DNA from: Gemmatimonadota bacterium
GTDB taxonomy: Bacteria > JAAXHH01
Length of the DNA stretch: 52,757 bases
Assembly: GCA_009835325.1 (NCBI GenBank)
Contig: VXWP01000086.1
Coordinates: forward strand, 1-52,757
Direction of reading: 5' to 3'
Position 1 is the first letter of the stretch, and every line of letters starts with the position of its first letter. Position numbers and translations under genes: made by a program. The notes beneath the pieces were generated by a model that did no database searches, was not told the DNA's origin, and worked only from the letters and a program-made list of their open reading frames with translations. This document shows, in pieces, positions 1 through 52,757 of the stretch.

Positions 1-642
1 CCGTTGAATCACCGCCGAAGTAAACGTTTCAGGTCCGGGGGTCCAGTTCTCATCCCGGAAGGGGCTGCCGACGAAAATCGTGGGACGCTCGCTTTCGGTC
101 AGGCCGCCGATCCGCTCCGCCACCGTGGCCAGCCGCTGGCGGTAACCTTCGGAAAGCTCGCGTGCCAATTCCTCACGACCGACAAGCCTGCCCACCGTGC
201 CGATCGCATCGAGCACGTCCTCAATAGACTGTGGGTCGAGGACGAACACCGGAACATCCAGTGCTTTCAAGCTGTATACCAGTTCTTTGGCATTACCCTT
301 TGAGGCCAGTACAAGATCAGGATCAAGGGCCACGATTTTCTCGAGGCTCATGGCCGTGACGTCGCCGATCTTCTCGATTTGCCTGGCTTCCGGCGGATGA
401 TCGCAGTAGGTCGTGACCCCCACGACCGAACTTCCCGCACCGACGGCGAAAAGCAGTTCCGTGTTGCTTGGAATGAGCGAAATGATTCGCTCCGGAGTAC
501 CCTGGAGGGTCACGGCGGAACCGATGACATCCGTTTCAGTCACCTGACCGGCAGCAACCCTGGAAATCAACAGGAAACAGAGGAGAAGAACAGACCTCGG
601 GAACCGCGAAACGTGCCTCACAATCGTACCTGACGTCACCAT
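1..642 (-). CDS. BtuF-like ABC transporter substrate-binding protein, N-terminal part (cut by window edge)
   Basis: The minus strand is open from an ATG at 642 to the window edge (214 codons), so the C-terminus is missing. The translation starts with a basic segment and a hydrophobic signal stretch (about residues 13-32, SVLLLCFLLISRVAAG). It continues with the start of a TroA/BtuF-type periplasmic binding fold: PERIISLIPSNTELLFAVG, then TYCDHPPEA, KIGDVTAMSLEKIVALDPDL and NWTPGPETF. These match the family that delivers cobalamin, haem or iron-siderophore to an ABC importer in the periplasm; the ligand cannot be told from this part. There is no strong Shine-Dalgarno before 642, so a start a few codons inside, before the hydrophobic segment, is possible. 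Family assignment is confident. Confidence 0.85.
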   Translation of the reverse strand, partial: MVTSGTIVRHVSRFPRSVLLLCFLLISRVAAGQVTETDVIGSAVTLQGTPERIISLIPSNTELLFAVGAGSSVVGVTTYCDHPPEARQIEKIGDVTAMSLEKIVALDPDLVLASKGNAKELVYSLKALDVPVFVLDPQSIEDVLDAIGTVGRLVGREELARELSEGYRQRLATVAERIGGLTESERPTIFVGSPFRDENWTPGPETFTSAVIQR

Positions 643-742
643 GGAAGGGTACTGTTTACAGCGATATACAATATAGGTGAAGACGGTTAAAACGGTACTT
701 TTTTTTGTAATACGCACTAAATTGATTCGTAGCCTGAACTAC

Positions 743-767
743 GTAACCGGACATAGTAACTGGACAT
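743..767. repeat. 12-bp direct repeat, 13-bp period, upstream of the first plus-strand gene
   Basis: GTAACCGGACAT (743-754) and GTAACTGGACAT (756-767) differ at one base and are one base apart. They lie in the divergent spacer between the BtuF-like gene and the TIM-barrel gene, where a regulator-binding site is plausible. No regulator is identified. Confidence 0.35.
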
Positions 768-835
768 TGCCGTTGCACCGTCCGTGCCCGACCCTTTATC
801 GGTTGAGACGGCGGTCTCTCGGAGGGATGCCTACG

Positions 836-1666
836 ATGGGACGCTTTGACTACTGCCTCAATACGAGCACGATCCGTTCGCCCGGCGTTTCCGTGCTGGA
901 ATACGTGGATATCGCAGCCGACGCCGGATATGACGGGATCGAACCCTGGGCGGAGGAAATCGATGCCTGGGTCGAAGGGGGCGGTACGCTGACGCAACTG
1001 CGGGACCACGCTGCCGGCCGGGACATCCGGATCGTGAACCTGATCGCCTTTTTCGAATGGGCAGTGCCCGAGACCGACCGCCACGCCCATGGTTTAGAAG
1101 AGGCGCGGCGGTGCTTCGAAATGGCACAGGTGCTGGATTGCCCTTTCGTAGCCACGGCCCCGAAGGGGATCCACGACCGCGAAGTCGACCTTTTTGCCGT
1201 CGCCCGGAGATTCGCCGAACTGACGGACGCCGTATCGGATTTCTCCCCGAAACCCCTGCTGGAGTTCTGGGGCGTGTCCCGGACGCTGGGAACGGTGGGA
1301 GAAGCCCTGCTCGTGGCCGCCGAAAGCGGGGTGCGTGACGCCAGGCTGCTGACGGACATCTTTCACATGTACAAGGGAAGCGGGCACCAGCGCGGGATGG
1401 ACTACCTCGATCCCGGCCGCCTGGGCCTGGTCCACGTGAACGACTATCCTGCAGACCCGCCCCGTACGGACATCGAAGACGAGCACCGGGTCTATCCCGG
1501 AGACGGCGAAGCGCCGTGGGACGAGATCGTCGCCAGCCTGGAACGGCAGGAATACCGGGGCATGCTGTCGCTCGAGCTGTTCAATCCCGCCTACTGGGCC
1601 GAAGGGCCGGTGGCCACGGCACAAAACGGACTGGCAAAGCTTCGGGCATGCGTAGAAAACGCGTGA
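836..1666 (+). CDS. Sugar phosphate isomerase/epimerase (xylose isomerase-like TIM barrel)
   Basis: A 276-residue AP endonuclease 2-type TIM barrel, the fold of sugar isomerases and epimerases. Visible barrel segments include YVDIAADAGYDGIEPW near the start, LLEFWG, LLTDIFHMYKG, GLVHVNDYP and LSLELF near the end. The Glu, Asp, His and Glu in the last four sit where this family binds its divalent metal. The frame is open upstream to 677, but GGAGGG at 821-826 lies nine bases before ATG 836, and the longer versions have no family sequence in front. The gene is followed 67 bases on by a DUF6785-like membrane protein, an arrangement repeated near 32 kb with another isomerase. The substrate is unknown; a sugar or polyol derivative is likely. 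It should be cytoplasmic. Confidence 0.85.
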   Translation: MGRFDYCLNTSTIRSPGVSVLEYVDIAADAGYDGIEPWAEEIDAWVEGGGTLTQLRDHAAGRDIRIVNLIAFFEWAVPETDRHAHGLEEARRCFEMAQVLDCPFVATAPKGIHDREVDLFAVARRFAELTDAVSDFSPKPLLEFWGVSRTLGTVGEALLVAAESGVRDARLLTDIFHMYKGSGHQRGMDYLDPGRLGLVHVNDYPADPPRTDIEDEHRVYPGDGEAPWDEIVASLERQEYRGMLSLELFNPAYWAEGPVATAQNGLAKLRACVENA

Positions 1667-1733
1667 TTCGCAACTGACCGGTTCATGCCGCACGGACATC
1701 ACGTTCATCCCTCGCGTCTATCCCCCTGCTATC

Positions 1734-3716
1734 ATGTCCACAGCCACATTGCCACAATCCGACCGGGAAATGTCCCCAGCGCCTCCCGCTGTACGGCCCG
1801 TTTCCGCCGGCCTCACCCTCCGGGCCGTGGTGATCGGATGCGTCTTCACCATCCTGTTGACCATCTGGTCGCTCGCCTCCGAATTCGTAACGCGCGGCTC
1901 ATTCATTACGGTCACCCACCTGCCGGTGGCGGCGCTGCTGCCCTTCCTTCTGATGGTCCTCATGGTGAATCCCTGTCTGAAAATCACCGGCTTCAGCCGT
2001 CCATTCAACAGCCAGGAACTTGTCGTGATCTTCTTCCTGGTCTTCACGGCTTCCGTCATACCGGGCTGGGCCTTCAGCAATTACGCGATATCGATCATCA
2101 GCGGTCCGTTCTATCACGCCACGCCCGAGAACCGGTGGGCGGAACTGTTCCTCGACTATCTTCCGTCCTGGCTGGTGGTCCCGAACCACCTGGGTGGGTT
2201 GAACCAGTTCTACGAGGGCGTGTATTCCACGCGGAACATACGCTGGCAGATCTGGTTCGTACCCATGTTCTGGTGGGTGACGTTCTACATCGCCCTGTTC
2301 ATGGTCGGCGCTTCGATCATGGTCATGCTCCGGAAGCAGTGGGTTGAACACGAACGGCTGGCCTTTCCGTTGGCCCAGGTGCCACTGGCGCTGATAGACG
2401 GCGCCGAGGATCGGGCCCTTCTGCCCAGGATTGCCCGTGTACCCATGTTCTGGTGGGGGTTCGGCATCACGCTGGTCATCATGATCTGGAACATGTTCAG
2501 CTTCTTCGACCTCATGCCCGCAATCCCCCTCGGCGCGGGACACGCCTTTCCCCTGACCCTGTACGAGGCCTTCCATCCCATCCAGGTGCGCGTAAACTTC
2601 CTGCTGATCGGAGTGGCCTACTTCACGCGGGTGGAAGTTTTGCTCAGCGTCTGGCTGTTCTACCTCATCCGCATTGTGCAGCAGGGCGTGATGACCCGCG
2701 TCGGCGTGCCGGGTCCGCAGGAAATGATGCATTTCCAGCACCTGTCCGGCTTTCTGGTCTTCGTGGTGTTCGGGCTGTGGATGGCGCGAAGGCATATCCG
2801 CGACGTGATCCGGAAAGCCCTGGGAAGGGCGCCTGAAATCGATGATTCACGAGAGTTCTTTTCGTACCGTACGGCCGTGCTATCTTTCTCCGGCGGTTCG
2901 ATTTACATGGTTTTCCTTCTGTGGAGCGCGGGCATGACGCTCTGGGTCGTAGCGCTCATGATGTTCGTCCTGCTCGTCCTGTATATTGGCGTAACCCGCG
3001 TAGTGGCCGAGACCGGCCTGGCATCCCTGGACCTGCCGTACAACAGCGCCAACGAAATCACGCTTCGGTTCGTCGGATCGGAGCACATCAACGCCCGGAC
3101 CATCGCGGGGATGTGGCTGTGCCAGACCTTCACCCGAAACTGGCGGACCCTCGGCATGTGTTCCATGGCGCACGCCGCCAAGGTGGGCGACGTAATCGGC
3201 GGCGTGGGCAAGGGGGTGTTCGGCGCCATTGCGCTTTCGCTGGCCATTGGATTCATGACAGCCCTGTTGTACACGCTCTACCTGGGGTATGACATGGGCG
3301 CGTCCCAGCTCAAGGCAGGCGGATTCGAGTCCGGGGCGAAGGGTTACTGGACGCAATTGGAGACTTTTCTTACGAATCCGCAGGCCATGACGCAATCCCA
3401 GTTGACCATGGTAATGAGCGGCGTCCTGATCTCGGCATTCCTGATCTGGGCCCATCACCGGCTTCACTTCTGGCCCCTTCATCCCGTGGGGTTCGGGATC
3501 GTCACCACCTACGCGGCGGATATGGCTTTCCTTTCCATCCTGATCGTATGGATCGTCAAATCCGCTGTCCTCCGGCTCGGCGGCGTATCACTCTATCGCA
3601 AGGGCCAGCCTCTGTTTATCGGCATTATCGCCGGATACGCCCTGGGGGTTTTTCTGACCTTCCTGGTGGACGCGGCCTGGTTCCCGGGCGCGGGACACGT
3701 CGTGGACGGTTGGTAG
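1734..3716 (+). CDS. DUF6785/DUF6784-like polytopic membrane protein (probable transporter)
   Basis: A 660-residue inner-membrane protein with more than a dozen hydrophobic segments from about residue 27 to 650. It shares clear blocks with the 681-residue protein at 30446-32491: GPFYHATPEN against APFYFASPEN, and MLRKQWVEHERL identical in both, followed by FPL. Both also have VVAETG with a following LDLP, FARNWRT/FTRNWRT, and a C-terminal WPLHPVG/WPLHPIG. I recognise the family as the DUF6785/DUF6784 membrane proteins, thought to resemble oligopeptide transporters (OPT); no substrate is established. The conserved RKQWVEHERL sits between predicted membrane spans. The neighbouring isomerase and oxidative genes suggest uptake of a carbohydrate- or peptide-like compound. 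The Shine-Dalgarno is weak at ATG 1734, but the next in-frame ATG would remove only the N-terminal tail. Confidence 0.75.
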   Translation: MSTATLPQSDREMSPAPPAVRPVSAGLTLRAVVIGCVFTILLTIWSLASEFVTRGSFITVTHLPVAALLPFLLMVLMVNPCLKITGFSRPFNSQELVVIFFLVFTASVIPGWAFSNYAISIISGPFYHATPENRWAELFLDYLPSWLVVPNHLGGLNQFYEGVYSTRNIRWQIWFVPMFWWVTFYIALFMVGASIMVMLRKQWVEHERLAFPLAQVPLALIDGAEDRALLPRIARVPMFWWGFGITLVIMIWNMFSFFDLMPAIPLGAGHAFPLTLYEAFHPIQVRVNFLLIGVAYFTRVEVLLSVWLFYLIRIVQQGVMTRVGVPGPQEMMHFQHLSGFLVFVVFGLWMARRHIRDVIRKALGRAPEIDDSREFFSYRTAVLSFSGGSIYMVFLLWSAGMTLWVVALMMFVLLVLYIGVTRVVAETGLASLDLPYNSANEITLRFVGSEHINARTIAGMWLCQTFTRNWRTLGMCSMAHAAKVGDVIGGVGKGVFGAIALSLAIGFMTALLYTLYLGYDMGASQLKAGGFESGAKGYWTQLETFLTNPQAMTQSQLTMVMSGVLISAFLIWAHHRLHFWPLHPVGFGIVTTYAADMAFLSILIVWIVKSAVLRLGGVSLYRKGQPLFIGIIAGYALGVFLTFLVDAAWFPGAGHVVDGW

Positions 3717-3788
3717 CGGAGCGACCCATAGTGGCGCGGCGCGGTTCATCAACAGATAGTTCAAAGCGCAAGGAGCAGATGATTCCTC

Positions 3789-4766
3789 ATGAAACTTTCC
3801 ATTCTCGACCAGTCTCCCATACGTGATGGGGTAACGGCCGTGCAGGCCTTCCAGGAGACCCTGACCATGGCCAGGGAGGCCGAACGGCTGGGTTACCGGC
3901 GTTTCTGGGTGTCCGAGCACCACAACGCCCACTGCCTGGCCGGCAGTTCGCCTGAAGTGCTGCTCGCTGCTATCGGGGCCGCCACGAAGGACATGCGGAT
4001 CGGTTCCGGGGGCGTCATGCTGCCCTATTACAGCCCCTTCAAAGTCGCCGAGAGCTTCTCCGTGCTCACGAATCTCTATCCGGACCGGGTCGACCTGGGG
4101 GTCGGACGAGCGCCAGGCGGAGACATGAAGACGGCCCGGATGCTGGCGCCCGGCGCAGGGCCGCGGTTCGAGCAGTTCCCCGAACTTGTCGCCCAGCTGG
4201 TGGAGATCCTTCAGGACCGGGATTTCGAGCCGCGGGTCACGCCGCCCATCCAGTCTCCGCCCCCCGTCTGGATGCTCGGGTCCAGTCCGGAAAGCGCGAT
4301 GCTCGCCGCCCGGCTGGGCCTGCCCTACAATTTCGCCCTCTTCATCAACAGCAACATCGACCCGCGCATCCTCGAATTCTACCGTCACTATTTCGAGCCC
4401 TCCGCCCAGACGCCGCGGCCCGAGGCCTGCATCGCGATTAACGTCATCTGCGCCGACACCGAGGCGGAGGCCAAACGCCTCGCCCTCAGCCGCGACCTCC
4501 TCTTCGCCCGCTTCGCTTCGGGCAAGCCCAGCAACGTCGTACCTACGGTGGAGGAGGCCGAAAAACACCGGTTCAGTGAAGCCGAAAAAGCCTTTCTGGA
4601 GGACAAGTTCCGCCTTGCGGCCGTGGGTAGTCCGGACCAGGTCCGGGACACCATCGACCGGCTTGCGGGCCGGTTCGGAGCCGAAGAGGTCATGGCCGTA
4701 ACCATCACCCACGATTTCAAAGCCCGGCTGCGGTCCTACGAACTCCTGGCCGGCGTGTACGGGTAG
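3789..4766 (+). CDS. LLM-class flavin-dependent oxidoreductase (luciferase-like monooxygenase)
   Basis: A 325-residue bacterial luciferase-like protein of the single-component group often labelled MsnO8 or YhbW-like. Family features in order are KLSILDQSPI at the N-terminus, RFWVSEHHN near residue 40, RIGSGGVMLPYYSPFKVAE near 75, and DLGVGRAPGGD near 105. A C-terminal block containing VGSPDQVRDTIDRL is also typical. Such enzymes use reduced flavin and oxygen to oxidise varied substrates in the cytoplasm. AGGAG at 3771-3775 is 13 bases before ATG 3789, a long but usable spacing; an ATG at 3779 is in another frame. The gene continues the catabolic run on the plus strand. The substrate is not predictable from sequence. 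Confidence 0.88.
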   Translation: MKLSILDQSPIRDGVTAVQAFQETLTMAREAERLGYRRFWVSEHHNAHCLAGSSPEVLLAAIGAATKDMRIGSGGVMLPYYSPFKVAESFSVLTNLYPDRVDLGVGRAPGGDMKTARMLAPGAGPRFEQFPELVAQLVEILQDRDFEPRVTPPIQSPPPVWMLGSSPESAMLAARLGLPYNFALFINSNIDPRILEFYRHYFEPSAQTPRPEACIAINVICADTEAEAKRLALSRDLLFARFASGKPSNVVPTVEEAEKHRFSEAEKAFLEDKFRLAAVGSPDQVRDTIDRLAGRFGAEEVMAVTITHDFKARLRSYELLAGVYG

Positions 4767-4801
4767 ATCGCTTCATTAAAGGTGAATCGCTCCAAATAGG
4801 A

Positions 4802-4830
4802 TTGCCTGCAGGAATCAAAATGACTACATT
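4802..4830 (+). promoter_or_regulatory. Sigma-70-like promoter before the PhyH gene
   Basis: TTGCCT (4802-4807), 17-base spacer, TACATT (4825-4830). Transcription would start near 4837, about 44 bases before ATG 4881. The same pair, TTGCCC-17-TACATT, precedes the tRNA-Pro genes. Confidence 0.5.
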
Positions 4831-4880
4831 GTGATGGCCTCCACTTCCCGTACGCGACCATCGAACAAGGAGCATCCGAC

Positions 4881-5693
4881 ATGACCATGGTCATGGAACA
4901 AACCGTGCTGAGCGACGAGCAGATCGCGTTCTACCAGGAAAACGGGTTTCTCCACATCCCGGAGGTATTTACGCTGGAAGAGACTGCCGAATTGTCGGAT
5001 CAAATGGACCGGCTCGTCGAGGACTGGGCGTTCACGAGCCCGGGATGGAACGGTCCATGGCGCCTGGCCTACATGGATCCGGAGACGGAGGCCAAATCCA
5101 AACTGACGGCCATGCACGATCTCCATTTCTATTCCCAGGCCTGGTCGCGCGCCGTCGCCAACCCACGGCTGGTGGAGGCCCTGTCGCAGCTGCTGGGGCC
5201 AAACGTGGAGCTGCACCACACCACGCTGCACATCAAGCCGCCCCAGACCGGGCATCCCTTTCCCCTGCACCAGGACAACCCTTTCTACGGCCATCACGAC
5301 GGCCGGTACATCGACGTACTCGTCCACCTGGACGACACCTGCCACGAGAACGGTGAGATCCGCTTCCTGGCGGGCTCCCACAAATCCGGTCATCTGCAGC
5401 ATATCACCGAATCAGAAGAAGGTCCCTGCGCGCCTCATCTGCCGACCGACGAGTACAAGCTGGAAGACACGGTGGCCGTACCGGCCCGGGCCGGCGACGT
5501 GGTCATCTTCTGCATCGACACCGTGCACGGTTCCTACATCAACCAGACAAAAGAGCCCCGCAGGCTCGTGCGCATGGGCTACCGGAACCCGGACAACCGG
5601 CAGGAGTACGGCCAGAGCTTCGGACGGCCGGGTCTTATGGTCTGCGGATACCGCAAACGGCGAGAAGGCGACGAACTGCTCCCGGGTAACTGA
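4881..5693 (+). CDS. Phytanoyl-CoA dioxygenase (PhyH) family protein
   Basis: A 270-residue non-haem iron, 2-oxoglutarate-type dioxygenase. The iron-binding triad is readable: His130 and Asp132 in LHQDNPFYG, and His216 in DTVHGSY. Arg231, in RRLVRMGYR, could hold 2-oxoglutarate. The N-terminal region has the family pattern ENGFLHIPEVF. AAGGAG a few bases upstream supports ATG 4881. The stop codon TGA (5691-5693) overlaps the ATG of the next gene by one base (TGATG), so the two are probably translationally coupled. PhyH relatives in environmental bacteria hydroxylate diverse small molecules, so phytanoyl-CoA itself is unlikely to be the substrate. The dimethylformamidase-like partner hints at a nitrogenous or amide compound, which is inference. 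Confidence 0.88.
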   Translation: MTMVMEQTVLSDEQIAFYQENGFLHIPEVFTLEETAELSDQMDRLVEDWAFTSPGWNGPWRLAYMDPETEAKSKLTAMHDLHFYSQAWSRAVANPRLVEALSQLLGPNVELHHTTLHIKPPQTGHPFPLHQDNPFYGHHDGRYIDVLVHLDDTCHENGEIRFLAGSHKSGHLQHITESEEGPCAPHLPTDEYKLEDTVAVPARAGDVVIFCIDTVHGSYINQTKEPRRLVRMGYRNPDNRQEYGQSFGRPGLMVCGYRKRREGDELLPGN

Positions 5694-7897
5694 TGACCGA
5701 CATTCCCCTGCTGGGTTACACCGACCGGTTGTCCGGCCGGCCCGGCGACGAGATCGCCTTCAAGGTCAGCAGCGTGGCCGCGGAACCCTACCAGGCCAGC
5801 CTCGTTCGCGTGATATGCGCCGACCCCAATCCCGCCGGTCCCGGATTACAACTGGAGGAAGCCGGCCTGCCCTTCTGGGGCGAATTCCCCTCCAGGTCCC
5901 AACCCTTCCACCCGGGCTCTCACGCCGTCATCCCTCTTGACGGCCGCTTCCACCCGGCCAGCGGCCTTACCCTTACCGCCACGATATGGCCCACGTCCCC
6001 GGACAAGGCGGACCAGGGCATCGTCAATTGCAGTACCAGTGGACGGAAGCCGGCGCTCAGTCTCTGCCTGGACCGGGGCGTTTTGACCGCGGTCGTCCGT
6101 TCATCGACGAACCAGGTGACCCGTGTTACCTGTCGAAGCGAGCCGATCAAGTCCCGGCAATGGTACCGGGTGTGGGCGAGCTACGATGCCGGAAGCGGGA
6201 CGGTGAGTGTGGGGTTCCGGGCAATCCACGCACCTCCCGGACCATCCAATATCACAGTTGAGGCCGTCGGCCCCGTTCCCCTGGGCGACCTGGCCCGGAT
6301 CATCATCGGTGGACAGGACGGCGATCCCGTTCACGGCCACTTCAATGGCAAGATCGAAGCGCCTTCCCTCGTCGACATCCCGGTGGAAGAAACCGACCAC
6401 CACGAATACGACGTCAGAAACCATCCTGGCGCATGGGCCCTGTGGGACTTCGCCCGTGACACGAGTTCGACCCGAATCGTGGACGTCGGACCGCATGGAA
6501 TGCACGGCCGCCTGGTCAACATGCCGGCCCGCGCCATGACCGGTTCCCGGTGGACCGGCGAGGAAATGTCCTGGAAGCACGCACCGGATCAGTACGGCGC
6601 CATCCACTTCCACGACGACGACATCTACGACTTCGGCTGGGAGACCGATTTCACCTTCACGATCCCGGACGGCATGCGATCGGGACTCTACGCGGCCCGT
6701 ATCCGCTGTGGCGAACACGAGGACATGATGCCGTTCTACGTCTGCGCGCCACGGAGCAGGCCCACGGCGGATCTCTGCGTCCTTGCGTCCACCTTCACCT
6801 ATACCGTCTACGGCAATCACGCCCGTCCGAATTTCCATCCTTCCTGGCTGGACCGGATCAATGAATGGAACGCTTATCCCTGGAATCCCGCCGTTCACCC
6901 GGAATACGGGCTCTCCACCTACAACTTTCACGGTGACGGCAGCGGCATCTGCCACGCCAGCCACAGGCGTCCCCTATTCTCTCTACGCCCGGGCTACATC
7001 ACTTTCGGCGCCACGGAAGGCGATTGCTCGGGGCTGAGGCATCTTCAGGCGGACACCCACCTGTACGCATGGCTCGAAAAGCAGGGTATCCCCTTCGACA
7101 TCGTCACCGACCAGGAACTGCACGATGACGGTATCGAGGCGATAAAGGGCTACCGCGCCGTAACCACGGGTTCCCATCCGGAATACCATACGCCGCGCAC
7201 GCTCGACGCCCTGCGGCAGTTCCGGGAACAGGGCGGCCACTTCATGTACCTGGGGGGAAACGGGTTCTACTGGCGCATCGCCGTCCACCCGGAGGGCAAC
7301 GGGACCCTCGAAATCCGTCGGAACGAAGGCGGCATACGGGCCTGGGCGGCCGAACCGGGCGAGTACTTCCAGGCCTTTGACGGCGGTTACGGCGGACTCT
7401 GGCGCCGGAACAACCGTCCCCCGCAGCAGCTCGCCGGCGTGGGGTTTTCGGCCCAGGGCAATTTCCATGGATCGTACTATCGCATCGATCCGGACGCCCG
7501 CGTCAACCCGGAGACCGCATGGATCTTCGAGGGGGTGGAGGGCGAGACCGTGGGCGATTACGGGTTCAGCGGAAACGGTGCCGCCGGGTTCGAACTCGAC
7601 CGGGCCGACTACCGGCTGGGCACCCCCGAAAACACCCGCGTCATCGCGAGTTCCGAAGACCACCACGAATCCTTCATACCCGTGCCCGAAGAGCTGCTCA
7701 CCCACATCACGACCTGGTCCGGTGAACCGATCGACAAACTGATCCGGGCGGACATGGTGTATCAGCAGTCGGACTCCGGCAGCCAGCTTTTTTCCACAGG
7801 ATCCATCACCTTCTGCGGCAGCCTGCTGCATAACGATGCCGACAACGACATTTCCAGGATCGTGTCCAACGTGCTGCGCCGGTTCCTGAAACCATGA
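5693..7897 (+). CDS. N,N-dimethylformamidase beta-subunit-like protein with LamG-type domain
   Basis: A 734-residue protein with three parts. Residues 1-75 form a beta-rich N-terminal region (LGYTDRLSGRPGDEIAFKVSS). Residues about 80-260 resemble a concanavalin/LamG sandwich (LTLTATIWP, QWYRVWASYDAG, IIIGGQDGD). Residues about 300-734 match the large subunit of N,N-dimethylformamidase. Inside that part, TGSHPEYHT and LGGNGFYWRI resemble its glutamine-amidotransferase-like core, where Tyr and Glu bind iron in the studied enzyme. I do not see a separate small subunit next door. The start overlaps the PhyH stop, and the stop overlaps the phosphoesterase start (ATGA), making a coupled three-gene unit. 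Hydrolysis of an amide is a reasonable guess; dimethylformamide itself is not implied. No signal peptide is visible, so it is probably cytoplasmic. Confidence 0.8.
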   Translation: MTDIPLLGYTDRLSGRPGDEIAFKVSSVAAEPYQASLVRVICADPNPAGPGLQLEEAGLPFWGEFPSRSQPFHPGSHAVIPLDGRFHPASGLTLTATIWPTSPDKADQGIVNCSTSGRKPALSLCLDRGVLTAVVRSSTNQVTRVTCRSEPIKSRQWYRVWASYDAGSGTVSVGFRAIHAPPGPSNITVEAVGPVPLGDLARIIIGGQDGDPVHGHFNGKIEAPSLVDIPVEETDHHEYDVRNHPGAWALWDFARDTSSTRIVDVGPHGMHGRLVNMPARAMTGSRWTGEEMSWKHAPDQYGAIHFHDDDIYDFGWETDFTFTIPDGMRSGLYAARIRCGEHEDMMPFYVCAPRSRPTADLCVLASTFTYTVYGNHARPNFHPSWLDRINEWNAYPWNPAVHPEYGLSTYNFHGDGSGICHASHRRPLFSLRPGYITFGATEGDCSGLRHLQADTHLYAWLEKQGIPFDIVTDQELHDDGIEAIKGYRAVTTGSHPEYHTPRTLDALRQFREQGGHFMYLGGNGFYWRIAVHPEGNGTLEIRRNEGGIRAWAAEPGEYFQAFDGGYGGLWRRNNRPPQQLAGVGFSAQGNFHGSYYRIDPDARVNPETAWIFEGVEGETVGDYGFSGNGAAGFELDRADYRLGTPENTRVIASSEDHHESFIPVPEELLTHITTWSGEPIDKLIRADMVYQQSDSGSQLFSTGSITFCGSLLHNDADNDISRIVSNVLRRFLKP

Positions 7898-8820
7898 AGA
7901 TCGCCGTTTTCGCCGACGTGCACAGCAACCTTGACGCGCTGGAAACCGTCCTGGACCATATCGACCGCTGGCGTCCCGACAGGATCCTCTGCGCGGGCGA
8001 CATCATCAACCGGGGACCCAAACCCCGCGAGTGCACCGAATGCGTTGTGACCCGTGCCTTGGCGGAAAACTGGGGCATGATTTACGGGAACCACGAGCGG
8101 TACGTGCTGAAGTACGGAAGCGGAAACCTGCCCGACCGCGGTCCCGAATTCGAGATCATCAGGCATGCGAAGTGGACGTACGATCAGTTGGCCGGGCAGA
8201 CTGGACAGGCGGGTCAGACTGGGGCGAAGAGGCCGGACCGCACGGTAAGCGAGACCGGCCCGAACCGACCGGACAGCCTGGTCGAACGCCTCGAAGCACT
8301 GCCCTTTCAGTGGTCCATGACCGATGAGGCGGGGAACGAATTCCGCATGGTGCACGCCTCCATGCTGGGAGACCGCAAAGGGATCTTCCCCGATGACACC
8401 GAAGCATCGCTGCGCGAGAAAATCGCTCCGGCGCCGAAGGTGCTGGTGGTGGGACATACGCACCGGCCCCTGGTCCGGCCCGTGGACGACGCCCTGGTCG
8501 TCAACGTGGGCGCGGTGGGTGCGCCATTCGACCGGGACCCCCGCGCGGCCTACGCCCGGATGACGTTCGAGGCCGGCGCCTGGAAGGCGGAGATCATCCG
8601 ACTCGACTATGACCGCGAACGGGCGATCTCGCGCTTCCACGAATCCGGCTACCTGGAGGACAGCGGCGATTTCGCCAGGCTTATCCTTGCCGAGTTCCGC
8701 GAAGCCCGGTCCCTTATACCAGGTTGGTACCGCGCCTTCGAAGACCGGGTGATGGCTGGTGAGATATCGCTGAAGGCGTCAGTGGATCGTTACCTGGAAG
8801 ACTGCGAGATCGACGGCTGA
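7894..8820 (+). CDS. Calcineurin-like metallophosphoesterase (YfcE/MJ0936-type)
   Basis: A 308-residue protein with all motifs of the dimetal phosphoesterase family: Asp8 and His10 (FADVHSN), Asp36 (AGDI), Asn66-His67 (YGNHERY), His154 (VHASML), and His188/His190 (VVGHTHRP). It should hydrolyse a phosphodiester or phosphomonoester in the cytoplasm. Residues about 100-128 (start GQTGQAGQTG) are a low-complexity, Gly/Gln/Thr/Pro-rich insertion unlike the rest; at DNA level CAGACTGG occurs at 8197-8204 and again at 8215-8222. The ATG overlaps the previous stop as ATGA, so it is co-translated with the dimethylformamidase-like gene. The C-terminal 70 residues are charged and helical and are not part of the core fold. 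Confidence 0.88.
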   Translation: MKIAVFADVHSNLDALETVLDHIDRWRPDRILCAGDIINRGPKPRECTECVVTRALAENWGMIYGNHERYVLKYGSGNLPDRGPEFEIIRHAKWTYDQLAGQTGQAGQTGAKRPDRTVSETGPNRPDSLVERLEALPFQWSMTDEAGNEFRMVHASMLGDRKGIFPDDTEASLREKIAPAPKVLVVGHTHRPLVRPVDDALVVNVGAVGAPFDRDPRAAYARMTFEAGAWKAEIIRLDYDRERAISRFHESGYLEDSGDFARLILAEFREARSLIPGWYRAFEDRVMAGEISLKASVDRYLEDCEIDG

Positions 8821-8911
8821 ACGCGTAGATCGCCGGCCGTGCGCGTCGGGCGACCTGGATTGACCCACAAGCGAGACGTAAGGGAATCGCCATCCCATTC
8901 ATGAAAGGATC

Positions 8912-10360
8912 ATGATGCCGAAGAACATCGTCGTACTCATTACGGATACCTTCCGCCACGACAACCTGGGAAACCGCGCGGAGCGGTCCGTGCGAACGCC
9001 CGAGCTGGACCGTTTCGCCGCGGAAAGGGCGACGGAGATCACAAAGGCCCACATGGGCAGTTTCCCCACGATCCCCCATCGCACCGATTTCGCGACGGGC
9101 GTCACCGGTTGGCCCCATTACGGCTGGCAGCCCATCGATCTGAGCGGGCCCAACCATGCGGGCAGGATGCTCGGTGAACAGGGTTACGCCACGCAACTGA
9201 TCTGCGACTGTCCCCACCTGTTCAAGGCCCGTTTCACCGATGGCTTCGACGCGGCGTACCAGAACCGGGGCCAGGAGGGCGACAAGCCGCTGCTCCACCT
9301 CAACGACCCCGTAGAACGCGTCGTCCAGGACGACAAGACCCGCGTGCACCCGCGCTACCGGGGCCATACGCTCGTCAACCAGCATCGCTGGATCAACCAC
9401 TACTACCGGTACGAATCCGACGTCTTCTCCGCGCAGACCGCGCAGACCGCCGTTCGCTGGCTCGAGGAAAACGCGGAATCCGGCCCGTTCTTCCTGTGGG
9501 TGGACTTCTTTGATCCCCACGAACCCTGGGATCCGCCGGAATACATGGTGCGGCGTTACGACCCCGATTACACGGGACCCCCCATGCTGCATCCGAACTA
9601 CGGACCGTCATCGGCCTACACGCCGGAGGAACTGCATAACCTGTGGGCCCACTACGCCGCGGAGACGGAACTGGTGGACCGCCATATCGGCCGGGTCCTG
9701 CAGAAGATCGACGACCTGGGTCTTTGGGACGATACTATCGTGACCGTCATGTCGGACCATGGCATGTCCATCGGCGAACACGATCGGACCGGCAAGTCCA
9801 ATATCATGGACACCGACGAGAGGTTCTGGCCCATCTACCCGGAGATCGGTCACGTCATGCTGATGCTGGCAGGCGGCGGCGTGCCTCGCGGGGCGCAACT
9901 TCCCCTGATTACGCAGACGATCGACCTGTTCCCGAGTCTCTGCGACCTGGCGGGCGTCACTGTGGACCCGCCGAAATCTTTCGATGGTGTATCCTTTGCC
10001 GGGGCCGTGCTGGAAGGCCGGACCAGCCACCGCGAGTACGCGGTAAGCGGCTGCCACCTGGCGGACCCGTCAGAAGGCCTGGCGAGGCGCGCCACGACGC
10101 CCTTCCTCGTTACGGACCGTTGGGGCTACGCACCCGTTGGAGCGGACGGACGGCCCGAGCTCTACGACCTGCAGAAGGACCGTCTGGCCCAACAGAACAT
10201 CGCCGACGGCAACGACGCCACCATGGATGATCTGCATGCCCTTTTCCTGGCCCACCTGGCGGAAAACCACGCTCCGGAAAACGTGACCGCCGTCTGGAGC
10301 CAGTCGGGTGGCAGCGGAAACCTCGAGGGTAAGTGGGCTATAGACTACCCCGGGGAATAG
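8912..10360 (+). CDS. Sulfatase-fold (alkaline phosphatase superfamily) hydrolase with Thr at nucleophile position
   Basis: A 482-residue protein with the sulfatase fold: a metal-binding start (LITDTFRHDNLG; Asp12, Asp17), TPELDRFA, and DFFDPHEPWDPP in the middle. MSDHGMSIGEHD, which supplies the second metal ligands, lies near residue 280. The C-terminal half includes TQTIDLFPSLCDLAGV. The signature C/S-x-P-x-R, whose Cys or Ser becomes formylglycine, reads T53-I-P-H-R57 here, followed by the usual F-A-T-G. Thr cannot be made into formylglycine but serves as nucleophile in phosphotransfer members of the superfamily such as NPP phosphodiesterases and LtaS. A phospho- or phosphonate-ester hydrolase is therefore as likely as a sulfatase. 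There is no signal peptide. AAGGA upstream supports ATG 8912. Confidence 0.85.
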   Translation: MMPKNIVVLITDTFRHDNLGNRAERSVRTPELDRFAAERATEITKAHMGSFPTIPHRTDFATGVTGWPHYGWQPIDLSGPNHAGRMLGEQGYATQLICDCPHLFKARFTDGFDAAYQNRGQEGDKPLLHLNDPVERVVQDDKTRVHPRYRGHTLVNQHRWINHYYRYESDVFSAQTAQTAVRWLEENAESGPFFLWVDFFDPHEPWDPPEYMVRRYDPDYTGPPMLHPNYGPSSAYTPEELHNLWAHYAAETELVDRHIGRVLQKIDDLGLWDDTIVTVMSDHGMSIGEHDRTGKSNIMDTDERFWPIYPEIGHVMLMLAGGGVPRGAQLPLITQTIDLFPSLCDLAGVTVDPPKSFDGVSFAGAVLEGRTSHREYAVSGCHLADPSEGLARRATTPFLVTDRWGYAPVGADGRPELYDLQKDRLAQQNIADGNDATMDDLHALFLAHLAENHAPENVTAVWSQSGGSGNLEGKWAIDYPGE

Positions 10361-10369
10361 GGAACGCCC

Positions 10370-11317
10370 ATGGAAGCGGTCGACGATTATACCCGATTTG
10401 AAAAGCTCGTCCATCGATTCGATCCGCACGCCAGGCTGAAGCACCATCACAGCCTGCCCGGCGGCTACTCGGCCGATGTGACCGTCCTGGAAATCGAAGC
10501 CGGAGACGGTACGTCGAGAAAGCTCATTCACCGGTTGCACGGCGAGGTGGACCTCCAGCAGAACCCGAACGTGGCCGCGGACGAGTTCCGCGTGCTGCAA
10601 CTGACCCACGCCGCGGGGCTGGCCACGCCCGCCCCGGTCTACCTCGACACGACGGATCCCCTTTTTCCCACGCCCTCCCTGGTGCTGGAATATGCCGAGG
10701 GGGTTACCGATCTGAAGCCCGGCGATCCGGCGGAGTACGTGATGCAGATGGCCTGGGAACTGGCCAGGATACACCGGATGGACACGGCCGGCCGGGATAT
10801 TTCCTTTCTTCTGCGGTTGGAGGATGAATGCGCTTCGGCGGTCGGGAGGCCGCCGGATGCTCCCGGCGTTACCGCGGGCGAACGCGAACTGATCGAAATG
10901 CTCGCGCCGTGCTGGCCACTTCCCCGCAGCAATACGCCGGTTGTCCTGCACGGCGACTACTGGCCGGGGAATACCCTCTGGCAGGATGGACATCTCACGG
11001 CGGTCATCGACTGGGAGGACACCCGGCGGGGGGACCCGCTCTTCGACGTTTCGAACGCCCGGTTCGAGATCCTGATGCTCTTCGGCGCGGAAATCATGGA
11101 TACCTTCACCCGCCACTACGAATCCCTGAATCCTGTGGACTCCGGATGCCTTCCCTGGTGGGATGTCTATACGGCGTTTCGCATGGTAAATAAACTCGAC
11201 TTTCTCGCCACGGAAGAACGGGACGAATCCCTGATTCGCGCCGATCATCACTGGTTCGTCGAGCAGGCCCGCGACCGCATGGGATCGTGCCGAACCATGC
11301 GTCAACCGCCAAAATAA
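10370..11317 (+). CDS. Aminoglycoside phosphotransferase (APH)-family kinase
   Basis: A 315-residue small-molecule kinase of the APH/choline-kinase fold. The catalytic loop is HGDYWPGN (His194, Asp196, Asn201) and the metal-binding Asp214 lies in AVIDWED. The N-terminal lobe shows LPGGYSADV as the nucleotide-binding loop and KLIHRLHG where the ATP-binding Lys/Arg lies. LVLEYAEG is the hinge. In environmental genomes this family phosphorylates sugars, amino alcohols or antibiotics; nothing here points to resistance. It starts nine bases after the sulfatase-fold gene and is probably the last gene of that operon, with the tRNA promoter immediately after it. Confidence 0.82.
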   Translation: MEAVDDYTRFEKLVHRFDPHARLKHHHSLPGGYSADVTVLEIEAGDGTSRKLIHRLHGEVDLQQNPNVAADEFRVLQLTHAAGLATPAPVYLDTTDPLFPTPSLVLEYAEGVTDLKPGDPAEYVMQMAWELARIHRMDTAGRDISFLLRLEDECASAVGRPPDAPGVTAGERELIEMLAPCWPLPRSNTPVVLHGDYWPGNTLWQDGHLTAVIDWEDTRRGDPLFDVSNARFEILMLFGAEIMDTFTRHYESLNPVDSGCLPWWDVYTAFRMVNKLDFLATEERDESLIRADHHWFVEQARDRMGSCRTMRQPPK

Positions 11318-11320
11318 CAC

Positions 11321-11349
11321 TTGCCCGAAGCCCCTCCTCCGCGTACATT
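11321..11349 (+). promoter_or_regulatory. Sigma-70-like promoter of the tRNA-Pro genes
   Basis: TTGCCC (11321-11326), 17-base spacer, TACATT (11344-11349). This places the start of transcription about eight bases before the first tRNA. It matches the promoter before the PhyH gene almost exactly. Confidence 0.5.
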
Positions 11350-11364
11350 ATACGCCGAAGTTTT

Positions 11365-11438
11365 CGGGGCGTAGCGCAGTCAGGTAGCGCACCAGCATGG
11401 GGGGCTGGTGGTCGCTGGTTCAAATCCAGTCGCCCCGA
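11365..11438 (+). tRNA. tRNA-Pro (anticodon GGG)
   Basis: A complete cloverleaf. The acceptor stem is CGGGGCG (11365-11371) with CGCCCCG (11431-11437), then discriminator A. The D stem is GCGC/GCGC. The anticodon stem CCAGC/GCTGG holds loop ATGGGGG, giving anticodon GGG at 11399-11401 after T33. The T stem is GCTGG/CCAGT with loop TTCAAAT. CCA is not encoded. It reads CCC (and CCU) proline codons, which are common in this genome. Confidence 0.95.
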
Positions 11439-11487
11439 TTCCGGCAAGGCAGCCCACCGAGCCCTTGCCCCTTGATCGGTCATATAT

Positions 11488-11562
11488 CGGGGCGTAGCGC
11501 AGCCCGGTCAGCGCGCCTGCTTCGGGAGCAGGAGGTCGGGAGTTCAAATCTCCCCGCCCCGA
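11488..11562 (+). tRNA. tRNA-Pro (anticodon CGG)
   Basis: A complete cloverleaf. The acceptor stem CGGGGCG (11488-11494) pairs with CGCCCCG (11555-11561), with discriminator A. The anticodon stem is CCTGC/GCAGG with loop TTCGGGA, giving anticodon CGG at 11523-11525. CCA is not encoded. It shares the acceptor and most of the D arm with the GGG tRNA 49 bases upstream, so the pair probably arose by duplication and is probably co-transcribed. Confidence 0.95.
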
Positions 11563-11751
11563 TCCGATTTCTCAAACAACAGAAATTCAGCATAGCCATC
11601 CTACCTGTTCGCTTCCGTACCCCGTTACCCCGCGACTTCCCGGCCGGACGCTCCGGCAGGTCGCCGAATCCGTAATATCGCGATCTGGCGCAATCTCGTC
11701 CCTGAGATACGAACGCGCCCTGATCGACCGGTCATCGAGGAGGATACCGCC

Positions 11752-12897
11752 ATGTCGTACCGGATACGCGTTTTGCCGGCCGTCGTCCTGTTCATTGGCA
11801 CCGCGCTGTGGCTGACTACACCGGGCTCGGCCCGGTCCCAGGTATCGGACCAGCCGGACACGCCCTTCAAGCTCGCCACCTTCGAGGCCACGGGAACGAT
11901 CCGCATCGGCATGTCGGTCCGGGCGGACCAGGCGGACCAGGCTGACCAGGCGGACCAGGCGGACCAGGAAAGGCTGTTGGACCTGCACGAGGCGAACGCC
12001 TACGTCACCCGGCAGCTTGGATTGCCCGTGGTATCCATTCCGATGGAAATGCGCGCGCTTATCGAGCAGTACGACGCCGTTGCCAATCGCATGTACACGA
12101 TCGCGAACTACATGGGCGCGGAAAATCGCCTGACGAACCCGGACCTGCCCTTCGTGTTCGATCCTGAGGACGTCTCCTTTAAGGCGCCGATCAAGTATCC
12201 CTACAACCTGCTGGCGGCCGCGGCGAATTACCGGGCCCACGCGGACGAGATGGAGGAATCCGCCATCGGGGGCGCGGGTTTCTCCGCCGTTGAAGTGGAC
12301 GTGGACGCCGAAGAACCCTACTTCTTTGCCAAGTCCCCCCGCTCCACGATCATCGATCCAGGAGAGCCCTACTACGTGCCGGAAGACGTGAACATCGACT
12401 GGGAAGTCGAGCTGGCTATCATCATCGGCCGGCCGGCCCTGGACCTGACCCTCGAAAACGCCCACGACTATGTCTTCGGCTACAGCATCATATTCGACGT
12501 CAGCCGACGGGGCGGCTCAGGACTGAAGCCGATCAACCGCATGTTCCCCGGTCCGAACTGGTTCAACGGCAAGAGCAGCGACCGCGCCGCGCCTTTTGGC
12601 CCGTACATCGTGCCCAAGGAGTTCATCCAGCATGACGACCTCGGCATAAAGACCTGGGTCAACGGCGTGATCAAGCAGGACAGCAACACCAGCTACATGA
12701 TCTACGATGAAGCGCACATGATCCGGTATTTGACCTCCGTCCAGACCCTCTATCCGGGCGACGTGATCGCCACGGGCACGCCGGACGGCGTGGGCCGCGC
12801 CCGTAATCCGCCCGAGTACCTCATGCCGGGCGACGTGGTGGAAATGGAGATCGAGGGTATCGGCCGGCTCGTCACACCCATGGAAGCCAAGCCATGA
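11752..12897 (+). CDS. Exported fumarylacetoacetate hydrolase (FAH)-family protein
   Basis: A 381-residue protein with an N-terminal signal peptide (hydrophobic residues about 8-25, ending near GSARSQ) and a C-terminal FAH domain from about residue 150. Family motifs are INWEVELAI-like DWEVELAIIIGRP (metal-binding Glu), YSIIFDVSRRGG, GKSSDRAAPFGPYIV and IATGTPDGVG. FAH enzymes cleave C-C bonds of acylpyruvates or hydrate 2-oxo-dienoic acids and are usually cytoplasmic, so the signal peptide is unusual. Residues 58-72 are five tandem ADQ units, made by a 9-bp repeat at 11923-11967. GAGGAGG at 11736-11742 supports ATG 11752. The stop overlaps the next start as ATGA. Confidence 0.82.
   Translation: MSYRIRVLPAVVLFIGTALWLTTPGSARSQVSDQPDTPFKLATFEATGTIRIGMSVRADQADQADQADQADQERLLDLHEANAYVTRQLGLPVVSIPMEMRALIEQYDAVANRMYTIANYMGAENRLTNPDLPFVFDPEDVSFKAPIKYPYNLLAAAANYRAHADEMEESAIGGAGFSAVEVDVDAEEPYFFAKSPRSTIIDPGEPYYVPEDVNIDWEVELAIIIGRPALDLTLENAHDYVFGYSIIFDVSRRGGSGLKPINRMFPGPNWFNGKSSDRAAPFGPYIVPKEFIQHDDLGIKTWVNGVIKQDSNTSYMIYDEAHMIRYLTSVQTLYPGDVIATGTPDGVGRARNPPEYLMPGDVVEMEIEGIGRLVTPMEAKP
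11923..11967. repeat. Five tandem copies of a 9-bp unit (GCGGACCAG) inside the FAH-family gene
   Basis: Units begin at 11923, 11932, 11941, 11950 and 11959; the third has one substitution (GCTGACCAG). They are in frame and add Ala-Asp-Gln five times between the signal peptide and the catalytic domain. Copy number could vary by slippage without breaking the frame. Confidence 0.9.
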
Positions 12898-14648
12898 AGA
12901 CCTTTGTTGCCGCGCTGCTGAGTGGAGCGATCGCCGCAGGCTGCGGATCTTCACCTGAGGGCGATTCTGCGGAGGGCGATTCTGCCCCGGTAGTCGAATC
13001 CCCGCTCCAGACCACCGTAACGGATGAATACGTTCTCCGCGCCGACGCGCTCGCGGAGGATCGTACGCCCCCCGAACCGGATCCCGCGAGCTACGGGATG
13101 GACCCGAAAACCGGGCGGTTCGTCTACCCCGCGGCCACGCCCCATCAGCACGAGTCCAAACCCTTCGAAGGCCAGCTGGACTACTGGGATACGAACGAGT
13201 ACGCGAAGGCCATGACCGTCGAGGCTTACTACCCGATCACCGTCGAACCCTTCCATACCTGGCAGAACATCGTGGACTTCGACGGCCGAAGGTACATGTA
13301 CCAGTATGTGCGGCGCGCCCTCAAAATCTACGACATCACCGATCCGAAGGACTTGCGAGTCGTCCACGAGAAGGGCAGCACGTGGACCGGAGACGGACCG
13401 GGCGAAGAGGTCAATCCCTATGACGAAAATGACATGTTCGGCGCCGCGTCCATCCAGTGGAACGAGGATCTGGGCAAGTACGTAATGGTGCAGGCCTTTG
13501 AGATTCGGCGCTTCGGCGTACTCGGCGACAAGCGCGCGGAACCGGACAAGGTGAAGGCCATTCGAAATGCCAGTCATCTCAAGGGGTTCAAGGTATACGA
13601 GATGAACGGGCCCCTGCCGGATGACTGGACCTTGCTCGCCGAGCGAACGACCGACTACGAGCACCCCGACGCGCTGATCGGCCAGCAGCAGGGCTCCGGC
13701 GTCCGGGACATCCCGGCCTGGCACGGCGGCAGATACATGTTCGTCGCCGCGGCGCCCAGCGCGGAATACGCGCTTACCGAATACCCGAGCGACCTGTACT
13801 CGGCCGGCTACCAGGCGTGGGACATGACCGACCCGGCCGATCCCAAGTTTCTCAGCCAGTTCAACGTGCCGGGCCAGAAGCTGGGCGAACCCGGCGATGA
13901 GGCCGCCTACCGGGCCAATCCCCGTGCGGGAAACCGGACCTCCTGGTTCGGCGCACGCATGTCGATTTTCATGCCCCGGCCCGTGGAGGAAGGCGGTAAG
14001 TACGGTTATGCCGCCATGGGTGGCCTGGGGTTCTACGTGCTGGACATCTCGGATCCAACCGAAATCAAAGCGTGGGGACACCTCAACTTCCCGCCCAGCG
14101 TCGCGGGCACGGAAGGCGACTACATTAACGTGACGCAGGTGGAAAAGACCGGCGTGGTCTACTTCTCCGGCTACCCCTTGAACGAAGACGGCTGGGAGCC
14201 CTACAAGGACATCTTCATGATCGACGTGAACGATCCTTCCAATCCGAGGTTGCTCGGCACGTTGCCCAGGCCGGTGCCGCCCGCGGATGCGCCGTTCACG
14301 GATTTCGTGCAGCGACGCGGGAGTTTCGGGCCGAAAAGAAGCGGCTATTACACCCAACCCGGAACGCCGAAGGAGGATGTCCTCCTCTATGCCTTCTACA
14401 ACGCCGGCGTGCAGGTATTCGACGTCTCCGACCTCACCGATCCGAAGATCACCGCCTATTTCGTACCGAAATTCGATCCATCCCGAACCCCGGAATATGC
14501 CCTGGGCAACTTGACCCACGGCATATACGTCGAATACGACCGCAACCTGGTCTGGCTGTTTACCAACCACGGTTTCTACTGCCTGTCGACCCCCGTACTG
14601 GGCGAACCACATCTCGGCCCACCCGAGACGCCCTGGCCTGAACGATAG
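12894..14648 (+). CDS. LVIVD-repeat beta-propeller lipoprotein
   Basis: A 584-residue protein with a lipoprotein signal (AIAAGC, Cys17). The rest has the repeated propeller-blade motif of the LVIVD family: ALKIYDITDPKDLRV, YQAWDMTDPADPKFL, GFYVLDISDPTEIKAW, DIFMIDVNDPSNPRLLG and VQVFDVSDLTDPKI. It should sit in the periplasm or on the outer membrane. No catalytic residues are evident. It overlaps the FAH-family gene by four bases (ATGA), so the two exported proteins are probably made together and may work on the same compound. Just after the lipid-anchor Cys, a 15-bp tandem duplication (12957-12986) encodes a repeated EGDSA. Function beyond a propeller scaffold or binding role is unknown. Confidence 0.75.
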   Translation: MKTFVAALLSGAIAAGCGSSPEGDSAEGDSAPVVESPLQTTVTDEYVLRADALAEDRTPPEPDPASYGMDPKTGRFVYPAATPHQHESKPFEGQLDYWDTNEYAKAMTVEAYYPITVEPFHTWQNIVDFDGRRYMYQYVRRALKIYDITDPKDLRVVHEKGSTWTGDGPGEEVNPYDENDMFGAASIQWNEDLGKYVMVQAFEIRRFGVLGDKRAEPDKVKAIRNASHLKGFKVYEMNGPLPDDWTLLAERTTDYEHPDALIGQQQGSGVRDIPAWHGGRYMFVAAAPSAEYALTEYPSDLYSAGYQAWDMTDPADPKFLSQFNVPGQKLGEPGDEAAYRANPRAGNRTSWFGARMSIFMPRPVEEGGKYGYAAMGGLGFYVLDISDPTEIKAWGHLNFPPSVAGTEGDYINVTQVEKTGVVYFSGYPLNEDGWEPYKDIFMIDVNDPSNPRLLGTLPRPVPPADAPFTDFVQRRGSFGPKRSGYYTQPGTPKEDVLLYAFYNAGVQVFDVSDLTDPKITAYFVPKFDPSRTPEYALGNLTHGIYVEYDRNLVWLFTNHGFYCLSTPVLGEPHLGPPETPWPER

Positions 14649-14675
14649 TCGGTAACTCAAGTGTGCGCTGAACTC

Positions 14676-15284
14676 ATGATCAAGGCGGTGCTGACCGACC
14701 TGGACGGCGTTGTCCGCAGATGGGATCCCGACATTGTCAAGCAGGCCGAAATCGCTGCGGGTCTTCCGCCTGACGCCCTGCTGAATACGGCATTCGAACC
14801 CGATCTGCTGCTCCGCGCCACAACGGGGCAGATTGACGATGAATGCTGGCGGTCGGAAGTGGCCGAACGGCTCAGGCTTCGGTATCCGAATGCAGACGCT
14901 CGGGAAGCGGTGCGGCTTTGGTCCAGGTCGCCGGGCGAGATCGATATCGATGTGTTGGATCTGCTGCTGCGATGTCGCGACAGTGCGAGCCTGGCGCTCA
15001 TCACGAATGCCACGACCCGGCTTGACTCCGATCTCAAGCGGCTGGGCATCGGCCAGGCATTCGACCACGTCGTGAATTCCTCCGCGGTAGGCCACGTCAA
15101 ACCCCATCCCGCCATCTTCAACGCGGCACTCGACGTCGTCGGTATCGAGGCAGACGAGGCGTTCTTTATCGACGACAGGGCCGATAACGTAAACGCGGCG
15201 GTCGAATTGGGCATGGACGGACATCACTACACGACGATCGAACACCTGAAACGGGCGCTGAAGTATCACGGGCTACCGGTTTGA
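14676..15284 (+). CDS. HAD-superfamily hydrolase
   Basis: A 202-residue haloacid dehalogenase-like phosphatase. Motif I is TDLDGVV (nucleophile Asp8, acid Asp10), motif II is LITNAT, the motif III Lys lies in VGHVKPHP, and motif IV is FFIDDR. A helical cap sits between motifs I and II, as in the beta-phosphoglucomutase/epoxide-hydrolase-like group. A GTG at 14661 in frame would add five residues; ATG 14676 places motif I at the usual distance, but neither start has a good Shine-Dalgarno. It begins 27 bases after the propeller gene and is the last gene before a 271-base spacer. The substrate is unknown. Confidence 0.82.
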   Translation: MIKAVLTDLDGVVRRWDPDIVKQAEIAAGLPPDALLNTAFEPDLLLRATTGQIDDECWRSEVAERLRLRYPNADAREAVRLWSRSPGEIDIDVLDLLLRCRDSASLALITNATTRLDSDLKRLGIGQAFDHVVNSSAVGHVKPHPAIFNAALDVVGIEADEAFFIDDRADNVNAAVELGMDGHHYTTIEHLKRALKYHGLPV

Positions 15285-15555
15285 ATGTGCACCGGGCAGC
15301 ACCCTCAACATGGCGGTCACGCCGTTCGTGAAGTTGCGGCTATGCGGCTCCTGCCACAAAGGGCTTTACATCAAAAATGCGTGACACTACATTGGGCAGA
15401 TATTTGCGAAACTTTTCAATATCAGATCGCCTGTTTTGTATACAGGGAATACGGGCTTGAATCCTTACCCCGGTCCGTGACATCTCTGTGTCTAAACGGT
15501 TTTGTGCATGCGATTCGCAGTACCATTCAACCTGCATCATGGGAGGCAGCGTGTG

Positions 15556-17562
15556 ATGAGTAGATTTTCCCCCTTGTTTCGATGGACGCCGCCGGTGATC
15601 GCGCTGGCCATGGCGATCACGGTATTCGCATCCTGCGAACCCGCGGCACAAAGGGCGCCGGGCAAGATCATCCCGGTGGAGCAGCCTGATAGCGAATGGC
15701 GCATGCTGGGCCGCGACCTGGCCTACACGCGCTATTCCCCGCTGGACCAGATCAACGCGGACAATGTGGGCCGCCTCGAGGTCGCCTGGCGATGGAAGCA
15801 GGACAATTTCGGTCCACGTCCCGAATACTATGCCCAACCGGTGCCCATCTACGTGGGGGGCATGCTTTATTCCACGGCAGGTACGCGGCGTAGCGCCATG
15901 GCCATCGAGCCTGAAACCGGCGAGACGATGTGGACTTACCGCCCGGTGGAGGACGAAGAACGCTGGGCTACGGCTCCTCGGCGAAATTCGGGGCGCGGCG
16001 TCTCGTTCTGGACCGACGGGCAGGGCGACAACCGGGTCATCCTGATCACCCGGGGGTTTTACCTGGTGGCTCTCGACGCCCAGACGGGCATCCCGGTGGC
16101 CGAATTCGGCAATAACGGCGTGGTCGACATGATGGCTGGCTGGCGCAATTCCGAGAACGTCACGCCCGTCGGCAACCTGGCCAACACGTCTCCCGCGACG
16201 GTCGTGGGGGACATCATCCTTGTTCCGCCGGCCCTCGCCGCGGGATTCCGGCCCCGATCGATGACCAACTCGCCGGGAGACGTCGTGGCCTACGACGCCC
16301 GCACCGGCGCGGTCCTCTGGAAGTTCAAGGTCATCCCAGACGATGGCGAGGACGGCTCCGAGACCTGGGAGCAGAATTCGAGGTCCTATACCGGGAATGC
16401 CGGCGTATGGACGTCCATCTCCGCCGACACCGAACTGGGCTATGCCTATCTGCCCATCGAGGCGCCGACGAACGACTATTACGGCGGGCATCGCCTGGGT
16501 GACAACCTGTACGCGAACAGCCTGGTGGCCGTGGATTATACGACGGGCGAGAAGATCTGGCATTTCCAGATCGTGCATCACGATATCTGGGACTATGACA
16601 ATCCCGCCGCGCCGATCCTTGCCGACGTGACCATCGACGGCGAGCCACGCAAGATCGTGATCCAGAACACCAAGCAGGGCTATTCCTACGTCTTCGACCG
16701 GGTCACCGGCGAACCCATCTGGGACATGCCCGAGACCGACGTACCCGCGACCGACGTACCGGGCGACCGGGCTTCACCTACGCAGCCGATTCCCGTGAAG
16801 CCTGCCCCCTGGGAACACCAGGGTATCAGCCAGGACGACCTGGTGGACTTCACCCCGGAGGTGCGCCAGGAGGCGATCAACCTGATGGCCAACCACCGGT
16901 ACGGACCGCTTTACCAGCCGCCTTCGCTCGCGGAAGCGCCGGACGGTACCATCGGCACGATCCAGATCCCGGGCGCGAACGGCGGGGTCAACTGGAACAT
17001 GACCTGCCTCGATCCGGTTTCCGGTGTGAATTTCATCCCCTCCAACACCAGCATTTCAAAGCTGGCGCTGCGGGCGCCGGATCCCGAAGAGTCGGACATG
17101 GACTACTTCTCGGCCGGCCTGAGAGCGCCGCGGGTCTTCGGCGAGATCCCGCTGGTCAGGCCGCCCTGGGGACGGATCACCGCGGTCGACATGAATACGG
17201 GCGATCACGTGTGGATGGCGCCTAACGGCGATACGCCGCAAGCCATCAAGGACCTGCCGCAGCTCGCGGGCGTCGATCTGCCCCGGACCGGCAAGGCCAC
17301 CCGGATCGGTTCCCTGGTGACGAGCACGCTGCTCTTCGCCGGCGAGGGCTTCGGAGGAGATCCCTATCTGCACGCCTACGACAAGGCGACGGGTGAAGTC
17401 GTCGCGTCGATCGAACTGCCGGCGGCCCAGAGCGGTATGCCCATGACCTACATGCACAATGACGTGCAATACCTGATCATGACCGTCGGCGCCAGTGGCC
17501 ATGCCGCCGAGTTGGTGGCGTTAAAACTGGGCGAGGAACCCGCAGCCGAAGAAGGCGAATAG
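15556..17562 (+). CDS. PQQ-dependent dehydrogenase, lipoprotein (quinoprotein glucose/alcohol dehydrogenase-like)
   Basis: A 668-residue eight-bladed quinoprotein propeller. It has a lipoprotein signal (VFASC, Cys27), so it is anchored facing the periplasm. Repeated blade motifs are seen, for example LEVAWRW, GETMWTY, GAVLWKF, GEKIWHF, GEPIWDM and GDHVWMA. The active-site block HHDIWDYDNP (Asp346) and TKQGYSYVFDR (Lys373) have the spacing of Asp466 and Lys493 in E. coli membrane glucose dehydrogenase, so it is probably active. GGGAGG at 15541-15546 supports ATG 15556; the frame is open further upstream to 15502 without family sequence. It should oxidise a sugar or alcohol and pass electrons to quinone or cytochrome c. 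The DUF1080, TonB receptor and one-haem genes follow. Confidence 0.85.
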   Translation: MSRFSPLFRWTPPVIALAMAITVFASCEPAAQRAPGKIIPVEQPDSEWRMLGRDLAYTRYSPLDQINADNVGRLEVAWRWKQDNFGPRPEYYAQPVPIYVGGMLYSTAGTRRSAMAIEPETGETMWTYRPVEDEERWATAPRRNSGRGVSFWTDGQGDNRVILITRGFYLVALDAQTGIPVAEFGNNGVVDMMAGWRNSENVTPVGNLANTSPATVVGDIILVPPALAAGFRPRSMTNSPGDVVAYDARTGAVLWKFKVIPDDGEDGSETWEQNSRSYTGNAGVWTSISADTELGYAYLPIEAPTNDYYGGHRLGDNLYANSLVAVDYTTGEKIWHFQIVHHDIWDYDNPAAPILADVTIDGEPRKIVIQNTKQGYSYVFDRVTGEPIWDMPETDVPATDVPGDRASPTQPIPVKPAPWEHQGISQDDLVDFTPEVRQEAINLMANHRYGPLYQPPSLAEAPDGTIGTIQIPGANGGVNWNMTCLDPVSGVNFIPSNTSISKLALRAPDPEESDMDYFSAGLRAPRVFGEIPLVRPPWGRITAVDMNTGDHVWMAPNGDTPQAIKDLPQLAGVDLPRTGKATRIGSLVTSTLLFAGEGFGGDPYLHAYDKATGEVVASIELPAAQSGMPMTYMHNDVQYLIMTVGASGHAAELVALKLGEEPAAEEGE

Positions 17563-17627
17563 CCGACGGGACCAGGAGGAACGGGATCGAGAATCCCGCA
17601 GTTGGCGACTAAAACAGGAGAATCGTA

Positions 17628-18254
17628 ATGAAACGCTACATCTGGAGCGTGGCCGCCGCAGCCCTGATCGCAGCCTGTATGCAGGGCACGGCCGCCGCGC
17701 AGGACAATATGCTGACCGAAGCGGAGCAGGAGGCGGGCTGGAAGCTGCTGTTCGACGGCCAGACCCTCCTGGGCTGGACCCATCGAGGCGGTACCGCCAT
17801 CTGGGCGGTGGAAGACGGCATGCTCACCGGGGAAGCGACGGGTGGCCCCGGTTACATCGGGTCCTACGACGAGTTCACCAATTTCGAACTGAGCGTGCAG
17901 TTCAACCAGGACGCCGGACATAACAGCGGCGTCTTCGTCCGTGGACCGCGCGATACCGGGGCGAGGGTGAACCAGTATTCCTTCTACGAGATCAATATCG
18001 CGGATACCCATGGCTCGGGCTACACCACTGGCAGCATCGTGGCGCTGGCCAAGTACGAACCGCCGCCGAAGACTGAAGGCCAGTGGAACACCATGGTCAT
18101 CACCGCCGACGGACGCGACATCACGGTCATGCTGAACGGGGAAGAAGCCGTAAAGATCCAGGATTCCTCCCATTACAGCGGTGTCGTCGTGCTGCAGGCC
18201 TTCGGCCAGGGCAAAATCCGGTTCAAGAATGTCAAGATTCGTTCATTGGATTAG
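17628..18254 (+). CDS. Exported DUF1080 (3-keto-disaccharide hydrolase-type) protein
   Basis: A 208-residue protein with a signal peptide (residues 1-24, ending TAAAQ) and a single DUF1080 domain of concanavalin-like fold. Typical blocks are WKLLFDGQTLLGW, WAVEDGMLTG, FELSVQF, NSGVFVRG, YEINIAD, GQWNTMVITADG and KIRFKNVKIR at the C-terminus. Members act on 3-keto-glycosides made by partner oxidoreductases. AGGAG upstream supports ATG 17628. It lies 65 bases after the PQQ dehydrogenase and before the TonB receptor, so all three are envelope proteins and may form one glycan-processing set. The GC hairpin at 18263-18289 follows the stop. Confidence 0.85.
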   Translation: MKRYIWSVAAAALIAACMQGTAAAQDNMLTEAEQEAGWKLLFDGQTLLGWTHRGGTAIWAVEDGMLTGEATGGPGYIGSYDEFTNFELSVQFNQDAGHNSGVFVRGPRDTGARVNQYSFYEINIADTHGSGYTTGSIVALAKYEPPPKTEGQWNTMVITADGRDITVMLNGEEAVKIQDSSHYSGVVVLQAFGQGKIRFKNVKIRSLD

Positions 18255-18262
18255 TGAACACC

Positions 18263-18289
18263 GCGGGGCGGGCCCGTCGTCCGCCCCGC
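18263..18289 (+). other. Strong GC hairpin between DUF1080 and TonB receptor genes
   Basis: GCGGGGCGG (18263-18271) pairs perfectly with CCGCCCCGC (18281-18289) around a nine-base loop. There is no T run after it, so it is not a classic intrinsic terminator. It could stabilise the upstream mRNA or partly stop transcription before the receptor gene, which starts 19 bases on. Confidence 0.5.
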
Positions 18290-18308
18290 CACATCGATTC
18301 GGTACTCG

Positions 18309-20522
18309 ATGAAAACGATTCTCCCAGCCTGCGGCGTCCTTTTACTGTATCTGCATCTGTTTCTGCATCCGCAACCCGCCCACGCCTGGCCGCAGTCGAC
18401 TCCGGACACCACCGAAGTTACCGTAGATCACGTTCTCCAACCCATTGAAGTCACCGCTACCCGATACATCCGGGAGATCCTCGACATCCCTTATGCCGTG
18501 GACCGGGTGGACCGGGACGAGATCCAGCGCGCCGAACCGGGGCTGTCCCTGGAGGAAAGCGTCCGCGGACTTCCGGGCATCATCGTAAACAACCGGAACA
18601 ACGTTTCCCAGGGCGACCGGATCAGCATCCGCGGCCTGGGCAGCCGGGCGTCCTTCGGCGTGCGCGGGGTGAAGCTGGTGCTGGACGGCATTCCGCTGAC
18701 CATGGCCGACGGCCAGTCCCAGCTCAACAACCTCGATCTCACCTCGACGGGGCAGATCGAAGTACTGCGCGGTCCCAGTTCCTCGCTTTACGGCAACGCG
18801 GCAGGCGGCGTCATCCAGATCCGCACGGAAGAGGCCCCGGACCGGCCACTCGAAGTCACGCCCCGTTTCATTACCGGCTCCCATGGCCTGCGGCGCATAC
18901 AGGGCAAGGCGGCCGGCACCGCGGGCGGCAGCCGTTTACTCGTCAATTTCAATACGCTCTGGTTCGACGGGTTCCGCGACCATGCCTTCGCACGGTCGAC
19001 CGGCATCAACTCAGTCGGCAAACGGAGGATCGATGATACCTGGACCGTCACAGCAGTAGCCAATTACTACAATGCCCCCTACCAGTACAACCCGAGCTCT
19101 CTCGACAAGGCCACCGCCGAATCGGACCCTGCCAGCGCGAGGGCCTTCGTCCAGCGGCAGGGCGCGTCCAAGGAGGTCAGACAGTTCCAGGGCGGCCTGT
19201 CCCTTCGTTACGAGGCGCCCGGGTCCGAGGGGGAGATCACGGTGTTCGGCATGGGACGCACGCTGTTCAACCCCATACCGGGCCGGATCATCGACCTGGA
19301 CCGCATGGCCGGTGGAATCCGGGGAGTGTACAGCCGCGAGGGCGGGATCGGAAACGGCGGTTACCGAATGACGGCCGGACTGGATCTGGAGATACAGCGC
19401 GACGATCGGCGTGAATACGGCAACGGCGGCATTCCGGGAGACCTCGTGGGCACGCTGGACGACGCCCGCGTCTTCGACGAAATCTCTCGCGGGGACAAAC
19501 GGCTGGACCAGGAGGAAGGCGTCGATGGCTTCGGCCCCTTCCTGGAACTTGAATGGTCACCCGTTCCCGATGTTTCCGTCACCGCCGGCGGGCGGTACGA
19601 CCGGTTCCGGTACGAGGCGACGGACCGGTTCCTGAGTGACCGGACCGACGATTCGGGTACGCGGAACATGGCACAGTTCAGTCCCCACCTGGGCGTGGCC
19701 TTCCGGCCTGCCCCGCTCACGGCGGTGTACGGAAATTTTTCCACTGCTTTTCAGACCCCGACCACCACGGAACTGAGCAACCAGCCCACCCAGGCCGGTG
19801 GTTTCAACCCCGATCTCGAGCCCGAACGAATCCGCGGCTTCGAGGCGGGCATTAAGGGATTCCTGCCCGATGCCGGGTTGGCCTATGACGCGGCCCTCTT
19901 CACCTTCGGTATACGCAATATGCTCCTGCCCTTCCAGATCGACCATCCGGAGACGGACGAGGTCTTTTTCCGCAACGCGGGCAAAACGCGGAACCGGGGC
20001 ATCGAACTGAAACTGACCTGGTCTCCCCTGCCCCCGGTCAACCTGGCGTTGGCCTACACGGGCATGCAATTCAGGTTCGACGACTTCGAGGTCGAGCGGG
20101 AGGTCGATGGAAGCGCCTCGCGCTTCCAGTTGTCGGACAACGAAGTGCCCGGCGTGCCGCCCCACCACCTGTTCGCCGGATTCACCTACACACATCCGGG
20201 GAACGGCGCGTTCGTGGAGTTGAATGCGCAATGGACGGCGGAGTACTACGCCAACGACTTCAACGGTCCCGCTCCGGGGAACGGAAAGCCCGTATCCGAC
20301 TTCGTCAACGATGGTTACGGCCTCGTTGATTTGCGCGCGGGAATCATGTACCATGGAAAGATGGTCGGCGGCGTCCTGTTCGCCGGAGTCAACAACCTGT
20401 TCGATACGCGTTACAATGGTTCCATCGTCCCCAACGCCTTCGGGGACCGTTTCTTCGAGCCGGCCGCGGGCCGGACGTGGTATGTGGGACTCGGCCTTCC
20501 CATCGGTGCGGGTTCGAGATGA
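18309..20522 (+). CDS. TonB-dependent outer-membrane receptor
   Basis: A 737-residue receptor with signal peptide (residues 1-26, ending PAHA), a TonB-box-like PIEVTATR near residue 45, and a plug domain of about residues 55-170. The plug contains ESVRGLPGIIVNN, ISIRGLGSRASFG, VKLVLDGIPLTMADG and IEVLRGPSSSLYGNAAGG. A beta-barrel follows, with LEPERIRGFEAGIKG, NAGKTRNRGIEL and LFDTRYNGS near the end. It should bind a scarce ligand outside and import it using TonB energy. The class carries siderophores, cobalamin or carbohydrates; there is no secretin-like extension or SusD partner. The Shine-Dalgarno is poor. Its neighbours (PQQ dehydrogenase, DUF1080) suggest a sugar-like ligand, while the BtuF-like gene lies far away. 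Confidence 0.9.
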   Translation: MKTILPACGVLLLYLHLFLHPQPAHAWPQSTPDTTEVTVDHVLQPIEVTATRYIREILDIPYAVDRVDRDEIQRAEPGLSLEESVRGLPGIIVNNRNNVSQGDRISIRGLGSRASFGVRGVKLVLDGIPLTMADGQSQLNNLDLTSTGQIEVLRGPSSSLYGNAAGGVIQIRTEEAPDRPLEVTPRFITGSHGLRRIQGKAAGTAGGSRLLVNFNTLWFDGFRDHAFARSTGINSVGKRRIDDTWTVTAVANYYNAPYQYNPSSLDKATAESDPASARAFVQRQGASKEVRQFQGGLSLRYEAPGSEGEITVFGMGRTLFNPIPGRIIDLDRMAGGIRGVYSREGGIGNGGYRMTAGLDLEIQRDDRREYGNGGIPGDLVGTLDDARVFDEISRGDKRLDQEEGVDGFGPFLELEWSPVPDVSVTAGGRYDRFRYEATDRFLSDRTDDSGTRNMAQFSPHLGVAFRPAPLTAVYGNFSTAFQTPTTTELSNQPTQAGGFNPDLEPERIRGFEAGIKGFLPDAGLAYDAALFTFGIRNMLLPFQIDHPETDEVFFRNAGKTRNRGIELKLTWSPLPPVNLALAYTGMQFRFDDFEVEREVDGSASRFQLSDNEVPGVPPHHLFAGFTYTHPGNGAFVELNAQWTAEYYANDFNGPAPGNGKPVSDFVNDGYGLVDLRAGIMYHGKMVGGVLFAGVNNLFDTRYNGSIVPNAFGDRFFEPAAGRTWYVGLGLPIGAGSR

Positions 20523-20573
20523 CATCCCGCCAGCCCGGATGAGCCGTTCCCAATGAAGACACAGGAGTCGCAC

Positions 20574-20966
20574 ATGAATAGGTTTATGCGCGTCCTTGGC
20601 CAGATCGCCTTCGTGATCGTCCTCGATGCCCTCGTGATCGGCGTGATCTACTACGAAGCGGAGCGATCGAAAGTCGCACTGGCCAATGCCAGGGCCGAGG
20701 CGGCCAAGCCCGTGGCGATGTTCGATCCCCGGACCGGACTGGAACTGAATCACCGGACCCGGCTGATCATGGGCGACGGCTACCCCGTCGTGGAAAGGGA
20801 ATGCGCGCAGTGCCATCCGACCCAGATCATCCGCTCGTACCGGGCGAACCGCGAGGAGTGGCTGGACGCTATCCGGTGGATGCAGGCGGAGAAGGGCCTG
20901 AAGACATTCGACAGCAAGACTGAAGACACCATCCTGACCTATCTCGAAAACTACTACGGCAGATAG
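20574..20966 (+). CDS. Membrane-anchored one-haem c-type cytochrome-like protein
   Basis: A 130-residue protein with one N-terminal transmembrane helix (about residues 7-27, IAFVIVLDALVIGVIYY) and a periplasmic domain with a single haem c motif C77-A-Q-C80-H81. After it come EEWLDAIRWMQAEKGL and ILTYLENYYG, the short helical pattern seen in small cytochrome c subunits; a Met near residue 100 (in RWMQ) could be the second iron ligand. AGGAG at 20563-20567, six bases before ATG 20574, favours this start over ATG 20553. A single haem next to a PQQ dehydrogenase suggests an electron acceptor role, which is inference. It ends eight bases before the next gene. Confidence 0.7.
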   Translation: MNRFMRVLGQIAFVIVLDALVIGVIYYEAERSKVALANARAEAAKPVAMFDPRTGLELNHRTRLIMGDGYPVVERECAQCHPTQIIRSYRANREEWLDAIRWMQAEKGLKTFDSKTEDTILTYLENYYGR

Positions 20967-20974
20967 CGGTTCCG

Positions 20975-21982
20975 ATGGCCCACCAGGTTGAATCAGAAAT
21001 CGATGCCATCGAGTACGCCCATGACCGGGGCTGGTCGGATGGTCTGCCCGTCGTGCCGCCCACCCGCGATCGCATCGACCGGATACTGACCGCGCACGGA
21101 CTCGAGCCCGGCCGGGAAATCGGGCGGGTGTCCGAACGAAAGCGAACCGTCACCGCGGAACTGGTCGCGGCCAACGCGGTGATGGCCGGTTGCACCGACG
21201 CGCTTTTCCCCGTGGTCCTGGCCGCGGTGGAAGCCGTCCTGGACCCGGCATACAACATTGTCGGCCCCTCGGCCAGTACGGGGGGCGCCGCACCGCTGGT
21301 CATCGTACACGGCCCTGTCGTGGCCGAACTGGGTTTCAATGCGGAAACTGCGGTACTCGGTGCGGGCAACCGGTCCAATCTGACGCTGGGCAGGGCTCTG
21401 AACCTGGTGATCCGGAACGGTATCGGCAGCGTGCCCGGGGACCTGGACCGGGCGACGGTAGCCCATGCCGGACGCATCGCGTACTGCCTGCCGGAAGCGC
21501 GTTGCGCCGGCTGGCCGACCCAGGGCGAAGAACGGGGTGTTCCCGCGGACCGCGGCGCCGTAACGGTATTTGCCGCCGAAGGCCCCCATTCCGTGGCCGA
21601 CCACGTAAACGACGTACCCGAAGGCCTGATCGACTCGTTCGCGCGCGTCGCCCGCACGACCAACTACGCCGGCGCCGCCATCGTTTTCGTCATCTGCCCG
21701 GAACACCGGTCGGTCTTCGGCGGGGCCGGGTGGACGCGCGATACGATCCGGGACGCGCTGTTCGAACGCACGGCGGCCGCAGGACGCGAGATCCACGCAA
21801 CGGGCCGGCACGACGACCTGGATCCCGACGAACGCATTACGCTGACGCCGGACCGGGAAGGCATCTGGATCGTCTTCGCAGGAGGTTCGGCGGGCGGACA
21901 CTCCGCCATCATCCCCTCCTGGCTGGGAGCAGGCAGGGGAGTCGGATCGCGGCCTGTGACGCGCCTGGTTTCCATATCGTAA
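20975..21982 (+). CDS. Conserved protein of unknown function, partner of the UGSC selenoprotein
   Basis: A 335-residue soluble protein without signal peptide or membrane span. Recognisable conserved blocks are GWSDGLPVVPPT near the start, ANAVMAGCTDALFPVVLAA near residue 65 (with Cys73), NIVGPSASTGGAAPLVIVHG, LGAGNRSNLTLGRALNLV, and a glycine-rich C-terminus (FAGGSAGGHSA). I have seen this pattern (MAGC..., NATIGRAL-like) in bacterial proteins of unknown role, often near UGSC-family genes; the family has no firm name that I can give. It follows the one-haem gene by eight bases and precedes the selenoprotein by 79. A shared substrate or a redox reaction with the selenoprotein is plausible but not shown. 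Confidence 0.65.
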   Translation: MAHQVESEIDAIEYAHDRGWSDGLPVVPPTRDRIDRILTAHGLEPGREIGRVSERKRTVTAELVAANAVMAGCTDALFPVVLAAVEAVLDPAYNIVGPSASTGGAAPLVIVHGPVVAELGFNAETAVLGAGNRSNLTLGRALNLVIRNGIGSVPGDLDRATVAHAGRIAYCLPEARCAGWPTQGEERGVPADRGAVTVFAAEGPHSVADHVNDVPEGLIDSFARVARTTNYAGAAIVFVICPEHRSVFGGAGWTRDTIRDALFERTAAAGREIHATGRHDDLDPDERITLTPDREGIWIVFAGGSAGGHSAIIPSWLGAGRGVGSRPVTRLVSIS

Positions 21983-22061
21983 CTACCGTACAACGACCGT
22001 TTATCGACCGAATTCAAGCCGCCGATCCGTTTTCACCCCACAGGCTACCGGAGCATGGAAT

Positions 22062-22586
22062 ATGCCCATATCCCTCGTCGATCCCACGGCCTCCGCCGCC
22101 GAAGCGGTCCTTCGGCCGGCCCGTCGTCCGCTCGGTCCCGGGCACACCATAGCCGCACTGGTGGGTAATGGAAAGCCCAATTCCGATGTCATCCTGCACG
22201 GCGTCTTCGAGCAGTTGAGCAAACGCCTGTACCATCCCGTGGAAGCGCTCGAGTTCACCAAGGAAAGCGCCAGCCGGGTGCTGTCCGACGAGATGACCGG
22301 TCTCATCGCGAGGCGCTGCCATTTTGCCCTCGTGGGCGTCGGCGACTGAGGCTCCTGCAGCGCGTGCAGCATGCACGATGCCCTCATCCTGGAGAATCTC
22401 GAATTACCGTCCGTACTGCTGTGTACGACCAACTTCACGCACACCGCCCGCGTGCTGGCGGAGCAACTCGGACGCGGTGACTATCCGATCGTTGAAATCG
22501 ATCATCCCATTGGCCGGCTCGATGAAATCGGACTCGCCGACCGGGTCGGCCAGGCGGTGGACAAAGTCGTTGAACTGTTGAAGTAG
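22062..22586 (+). CDS. UGSC-family selenoprotein (in-frame TGA read as selenocysteine)
   Basis: One frame of 175 codons with an in-frame TGA at 22347-22349 (codon 96) and a TAG stop at 22584-22586. The protein reads FALVGVGD-U96-G-S-C99-S-A-C102-S-M-H-D, then ALILENLELPSVLL, TTNFTH, LAEQLGRGDYPIVEIDHPIG and a helical C-terminus. U-G-S-C is the signature of the UGSC selenoprotein family found in marine metagenomes; homologues with Cys in place of Sec (GVGDCGSC) exist. Both halves belong to one domain, so TGA is not a true end. GGAG at 22050-22053 supports ATG 22062. A hairpin follows the TGA. UxxC implies thiol redox chemistry; the reaction is unknown. SelA, SelB, SelD and tRNA-Sec must be encoded elsewhere. 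Confidence 0.88.
22357..22381 (+). promoter_or_regulatory. Candidate bacterial SECIS hairpin
   Basis: Apical stem CGTGC (22363-22367) with GCACG (22373-22377) closes loop AGCAT, which can tighten to a six-pair stem with loop GCA. An outer GCA/TGC pair (22357-22359 with 22379-22381) extends it past a small internal loop. The loop begins 18 bases after the TGA and has G in its first two positions, as described for bacterial SECIS elements. A competing CTGCA/TGCAG hairpin (22355-22369) is possible. Confidence 0.65.
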
Positions 22587-22658
22587 GTAATTCATGTAAG
22601 TACCGGTGTAACAATCGGTTTCAATTACGATAAAGTTCGTGGTTTCAGGAGGTGAACC

Positions 22659-25643
22659 ATGTTTAAATCAAGTTGGAAACTGATCCCGGCCGCGCTGCTG
22701 GCCGGGATCGTCAACCTCGCCGCGGAGGCCCAGCAGACGGCACCGCAGGCGGGATTGCGGGAAAACCCCTCGCGGGTACACGCCCTTGAAAACGCCCGGA
22801 TATACGTCCGTCCCGATCTCGTGATCGATAAAGGGGTCGTGGTCATTCGGGACGGGCTGATCGTCGAAGCGGGCGCCTCCGTCGACATCCCGCCGGATGC
22901 CCAGCGTTGGGACTACTCCGGCCAGACGATTTATCCCGGGTTGATCGAGATGTTCACGCAGGCCGGACTGCCGGAAGAGGAAGGGGGTCCGTCCTCGGGG
23001 TCCGCCCACTGGAACCCCGCCGTCCGCCCGGAACATTCCGCCGCCGAAGCGTACCGCGTCAATGAGACCGAAATCGAACGGTTGAGGAATACGGGATTCG
23101 CGGCTGCCATGGTCGTGGCCAACCGCGGCGTATTTGCGGGCAGCAGTGCGGTCGTCAACCTGGGTTCCGGATCCCCGAACGAGAACATACTGAAGCGCGA
23201 CGTCTTTCAGCACCTGCGCATGAAACGAAACCGGAACCGCACTTATCCGGCTTCCATGATGGGGGTCGTGGCCCTCATGCGGCAGACGATCCTCGACGCG
23301 CAGTGGTACCGGGACGCCCACGCGGCCTACGCCGCGAATCCCCGCCAGGACCGTCCGGAGGACAACGACGCGCTGGCGGCATTGGACAGGGTGGCCGCCC
23401 GCGGCCAGGCCGTGCTCATGAGTGTCGATGACGACCATGCCTTCCTGCGCGCCGTCCGCCTGGCCGATGAATTTGGATTGCGGCTCCTCGTGCGGGGCAG
23501 CGGCCATGAATATCGCATGCTGGACGCGGTCCGCGAAGCAGGTGCGCCTGTCATCCTGCCTCTCGATTTTCCCCGGTCGGACGATCTCTCTGTCTCCACG
23601 CCGGAAGACGCCCTGGACGTCACCCTGGCCGCACTGCGGCACTGGGACCTGGCGCCCGGGAATCCCGGACGGCTGCACCGGGCCGGGATCCCCATCGCGC
23701 TAAGCAGTACGAGGTTGGACAAGGGCGCCGAATTCCACGAAAGGGTACGTGAGACGATCGAGCACGGGTTGGAATATGAAGCGGCGCTGGCCGCATTGAC
23801 CACAACGCCCGCGTCCATGCTCGGACTGAGTAGCCGCCTCGGAACCCTGGATCCCGGTAAGCTGGCCAACATGACCATTGCCGACGGCCCGCTATTCGCG
23901 GAGAACGTAAACGTGCAGGACGTCTGGGTCGCGGGCAACCGCCACGTGGTCACCCCCCGGCCGGTTACCGATCCCCGGGGCGCGTGGGTAGTCGTCCTGG
24001 AAGGTGACAGCCTGTCGCTGTCCATCGAAGGCACACCGGAGGCGCCGAAAGGGACCCTGGACAAGGCCGGGAACTCCATGAGGGCGGCCAGCATGGCGTT
24101 GGAAGACGCACGACTCGCATTCAGCGTGGAGGACGAGACGCTGGGAGAAGCCGGCGTATGGCGTTTCTCGGGTTCGATCCAGGGAGACCGGATCACCGGC
24201 CGGGGGATCCGCCCCGGTGGCGAAAGCGTGGTCTGGTCGGCCGAACGCACCGCACCGCGGGAAGCGGAAACGAAGGACATACCCGCGCCGGCCGATGTGG
24301 CTGAACCTCCAGCGCTGTACCCTCCGGGCGCCTTCGGCAGGGAAAGCGCACCGGCACGACCGGAACATCTCGTCGTCCGGAACGCCACGGTGTGGACGCT
24401 TGACGAGCGGGGCAGGCTGGATAACGCGGATGTGTTGATCCGTGAAGGTAAGATCGTGGAAGTCGGCGCGGGCATCACAGCGCCGGGAAACGCCGTAGAG
24501 ATCGACGGGACGGGCAAGCACGTCACGCCCGGTATCATCGACGCCCATTCGCACACGGCTATCCTGGAGGGTATTAACGAAGGAACACAGGCCGTGACCG
24601 CCGAGGTGGGCATCGGCGACGTCATCGACAGCCACGATATCGCCATGTACCGGGAACTGGCCGGAGGACTCACGGTGGCCAATGTGCTACACGGTTCGGC
24701 CAATCCCATTGGTGGGAAGAACCAGATCATCAAGCTGAGATGGGGCGCCGGTCCCGAGGAACTCAAGTTCACGGAGGCCAAGGCGGGGATCAAGTTCGCC
24801 CTGGGTGAGAACGTCAAGCGCAGCAACTGGCGCATCCTTAGCGACCGCTATCCGCAGAGCCGCATGGGGGTCGAGCAGATCATCCGCGACCGGTTCCGGG
24901 CGGCCCGGGAATACCAGCAGGCGTGGGACAGTTACGAAGCGTTAGTGGACAATTCCGACGTCGTGCCGCCCCGCCGGGATCTCGAACTGGAAACGCTTCA
25001 GGAAGTCCTCACCGGTGAGCGCCTCGTCCACTGCCACTCCTATCGGCAGGACGAGATCCTGATGCTCCTTCGAGTGGCCGATGACTTCGGGTTCACGATC
25101 GGTACCTTTCAGCACGTGCTGGAGGGATACAAGGTCGCGCCGGAGCTGGCCGCCCACGGCGCGGGCGCATCCGCTTTCAGTGACTGGTGGGCCTTCAAAG
25201 TGGAAGCCTACGACGCCATTCCCCACAACGGGGCGTTGATGCACGACGCGGGCGTGATGGTCACCTTTAACTCCGACAGCAACGAACTCGCCCGGCGTTT
25301 GAACACGGAAGCTGCCAAGGCGGTGAAGTACGGCGGGGTAGACGAGGTGGAGGCCCTGAAGTTTGTCACATTGAACGCGGCGATCCAACTGGCCGTCGAT
25401 CCCTGGGTCGGATCGCTCGAGCCGGGCAAGGACGCAGACTTCGTGATCTGGAACGGCCATCCCCTGTCCACTTATACGAAGTGCGAACAGACGTGGATCG
25501 ATGGAAAGAAGTACTTCGATATCGAAGAGGACCGGGAAATGCGGATCGAAGTTGAAAAAGAACGGATCCGGCTGATTCAGAAACTGCTCAGATCACCGGA
25601 AGCAGACGAGTCCGAGACCGAAGAACGAGCGCCGGAGGCGTAG
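22659..25643 (+). CDS. Exported tandem amidohydrolase-fold protein (second domain active)
   Basis: A 994-residue protein with signal peptide (residues 1-24) and two amidohydrolase-type modules. The first (about 38-440) has the edge strands (IYVRPDLVIDKGVVVIRDG, TIYPGLIEMF, GTLDPGKLANM), but its metal motif HxH reads E-M-F, so it is probably inactive. A beta-rich linker (about 445-560) follows. The second (about 565-960) has PGIIDAHSHTAI (His630, His632), LVHCHSY, FQHVLEGYK and MVTFNSDSNE, consistent with a working metal site. AGGAGGTGA just upstream is an excellent Shine-Dalgarno. The protein should be periplasmic and hydrolyse a cyclic amide, peptide-like or related bond. The next gene encodes another member, so the pair probably works together. 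Confidence 0.85.
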   Translation: MFKSSWKLIPAALLAGIVNLAAEAQQTAPQAGLRENPSRVHALENARIYVRPDLVIDKGVVVIRDGLIVEAGASVDIPPDAQRWDYSGQTIYPGLIEMFTQAGLPEEEGGPSSGSAHWNPAVRPEHSAAEAYRVNETEIERLRNTGFAAAMVVANRGVFAGSSAVVNLGSGSPNENILKRDVFQHLRMKRNRNRTYPASMMGVVALMRQTILDAQWYRDAHAAYAANPRQDRPEDNDALAALDRVAARGQAVLMSVDDDHAFLRAVRLADEFGLRLLVRGSGHEYRMLDAVREAGAPVILPLDFPRSDDLSVSTPEDALDVTLAALRHWDLAPGNPGRLHRAGIPIALSSTRLDKGAEFHERVRETIEHGLEYEAALAALTTTPASMLGLSSRLGTLDPGKLANMTIADGPLFAENVNVQDVWVAGNRHVVTPRPVTDPRGAWVVVLEGDSLSLSIEGTPEAPKGTLDKAGNSMRAASMALEDARLAFSVEDETLGEAGVWRFSGSIQGDRITGRGIRPGGESVVWSAERTAPREAETKDIPAPADVAEPPALYPPGAFGRESAPARPEHLVVRNATVWTLDERGRLDNADVLIREGKIVEVGAGITAPGNAVEIDGTGKHVTPGIIDAHSHTAILEGINEGTQAVTAEVGIGDVIDSHDIAMYRELAGGLTVANVLHGSANPIGGKNQIIKLRWGAGPEELKFTEAKAGIKFALGENVKRSNWRILSDRYPQSRMGVEQIIRDRFRAAREYQQAWDSYEALVDNSDVVPPRRDLELETLQEVLTGERLVHCHSYRQDEILMLLRVADDFGFTIGTFQHVLEGYKVAPELAAHGAGASAFSDWWAFKVEAYDAIPHNGALMHDAGVMVTFNSDSNELARRLNTEAAKAVKYGGVDEVEALKFVTLNAAIQLAVDPWVGSLEPGKDADFVIWNGHPLSTYTKCEQTWIDGKKYFDIEEDREMRIEVEKERIRLIQKLLRSPEADESETEERAPEA

Positions 25644-25682
25644 GCCCGTACAAGCCGGTATCCCGGCGAATGGAGGCTGGAA

Positions 25683-27080
25683 ATGGTAGCATTACCCCGT
25701 GTATCACTGGGGACGGACCCGTCGGCGAAAACCGCCGCCGGTACGTGGTGGAAGCAAACCGCGGCTCCGTTGATGTTTCTTTTGCTTGTATCGGGACTCA
25801 CCTTCGGACTCCTGGTCCACGAAGCGTCGGCGTCCAAGCAGAAACCCGCCGGCCCGCAGGAACAACCCATCGCGCTGGCCGGCGGGACGGTCCACACGGT
25901 AAGCGGCGGCGTCATCGAGGGCGCCACGGTGCTTTTCGAGTCCGGCGTCATTACCGGCATCGGGACCGACCTGGCCCTGCCTGACAACACCCGGGTGATC
26001 GATGTTACGGGAAAACATGTGTATCCCGGCCTGATCGCTGCGCCGACGACCCTTGGCCTCACCGAGATCGGCTCGGTGTGGGCGACCCATGACAATATCG
26101 AAACCGGGAACGTGACCCCCAGCGTCCGTGCGGTGACCGCCGTGAATCCCGACAGTGAATACTTCCCGGTCGCCCGGGCCAACGGGATCCTGACCGCCCT
26201 GACCATGCCGGGCGGGGGACTGATCTCCGGTCTTTCCGGGCTGATCGCGATGGATGGATGGACCACCGAGGGAATGACCCTTGTAGCGACAGTAGGGCTT
26301 CACGTTCGATGGCCATCCTACCGCGTTCGCGACATTCCCGGCCTGGGCGGCCGGGAGGACCAGATCAAGGATCGCAGAGCGGCCCTTACCCGGCTTCGCG
26401 ACGCCTTTCGTGAAGCCAGGGCGTACATGATTGCGAAGGAGGCCGAGCGCGGCGGCGGGCCTTTCCATCCCTCAGACCTCGGCTGGGAGTCCATGATCCC
26501 GGTGCTCAGGAAGGAACTGCCCGTTTTCATACACGCGTCTGAAGAAAAGCAGATCCACGCCGCGATCGACTGGGCGCTGGCCGAGGATCTAAGGATCGTC
26601 CTGGTCGGCGGCGCTGACGTCTGGCGTGTGGCGGACCGTTTGAAGGAGCACGATATCCCCGTGATCATCGGCGCCGTGCATTACCTGCCCGCCCGTCGTT
26701 GGGAGGCCTACGACGCGCCGTTTACCAACGCCCTGAAGCTGCATGAGGCCGGCCTGGCCTTCTGTATCGGTGAGGGCGGGGGCGCCTCAAACGTGCGGAA
26801 CCTCCCATACCACGCTGCCACCGCGGCGGCCTACGGCCTCCCGAAGGAAGAGGCGCTGAAGTCCGTCACCCTTTACCCTGCACGCATTCTCGGGGTGGAG
26901 GACCGGCTCGGTTCCCTGGAGACGGGCAAGGACGCCACACTGATCGTGACCGACGGGGATCCGCTCGAAATCATGACCCAGGTGGAACATGCCTTCATCC
27001 AGGGCCGGCCGGTCGATATCAGCAGCAAGCATACGGACCTGTACGACAAGTATCGGGAACGACTGGAGCAGGTGAAGTGA
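25683..27080 (+). CDS. Exported amidohydrolase-fold protein lacking the metal-binding HxH
   Basis: A 465-residue protein with an N-terminal membrane or signal segment (about residues 29-45, PLMFLLLVSGLTFGLLV) and an amidohydrolase scaffold: ALAGGTVHTVSGG, VIDVTGKHVYPGLI, later VFIHASEEKQI, LVGGADVW, and the closing LGSLETGKDATLIVTDGDPLE. Where the family has D-A-H-x-H it reads AAPTTLG, so two metal-binding histidines are absent; the remaining His residues do not make a normal site. It begins 39 bases after the tandem amidohydrolase and likely serves as its non-catalytic or differently catalytic partner, which is inference. Confidence 0.8.
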   Translation: MVALPRVSLGTDPSAKTAAGTWWKQTAAPLMFLLLVSGLTFGLLVHEASASKQKPAGPQEQPIALAGGTVHTVSGGVIEGATVLFESGVITGIGTDLALPDNTRVIDVTGKHVYPGLIAAPTTLGLTEIGSVWATHDNIETGNVTPSVRAVTAVNPDSEYFPVARANGILTALTMPGGGLISGLSGLIAMDGWTTEGMTLVATVGLHVRWPSYRVRDIPGLGGREDQIKDRRAALTRLRDAFREARAYMIAKEAERGGGPFHPSDLGWESMIPVLRKELPVFIHASEEKQIHAAIDWALAEDLRIVLVGGADVWRVADRLKEHDIPVIIGAVHYLPARRWEAYDAPFTNALKLHEAGLAFCIGEGGGASNVRNLPYHAATAAAYGLPKEEALKSVTLYPARILGVEDRLGSLETGKDATLIVTDGDPLEIMTQVEHAFIQGRPVDISSKHTDLYDKYRERLEQVK

Positions 27081-27109
27081 GATCCGGTCGCTGAATCCAG
27101 CACCACGAC

Positions 27110-28126
27110 ATGTCCTATTCCATTCTCCTGAGCGGTTGCGGCAGCGCGGGAATGTACGTGGCCCAGGTGGCCGAGCAAAGCGGGCGCGCGCGGGTGACCG
27201 CCCTATTCGACCCATCCGGGGAGCAGCTCGCGGCTACCCGGTCGCGCTACCCCGATGCGGTTACCGGCGACGATCTCGGATCGCTGATCGAGGATACGCG
27301 GCCGGACATCGTCGCCGTGGCCGGACCGGACCACCTGCACGCCGACCAGACGGTCCTGGCCCTGGAGCTCGGCGCTCACGCCCTGGTGGAGAAGCCGCTG
27401 GCCACGACCGTGGCCGACGCCCGGCGCATCATGGACGCCGCCGACCGGACCGGCCTGACCGTGATGACGGATCACACCATCCGGTACATGTATCCCTGGC
27501 GAGAGATGTCCCGCATTGCCCGTTCAGGAGAAATCGGCGACATTTTCTTCGTACAGGGCGACTACATCCACGACATGTGGTCCATCTACGAGCCCGGCGA
27601 GCGCAGACACACGCCGTGGCGGATCGACCGGCAGCACCCACAGAACATCCTGCTGGGCGGCGGCTGCCATCCCATCGACAACATCCTTTCCACGGTCGAC
27701 TCGCCCGTCGTGGAGGTCTTCGCCTGCAGCAGCAAGATGAGCGTGCCCGAGTTTCCCGCGGACGACTGCTATATCGTCATGCTGAAGTTTGAAAACGAGG
27801 TGCTCGGTAAGGTCTTTGTGTCCAGCGGCTGCTCCGGACACGGCATGGGCGGAGGCATGCTGGCCGTGTACGGCACCGAAGGAACGCTCTGGAACGGAAA
27901 GCTATACCGCAGGGGAGAGGAACCCGTGACACTGCCCAACGTCTCGGACGAGGCCGCCGTGGGCGGTCACGGTTGGGGCCGTTCCGTCATCGATTTCCTG
28001 GACACGCTCGACGGGCGCATCGAAAACCCGATTCCCGCCCGCATGGGCGCCCGCGTCGTGGCCGTCTGCGAGGCCGGGCTCGAATCCGTCCGCACCGGCC
28101 GGCCGCAAAAGCCGGAGTGGCCTTGA
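27110..28126 (+). CDS. Gfo/Idh/MocA-family oxidoreductase
   Basis: A 338-residue NAD(P)-dependent dehydrogenase. The Rossmann fold begins with SGCGSAGMYVAQVAE, a G-x-G-x-x-G/A variant. VAVAGPDHLHADQTVLALELG and EKPLA are hallmarks, the latter carrying the catalytic Lys. The C-terminal beta-sheet domain contains LLGGGCHPIDN with the active-site His. Family members oxidise or reduce sugars, inositols and related polyols in the cytoplasm. It starts 29 bases after the amidohydrolase genes and ends 22 bases before a convergent TIM-barrel isomerase, a frequent partner type. The substrate is unknown. Confidence 0.9.
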   Translation: MSYSILLSGCGSAGMYVAQVAEQSGRARVTALFDPSGEQLAATRSRYPDAVTGDDLGSLIEDTRPDIVAVAGPDHLHADQTVLALELGAHALVEKPLATTVADARRIMDAADRTGLTVMTDHTIRYMYPWREMSRIARSGEIGDIFFVQGDYIHDMWSIYEPGERRHTPWRIDRQHPQNILLGGGCHPIDNILSTVDSPVVEVFACSSKMSVPEFPADDCYIVMLKFENEVLGKVFVSSGCSGHGMGGGMLAVYGTEGTLWNGKLYRRGEEPVTLPNVSDEAAVGGHGWGRSVIDFLDTLDGRIENPIPARMGARVVAVCEAGLESVRTGRPQKPEWP

Positions 28127-28148
28127 GCCGTCCCACCGGCGCGGCGCG

Positions 28149-28946
28149 CTAGCCCGGCTTCAGTTCCCTTAAGAAGGCCATGCTCTTCTCCGCCGCTTCG
28201 CGCAGTCCGGCCTTCCTGTAGACCTTCACTGAAGCGAAATGGGGATACCCGACGCCTTCCAGGGCATCGAGGACGACCGCGAAGTCGATGCGGCCGGTAC
28301 CCGGCAGTCCGCCGTGGCTCTCGCAGAGATGAACGTGCCTGAGACGGGCGCCGCAGTCGTGGATGGGCTGTACGAGAGAGGTCTCCTCGATATTCATGTG
28401 GATGGTGTCGACCATGGGATGGAATGCGGTGGATCCGGTGTCCCGGATCAGGCGCAGGACTTCCCCGACGCTGTTGTTGAACCCCACCTGGAGGTGGTTT
28501 ACCGGTTCGATCACGATGTCGACCCCCCTGCCCTCGGCTTCCCGCCCCACCCGTTGCAGGCAGGAGACAATCCGCCCATGGGCGGCCTCCGGATCCGGTT
28601 CGTCGGAGCGCAAGCCCTGCAACAGGCCCACCACCAGGATGGCGCCGAACCGATCTGCGGTTTCGATATACTCCACAAGGCGCTCGACCGTTCGGTCGCG
28701 AATGGACGGGTCCGGGGCGCTGAGACAGAGGCCCTCCTCGTAGGCCGCGCCGGTGAGCAGCGAAACGACCGGCAGATCATGGGCGCGGGCGGCGTCCTCG
28801 ACATGGTCCAGCAGGCCGGCCAGTTCCGGGGTAAGGTTCAATTCCACGCCGTCATATCCGATGGAACGTATGAAACGGAAGGTGTCGTCTATGCTCCCAC
28901 CCCATCGGGACGGCGGATCGATCAGCATGAAACTGAGATGATTCAT
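28149..28946 (-). CDS. Sugar phosphate isomerase/epimerase (TIM barrel)
   Basis: A 265-residue xylose isomerase-like barrel. Blocks are FIRSIGYDGVELNLTPEL near the start, IVIEPVNH (metal Glu), MVDTIHMNIEE (Asp and His) and RHVHLCESHGGLPGTGRIDF. The last family ligand, usually Glu in a SxE strand, reads ASVKVYRK here, so Lys replaces it; metal binding or chemistry may differ from the other two barrels in the window. ATG 28946 was chosen over a TTG at 28955. The gene is divergent from the NhaC gene and convergent with a Gfo/Idh oxidoreductase. Confidence 0.85.
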   Translation of the reverse strand: MNHLSFMLIDPPSRWGGSIDDTFRFIRSIGYDGVELNLTPELAGLLDHVEDAARAHDLPVVSLLTGAAYEEGLCLSAPDPSIRDRTVERLVEYIETADRFGAILVVGLLQGLRSDEPDPEAAHGRIVSCLQRVGREAEGRGVDIVIEPVNHLQVGFNNSVGEVLRLIRDTGSTAFHPMVDTIHMNIEETSLVQPIHDCGARLRHVHLCESHGGLPGTGRIDFAVVLDALEGVGYPHFASVKVYRKAGLREAAEKSMAFLRELKPG

Positions 28947-29031
28947 GAAGCACAATATAGGTTGTTGCCTGTAGCGCCCGATAGATGTTTCTTAGTTGAG
29001 ATCCGATCCTATCTCGAATCCGGGAACCCCC

Positions 29032-30438
29032 ATGGAAACCGACCTCGGCATCCTTTCCATCGTGCCGCCGGCCCTTGCCATCGTACTGGCCTTCCTCACG
29101 CGGAACGCCGTGTATTCCCTGGCGGTGGCCTGCCTGGTGGGCGTACTGATCGCGGGCCAGGGCCCCCTGGGGTTTTCGCAGTTGATGATCGACGCGATCG
29201 GGAATACCAGTTTCTCCTGGGTGTTCCTGCTCGAGATCTGCATCGGGATCATGATCGCCTTCTTCATGCGCACCGGCGCCATCGAGGCTTTCACGCAGTT
29301 CGTGGCGTACCGAAAGCTGTCGCGCAAGGGCGTACAGCTCTGGACCTGGATGCTGGGCATGTTCGTTTTCTTCAGCGACTATTTCAGCCCGCTCTTCGTC
29401 GGGACCACGATGCGGAGCCTGGCCGACAAGGCGCGGATATCCCGGGAGAAACTGGCCTATATCGCAGACTCCACCTCCGCCCCGGTCATTGTCCTCCTGC
29501 CCTTCACGGGCTGGGCGATCTACATCTCGGGACTCACCATCGGCATGGGCCCCATCGCCGATGCCGGCGATGCGCTGAACGCGTTCATTCACTCCATTCC
29601 CTACAATATCTACGCCATTACGGCGGTCATTCTGGTCGGGTTGATCGCCGCCGGCGTGGTCCCGGAGTTCGGCCCCATGAGGAAAGCGGAACGCCGGGCC
29701 ATGGACGAAGGCAAGGTGCTGAGAGACGGCGCGGTCCCGCTCATCGGCCGGGAACTGACCGAGACCCCCGTGTTTCCGGATATCAAACCCCGCCTGTTCC
29801 TGAACTTCATCCTGCCCGTCATCCTGATCATCGTCATCGTACTGGGTTCCTTTGTGCTCACGGGATCCGCGAAGACGCTGGAGGCCTATCTCGCCGTCGT
29901 CATCTTCCTCGGCATATCGATCCGCATCCAGGGCATTCGGCTGAACGACATCATGGACACGGCGATGACGGGCATCAAGGGGATCATGCCGGCCATCATG
30001 ATCCTGGTTTTTGCCTACACGATCAACCAGTTGAGCAGAGACATGGGTACGGCCGACTACATGGTGTCCATTTCGAGGGATTTCCTCACCCCGTCCATGC
30101 TCCCCCTGGCCACCTACCTGCTGGCGGCCGTGATGGCCTTTTCCACCGGCACGTCCTGGGGCACCTTCGCCATCATGCTGCCGATCGCGGTGCCCGTGGC
30201 CCTGGTTTATTCCGGGGACGCGCTGACCGACATCGTATACGCGACCATTGCGGCCGTGGCCGGCGGCGGGGTCTTCGGCGACCACTGCTCTCCGCTTTCC
30301 GATACCTCGATTCTCGCTTCGACCGGCGCGGCATCGGATCATATCGATCACGTCAGGACCCAGATCCCCTATGCGATGATCGCCGCCGTGTTGACCGGCG
30401 TCGTATACCTCGTCATGGGGCTGACCGTATGGTCCTGA
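29032..30438 (+). CDS. NhaC-family Na+/H+ antiporter
   Basis: A 468-residue inner-membrane carrier with about twelve hydrophobic spans. NhaC-type features are a short N-terminus (METDLGILSIVPP), FFSDYFSPLFVGTTMRSLADKA, IADSTSAPV in the first half, FSTGTSWGTFAIMLPIA, and GGGVFGDHCSPLSDTSILAS, the ion-binding repeat of the family. It exchanges sodium or other cations for protons, or sodium for organic acids in some members. A TTG at 28996 would extend it by 12 residues; ATG 29032 starts directly at family sequence. It ends seven bases before the DUF6785-like gene, so the two transporters are probably co-transcribed. Confidence 0.88.
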   Translation: METDLGILSIVPPALAIVLAFLTRNAVYSLAVACLVGVLIAGQGPLGFSQLMIDAIGNTSFSWVFLLEICIGIMIAFFMRTGAIEAFTQFVAYRKLSRKGVQLWTWMLGMFVFFSDYFSPLFVGTTMRSLADKARISREKLAYIADSTSAPVIVLLPFTGWAIYISGLTIGMGPIADAGDALNAFIHSIPYNIYAITAVILVGLIAAGVVPEFGPMRKAERRAMDEGKVLRDGAVPLIGRELTETPVFPDIKPRLFLNFILPVILIIVIVLGSFVLTGSAKTLEAYLAVVIFLGISIRIQGIRLNDIMDTAMTGIKGIMPAIMILVFAYTINQLSRDMGTADYMVSISRDFLTPSMLPLATYLLAAVMAFSTGTSWGTFAIMLPIAVPVALVYSGDALTDIVYATIAAVAGGGVFGDHCSPLSDTSILASTGAASDHIDHVRTQIPYAMIAAVLTGVVYLVMGLTVWS

Positions 30439-30445
30439 CCGATTA

Positions 30446-32491
30446 ATGACATCGATCGCATCGGCCTTCCTCCAGCGCATCCGGTCCATCAGGGCGGTCC
30501 TCATCGGAGCCGCGCTTTCGATATTCATCGGTTTCACGGGGGAATACTCCGCCAACCAGATCGGCTACGAACCGGCGGCGACCCACCTTCCCCCGGTGTT
30601 CCTCGTTCCCTTTCTCTTCTGCGTGCTGCTGCCCAATGCCCTGGTCGCGCGGATCCGTCCCGCGTCGGCGCTCTCGTTCTACGAATTGATCATGGTTTTC
30701 GCCATGGGATGGATCGCTTCCACGGTACCCGACCAGGCCATGACGAAATACCTGCTCGTCGTGATCACCGCGCCGTTCTACTTCGCCTCGCCGGAAAACA
30801 GCTGGGAGACCATCTTCTTTCCCTATCTGCCCGAATGGCTGGTCCTCAGCGATCGGGCTGCGGCACGGGTTTTCTACGAAGGACTTCAGTCCGGCCAGTC
30901 GATTCCCTGGGGCGCTTGGCTGTCTCCCCTTTTCTGGTGGGGATCCTTCATCCTGATCCTGCTTTTCGTAGGTGCGTGCATCGTCGTCATGCTTCGCAAG
31001 CAGTGGGTCGAACACGAACGGCTTCAGTTCCCGCTGGGCGAAGTGGGCCTGCACCTGATCTCGCTGGGTGGCGGCAGAGGGAAGGGCGGTGGCATCGGCG
31101 AGGGCGGCAGAGAGGAGAGCAGTGGCATCGGCGAGGGCGGCAAACGCTGGATCCAGACCGGTGCCGCGGCCATGTCCCTGGTCATGATCTGGAACATCGT
31201 TTCTTTCTGGGGTGTATGGCCACCGGTCCCGATCATGGCCGTACACTCCCGGGTACTTTCCCTCGATCCCGCCTTTCCCGGGCTCATCTTCCGTATGAAC
31301 GTGTTCGTCTTCTGCCTGCTGATCTTCGTCAACCGGGACGTGCTGCTCAGCATGTGGCTGTTTCTCATCTTCTACATGCTCCAGGAGGGATCGCTCAACC
31401 TGCTCGGTGTCGGATCCACCACCGGTACCATCATCCACGGCGGCCTGGCCGGCATTCAGTCCATTGCCGGCCTGGTTACTTTCGTCCTCTTCGGCCTTTG
31501 GATGGCCCGCCGGCATCTCGGGGCCGTGTGGCGCCACGCCCTGGGCCGGCAAAGCGAACTGGACGACGCGGAAGAGCTGTTCTCCTACCGCACGGCGGTC
31601 TTCGGTTTCCTGTTAGGACTACTTTTCATCATCTGCTGGCTGTACGCCGCCGGCTTGTCCCTTCCGATCATGGCGCTTTTCATCATCCTGCTCTTCATCT
31701 TCTACATCGCCCTGGCCCGCGTCGTGGCGGAAACGGGCGTGGTGACGCTCGACCTGCCCATCAACAGCCACCAGTTCTCCATCGCCATCGTGGGGTCCGC
31801 GCAGATCGGCCGCGGCGACCTCACGGCCCTGGGCATGGCCAATGGGTTCGCGCGCAACTGGCGCACCTTCACCATGATCGGCACGTCCCACGTAGCCTGG
31901 CTCAAGTCCCGGTGGCGCCAGCACCGGCAAACCCCGGCCGATCCATTGCCGGATGCGCGGGGTCCCGGAAGCGGGATCGCTTCCGGGCACCTCTTCGCCG
32001 GCGTGGCGCTCGCGTTCTGCCTGAGTGCCGTGACCTCCATCGGCTACGTGATTTACGCCGGGAACACCTTCGGCGCCCAGAACCTGCGGACCGACCTCGG
32101 CACGGACCGGGGCATCCGGTTCTACGACCTGATCGTGACCTGGGTCAACAACGCCACGCAGATCAGCGACCTCGAAATCCTGTTTTTCGGCAGCGGGGTC
32201 GTGATCATGATCGTGCTCCTGGCCGGGCGGGTTCTCCTACCGTGGTGGCCGCTCCATCCCATCGGCATGGTGGTCGTCATGTCCGCCCCGGTACGGAACG
32301 CCTTCCTGACCATCTTCCTGGCCTGGCTGGTACAGGCTATCGTGTTCCGTATCGGCGGCCCGACGCTTTACCAGAAGGTTCGAAAGTTGTTTATTGGCAT
32401 ATTGCTCGCCTATCTCTTCTGGCAGTTGATTGCCATGGGAGTTGACCTGGCCTGGTTCCCGGACCGGCCTCATCGCTGGGAGTCCTACTGA
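30446..32491 (+). CDS. DUF6785/DUF6784-like polytopic membrane protein (second copy)
   Basis: A 681-residue multi-span membrane protein, paralogous to the one at 1734-3716. Shared blocks are APFYFASPEN, FVGACIVVMLRKQWVEHERL, LFGLWMARRHL, VVAETGVVTLDLP, FARNWRTFTMIGTSHVAWLK and LPWWPLHPIG. Unlike its paralogue it carries a Gly/Glu-rich insertion of about 28 residues (near 210-237, with GIGEGG twice) in the hydrophilic loop after the RKQWVEHERL block. The insertion comes from a 21-bp direct repeat at 31089-31142. It begins seven bases after the NhaC stop. An isomerase gene follows 17 bases on. OPT-like transport is the best guess; the substrate is unknown. Confidence 0.75.
   Translation: MTSIASAFLQRIRSIRAVLIGAALSIFIGFTGEYSANQIGYEPAATHLPPVFLVPFLFCVLLPNALVARIRPASALSFYELIMVFAMGWIASTVPDQAMTKYLLVVITAPFYFASPENSWETIFFPYLPEWLVLSDRAAARVFYEGLQSGQSIPWGAWLSPLFWWGSFILILLFVGACIVVMLRKQWVEHERLQFPLGEVGLHLISLGGGRGKGGGIGEGGREESSGIGEGGKRWIQTGAAAMSLVMIWNIVSFWGVWPPVPIMAVHSRVLSLDPAFPGLIFRMNVFVFCLLIFVNRDVLLSMWLFLIFYMLQEGSLNLLGVGSTTGTIIHGGLAGIQSIAGLVTFVLFGLWMARRHLGAVWRHALGRQSELDDAEELFSYRTAVFGFLLGLLFIICWLYAAGLSLPIMALFIILLFIFYIALARVVAETGVVTLDLPINSHQFSIAIVGSAQIGRGDLTALGMANGFARNWRTFTMIGTSHVAWLKSRWRQHRQTPADPLPDARGPGSGIASGHLFAGVALAFCLSAVTSIGYVIYAGNTFGAQNLRTDLGTDRGIRFYDLIVTWVNNATQISDLEILFFGSGVVIMIVLLAGRVLLPWWPLHPIGMVVVMSAPVRNAFLTIFLAWLVQAIVFRIGGPTLYQKVRKLFIGILLAYLFWQLIAMGVDLAWFPDRPHRWESY
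31089..31142. repeat. 21-bp direct repeat, 33-bp period, in the second DUF6785-like gene
   Basis: The same 21 bases, starting GTGGCATCGGCGAGGGC, occur at 31089-31109 and 31122-31142. The period is 33 bases, so the frame is kept and GIGEGG is encoded twice in a cytoplasmic or periplasmic loop. The first paralogue (1734-3716) lacks the insertion. Confidence 0.88.
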
Positions 32492-32508
32492 GAAAGGGGA
32501 TTTAACGC

Positions 32509-33327
32509 ATGCAGTTCATCATGTTCACCAAGCACCTCGAGGGTCTGACGCTGGCGGAAATCGCGCAGAAACTGAACAGCGTGGGCGTTTCCGGCGCCGA
32601 CCTGTGCGTGCGCGACGGATATCCGGTGAATCCAGGGAATATCGACCGGGCCCTGCCGGAAGCCGCGCGGGTGCTTTCGGAAGAAGGGCTTTCGATCCCG
32701 CTCGTGACCGCGCCGGGAGATTTCACCACGGCCACGCTGGATTACGCGGAGAGATACTACCAGGCCTGCGGGGAGAACGGCGTAAAACACATCAAGTTGG
32801 GGTACTGGCACTGGTCGCCGGGGTCGGACTACTGGACGGAACTGGACCGTGCGCGGAAGGAGCTGGAGGGATTTCACCGCCTATCCGAGAAAACTGGCGT
32901 CAAGACCGTCGTGCACAACCACTCGGGCCACTCCATGGGCCTGAACTCGTCCGCCGTCATGCACGTCGTGCAGGGATTCGACCCCCGCCACGTCGGCGTG
33001 TTCGCGGACGTGGGGCACCTGTCCATCTGCGGAGAGCCGATCGACATGGCCCTCGACATCGTCCGGGCGTACCTGTCGGTCATGTCCTTCAAGGACCTCG
33101 CACGGGTGCAGCGGGTCCACGACGGCGAACGTAGGTGGGAAGTCGACGTGGTGCGGCTGGGCACGGGTTTCGGGGACTGGAAGACAGTGCTGTCCACGCT
33201 GAAGGCCCAGGGGTTCGACGGACCCGTCAGCATGCACAGTGAATACGGGGGAGAACCCGTGGACACAGTCGTCGATCTGGCCCGGTCGGATCTGCGGTTC
33301 GTCCGGAACCTGATGGAACAGGTGTAG
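32509..33327 (+). CDS. Sugar phosphate isomerase/epimerase (TIM barrel)
   Basis: A 272-residue xylose isomerase-like barrel. Blocks are MFTKHLEGLTLAEIAQKL, GVSGADLCVRDGYPVNP, VVHNHSGHSMG, VGVFADVGHLSICGE, YLSVMSFKDLAR and PVSMHSEYGGEP with the terminal Glu ligand. The first metal-binding Glu of the classic set is replaced within VVHNHSG, where His may take over. AAAGGGGA upstream supports ATG 32509. It is 17 bases downstream of the DUF6785-like gene, mirroring the isomerase and DUF6785 pair at 836-3716. It ends two bases from the convergent M55 peptidase gene. Confidence 0.86.
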   Translation: MQFIMFTKHLEGLTLAEIAQKLNSVGVSGADLCVRDGYPVNPGNIDRALPEAARVLSEEGLSIPLVTAPGDFTTATLDYAERYYQACGENGVKHIKLGYWHWSPGSDYWTELDRARKELEGFHRLSEKTGVKTVVHNHSGHSMGLNSSAVMHVVQGFDPRHVGVFADVGHLSICGEPIDMALDIVRAYLSVMSFKDLARVQRVHDGERRWEVDVVRLGTGFGDWKTVLSTLKAQGFDGPVSMHSEYGGEPVDTVVDLARSDLRFVRNLMEQV

Positions 33328-33329
33328 GC

Positions 33330-34151
33330 CTACCAGTGCCAGATCTGGTTCCAGGCCTCCATCCAGTCCCGGCCGATGCTGACGACGGTCAGGTCGTCGG
33401 GAAAAGAAACTCCCGTCCGGCCCTTGTAATGCGCCGCGTTGTCAACGGTGTCGAGTTCGATGGTGATCTTCGTGGGCGCCGCCGGCACGTAGGGTTCGAT
33501 GGTCGGCCTGTCCGGCAGGTCCTGCAGCGCCTGCCGCGTGCCTTCCTCGATCATCCGCCGCGCGCGGACCGGGGGTATCTGCCGGGCCGAGTACCTGGAC
33601 AGGCCCCGTTTCACGGCCACGACCGGCAGGTCTTCTCCCAGCAGTTCCCGGGACTCCCGGCATACGGCCTCGTCACCGGTGACCAGCAGCACGGGACAGC
33701 CGTAGTGCCCGCAGAGGGCGGCGTTGATGCCGACTTCGCCCACCTCGTCGTCGTTGAACCGCAGGCTGCGCCAGCCCGTCGTCGAGATCGTATGGCACAT
33801 CACGCCGTCCGGCGTGTTCGCCCGGGCATGCATGCCGACGAAAACCGCGGCGTCGCAGCCAGTCTCGAACATCTCCGTATAACGCGACCAGGGATGCTTG
33901 GCCACCCACTCGCATCCTGGATCGAGCAACTCCGGCACCAGCGAATTGAAGGTCCAGTCGCCGCCCGCGCCGTGGCAGTCCACCACCACGATCTCCTTCG
34001 CGTCGGCGGCCCGGGCGCCCCGTACAGCGGCGTTGATCTCCTCCGTATACAGCCGCCGGCCTTCCTCATACATGGGCTTCCCGCCCGTGACCTGGTCCCA
34101 GGCCACGATGCCGCTGACGCCTTCCATGTCCGTCATGATCAGTATGCGCAT
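33330..34151 (-). CDS. M55-family metallopeptidase (D-aminopeptidase DppA-like)
   Basis: A 273-residue member of the DppA family of zinc D-aminopeptidases. Landmarks are MTDMEGVSGI at the N-terminus (metal Asp8 and Glu10), VVDCHGAGGDWTFN with the metal His, VFVGMHARANTPDGVM with the second His, GEVGINAALCGHYGCPVLLVTGD with Glu and Asp, and KRGLSRYSARQIPP with the conserved KxGL. Family enzymes release N-terminal D-amino acids from peptides, often together with dipeptide transport genes. GGAGAGGAA upstream supports ATG 34151. It lies 29 bases after mqnD and is probably the last gene of the minus-strand operon. Cytoplasmic. Confidence 0.9.
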   Translation of the reverse strand: MRILIMTDMEGVSGIVAWDQVTGGKPMYEEGRRLYTEEINAAVRGARAADAKEIVVVDCHGAGGDWTFNSLVPELLDPGCEWVAKHPWSRYTEMFETGCDAAVFVGMHARANTPDGVMCHTISTTGWRSLRFNDDEVGEVGINAALCGHYGCPVLLVTGDEAVCRESRELLGEDLPVVAVKRGLSRYSARQIPPVRARRMIEEGTRQALQDLPDRPTIEPYVPAAPTKITIELDTVDNAAHYKGRTGVSFPDDLTVVSIGRDWMEAWNQIWHW

Positions 34152-34180
34152 TTGATTCCTCTCCGTGCTGAGTGTGGCCG

Positions 34181-35008
34181 TTACTCGAACAGGGAATGCT
34201 TCGATGAAAGGACGATTCCCGCTCGTTCGGCCCGTTCGAACAGGTCCCGAATCGCCGCTTCTCCGTCTTCGCCGTACTGGAGCGAGTACTGGTTCACGTA
34301 AAGGTCGATGTGCTGCTGCATGACCGATTCATCCATTTCCTGGGCATGACGGCGGATATAAGGCTTCACTTCATCAGGATGAACGTATGCGTATTCGATG
34401 CTCGATCGTATAGACCGGTTGAGCCGTTCGTGCATGGCGCCGCCCAGGTCCCGCCGCGCAAGGATACCGCCCAGCGGAATCGGATGCCCTGTTTCCTCCT
34501 CCCACCACGCACCGAGGTCGATCACCTGGGATAGACCGTGTTCGACGAAGGTGAACCGGCTTTCGTGAATAATCACCCCGGCGTCGACTTCGCCGCGCTG
34601 GCAGGCCGGCATGATCTGGTCGAATGGCAGGTAGATCAGGCGTTCCAGGCCGGGATCGAAGAGCCTCAGCAGCAGCGCCGCCGTGGTCAACTGCCCGGGC
34701 AGGGCGATTTTCTTGTCCCACAGTTGTTCCGGCCGCAGCGGTTCCCGCGCGACCACAAGGGGGCCGCAACCCCTGCCCAGGGCCCCGCCGGACCGGAGCA
34801 GGACGTAGTCTTCCCGCAGATGGCCGAGGGCGTGAAAGGAGATCTTGGTCAGGTCCAGTTCACGCTTCAGGGCCAGGATATTCAGCGTTTCGATATCCTC
34901 CAGCACTTCCCGGCACCTCGGCGCATCGGGAATCCGCCCCTGGATCAAGGCGCAGAAGATGAAGGTGTCGTTGGGACAGGGCGAGTAACCGAGAGAAAGG
35001 GCGGTCAT
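34181..35008 (-). CDS. mqnD: 1,4-dihydroxy-6-naphthoate synthase (futalosine pathway)
   Basis: A 275-residue MqnD: SLGYSPCPNDTFIFCAL at the N-terminus is the family signature. The fold is that of periplasmic binding proteins, as with MqnA, but there is no signal peptide. Further blocks are LDLTKISFHALGHL, YVLLRSGGALGRGCGP, KIALPGQLTTAALLLRL and VDAGVIIHESRFTF, the last containing the catalytic His region. It converts cyclic dehypoxanthine futalosine to 1,4-dihydroxy-6-naphthoate in menaquinone synthesis. It lies 76 bases downstream of mqnB. The other pathway genes (mqnA, C, E) are not in the window. Confidence 0.93.
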   Translation of the reverse strand: MTALSLGYSPCPNDTFIFCALIQGRIPDAPRCREVLEDIETLNILALKRELDLTKISFHALGHLREDYVLLRSGGALGRGCGPLVVAREPLRPEQLWDKKIALPGQLTTAALLLRLFDPGLERLIYLPFDQIMPACQRGEVDAGVIIHESRFTFVEHGLSQVIDLGAWWEEETGHPIPLGGILARRDLGGAMHERLNRSIRSSIEYAYVHPDEVKPYIRRHAQEMDESVMQQHIDLYVNQYSLQYGEDGEAAIRDLFERAERAGIVLSSKHSLFE

Positions 35009-35084
35009 GGCGATACCCGGGGGCGTGCGGGACCAATGTAGTGTAGACTACCAGAAAATGGAGGCACCAGGGCCGTGTGCCGCA

Positions 35085-35870
35085 TCAGCAGACCCCGCTT
35101 TCCACGATCAATTCGACCGCTCGCTGACAGCGACGGATCGCCAGGGGCAGGTCCCACTGCGACAGGTCCCGGTCGACCACCCGGTTGCTGATTCCGCGTA
35201 TTTCCACGAAGGGGATGTCGTTAGCTTTGGCTACGTGGGCCGCGGCCGCTCCTTCCATGTTCTCGCAAATCCCGCCGTAACGGGCGGCCAGCGTATCGCC
35301 GGCCGCCTGGACGCCGCTGCACTGCTGCACGGTGACGAACGGACCGGTGGCGACCTGGTGCGACGATCGGCCTTCCAGCCGGCCTTCAAGGCACCGGCTG
35401 ATGCGTTCGGTACGCGGTACGTCGAGCGGTATCCGGTTGTACAGGGGCTTTCCCGGCGTCTGCCCTGCCTGCCCGGCCTGCTCCTGGGCGCCGGTCCGGA
35501 CGGGAAGCATGGGAAATCCCATTCCCTCCAGGTCCATCCAGCCTTCCGGGGTCAGGACGCCGGTATCGCCGTAGTATTCCTCCGTGGCAATGGCGAGGTC
35601 ACCCACTTCGAGACCGGACCGCACGTACGCGCCGCCCACGCCGAATTGGAGGATCGCGGCGGGGTCATGGCGCGTCAGCGCAAGAGTCAGGGCCACGGCC
35701 GTATTGACCTGGCCCACGCCGCCCTCGATCAGGAGCACCGGCTTCCCGCACAACGAGCCCAGGTGCCAGGGCCGGACCAGGGGATCGTCCGTTTCGGAAA
35801 TCTCCATCCGTGCCTGGACCCGTTCCTGTTCCATTTTCGTCGCGGTGATGAGTAGATAGTCCAGATTCAT
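35085..35870 (-). CDS. mqnB: Futalosine hydrolase
   Basis: A 261-residue member of the PNP/UDP nucleoside phosphorylase fold that hydrolyses futalosine (or an aminodeoxy form) to release the purine base in menaquinone synthesis. Landmarks are VLLIEGGVGQVNTAVAL, ILQFGVGGAYVRSGLEVGD, IATEEYYGDTGV, ICENMEGAAAAHVA with the nucleoside-binding Met and Glu, and VEIRGISNRVVDRD with the catalytic Asp region. Residues around 128-139 (AQEQAGQAGQTPGK) are a low-complexity insertion similar in composition to the one in the metallophosphoesterase. It starts three bases after the methyltransferase stop, with AGAGG as Shine-Dalgarno. Confidence 0.92.
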   Translation of the reverse strand: MNLDYLLITATKMEQERVQARMEISETDDPLVRPWHLGSLCGKPVLLIEGGVGQVNTAVALTLALTRHDPAAILQFGVGGAYVRSGLEVGDLAIATEEYYGDTGVLTPEGWMDLEGMGFPMLPVRTGAQEQAGQAGQTPGKPLYNRIPLDVPRTERISRCLEGRLEGRSSHQVATGPFVTVQQCSGVQAAGDTLAARYGGICENMEGAAAAHVAKANDIPFVEIRGISNRVVDRDLSQWDLPLAIRRCQRAVELIVESGVC

Positions 35871-35873
35871 GGC

Positions 35874-36731
35874 TCACCTCTGTACCCGGCCCTCGACGGC
35901 CAGCAGGTAGAGGGTTTGTGAAACGGCGTTGGAATCAATCCACTCCAGGTAGTCTGCTTCCGCGGCCGCTCGCTGCGATTCGGTCAAATACCCGTCCTGA
36001 ACCAATTGAAACCCACGGGTCGCGGCAACCGCCGACCAGATACCCAGCCGGGATTTACCGTCGCCGTCATGGCTGTCGGCGTATTCATGCTGCGCGGTTT
36101 CCCGGATGTCAACGAGTCCCAGCCGCTCCAATGCAGGCGCGATATTGTCGGCAATCGCGTTATCCATGCCGGCATCGGAACGCCAGGCCAGGAACGCTTC
36201 ATAAAACGCCTTCATGCTCGTGGGTGGCCGCGGATTCCACACGATCTTCTCATGGTTGTAGTCCAGCGCAAGAAACCGGCCGCCCGGTGCAATGGCACTT
36301 ACACAGGATGCGATCGCCCGCCTGGGAGCGGAATGCCACTGGATCACCCGGGCCGCACTGACCAGGTCGAATGTGCGATAGAACGGCATATGGAGTATAT
36401 CGGCTGCGACGAAACCGGGGCCGCAAGGGCTTGCGTCGACGGCCTGGCGGATCAGGTCTATGTCGATATCAAGCCCTACGGTGACGCCAGAATCGTTTTT
36501 CTCGTCAATGCCCCGCGTAATCGCCCCGGTTCCGCACCCGACGTCCAGCACACGCATCCCGGGTCGAAGCAGCTCGTCAAGCCGCCGGTGCGAGGAAGAA
36601 AGCGTTCGTTCATTCAGGATCTCTTCCGTACCGGATGGCATACGTGCGCGTATCCGTGCCTGGTCCGCCGCCTTCCTGGTGTCCGCCCCCTTCGTGCTAT
36701 CCGTGTCCTTCCTGCTGTCCTGCTTCAGCAT
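35874..36731 (-). CDS. SAM-dependent methyltransferase
   Basis: A 285-residue class I methyltransferase. The SAM-binding motif VLDVGCGTGAITRGI lies near residue 65 and the acidic motif II VGLDIDIDLIRQA follows. FVAADILHMPF, FDLVSAARVIQWHSAP and GGRFLALDYNHEK are post-motifs. The first 30 residues are charged and repetitive (KDTDSTKGADTRKAADQ) and probably disordered. ATG 36731 overlaps the end of the Gfo/Idh gene by seven bases; a GTG at 36746 in frame would add five residues. The position in the mqn operon raises the possibility of a quinone-related role, but the sequence is not UbiE/MenG-like enough to say so; DMK methyltransferase should be looked for elsewhere. Confidence 0.83.
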   Translation of the reverse strand: MLKQDSRKDTDSTKGADTRKAADQARIRARMPSGTEEILNERTLSSSHRRLDELLRPGMRVLDVGCGTGAITRGIDEKNDSGVTVGLDIDIDLIRQAVDASPCGPGFVAADILHMPFYRTFDLVSAARVIQWHSAPRRAIASCVSAIAPGGRFLALDYNHEKIVWNPRPPTSMKAFYEAFLAWRSDAGMDNAIADNIAPALERLGLVDIRETAQHEYADSHDGDGKSRLGIWSAVAATRGFQLVQDGYLTESQRAAAEADYLEWIDSNAVSQTLYLLAVEGRVQR

Positions 36732-37793
36732 TCGACATCGACCCACCGGCCCGCATCGTTCGACTCGACCGCCGCATCGATAACGAGCTGGGCCGCCAGG
36801 CCGTCCCGGAACGTGGGCGGTTCGTCCTCGTCCTGCCGGATATTGTTAAGGAATGACGTCACGATGGTGCGGTCACCAGGCGGTTCCGGCATCTCGACGG
36901 GCTTGTATTCCGCCTCCGTGGACCGTTCCGTGAGGCGCCGGTCGCCCGTCATCTGCCAGCGGTAGGAGGTCCGTTCGCAATCTATCCGTATGGAATGTTC
37001 CTGGTGGAGCCTGCTGGCTCGGATCGATCCACGGGCGCCGTTTTCGAACCGCAGCAGCAAATGACAAACGTCATCGTTTTCCACCGGTCCGGTCTCCGTG
37101 GGAATATCCAATATACCCTCTCGATGCTGCCGACGCAGTTCGCCGAAGTGCCTATCTGACGTCAGCACCGGACGCCGCGGAATATAGGTGGCCAACTCCG
37201 CATTTACCTGCCGTATCTCGCCGACCAGCCAGCGGGCCGCATCGATCATGTATACCCCGAGGTCGCCCAGGGCCCCGGTTCCGGCCTCGGTCCGCTTGAA
37301 CCGCCAGGTCAGCGGAAAGCGGGGATCCCTGGCCCAGTCGAAGGACCAATGGGCGTTGAAAGTATGAATCTTGCCGGCCCGTCCCTCCCGCAGCAGGCGT
37401 GCAAGGAGCTGGAGCGCCGGAAAAAGACGGATGCCCGACTGCATGCCCGTTTTCATGCTGCCCGCCTTCGCGCCAGCGCACATCTCCCGGGCCTGCGACC
37501 CGTTCAGTGCAAGGGGCTTTTCGCAGAACACGGATTTCCCGGCCGCCAGGGCTGCGAGGGCAATGGGATGGTGCAGGTGATGGGGCGTGGCGATACCGAC
37601 GGCGTCGATGTCGTCTCGATTAAGCAGCTCGTTCGCGTCCCGGCACACGTGGGGAATGTCATACTGTTCCGCAAGGGACCGGGCGCTTTCGATACGGCGG
37701 CTGGCAACCGCGGTCAGCGTGGTTTCTTTCCGCCACGCCTCCGCATGGGAATGGGCAATGTGCCCGGCGCCGATCATGCCGATACGAACGATG

Positions 37794-37801
<8 letters not shown>
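36725..37801 (-). CDS. Gfo/Idh/MocA-family oxidoreductase
   Basis: A 358-residue NAD(P)-dependent oxidoreductase with RIGMIGAGHIAHSHAEAW at the N-terminus, VGIATPHHLHHPIALAALAAGK, CEKPLALN (catalytic Lys) and LGDLGVYMIDAARWLVGE with the active-site His/Asp region. The frame is open upstream to 37900, but ATG 37801 starts the family sequence. It overlaps the M3 peptidase stop by eight bases and the methyltransferase start by seven, so all three are translationally linked. The C-terminal domain is typical of carbohydrate-active members; the substrate is unknown. Confidence 0.9.
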
Positions 37802-39887
<2,086 letters not shown>

Positions 39888-39969
39888 TTTCGATCGCCTT
39901 GCCTTTTTGTTGCGTGCGTTTATCTTGGGGTACGATCCACGCCGGAAACAGAAGCGCGGGAACCGTAGC

Positions 39970-39998
39970 AAATTACGAAGTACCACGGTCTAAATCAA
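39970..39998 (-). promoter_or_regulatory. Sigma-70-like promoter of the minus-strand M3 peptidase-mqn operon
   Basis: On the minus strand TTGATT (39998-39993), a 17-base spacer and TAATTT (39975-39970). Transcription would start near 39963, leaving a leader of about 76 bases before ATG 39887. Confidence 0.55.
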
Positions 39999-40031
39999 CC
40001 GATCATTTCCAGTCGAAACGGAACGAAAAGT

Positions 40032-41198
40032 ATGACGGAAAAGCGATTCAATCGGCGGCTGCAACGCTACCCCGCGGTGAGTGACCTGCGGAGGCTGACG
40101 CGCAAGCGGCTGCCGCACATCGCCTGGGAGTACCTCGACTGCGGCACGGGCGACGAAAGGGCCGTGGCGAGGAACCTGGAACGCATGGCGGAGGTCACGC
40201 TCGCACCGGTTTTCATGAAGGGCGACCTGAAACCGGATCTGGCCACGACCCTGTTCGGGCGGACCTACAGCGTGCCCTTCGGCATGGCGCCGGTGGGACT
40301 CACCGGGCTCATGTGGCCCCGGGCGGAGTTCATCCTGGCCGCCTCGGCCGCGAAATACCGCTTCCCCTACTGCCTGAGCACGGTGGCCACACAGGCGCCG
40401 GAGACGGTCGGACCCATCGTGGGCGACATGGGCTGGTTCCAACTCTATCCGCCCCGGCGACGGGAAATCCGCGACGATCTGTTGAAGCGCGCGATGGATG
40501 CCGGCTTCCATACGCTCGTGGTGACGGCGGACGTGCCCATGGGAAGCCGCAGGGAACGGACCAGCCGCGCGGGCCTGGAAACGCCACCGCGGATCACGGC
40601 GGGATTCGTGTATGAAGCGCTGATTCACCCCACCTGGACGATCCAGACCTTGCTCGCCGGGCTGCCCAGGCTCAGAGCCATCGAAAAGTACGCTGATTCG
40701 AAGCAGATGGGCGAGGTGGCAAGTTACGTCGGCCAGGAACTGGGCGGCACCCTCGATTGGGACTATGTCCGGGAAGCCCGTGATCTATGGGATGGGCCGG
40801 TGGTCGTGAAGGGCATCCTTCATCCCGAAGACGCGGAGCGGGCCATAGAGGCCGGCGTGGACGGCATCCAGGTTTCGAACCACGGCGCCCGCCAGTTCGA
40901 CGGCACGCTCGCCGCCATCGACGCGCTGCCGCCCATCGTCCGCAAGGTCAATGGACGGGCCCGCATCCTCTTCGACAGCGGTGTACGCACCGGGCTGGAC
41001 ATCATCCGGGCGCTCGCCCTGGGCGCTGATTTCGTGCTGCTGGGCAGGGCTTTCATGTACGGTGTAGGCGCCTTCGGCAAGACGGGCGGCGATCACGCCT
41101 TCGAGATCCTGAAGGCCGACCTCGAAGTCAACATGGTCAACCTGGGATGCGCCTCGGTGGACGAGATCCCCGCTCCGGTCCGCCCGGAGTCCGCGTAG
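40032..41198 (+). CDS. FMN-dependent alpha-hydroxy-acid oxidase/dehydrogenase (LldD-like)
   Basis: A 388-residue TIM-barrel flavoenzyme of the L-lactate dehydrogenase/glycolate oxidase family. It has the N-terminal helix region (LRRLTRKRLPHIAWEYLDCGTGDE) and FGMAPVGLTGLMWPRAE for FMN contact. WFQLYPP and VTADVPMGSRRERT are further barrel strands. Active-site residues are Lys260 (VVVKGI), His284 and Arg287 (SNHGARQFDG). It oxidises a 2-hydroxy acid to the 2-oxo acid, passing electrons to quinone or oxygen. Length and lack of a long loop point to the cytoplasmic or peripheral membrane type. It is divergent from the M3 peptidase and convergent with an MFS gene. Confidence 0.92.
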   Translation: MTEKRFNRRLQRYPAVSDLRRLTRKRLPHIAWEYLDCGTGDERAVARNLERMAEVTLAPVFMKGDLKPDLATTLFGRTYSVPFGMAPVGLTGLMWPRAEFILAASAAKYRFPYCLSTVATQAPETVGPIVGDMGWFQLYPPRRREIRDDLLKRAMDAGFHTLVVTADVPMGSRRERTSRAGLETPPRITAGFVYEALIHPTWTIQTLLAGLPRLRAIEKYADSKQMGEVASYVGQELGGTLDWDYVREARDLWDGPVVVKGILHPEDAERAIEAGVDGIQVSNHGARQFDGTLAAIDALPPIVRKVNGRARILFDSGVRTGLDIIRALALGADFVLLGRAFMYGVGAFGKTGGDHAFEILKADLEVNMVNLGCASVDEIPAPVRPESA

Positions 41199-41264
41199 CA
41201 ATTCTGCCGCGCTTAGTCGGCCGGCCGCCTTCGCCATTCGGCATTCCGCGGGCCGCCTCCACAA

Positions 41265-42518
41265 TCACCCCGCCGCTTCCGCCAGTGTCCCGCGCCCCGT
41301 TTTCCTTGAATAAACCAGGCTGCAGAACCCCAGGCCGACGGAGAAAGCGGTCCCTATCGCCGCCAGCAACAGCATGCCGCCCGATTCGAAGAGGAATCCC
41401 GTCACCAGGCTGGCCGAACTCGCCGACAGCGCGATGAACATCTCGTTGACGCCCTGCACGCGGCCCCGTTCCAGGGGCGCGAGCGCGTTTGAAAGCAGGG
41501 AAGAGCCGGCGATGAAGCAGAAGTTCCACCCCAGGCCGAGGAGGAAAAGGGCGATCGTCAGGGGGATGAACCGGGGCGAAACCGGGGTGATCACGCAGGA
41601 AACGACGAGGATGAGCACGCCCCACTTCACGATGGCGTGCTGCCCCCACCGGATGATCAGCCGGCCGGTGATGCCGGAAACGCCGAACATGCCGATGGCG
41701 TGCGCCATAATGACCCACGAGATCAGCCAGGTGCCATGATCGTGGTGGCTCATGTGCAGGGGCGTGATCACCATGAGCAGCGTCATGACGAACTGGCCGA
41801 TCACCATGGCCGCGATCCCGTACCGGACGTGCACGTTGCGGAGGATCTCCCGTACGGGACGCGCGGTCGACGCATCGATTTCCGATTCGGCGGATGGTTT
41901 GATGCGCCGGGCGAGGTCGAGCGGGTCGGGGCGGACCAGGAAGAGGGTCAGCAGCACCGCCGCCAGGCTAAGGCCCACGCCGATGACGAAGGGCCCCGAC
42001 ATGGGAGGATAGCCGTACTGCGCGATCCAGATGCCCGCGGGCGCCACCATCATGGCGCCGCCGATGGCGCTGATGGTGCCGGCGGACACGATTCGGCCGA
42101 TGATGCGCGCCCGTTCGTCTTCGGGATAGATTTCCGCGCCGATGAACCGCGCCTGCTCACTGGAACTGCGCGCCATGCCGGCGAAAAAAGACGCGATGCA
42201 GAATCCCGCGAAGGAATGGACGGCGACGCTGAGGAAACTGGCCGCGGCGGCGATCAGGGACGACAGGTATCCGGCCGTAAGCCCGGCCCGGCGGCCCAGG
42301 CGGTCCATGATCCAGCCGAAGGGGAAGGCGCTGATCGAGCGCGCGAGAAAGGCGATGGTCATGGGCACGCCCGTCATGCGCTCGCTGTCGGACAGCTGCG
42401 CCGCCAGGATGGGCACGACGGTGAAAGCCGCGACCTGGGTGGCGCCGAAGAGGGCCTGGGTGACGAAGAGGGTGTGGGTGATCCGGCTGCGGACCGACTG
42501 AAGCTGTTCCGGTTCCAT
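41265..42518 (-). CDS. MFS transporter
   Basis: A 417-residue major facilitator with twelve predicted spans in two halves. The A-type motif lies in the loop between spans 2 and 3 (GWIMDRLGRRAGLTAGY), and the matching region of the second half is GRLIIRWGQHAIVKWG. A central cytoplasmic loop (RPDPLDLARRIKPSAESE) separates the halves. The pattern resembles drug/metabolite exporters or uptake carriers of simple organics, and no substrate is inferable. It is separated by 56 bases from the downstream end of the DUF2961 gene on the same strand, so the two may be co-transcribed. Confidence 0.86.
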   Translation of the reverse strand: MEPEQLQSVRSRITHTLFVTQALFGATQVAAFTVVPILAAQLSDSERMTGVPMTIAFLARSISAFPFGWIMDRLGRRAGLTAGYLSSLIAAAASFLSVAVHSFAGFCIASFFAGMARSSSEQARFIGAEIYPEDERARIIGRIVSAGTISAIGGAMMVAPAGIWIAQYGYPPMSGPFVIGVGLSLAAVLLTLFLVRPDPLDLARRIKPSAESEIDASTARPVREILRNVHVRYGIAAMVIGQFVMTLLMVITPLHMSHHDHGTWLISWVIMAHAIGMFGVSGITGRLIIRWGQHAIVKWGVLILVVSCVITPVSPRFIPLTIALFLLGLGWNFCFIAGSSLLSNALAPLERGRVQGVNEMFIALSASSASLVTGFLFESGGMLLLAAIGTAFSVGLGFCSLVYSRKTGRGTLAEAAG

Positions 42519-42574
42519 TGTGCTCCCGCGGCCCGGTATTCATGCCGTTCTGCCGCTGGTAACTCCTCTCCCGA

Positions 42575-43663
42575 TCAGATGACTTCCAGCTGATCCCGGT
42601 CCGGCAGCGCGGGGAAGGGCGCGCTCGGCAGGGTCTGGTACCAGAAGGCCACCGATGCGACATCGTCCTGGAGCGCCTGGTAGGGGCCACCCTCCGCAAA
42701 ACCGAGCAGTTGCCGCCAGCCCAGCGCCTGGATGGTTACCTTCAGGTCCTCCTCGAACCGCACCGGATCCGACACGTGCCACCGGTACATGCCGAACCGC
42801 TGCTGGGACTTGTACATGCCGTCGGGGCGGATGACCTGGGGCATGCCCGCGTAGGGGGTGGTGTACTCCACGTACCGGCCGTCGATATCGAAGTTGTACG
42901 AACCGCAGAAGTAGTCCTCGACGCCCGTCCCGCAGATCGTCGGAAACTCGTCGTCGCCGTCGATATAGAACTTGATCTCCCCCTCGCCCCACCATCCGTT
43001 GCTGTTGGATCCCCACGCCATGTAGGTACCGACGTAATGGCCGTGCCCCTGTACGCCGTCCAGTATGGTGAACACCTCTTTGTACGGAACGGGGTTCGTC
43101 CGCCGGAAGCTCGCGTGGAAATAGCCGATGTCCTCGGGGACCTCGGTCAGCGTGTAGTCGATCTGGTAGTACACGCGCATCTTCTCGTCGGCGATGTTCT
43201 CCAGCGTGATGCGGCAACGCTTGCGAAAGGGCATCTCCCAGTAGCAGTTGAACGCGCTGGCCGGGTTTACGCACACGGCCAGCGAGGACACGTGGGCGTA
43301 TTCACTCCACCCGCACGCGAAGAAATCGCCCATGGGACACTCCACGGAGGGGTACTCCTCGTCATCCCAGTAAATGCGCAGGATGGCGAAGCGCCAGTGG
43401 CCGGTTGGCGTCAGCCAGATATGCTGAATGGCACCGGACCCTTCGATATCGGCCATCGTCAGCGTTTCCCCCGCTTCAATGTCGAAGGAAGGGGAGATCT
43501 TCCAGCCCTGTCCCAGGTGCCGTGCGTTATGGGCGCCGGTGCCCTCCGTGGCCATGCCGCCCCGGCCCTTTCCGCCGTCCGTGTTTTCCGGCGAGATGGA
43601 CCGCGTCTTGGCGCGCGACAGGCGAGCCAGGTTTCCCATGTCCATGCCCAGTCCGTTGAACAT
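42575..43663 (-). CDS. DUF2961 / glycoside hydrolase family 172-type protein
   Basis: A 362-residue protein with a two-jelly-roll DUF2961 domain. Recognisable blocks are IEGSGAIQHIWLTP, LRIYWDDEEYPSVECPMGDFFACGW, CYWEMPFRKRCRITLEN, YQIDYTL, FTILDGVQGHGHYVGTYMAW, WWGEGEIKFYIDGDDEFPTICGTGVEDYF (likely catalytic Glu residues) and YRWHVSDPVRFEE. Studied GH172 enzymes act on fructofuranosides or arabinofuranosides. GAGGAG eight bases before ATG 43663 decides the start; the frame is open further to 43765. No signal peptide is visible, so it should be cytoplasmic. The MFS gene downstream may import its substrate. Confidence 0.88.
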   Translation of the reverse strand: MFNGLGMDMGNLARLSRAKTRSISPENTDGGKGRGGMATEGTGAHNARHLGQGWKISPSFDIEAGETLTMADIEGSGAIQHIWLTPTGHWRFAILRIYWDDEEYPSVECPMGDFFACGWSEYAHVSSLAVCVNPASAFNCYWEMPFRKRCRITLENIADEKMRVYYQIDYTLTEVPEDIGYFHASFRRTNPVPYKEVFTILDGVQGHGHYVGTYMAWGSNSNGWWGEGEIKFYIDGDDEFPTICGTGVEDYFCGSYNFDIDGRYVEYTTPYAGMPQVIRPDGMYKSQQRFGMYRWHVSDPVRFEEDLKVTIQALGWRQLLGFAEGGPYQALQDDVASVAFWYQTLPSAPFPALPDRDQLEVI

Positions 43664-43690
43664 ATGCGCATCTCCTCGTGGTAACTTTTC

Positions 43691-43720
43691 TTGATAAGGT
43701 GATCTCGGCTTCACTATAAT
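43691..43720 (+). promoter_or_regulatory. Near-consensus sigma-70 promoter before the DsbA-family gene
   Basis: TTGATA (43691-43696), 18-base spacer, TATAAT (43715-43720). A start of transcription near 43727 would fall only about four bases before ATG 43731, implying a leaderless or nearly leaderless transcript, or a later start codon. Confidence 0.65.
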
Positions 43721-43730
43721 ACGTTCCGCG

Positions 43731-44411
43731 ATGGCACGCGCACAGGTCTTTTTAGGTGTCCACAACCGACGAGAGCGACGGTGTAATTTGCAACGCGACG
43801 TACTCTACTACATCGCCGATCCCATGTGTTCCTGGTGCTGGGGATTCAGTCCGGTGCTGGAGGCGGTCTCCGGAGTGCTCCCGGAGGAAATCCCCATCCG
43901 CTACGTCATGGGCGGCCTCGCCCGGGATTCTGCAGCTCCCATGCCGGAGGACACCCGGACCTACGTGCAGTCCCAGTGGCGGCTGGTCGCCGAACGGACG
44001 GGCGCGGAATTCAACTGGGACTTCTGGAAGGACTGCGAGCCCAGGAGATCGACGTACCCGGCCTGCCGGGCGGTCATTGCCGCCGGGATGCAGCGGCCGG
44101 ACGGGACCGGGGCGATGTTTCACGCCATCCAGCGGGCCTACTACCTGGAAGCGCGGAATCCGTCGGACGCGGAAACCCTCGTGCAGCTTGCCGGCGAATT
44201 GAACCTGGATACGCAGCGCTTTTCCGAGGACCTCACCTCGGCCCGCACCGACGAACTGCTCCACGAGGACTTCGCCCTTCGCCGGTCCCTCCACGCCGAC
44301 AAGTTCCCCACGATGATCCTGGAGCACGACGGCAACCAGTTCTGGCTGGCCTACGGGTACGAAGAAGAAGCCCTGGTGGTGGATTTGCTGACTTCGGCGT
44401 TGCTTTCCTGA
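43731..44411 (+). CDS. DsbA-family thioredoxin-like protein (FrnE-type, CSWC)
   Basis: A protein of up to 226 residues with the DsbA-like thioredoxin fold. The active site is ADPMCSWCWGFSPVLE (Cys33, Cys36), a variant found in the FrnE/HCCA isomerase group. The cis-Pro loop is KFPTMILE near residue 190. No signal peptide is present, so it is probably cytoplasmic. The first 19 residues are Arg-rich and not typical, and the near-consensus promoter ends eleven bases before ATG 43731. A leaderless start here, or an in-frame TTG at 43788 directly before the family sequence, are both possible. A role as disulfide oxidoreductase or glutathione-dependent isomerase is likely. Confidence 0.82.
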   Translation: MARAQVFLGVHNRRERRCNLQRDVLYYIADPMCSWCWGFSPVLEAVSGVLPEEIPIRYVMGGLARDSAAPMPEDTRTYVQSQWRLVAERTGAEFNWDFWKDCEPRRSTYPACRAVIAAGMQRPDGTGAMFHAIQRAYYLEARNPSDAETLVQLAGELNLDTQRFSEDLTSARTDELLHEDFALRRSLHADKFPTMILEHDGNQFWLAYGYEEEALVVDLLTSALLS

Positions 44412-44496
44412 ATACGTCCCGGGCGGCATTCCGGCTGCGGCTCGTGACGCAAGCCCTCTTCGCGGGTCGCGGGGCCGCCGGTCGGCCCGCCGAACG

Positions 44497-45417
44497 CTAC
44501 ATCCCCTCGACCCTGGGATCGATCCACATATACACGAAATCCACCACGATGTTGGCGCAGACCACCATCGCGGCCGAGAAGAGCACGACGCCCATGATCA
44601 TGGGCACGTCGAGATTGAAGACCGACTGCAGGGCCAGGACGCCCAGGCCGGGCAGGGCGAAGACGTTCTCGGTAAACACCACGCCGCCCATGAGGGCAGC
44701 CATGTCGAGTCCCAGGACGGTGATGACGGGGATGACGGCGTTCCGCAGCCCGTGCTTGAACAGGACGACGTACTCGGGGATCCCCTTGGCACGGGCCACG
44801 CGCACGTAATCGGCGTTCAGCACCTCCACCATGTTCGTGTGCACCAGCCGGGCGTAATAACCCGTTATCACGAGGGCGAGGGTGGCCGCCGGCAGGATGA
44901 TGTGGGTCCAGCCCGTCAATCCACCCACCGGAAACAGGCCGGTCCGGTAGGCCAGGTAGTACTGCAGCATGCGGGCCAGCCAGAAGACGGGCAGGGAAAT
45001 GGCGACCAGGGATACGATGAGGACGGTCCGGTCGATGGCCCGGCCGCGGTACTTTGCCGTGAGGACGCCCAGCGGCACGCTCATCAGCATCCACAGGCAT
45101 ACGGCCGTCAGTGCCAGGGAAAGGGTTACCGGAAATCTCGCCAGGAGGGCGTCGAGCACCCGTTCTCCCGTCACCAGGGACGTGCCGAGGTCGCCCCGCA
45201 GCAGATTGCCGATATAGCGGCCATACTGCACGATGAGCGGATCATCGAATCCCATCTCCGCGCGGATCCGCTCGATCGTCTCCGCGTCCGCGTTCGCCCC
45301 GGCGTATACCCGCACCGGATCGGCCGGAACCGCGTGCACAATCAGAAACGTGATCACCGTGGTCCCCCAAAGTATCACGACCGCCCATCCCAGGCGGCGC
45401 AGGATCCTGCTCAACAT
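44497..45417 (-). CDS. Peptide-type ABC transporter permease (DppB-like)
   Basis: A 306-residue inner-membrane permease with six spans and the classic DppB/OppB N-terminus RLGWAVVILWGTTVITFLIVHAVPADPV. GLRNAVIPVITVLGLDMAALMGGVVFTENVF is the EAA-type coupling loop with the following span. It forms the channel with DppC for peptides, nickel or related ligands. The gene is 49 bases after the binding-protein gene. The gap contains two copies of GAGGTCCTTCTA, whose minus-strand form gives a duplicated AAGGA. The nearest copy serves as Shine-Dalgarno for ATG 45417. Confidence 0.92.
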   Translation of the reverse strand: MLSRILRRLGWAVVILWGTTVITFLIVHAVPADPVRVYAGANADAETIERIRAEMGFDDPLIVQYGRYIGNLLRGDLGTSLVTGERVLDALLARFPVTLSLALTAVCLWMLMSVPLGVLTAKYRGRAIDRTVLIVSLVAISLPVFWLARMLQYYLAYRTGLFPVGGLTGWTHIILPAATLALVITGYYARLVHTNMVEVLNADYVRVARAKGIPEYVVLFKHGLRNAVIPVITVLGLDMAALMGGVVFTENVFALPGLGVLALQSVFNLDVPMIMGVVLFSAAMVVCANIVVDFVYMWIDPRVEGM

Positions 45418-45420
45418 AGC

Positions 45421-45450
45421 GAGGTCCTTCTAAACGGTGAGGTCCTTCTA
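45421..45450. repeat. 12-bp direct repeat, 18-bp period, duplicating the Shine-Dalgarno of the dppB-like gene
   Basis: GAGGTCCTTCTA occurs at 45421-45432 and 45439-45450. On the minus strand each contains AAGGA, so the ribosome-binding site before ATG 45417 has a second, distal copy. Confidence 0.6.
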
Positions 45451-45466
45451 TGGTTTCGGCCGTGTT

Positions 45467-47134
45467 TCATGATTCGATCCACATCAATTCATAGCGGATG
45501 GGCCAGACCGGATTGAGCTTGAGCCCCTTGAGCCAGGGTTGCCGGAGCAGGTACATCTGCGGGTAATACAGGAATACCCAGGGCGCGTCCTCTACCACCA
45601 GACGCTCCGCCTCCCGGTAGAGTGCCAGGCGATGATCCTGGTCCGTGCTGGTGGACGCTTCGTTCAGCAACGCGTTCACCGATGCGTTGTCATAGAACGC
45701 CACGTTGGTGCTGTTCACCTCGGTTATCCGGTTGCCGTTCAGAAGCACGTCGAGGAAATTGCTCGGATCCGGATAGTCCTGGTACCAGCCGAAGGTGGTA
45801 AAGGGCACCGCGCCGCGCCGGCCCGTCGCTTCGATCCGTGTCGAACCGGTGACCGGCCTGATTTCCACGGTGATGCCGACCTCCCCGAGATCCTGTTGCA
45901 CCGCCTGTCCGATCTTGGTATCGATGCCGCTCTGGGCCGTGATCATGAGCTCGGTGGTGAAACCCTCGGGGTATCCGGCCTCCGCAAGCAGCCTGCGAGC
46001 CTTTTCCGGGTCGTGGTCGTATCCTTCGAGCGCTTCGTTGAATCCGGGCATGCCGGGCGGCAGCACGCCGCGGGCGAGGATGCCCCGGTCGCTGATCAGG
46101 CTCACGATCCGCTCTCGGTCGATGGCGTGGTTGACCGCCCTGCGCACGTTCACCTGGTCGAAAGGCGGCATCTCGGTATTCATGGAGAGATACTGGATGG
46201 CGTTCAGCGGTTGATGGGCGACGCGTTGGCTGAGGACGGGGTCTTTCATTACCCGGATGAAGTCCGCGTCCGGGATTCCCGTCGACGTGACGCTCGCGAT
46301 GTCCAGCTCGCCCCGTTCGAACATCATCATGTGCAGGGTCTCGTCCCCGCCGACCATCAGCTCGATGGCCTCCAGCCGGACCTCGTCCGCCCGGTAAAAG
46401 GACGGACTCTTCTCGAGCCGCATGCGCGTTCCGCGCTGCCAGTCCGCCAGTACAAAGGGTCCTGCGCCGACGGGATGGCGCCCGAATGTGTCCCCGCGCC
46501 GCTCCACCTCCTCCCGTGGAACGGCGTACGCGAAGGGCATGGCCATGCAGTACAGGAACGGCAGATCGGGATGGGCCAGCTCGATCACCAGGGTCTCGGC
46601 GTCCGGTGTGCGCAGGCCGGAGACCCGATCCGCCGAACCGTCCTGAAACGCCCGGGCACCGGCGATGTTCCTATAGAATCCCTGCCCAGGGGACCTGGTG
46701 GCCGGATCCAGAATACGTTCGAGGGACCAGGCGAAATCTCCGGAGGTTATCGCCCGGCCGTTCGAGAACCGGATATCCCGGCGCAACTTGAAGGTAATGG
46801 TCCGGCCATCCTCGGAGACCGTCCAGGAGCGCGCGTGCCAGGGGACCAGGTTCAAGTCGTCGTCATAGTCGATCAGACCGTGGAACAAGGCGCGCACCAG
46901 CGGCCAGGTCACCACGTCGTAGGCGATGGCCGGATCGAGCGATCGCGGGTCCGACGGCACGGCGATCCGCAGGACGTTCTCCTCGGGGTGCAGACGGTCG
47001 GGTGGTGCGTCTCCGGAACAGGAAACCGCGAGGAACAGCACAGCAAGACACGCCGCTGCCAACGAAAGCGGACCAGACCGGGCTTCAATCGCGGGTTTCC
47101 GCGCCGTGGATTTCTGCGCCAGTGTACCATTCAT
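45467..47134 (-). CDS. Peptide-type ABC transporter substrate-binding lipoprotein (DppA/OppA-like, SBP family 5)
   Basis: A 555-residue periplasmic binding protein with a lipoprotein signal (FLAVSC, Cys39). Family 5 landmarks are RIAVPSDPRSLDPAIAYDV, HGLIDYDDDLNLVPWHARSW, TFKLRRDIRFSNGR, FYRADEVRLE, NVRRAVNHAIDRERIV and GYDHDPEKARRLLAEAGYPEGF. It delivers oligopeptides, nickel chelates or similar solutes to the DppB/DppC channel. ATG 47134 overlaps the dppC-like stop by four bases (ATGA). The reading frame stays open further upstream to 48151, but that part overlaps the permease gene in another frame and has no family sequence. The protein is anchored in the inner membrane, facing the periplasm. 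Confidence 0.92.
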   Translation of the reverse strand: MNGTLAQKSTARKPAIEARSGPLSLAAACLAVLFLAVSCSGDAPPDRLHPEENVLRIAVPSDPRSLDPAIAYDVVTWPLVRALFHGLIDYDDDLNLVPWHARSWTVSEDGRTITFKLRRDIRFSNGRAITSGDFAWSLERILDPATRSPGQGFYRNIAGARAFQDGSADRVSGLRTPDAETLVIELAHPDLPFLYCMAMPFAYAVPREEVERRGDTFGRHPVGAGPFVLADWQRGTRMRLEKSPSFYRADEVRLEAIELMVGGDETLHMMMFERGELDIASVTSTGIPDADFIRVMKDPVLSQRVAHQPLNAIQYLSMNTEMPPFDQVNVRRAVNHAIDRERIVSLISDRGILARGVLPPGMPGFNEALEGYDHDPEKARRLLAEAGYPEGFTTELMITAQSGIDTKIGQAVQQDLGEVGITVEIRPVTGSTRIEATGRRGAVPFTTFGWYQDYPDPSNFLDVLLNGNRITEVNSTNVAFYDNASVNALLNEASTSTDQDHRLALYREAERLVVEDAPWVFLYYPQMYLLRQPWLKGLKLNPVWPIRYELMWIES

Positions 47135-48132
47135 CGTCCCTGTCCCTCCTTCACGTAGGGATCCAGTACCTCCTGCAGGCCCTGGCCGAGCAGGTTGAAT
47201 CCCACCACGGCCGCGACAATGAACAGGCCCGGAGCCACGGTGAGGTGCGGAGAGACGATAAAGTAGGGCTGTCCCTCGGCGATCATGGTTCCCCACGACG
47301 GCGCGGGCGGCGGTACGCCGACCCCGAGGTAGCTCAGACCGGCGTCGAGCAGCACCGTGTTCGCCGTGGCCAGGGATCCGAGTACGATGATCAGGGGAAG
47401 GACGTTGGGCAACAGGTGCCGGAGCATGATGCGGACATCCGAACAGCCGATGGCGCGGGATGATGTGACGAACTCCCGGGTCTTCAGGATCAGTACCTGG
47501 CTTCGTATGGTCCGGGCGATCCAGGTCCAGCTGACGAGCCCAATGACCAGGAATACGCTGACCAGTCCGCGTTTCAGCGTGAAATCCAGTACGTGCCAGT
47601 CCAGGGACTCGAAGCGGATCTGGATCACGCGTCCGTCCATCAGTCCGGCGAAGGCGATGGCCAGAAGCAGCCCGGGAATGGCCAGCATGACGTCGGTCCC
47701 GCGCATGAGCAGGGTGTTCACCCAGCCGCCGTGGTATCCCGCGAGCATGCCCACGGTCACCCCGACGCAGACGGCGATGAGCATGGCCACGATGCCGACA
47801 AGCAAGGAGATGCGGGTACCGTGTACCAGGCGGGCCAGCACGTCCCGTCCGAGCTGGTCCGTGCCGAGGAGAAACCGTTCGCCGGGCGGGATGGGCAAGC
47901 CGTCGGCGTCGAGGCCGTCGGCCAACTGCAGCATGGGGTCCTGTAGATAACCCAGCCCGGTCAGGACCGGGGCAGCCAGTGCCAGGGCCGCCAGGAACAG
48001 GACCAGTCCGCCGCCGGCGCAGACCATGCGGTGCTTCAGCATACGCCGCAGGAAGGGCAGAGACGCCGGGCCGGTCTCTTCCGACTCGAAGCCGGCGGCA
48101 GATGGGGAAATGACGGTCATGGTAACATTCAA
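47131..48132 (-). CDS. Peptide-type ABC transporter permease (DppC-like)
   Basis: A 333-residue permease with the DppC pattern: a cytoplasmic N-terminal stretch, a first span (GGGLVLFLAALALAAPVL), a periplasmic loop containing RFLLGTDQLGRDVLARLVHGTR, then four to five spans with the coupling loop SRAIGCSDVRIMLRHLLPNVLPLIIV. WGTMIAEGQPYF and EVLDPYVKEG are near the C-terminus. It pairs with the DppB-like permease. The window shows no ATP-binding subunits next to it. An ATG at 48120 in frame is an alternative start. Its stop overlaps the binding-protein start, so expression is coupled. Confidence 0.92.
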   Translation of the reverse strand: MNVTMTVISPSAAGFESEETGPASLPFLRRMLKHRMVCAGGGLVLFLAALALAAPVLTGLGYLQDPMLQLADGLDADGLPIPPGERFLLGTDQLGRDVLARLVHGTRISLLVGIVAMLIAVCVGVTVGMLAGYHGGWVNTLLMRGTDVMLAIPGLLLAIAFAGLMDGRVIQIRFESLDWHVLDFTLKRGLVSVFLVIGLVSWTWIARTIRSQVLILKTREFVTSSRAIGCSDVRIMLRHLLPNVLPLIIVLGSLATANTVLLDAGLSYLGVGVPPPAPSWGTMIAEGQPYFIVSPHLTVAPGLFIVAAVVGFNLLGQGLQEVLDPYVKEGQGR

Positions 48133-48183
48133 TAGTTGAAACGCGCTTCATCGTCGAAACGCGCCGGTCCGCGCAACCATGGG

Positions 48184-48243
48184 CTCGTATCTGCCAGGCT
48201 CGTATCTGCCAGGCCCGTATCTGCCAGGCCCGTATCAGTCAAG
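48184..48243. repeat. 15-bp tandem repeat between the dppC-like gene and the upstream gene
   Basis: Units CTCGTATCTGCCAGG (48184-48198), CTCGTATCTGCCAGG (48199-48213) and CCCGTATCTGCCAGG (48214-48228) are followed by a degraded copy (48229-48243). The last copy overlaps the stop region of the gene ending at 48239. Confidence 0.85.
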
Positions 48244-49144
48244 CCGCGGGGTATTCCAGGCAGATTCCGCTCCGAGACCGCGATGAGTCGCCGATCGCAC
48301 GGAGCAGGTCAAGGTAGAAACGCCGTTCATCGGCGGACAGGGCGATCAGGGCCTCATTCCCCCACAGGCTGGCCAGACATCGTCCTGCAGGCCGTATCGG
48401 CATGTGATATTCCGATTTCCCGTACATGCCCGGTTGATTGAACAGGGGATCGTCCGCCAGCGTACCGCCCGTTCCCACCAGGAACAGGTCGTCCTGCAGC
48501 CGGGACCCATTTGGCGCCACCAGCAGATGACCGGTGGAATCGCGGTGCGTCTTCAACGTGATGCTAATGTGCAGACGAGGCGCGGTTCCCGCCGCGGCTA
48601 CGTACACGCGGCGCAGGGGGGAATCCATTAGGACCTCGGCCTTGCGGCACGACTGGAAGACACACCACCACTTCTGCCACTGCCCACCTTCCGGCGAGGA
48701 AATCAGACGAAGATACACCGGTTCGCCGAAATCGGCGTGGCGACTCGCTTCAAGCATCGCCCGGAATCCGGGCTCGGACCGGTGTATATCCGTGATGGGA
48801 ATTTCCAAATTACGCGTCCGTACGGGCAGCGGTCCGGCCGTTCGCACGTCTACACCGTTTTCAACGAGGCGTGCCGCATCCGCGGCCATGCCCCGGTAAG
48901 GTGAAAGGAATACGGCCTGCCGGGGCCGGTACGCGTCGAGAGCGTCCCGCACGGTCTCAAGTCCTTGAACCGTCCCGCTCGCACTGCCCTGGGCGCTTCC
49001 ACGCGGCCCCGCGTTCGGCCGCCCCGCGTTCGGCCGCCCCGCATCCGGCCGGGCGAACACCATGCCGTCCGGCCCTTCAGTGTACTCCTGAAATAGTGCA
49101 AGGACCTGGCGGCTGCCGATAACCAGTCCATCTATTTGCTTCAC
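48239..49144 (-). CDS. Hypothetical protein, translationally coupled to a Gfo/Idh oxidoreductase
   Basis: A 301-residue soluble protein I do not recognise. The N-terminal third (about 1-110) looks like an alpha/beta fold: QIDGLVIGSRQVLALFQEY, then AVFLSPYRGMAADAARLV. Near residues 30-55 is a low-complexity segment encoded by a 15-bp tandem repeat (49011-49055; RPNAGRPNAG). The C-terminal part is richer in beta strands and aromatic residues (WQKWWCVFQSC, LHISITLKTHRD). GTG 49144 overlaps the Gfo/Idh stop as GTGA, and GGAGG lies just before. A start at GTG 49162 would add six residues. The tight coupling suggests a shared pathway. Confidence 0.65.
   Translation of the reverse strand: MKQIDGLVIGSRQVLALFQEYTEGPDGMVFARPDAGRPNAGRPNAGPRGSAQGSASGTVQGLETVRDALDAYRPRQAVFLSPYRGMAADAARLVENGVDVRTAGPLPVRTRNLEIPITDIHRSEPGFRAMLEASRHADFGEPVYLRLISSPEGGQWQKWWCVFQSCRKAEVLMDSPLRRVYVAAAGTAPRLHISITLKTHRDSTGHLLVAPNGSRLQDDLFLVGTGGTLADDPLFNQPGMYGKSEYHMPIRPAGRCLASLWGNEALIALSADERRFYLDLLRAIGDSSRSRSGICLEYPAA
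49011..49055. repeat. Three tandem copies of a 15-bp unit in the hypothetical gene
   Basis: GCGTTCGGCCGCCCC at 49011-49025 and 49026-49040, then the diverged GCATCCGGCCGGGCG at 49041-49055. The period is a multiple of three and encodes a repeated Gly-Arg-Pro-Asn-Ala on the minus strand. Confidence 0.85.
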
Positions 49145-50283
49145 GCCGCCTCCCCGCCGCACAAGGGAAGACGTACCGGCCGGTTCCGCACGATGGATTC
49201 ATAACCCGCGAGCAGCACTTCCATATGGTCCCGGGCGTCCCGGACGGTGAAGCGCGGTCTCGAACCGGTGTCCAGCGCGTGTACCAGGTCATCCAGGGCG
49301 GCGCGAGTGAATTCAGTCCCTGTGGAGGTCAGCAAGGTGGGCGGGCCGCTGTGCCACTGCATGGGATCGTCTTCGTCGACGCAGTAGTCGCCGTCCACGA
49401 TGCGGTTTCTCAGGTGGGTATCGATGCCGGGGCGCTTCCCGTCGATTCGTCCCGTTCCCTTCGTGCCGAACAGGTAGGCCAGGTTCGGTCCACCGGCGCC
49501 ATGAGAGGCGATGCCGTTGCGCCCGGCGGACAGGGTGGCCACCCGGCCGGACCGGTCCACAAGGCTCAGCGTGCCGAAGTCGTCCGCGCCATGGGCGGCA
49601 TGTTCGGGGAAGAAGTGGGCGCCGCCCTGGCCGTATACCTCGACGATGGGGTCGAAGCACTGCTGTACCAGGGCAACGGCATAGGCGCCGACCGTCAGCA
49701 GTTCGCGTTTGATGTCCGGAAATTTCCACCTGCCCGGCGGCAGGAAACCGGGTTTTCGCTGCGCATTCGAAATGGACCGCGGGATCCCCTTGCCGAAGAG
49801 GATGTCGACGTGCATCGCCGTTAATTCACCCAGGATCCCCGCGTCGATCATCCTTTTGCTCTGGTTGACGAAATCATTGTAAACGTAACTGGGAAGGATG
49901 GTTGTGACTTTTGACCTTTCGACGGTGTCGACCACTTCGCGGCATTCCCGCATGTTGGCGCCGATGTACTTGTCGATCCACAGGTGCTTGCCGGTCCGAG
50001 CGGCCAGTCTGGCAATTTCGGCACGGCGCTCGATCTCGTGACCGATGCTCACGACATCGACCTCGTCCCGCTGAACGGCCGCCTCTATCCCTTCCATAAA
50101 GGGCACGTCCAACTGCTCGGCCCAGGTCCGGTTCAGCGGCTTGAGATAGGGGTCGATGTCCGCGTCGTCGGCCACCCCGACGATGCGGATCCGGGGATGG
50201 TCCACGAAGGCGGGGACGAAACTGCTCTGGTGGCTGTGCTTGCTGAAACTGACCAGCAGCACGCCGTAGACGCGGTCGGCCAT
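49141..50283 (-). CDS. Gfo/Idh/MocA-family oxidoreductase
   Basis: A 380-residue protein of the Gfo/Idh family with a divergent N-terminus (MADRVYGVLLVSFSKHSH instead of the usual Gly-rich loop). DPYLKPL, VVSIGHEIERRAEIARLAARTGK and WIDKYIGANMRECREVV follow, with Lys in the WIDKY position of the family's EKP. The middle (LLTVGAYAVALVQQCFDPIVEVYG) and the C-terminal beta-domain fit. The missing G-x-G-x-x-G loop makes NAD binding uncertain, so it may be a degenerate or specialised member. It is the first gene of the minus-strand unit, divergent from the AGCS gene across a 253-base spacer with a triple repeat. Confidence 0.8.
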   Translation of the reverse strand: MADRVYGVLLVSFSKHSHQSSFVPAFVDHPRIRIVGVADDADIDPYLKPLNRTWAEQLDVPFMEGIEAAVQRDEVDVVSIGHEIERRAEIARLAARTGKHLWIDKYIGANMRECREVVDTVERSKVTTILPSYVYNDFVNQSKRMIDAGILGELTAMHVDILFGKGIPRSISNAQRKPGFLPPGRWKFPDIKRELLTVGAYAVALVQQCFDPIVEVYGQGGAHFFPEHAAHGADDFGTLSLVDRSGRVATLSAGRNGIASHGAGGPNLAYLFGTKGTGRIDGKRPGIDTHLRNRIVDGDYCVDEDDPMQWHSGPPTLLTSTGTEFTRAALDDLVHALDTGSRPRFTVRDARDHMEVLLAGYESIVRNRPVRLPLCGGEAA

Positions 50284-50373
50284 GACGACACCATTTCATT
50301 CATGATGTATGCGTGGATGTTTGCGAGCATTCAAGATAAGCCGGGCCATCACGAGTGACAACCAAAACAGGAC

Positions 50374-50428
50374 TCGAACAGCGCGGTCGGTTTTGAACGG
50401 CGCGGTCGGAATCGAACAGCACGGTCTG
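50374..50428. repeat. Three tandem 19-bp-period repeats in the divergent spacer (possible operator)
   Basis: TCGAACAGCGCGGTCGG (50374), TTGAACGGCGCGGTCGG (50393) and TCGAACAGCACGGTCTG (50412) are spaced by exactly 19 bases. They sit between the Gfo/Idh gene and the AGCS gene and could bind a regulator of either. Confidence 0.7.
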
Positions 50429-50440
50429 TGGTCTTTGGTC

Positions 50441-50468
50441 TTGTTTATCACGCGAAGCACAGTAGATT
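50441..50468 (+). promoter_or_regulatory. Possible promoter before the AGCS symporter gene
   Basis: TTGTTT (50441-50446), 16-base spacer, TAGATT (50463-50468), just downstream of the triple repeat. The match is modest and the spacer is one base short of the usual 17. Confidence 0.3.
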
Positions 50469-50536
50469 AACCCACATCCCGTTTCCGTGCTTTTAGTACC
50501 ACATCCTCACCACGTCATCAGCGAGAGAGGTACGCC

Positions 50537-51880
50537 ATGGACGCCGTCCTGCGCGCGATATCCGATTTCATGTGGGGGCCCTGGACGATCGGCGTGCTCG
50601 CCGTCCTGGGTCTCATGCTCACCGTGGCCAGCAGGGGGGTCCAGTTCCGGAAGTTCGGCACGGCGGTCGGCCTGGTCATGCGCGGCGCCCTGCGCAGGGA
50701 CAAGGGCGAGCAGGAATCGGGCGACATCTCGCCCTTCCAGGCGCTGACCACGGCCATGGCGGCCACCATCGGCAACGGCAACATCGCGGGTGTGGCGACG
50801 GCCATCGCGGTGGGCGGCCCGGGCGCGGCCTTCTGGATGGCGGCCATGGCACCACTGGGCATGGCGACGAAGTACGCGGAGACCGTGCTGGCCCTGCGGT
50901 ACCGGGGAAAGACGCGGGACGGCCTCATGCTCGGCGGCCCCATGTCCTATCTGAAGGAGGGGCTGAACCTGCCCACCATAGGCGTGGTTTTCGCCCTCTG
51001 CGCCACGCTGGGTGGCCTGGGCGGCGGAAACATCGGCCAGGCAAACTCCATCGCCCTCGTGCTCGACTCCCAGTTCCACGTGGCCAAGTGGATCACCGGC
51101 GCCCTGCTGGCCGGCATCCTGGCCGTGGTCGTCATCGGAGGGATCAAGCGTATCGGCCTCGTAGCGGAAAGACTCGTACCCACGATGGTGATCGTCTACG
51201 CCGCCAGCGTGATCTACGTCGTGATCACCCATTTCAGCGCGCTACCGGCAACCCTCTGGCTGATCGTGGAAAGCGCCTTCACGCCGGTCGCGGTCGTCGG
51301 GGGATTCGCCGGGGCCACGGTGTCCCGGACGATACAGTACGGCATCCGGCGCGGCGTCATCTCCAGCGAGGCCGGCCTTGGAAGCGCGGGGATCGCCCAC
51401 AGTGCGGCGCAAACGAACAACCCGGTGCGGCAAGGGTACATCTCCATGATCGGCGTCTTCATCGACACGATCGTCGTCTGCTCCATGACCGCGGTAACCG
51501 TGGTCATCGCCGGCGTGTGGCATAATGGCGAGATCAGCACCGCCCTCGTGGCTTCCGCGCTCAACACCACCATCCCCTTCGGCGGGGCCATCGTCGCACT
51601 CTGCTCCCTGATGTTTGGATTCACGACCATGGTCACCTGGTCCTACTATGCCGAGCAGGGCCTGCGGTTCGTGACGGACTCCCGGGGCGTGGTGCTGGGC
51701 ATCCGGATCACCTGGTGCGCGGCCGCCTTCTTCGGAGCCGTGTACGAAGCCCGGGTGATCTGGGACCTGGGCGATATCATGGTCGCCTGCATGATGTTTC
51801 CCAATCTCGTCGGACTGATCGGTCTGACCCGAGAAATACGCGTGGTATCAGCCAACGAACAGGCTGCCACGGCCGCTTGA
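50537..51880 (+). CDS. Sodium:alanine symporter (AGCS) family transporter
   Basis: A 447-residue inner-membrane carrier with about ten to eleven spans. AGCS landmarks are SPFQALTTAMAATIGNGNIAGVATAI (sodium and amino-acid site), GAAFWMAAMAPLGMATKYAETVLALRYR, GGPMSYL and RRGVISSEAGLGSAGIAHSAAQTNNPVRQG. It takes up alanine or glycine with sodium. GAGAGGT upstream supports ATG 50537. Its stop codon TGA lies inside the -35 box of the next gene's promoter (TTGACG, 51877-51882). It is divergent from the Gfo/Idh gene and follows the triple repeat. Confidence 0.92.
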   Translation: MDAVLRAISDFMWGPWTIGVLAVLGLMLTVASRGVQFRKFGTAVGLVMRGALRRDKGEQESGDISPFQALTTAMAATIGNGNIAGVATAIAVGGPGAAFWMAAMAPLGMATKYAETVLALRYRGKTRDGLMLGGPMSYLKEGLNLPTIGVVFALCATLGGLGGGNIGQANSIALVLDSQFHVAKWITGALLAGILAVVVIGGIKRIGLVAERLVPTMVIVYAASVIYVVITHFSALPATLWLIVESAFTPVAVVGGFAGATVSRTIQYGIRRGVISSEAGLGSAGIAHSAAQTNNPVRQGYISMIGVFIDTIVVCSMTAVTVVIAGVWHNGEISTALVASALNTTIPFGGAIVALCSLMFGFTTMVTWSYYAEQGLRFVTDSRGVVLGIRITWCAAAFFGAVYEARVIWDLGDIMVACMMFPNLVGLIGLTREIRVVSANEQAATAA

Positions 51881-51905
51881 CGATGAAGCGTTTATCGGGT
51901 ATATT
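51877..51905 (+). promoter_or_regulatory. Near-consensus sigma-70 promoter before the ECF sigma factor gene
   Basis: TTGACG (51877-51882), 17-base spacer, TATATT (51900-51905). The -35 box overlaps the AGCS stop codon. Transcription would start near 51912, giving a leader of about 125 bases before ATG 52037. Confidence 0.6.
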
Positions 51906-52036
51906 ACCGGTGGGTTGGATCGGTGCGAAAAAAACCGAACCATTTTTCGTTCCGGGGCCTCTTAGTATAGTAGACGGTATCGACAGCGGCACCCTCGCTC
52001 CACACGTAATCGAGCCCAAAACGCAGGATACACGAA

Positions 52037-52651
52037 ATGGCGCACACGGCGGACGGACTCATCATCGAAAGCGTGCTGAACGGCAGTCCGGACGACTTCG
52101 AAAAACTGGTGACGCGGTATGACCGCGAGATCAGGCGTATCGTGGGATCCATGGTCAGGAACCGCCAGGACAAGCAGGATATCGTACAGGATATCTGGCT
52201 TTCCGTTTACCAGCGGCTGTCGTCCCTGCGCGATCCGGAGCGGTTTCCGCAGTGGCTGCGCGCCATTGCGCGTAACCGGTGCCTTGCGCACGCGGGTGAC
52301 CGGCACCACCGGGAAACGGCCTGGTCGGAGATCCAGCCGGAGGAATGCGCCGGAAGTACCTGGCCGGGCGACGAGCACCTGGACCGGGCAAAGCGCCGCA
52401 GCGTGCGGAAAGCCGTAGCGACGCTGTCGAACGCACTCGGCCGGACCGTCGCCATGTACTATTTCACCGGGTATTCCTGTGACGAGGTCAGCACGCGGAT
52501 GAACGTCCCCGTGGGTACCGTGAAACGCAGGCTATCGGAAGCGCGAAGCAAGCTGCGGAGCATGTTCAGGGACTGGTCGCAACTGCCTGCAGAAGGCGGC
52601 CTGGATCTTCGACACCTGATCGTCGCCGCGCCGATTTGCACCGGTTTCTGA
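52037..52651 (+). CDS. ECF-type sigma-70 family RNA polymerase sigma factor
   Basis: A 204-residue sigma factor with region 2 (about residues 20-90: DDFEKLVTRYDREIRRIVG, QDIVQDIWLSVYQRL, FPQWLRAIARNRC). Region 4 (about 125-180) contains the helix-turn-helix TGYSCDEVSTRMNVPVGTVKRRLSEARSKLRSMF. It directs RNA polymerase to a small set of promoters. The preceding promoter is sigma-70-like, so expression does not have to be autoregulated. A possible downstream partner, usually an anti-sigma factor, would lie past the right edge; the frame starting at 52696 may be its start. Confidence 0.9.
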   Translation: MAHTADGLIIESVLNGSPDDFEKLVTRYDREIRRIVGSMVRNRQDKQDIVQDIWLSVYQRLSSLRDPERFPQWLRAIARNRCLAHAGDRHHRETAWSEIQPEECAGSTWPGDEHLDRAKRRSVRKAVATLSNALGRTVAMYYFTGYSCDEVSTRMNVPVGTVKRRLSEARSKLRSMFRDWSQLPAEGGLDLRHLIVAAPICTGF

Positions 52652-52695
52652 GTACTCCATCCAACCCCCGAACGAACCGAGGTCTTCAACAAGAC

Positions 52696-52757
52696 ATGTC
52701 CCAACCACCGCAGGACCGGAATCAGCACCCGCCCCCGGCCCAACGCAAGCCCCCCCC
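52696..52757 (+). CDS. Possible start of the next gene (cut by window edge)
   Basis: From ATG 52696 the plus strand stays open to the window end (20 codons: MSQPPQDRNQHPPPAQRKPP). It is Pro/Gln/Arg-rich, as are some cytoplasmic N-termini of anti-sigma factors. There is only a weak Shine-Dalgarno, so this is tentative. Its position 44 bases after the sigma-factor stop is what an anti-sigma gene would have. Confidence 0.3.
   Translation, partial: MSQPPQDRNQHPPPAQRKPP

Follow-up and report, generated by a model that had tools for sequence, protein, structure and literature searches.

The stretch of DNA analysed here (the window) is the complete 52,757-nucleotide contig VXWP01000086.1 of assembly GCA_009835325.1, and it carries on its forward strand a UGSC-family gene that lies directly behind a well-conserved gene of 335 codons, here called the partner (Table 1). 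When its in-frame TGA is read as selenocysteine (Sec, U), the UGSC gene (22062-22586) is translated as a single protein that runs from MPISLVDPT through GVGD-U-GSCSACSMHD to VVELLK and includes the [U/C]-G-S-C motif. Under the standard code the same DNA yields two ORFs, one of 95 aa (22062-22349) and one of 71 aa (22371-22586), just as a preliminary description of the locus had predicted for an ordinary gene caller; the frame that it had traced from ATG 22062 through TGA 22347 to TAG 22584 likewise agrees with our translation. The Pfam family PF24696 (UGSC) covers residues 5-173, before and after the TGA (134.6 bits against a cut-off of 25, E 5e-39), confirming the earlier assignment of the part beyond the TGA, with its C99 and C102, to the same domain. 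With Cys substituted for Sec, the NCBIfam equivalog NF041046 scores 116.5 bits, which is close to its 125-bit cut-off yet under it, so that the protein is more safely assigned to the broader Pfam family.

Table 1. Genes and sequence features around the UGSC locus, in window coordinates
Feature	Position	Strand	Remarks
PQQ-dependent alcohol/glucose-type dehydrogenase	15502..17562	+	syntenic in the genus
TonB-dependent receptor	18309..20522	+	first in the conserved run TonB receptor-cytochrome-partner-UGSC
Membrane-anchored c-type cytochrome-like protein	20553..20966	+	CAQCH; SorB-like (weak); 9 nt 5' of the partner gene
Obligate partner gene	20975..21982	+	335 aa; without a Pfam/NCBIfam family; DGLP and AVMAGC (Cys73) motifs conserved
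UGSC-family selenoprotein gene	22062..22586	+	174 aa; Sec96, Cys99, Cys102; stop TAG 22584-22586
In-frame TGA, Sec residue 96	22347..22349	+	translated with TGA=U; TGA kept in relatives
Putative bacterial SECIS hairpin	22360..22381	+	position and pairing conserved
Putative SECIS upper stem	22363-22368/22372-22377	+	6 bp, all paired in 7 distinct sequences
Putative SECIS triloop	22369-22371	+	GCA; loop starts 19 nt after the UGA

With respect to the selenocysteine itself, the genome of the window (3.68 Mb, 95% complete) is placed by its relatives in Ca. Latescibacterota, several of these relatives being labelled as Gemmatimonadetes MAGs. UGSC is present in 13 of the 16 genomes of this phylum that were examined, always as one copy with one in-frame TGA (13/13) and with conserved sequence on either side of it, and the same TGA recurs in additional MAGs (loci L028-L037); a sequencing error or a chance TGA can therefore be dismissed. 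The actinobacterial and haloarchaeal homologues have Cys at the Sec position. The search of the genome for selA, selB, selD and tRNA-Sec that had been proposed at the outset found all four: selA scores 456.8 bits, selB and selD are both there, and a tRNA-Sec with anticodon tca (70.6 bits) lies some 40 nt beyond the end of the selB frame. Neither homologues that end at the TGA, nor a genome devoid of Sec machinery, nor relatives whose TGC or TGT would betray a sequencing error were found. That the TGA is a true stop, followed by a separate gene or a decaying pseudogene of 71 aa, agrees with the two ORFs that gene callers report, but it has become a negligible prospect, considering that the family profile runs across the TGA, that the TGA, the frame and both halves are kept in 13 genomes, that the Sec machinery is complete and that there are homologues with Cys in its place. 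Together with the SECIS-like hairpin described below, the family match, the decoding machinery, the TGA in relatives and the Cys homologues bear out the UGSC-family selenoprotein of the preliminary description; this comparative evidence supports a genuine selenoprotein gene, which as such is an ordinary new member of an already known family.

The UGA at 22347 would be decoded as Sec via SelB and tRNA-Sec, aided by a hairpin located just 3' of it. In every Sec-containing UGSC gene examined there is a triloop that starts with G 19 nt past the UGA (GCA, GTA or GTG), and the upper six pairs form in all seven distinct sequences, with one G-U. A G-led three-base loop agrees with what has been published on bacterial SECIS elements, whose small apical loop contains a guanosine (PMC1088965). 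There is a single compensatory change, in which the Acidovorax and Paracoccus genes have G-C for C-G, and hence one covarying pair only; synonymous-site conservation in the hairpin codons is modestly above that in the rest of the gene (e.g. 6/10 vs 27/78). The stability of the hairpin showed no significant excess over that of shuffled sequences (z -0.65), and an Rfam scan of the UGSC gene matched no family, the general bacterial SECIS model included.

The ORF of the partner gene, just upstream, ends 79 nt before the start of UGSC, and no Pfam or NCBIfam model matches either it or 41 of its relatives. UGSC itself, in the form of two peptide patterns from close relatives, was the sole criterion by which 80 public loci were taken from the genome collection, and all 80 have a homologue of this partner next to UGSC in the same orientation. 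Given the origin of the patterns, these loci do not represent the UGSC family as a whole without bias. At two of them (L037 and L066) the partner is truncated by the end of the contig. In the Latescibacterota the partner is 5' of UGSC and in the actinobacteria it is 3'; two haloarchaeal loci (L108 and L110) have one UGSC gene flanked by two partner genes. The reverse search, from the partner in plasmids, returned 24 records, 19 of which cover 80% or more of a query made up of UGSC+partner. Moreover, fusions with UGSC ahead of the partner occur in Sporomusa, Vibrio, Variovorax boronicumulans and Neorhizobium (frameshifted) and on an Acidovorax IncP plasmid (with the TGA inside). The invariable adjacency and the natural fusions support the view that UGSC and the 335-aa protein form one enzyme, and the adjacency in all 80 loci bears out the earlier suggestion of a redox system shared with the neighbouring conserved protein.

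Among the conserved residues of the partner are DGLP (22-25), GxGxR.N (129-135), R140, E174 and W180, and the Cys73 of its AGC motif, present in 52 of 53 true members, is its sole nearly invariant cysteine. No evidence of cleavage was found at Cys73, and no pyruvoyl or other carbonyl site was identified in the partner. The structure model is confident (pLDDT 87.5, pTM 0.89), and a Foldseek comparison of it with solved folds gave no good match, the best being class I fumarases (E 2e-4, TM ~0.3). Homology to these fumarases was rejected for want of profile similarity (P 0.28), as was homology to GrdE/PrdA, the partner subunits of the glycine and proline reductases (hhalign P 0.49). An apparent similarity between the partner and UGSC was an artefact of a fusion sequence (L160) in the partner alignment and was discarded.

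In the window the genes for the TonB receptor, the small cytochrome c, the partner and UGSC make up a compact run in one direction, and in eight relatives there is synteny of the PQQ dehydrogenase, the TonB receptor, the cytochrome, the partner, UGSC and two amidohydrolases. The order TonB-cytochrome-partner-UGSC is also found in a MAG labelled as gammaproteobacterial (L036), with identities of 57% for the cytochrome, 65% for the partner and, over a short match only, 71% for the TonB receptor. It is a speculative thought that, in the genome of the window, the proteins of this run handle a compound imported by the upstream receptor. Elsewhere the neighbours are alcohol and aldehyde dehydrogenases, SDRs, CoA transferases, CoA ligases, amidohydrolases, luciferase-like monooxygenases and organic-acid transporters; these point to peripheral catabolism and to no single substrate. 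The actinobacterial part of this tally was made with a rough home-made gene caller, and there the broad classes of neighbours alone are trustworthy. Genes for thioredoxin and its reductase recur as well: trxB and trxA are immediately 5' of the pair in Arthrobacter, trxB is 3' of it in Roseovarius and 5' of it in Variovorax, and in V. boronicumulans and Haloterrigena the pair has flavoproteins of thioredoxin-reductase type on its flanks. Among the 80 genome loci trxB is near UGSC in just three, and the window has none. One Arthrobacter UGSC (L109:8001-8813) has a C-terminal NifU-like domain (E 4e-6).

Several copies reside on plasmids and have fared poorly in annotation. The Acidovorax sp. T1 plasmid p2-T1 (L111:7908-9443, NZ_CP021650.1), a conjugative IncP plasmid, has UGSC, with its TGA, and the partner in a single frame near IS1071, a fusion that is annotated merely as a hypothetical protein of 97 aa. 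Plasmid pFER4 of Paracoccus ferrooxidans (L163:5001-6658 and 9973-11529, CP038202.1) carries a Sec-UGSC and its partner, with a plasmid-borne selB about 3.3 kb away and TusA, DsrE and cysteine desulfurase nearby; this pair is mis-annotated as three hypothetical proteins. The same pair as that of pFER4 occurs at locus L158, with its TGA at 5645.

AlphaFold2 models UGSC as an alpha/beta domain of five strands (pLDDT 91.3), with Sec96 between the strand 88-94 and the helix 97-112. Flavodoxins and lumazine synthases are among its top matches in the PDB, all of them weak with a TM of at most 0.5; there is no thioredoxin-type fold among the 50 best. The predicted fold is thus flavodoxin-like, not thioredoxin-like, and this model speaks against the thioredoxin-like fold proposed in 2008.

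GrdB, the selenoprotein B of glycine/sarcosine/betaine reductase, and PrdB, the Sec subunit of D-proline reductase, have the motifs UGTCTRC and UGTCHR at a strand/helix junction of the UGSC kind. With reference genes from clostridial and enterococcal plasmids, an hhalign comparison of UGSC with GrdB+PrdB placed Sec on Sec over 89 columns (score 52.8, prob 93.5, P 2.4e-7), whereas the maximum in 200 column shuffles was 26.4. Enlarging the UGSC alignment from 43 to 48 and then to 57 sequences raised the hhalign prob from 49 to 76 to 93.5 and the score from 31.5 to 40.4 to 52.8. When the seven motif columns were masked (48-sequence alignment) the score was still 31.9 vs a shuffle maximum of 19.4, and the segments E..GIP and PxG also align between UGSC and GrdB/PrdB. 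PF07355 (GRDB) has no match in the genome of the window, nor at E<=1 in 43 UGSC members, and since the Pfam GRDB model does not match UGSC, the case for kinship is a profile-profile one throughout. A sequence search of the solved structures with the UGSC, partner, GrdB and GrdE/PrdA profiles found no relative. On these alignments, UGSC is likely to be a remote homologue of the GrdB/PrdB active-site domain. In another Latescibacterota genome (G015) there is a PrdB-like protein of the GRDB family with an in-frame TGA (UPLC; L117:1267-1974, minus strand), which gives the phylum a second protein of the Sec reductase type.

In the reading that we favour, and that we consider reasonably probable, UGSC and the partner make up a two-subunit, thioredoxin-fed reductase in which the partner holds a substrate for attack by Sec/Cys96. 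Sec96 would be the active nucleophile of a U-G-S-C-x-x-C motif, situated where a strand ends and a helix starts in the flavodoxin-like domain, with Cys99 (here also Cys102) as resolving thiols. The partner would hold or polarise the substrate, the selenol would attack its electrophilic centre and Cys99 would resolve the adduct or the oxidised selenium; the resulting selenenyl-sulfide would then be reduced via the neighbouring Cys by thioredoxin/thioredoxin reductase, a reductant suggested by the motif and by the trxB/trxA neighbours in relatives. By analogy, the 335-aa protein probably binds or activates the substrate in the place of GrdE/PrdA. The role of such an enzyme would be a reductive step in the breakdown of small organic compounds in aerobes.

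There are two other ways to account for the pair. The partner alone might be the catalyst, for example of a lyase or hydratase type, while UGSC regulates or protects it and the Sec/Cys pair serves for redox protection or as a ligand of a metal or cluster. The weak Foldseek matches of the partner to class I fumarase hint at this, as do the Vibrio and Sporomusa fusions, which are without the motif cysteines (GDMGTS), keep the partner domain with its Cys73 and stand beside aconitase X. Nevertheless, we think this unlikely: C/U96 and C99 are retained in 55 of 57 UGSC sequences, the two exceptions being these same fusions, and the partner lacks any profile similarity to the fumarases. Furthermore, with its one nearly invariant cysteine, which is too few, the partner is unlikely to hold such a cluster on its own. 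The Vibrio and Sporomusa fusions probably do other chemistry; the GDMGTS proteins at L115:6359-8041 and L116:7317-9038, next to genes for aconitase X and DUF126, are perhaps a non-redox derivative. The second alternative is that UGSC, with a thioredoxin-like fold, acts generally as an oxidoreductase of thiols or as a peroxidase, with the partner as a mere specific client or chaperone. The UxxC motif, the thioredoxin and thioredoxin reductase genes among the neighbours and the fold guessed in print (PMC2398784) would all suit such a protein; yet the model predicts a flavodoxin-like alpha/beta sandwich of five strands, the profile kinship is with GrdB/PrdB and the surroundings are catabolic rather than those of stress defence, and we regard this alternative as improbable.

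It is possible, though for us not quite an even bet, that UGSC and the partner represent a new class of two-subunit selenol/thiolate reductases. Such a branch of the GrdB/PrdB superfamily would work in haloarchaea and in bacteria that respire oxygen, attack organic substrates in catabolic operons, have been moved between phyla by plasmids and use Sec where it is available and Cys elsewhere. What is new here is the obligate 335-aa neighbour, the kinship with GrdB/PrdB, the flavodoxin-like predicted fold and the recurring neighbours of thioredoxin-reductase type and of aerobic catabolism. The obligate pair and an active site tied to GrdB/PrdB turn UGSC from an orphan into a concrete, testable hypothesis. 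If it is true, the glycine/proline reductase superfamily, familiar from the anaerobic fermentation of amino acids, extends to aerobic catabolism. In practice, UGSC genes are split or truncated by gene callers, as the Paracoccus and Acidovorax examples illustrate.

How does this pair compare with what has been described? The UGSC family, its Sec and its motif were published in 2008 (Zhang and Gladyshev, PMC2398784) and are represented in NCBIfam and Pfam. In that paper the family is presented without a function and with a suggested thioredoxin-like fold, counts among the more abundant selenoprotein families of the Global Ocean Sampling survey (255 sequences) and has a reported fusion to a conserved domain named Unknown_1, perhaps the same domain as our partner. 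The window protein shares with the published family (PF24696/NF041046) the UGSC motif and a Sec that has Cys homologues; it is the partner as an obligate neighbour and the kinship with GrdB/PrdB that the earlier account does not include.

The parallels with GrdB/PrdB are a motif of the U-G-[TS]-C-x-x-C type at the same strand/helix junction, a gene beside that of a larger, substrate-side subunit and the existence of natural two-subunit fusions, PrdA-PrdB (L132) in the one case and UGSC-partner in the other. The known GrdB/PrdB systems are fed by thioredoxin. In Peptoclostridium acidaminophilum (L132:151-2193), PrdA and PrdB share one continuous frame across the Sec TGA, in parallel with the UGSC-partner fusions. 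There are also differences: UGSC is without the rest of GRDB and does not match PF07355, its partner is dissimilar to GrdE/PrdA, and it occurs for the most part in aerobic, catabolic surroundings, with Cys often taking the place of Sec.

In GrdB the selenol attacks a carbon of the substrate and the CxxC residues protect the Sec; the pyruvoyl group is absent from certain partners of GrdE type, among them betaine GrdI and FarE (PMC10838667). The FarB/FarE system of monofluoroacetate-reducing Synergistota, in which a nucleophilic Sec is proposed to cleave a carbon-heteroatom bond with no pyruvoyl in the partner (PMC10838667), resembles UGSC and its partner in being a GrdB/GrdE-like pair. However, FarB and FarE are related by sequence to GrdB and GrdE, and FarB is without the CxxC residues, which UGSC partly keeps.
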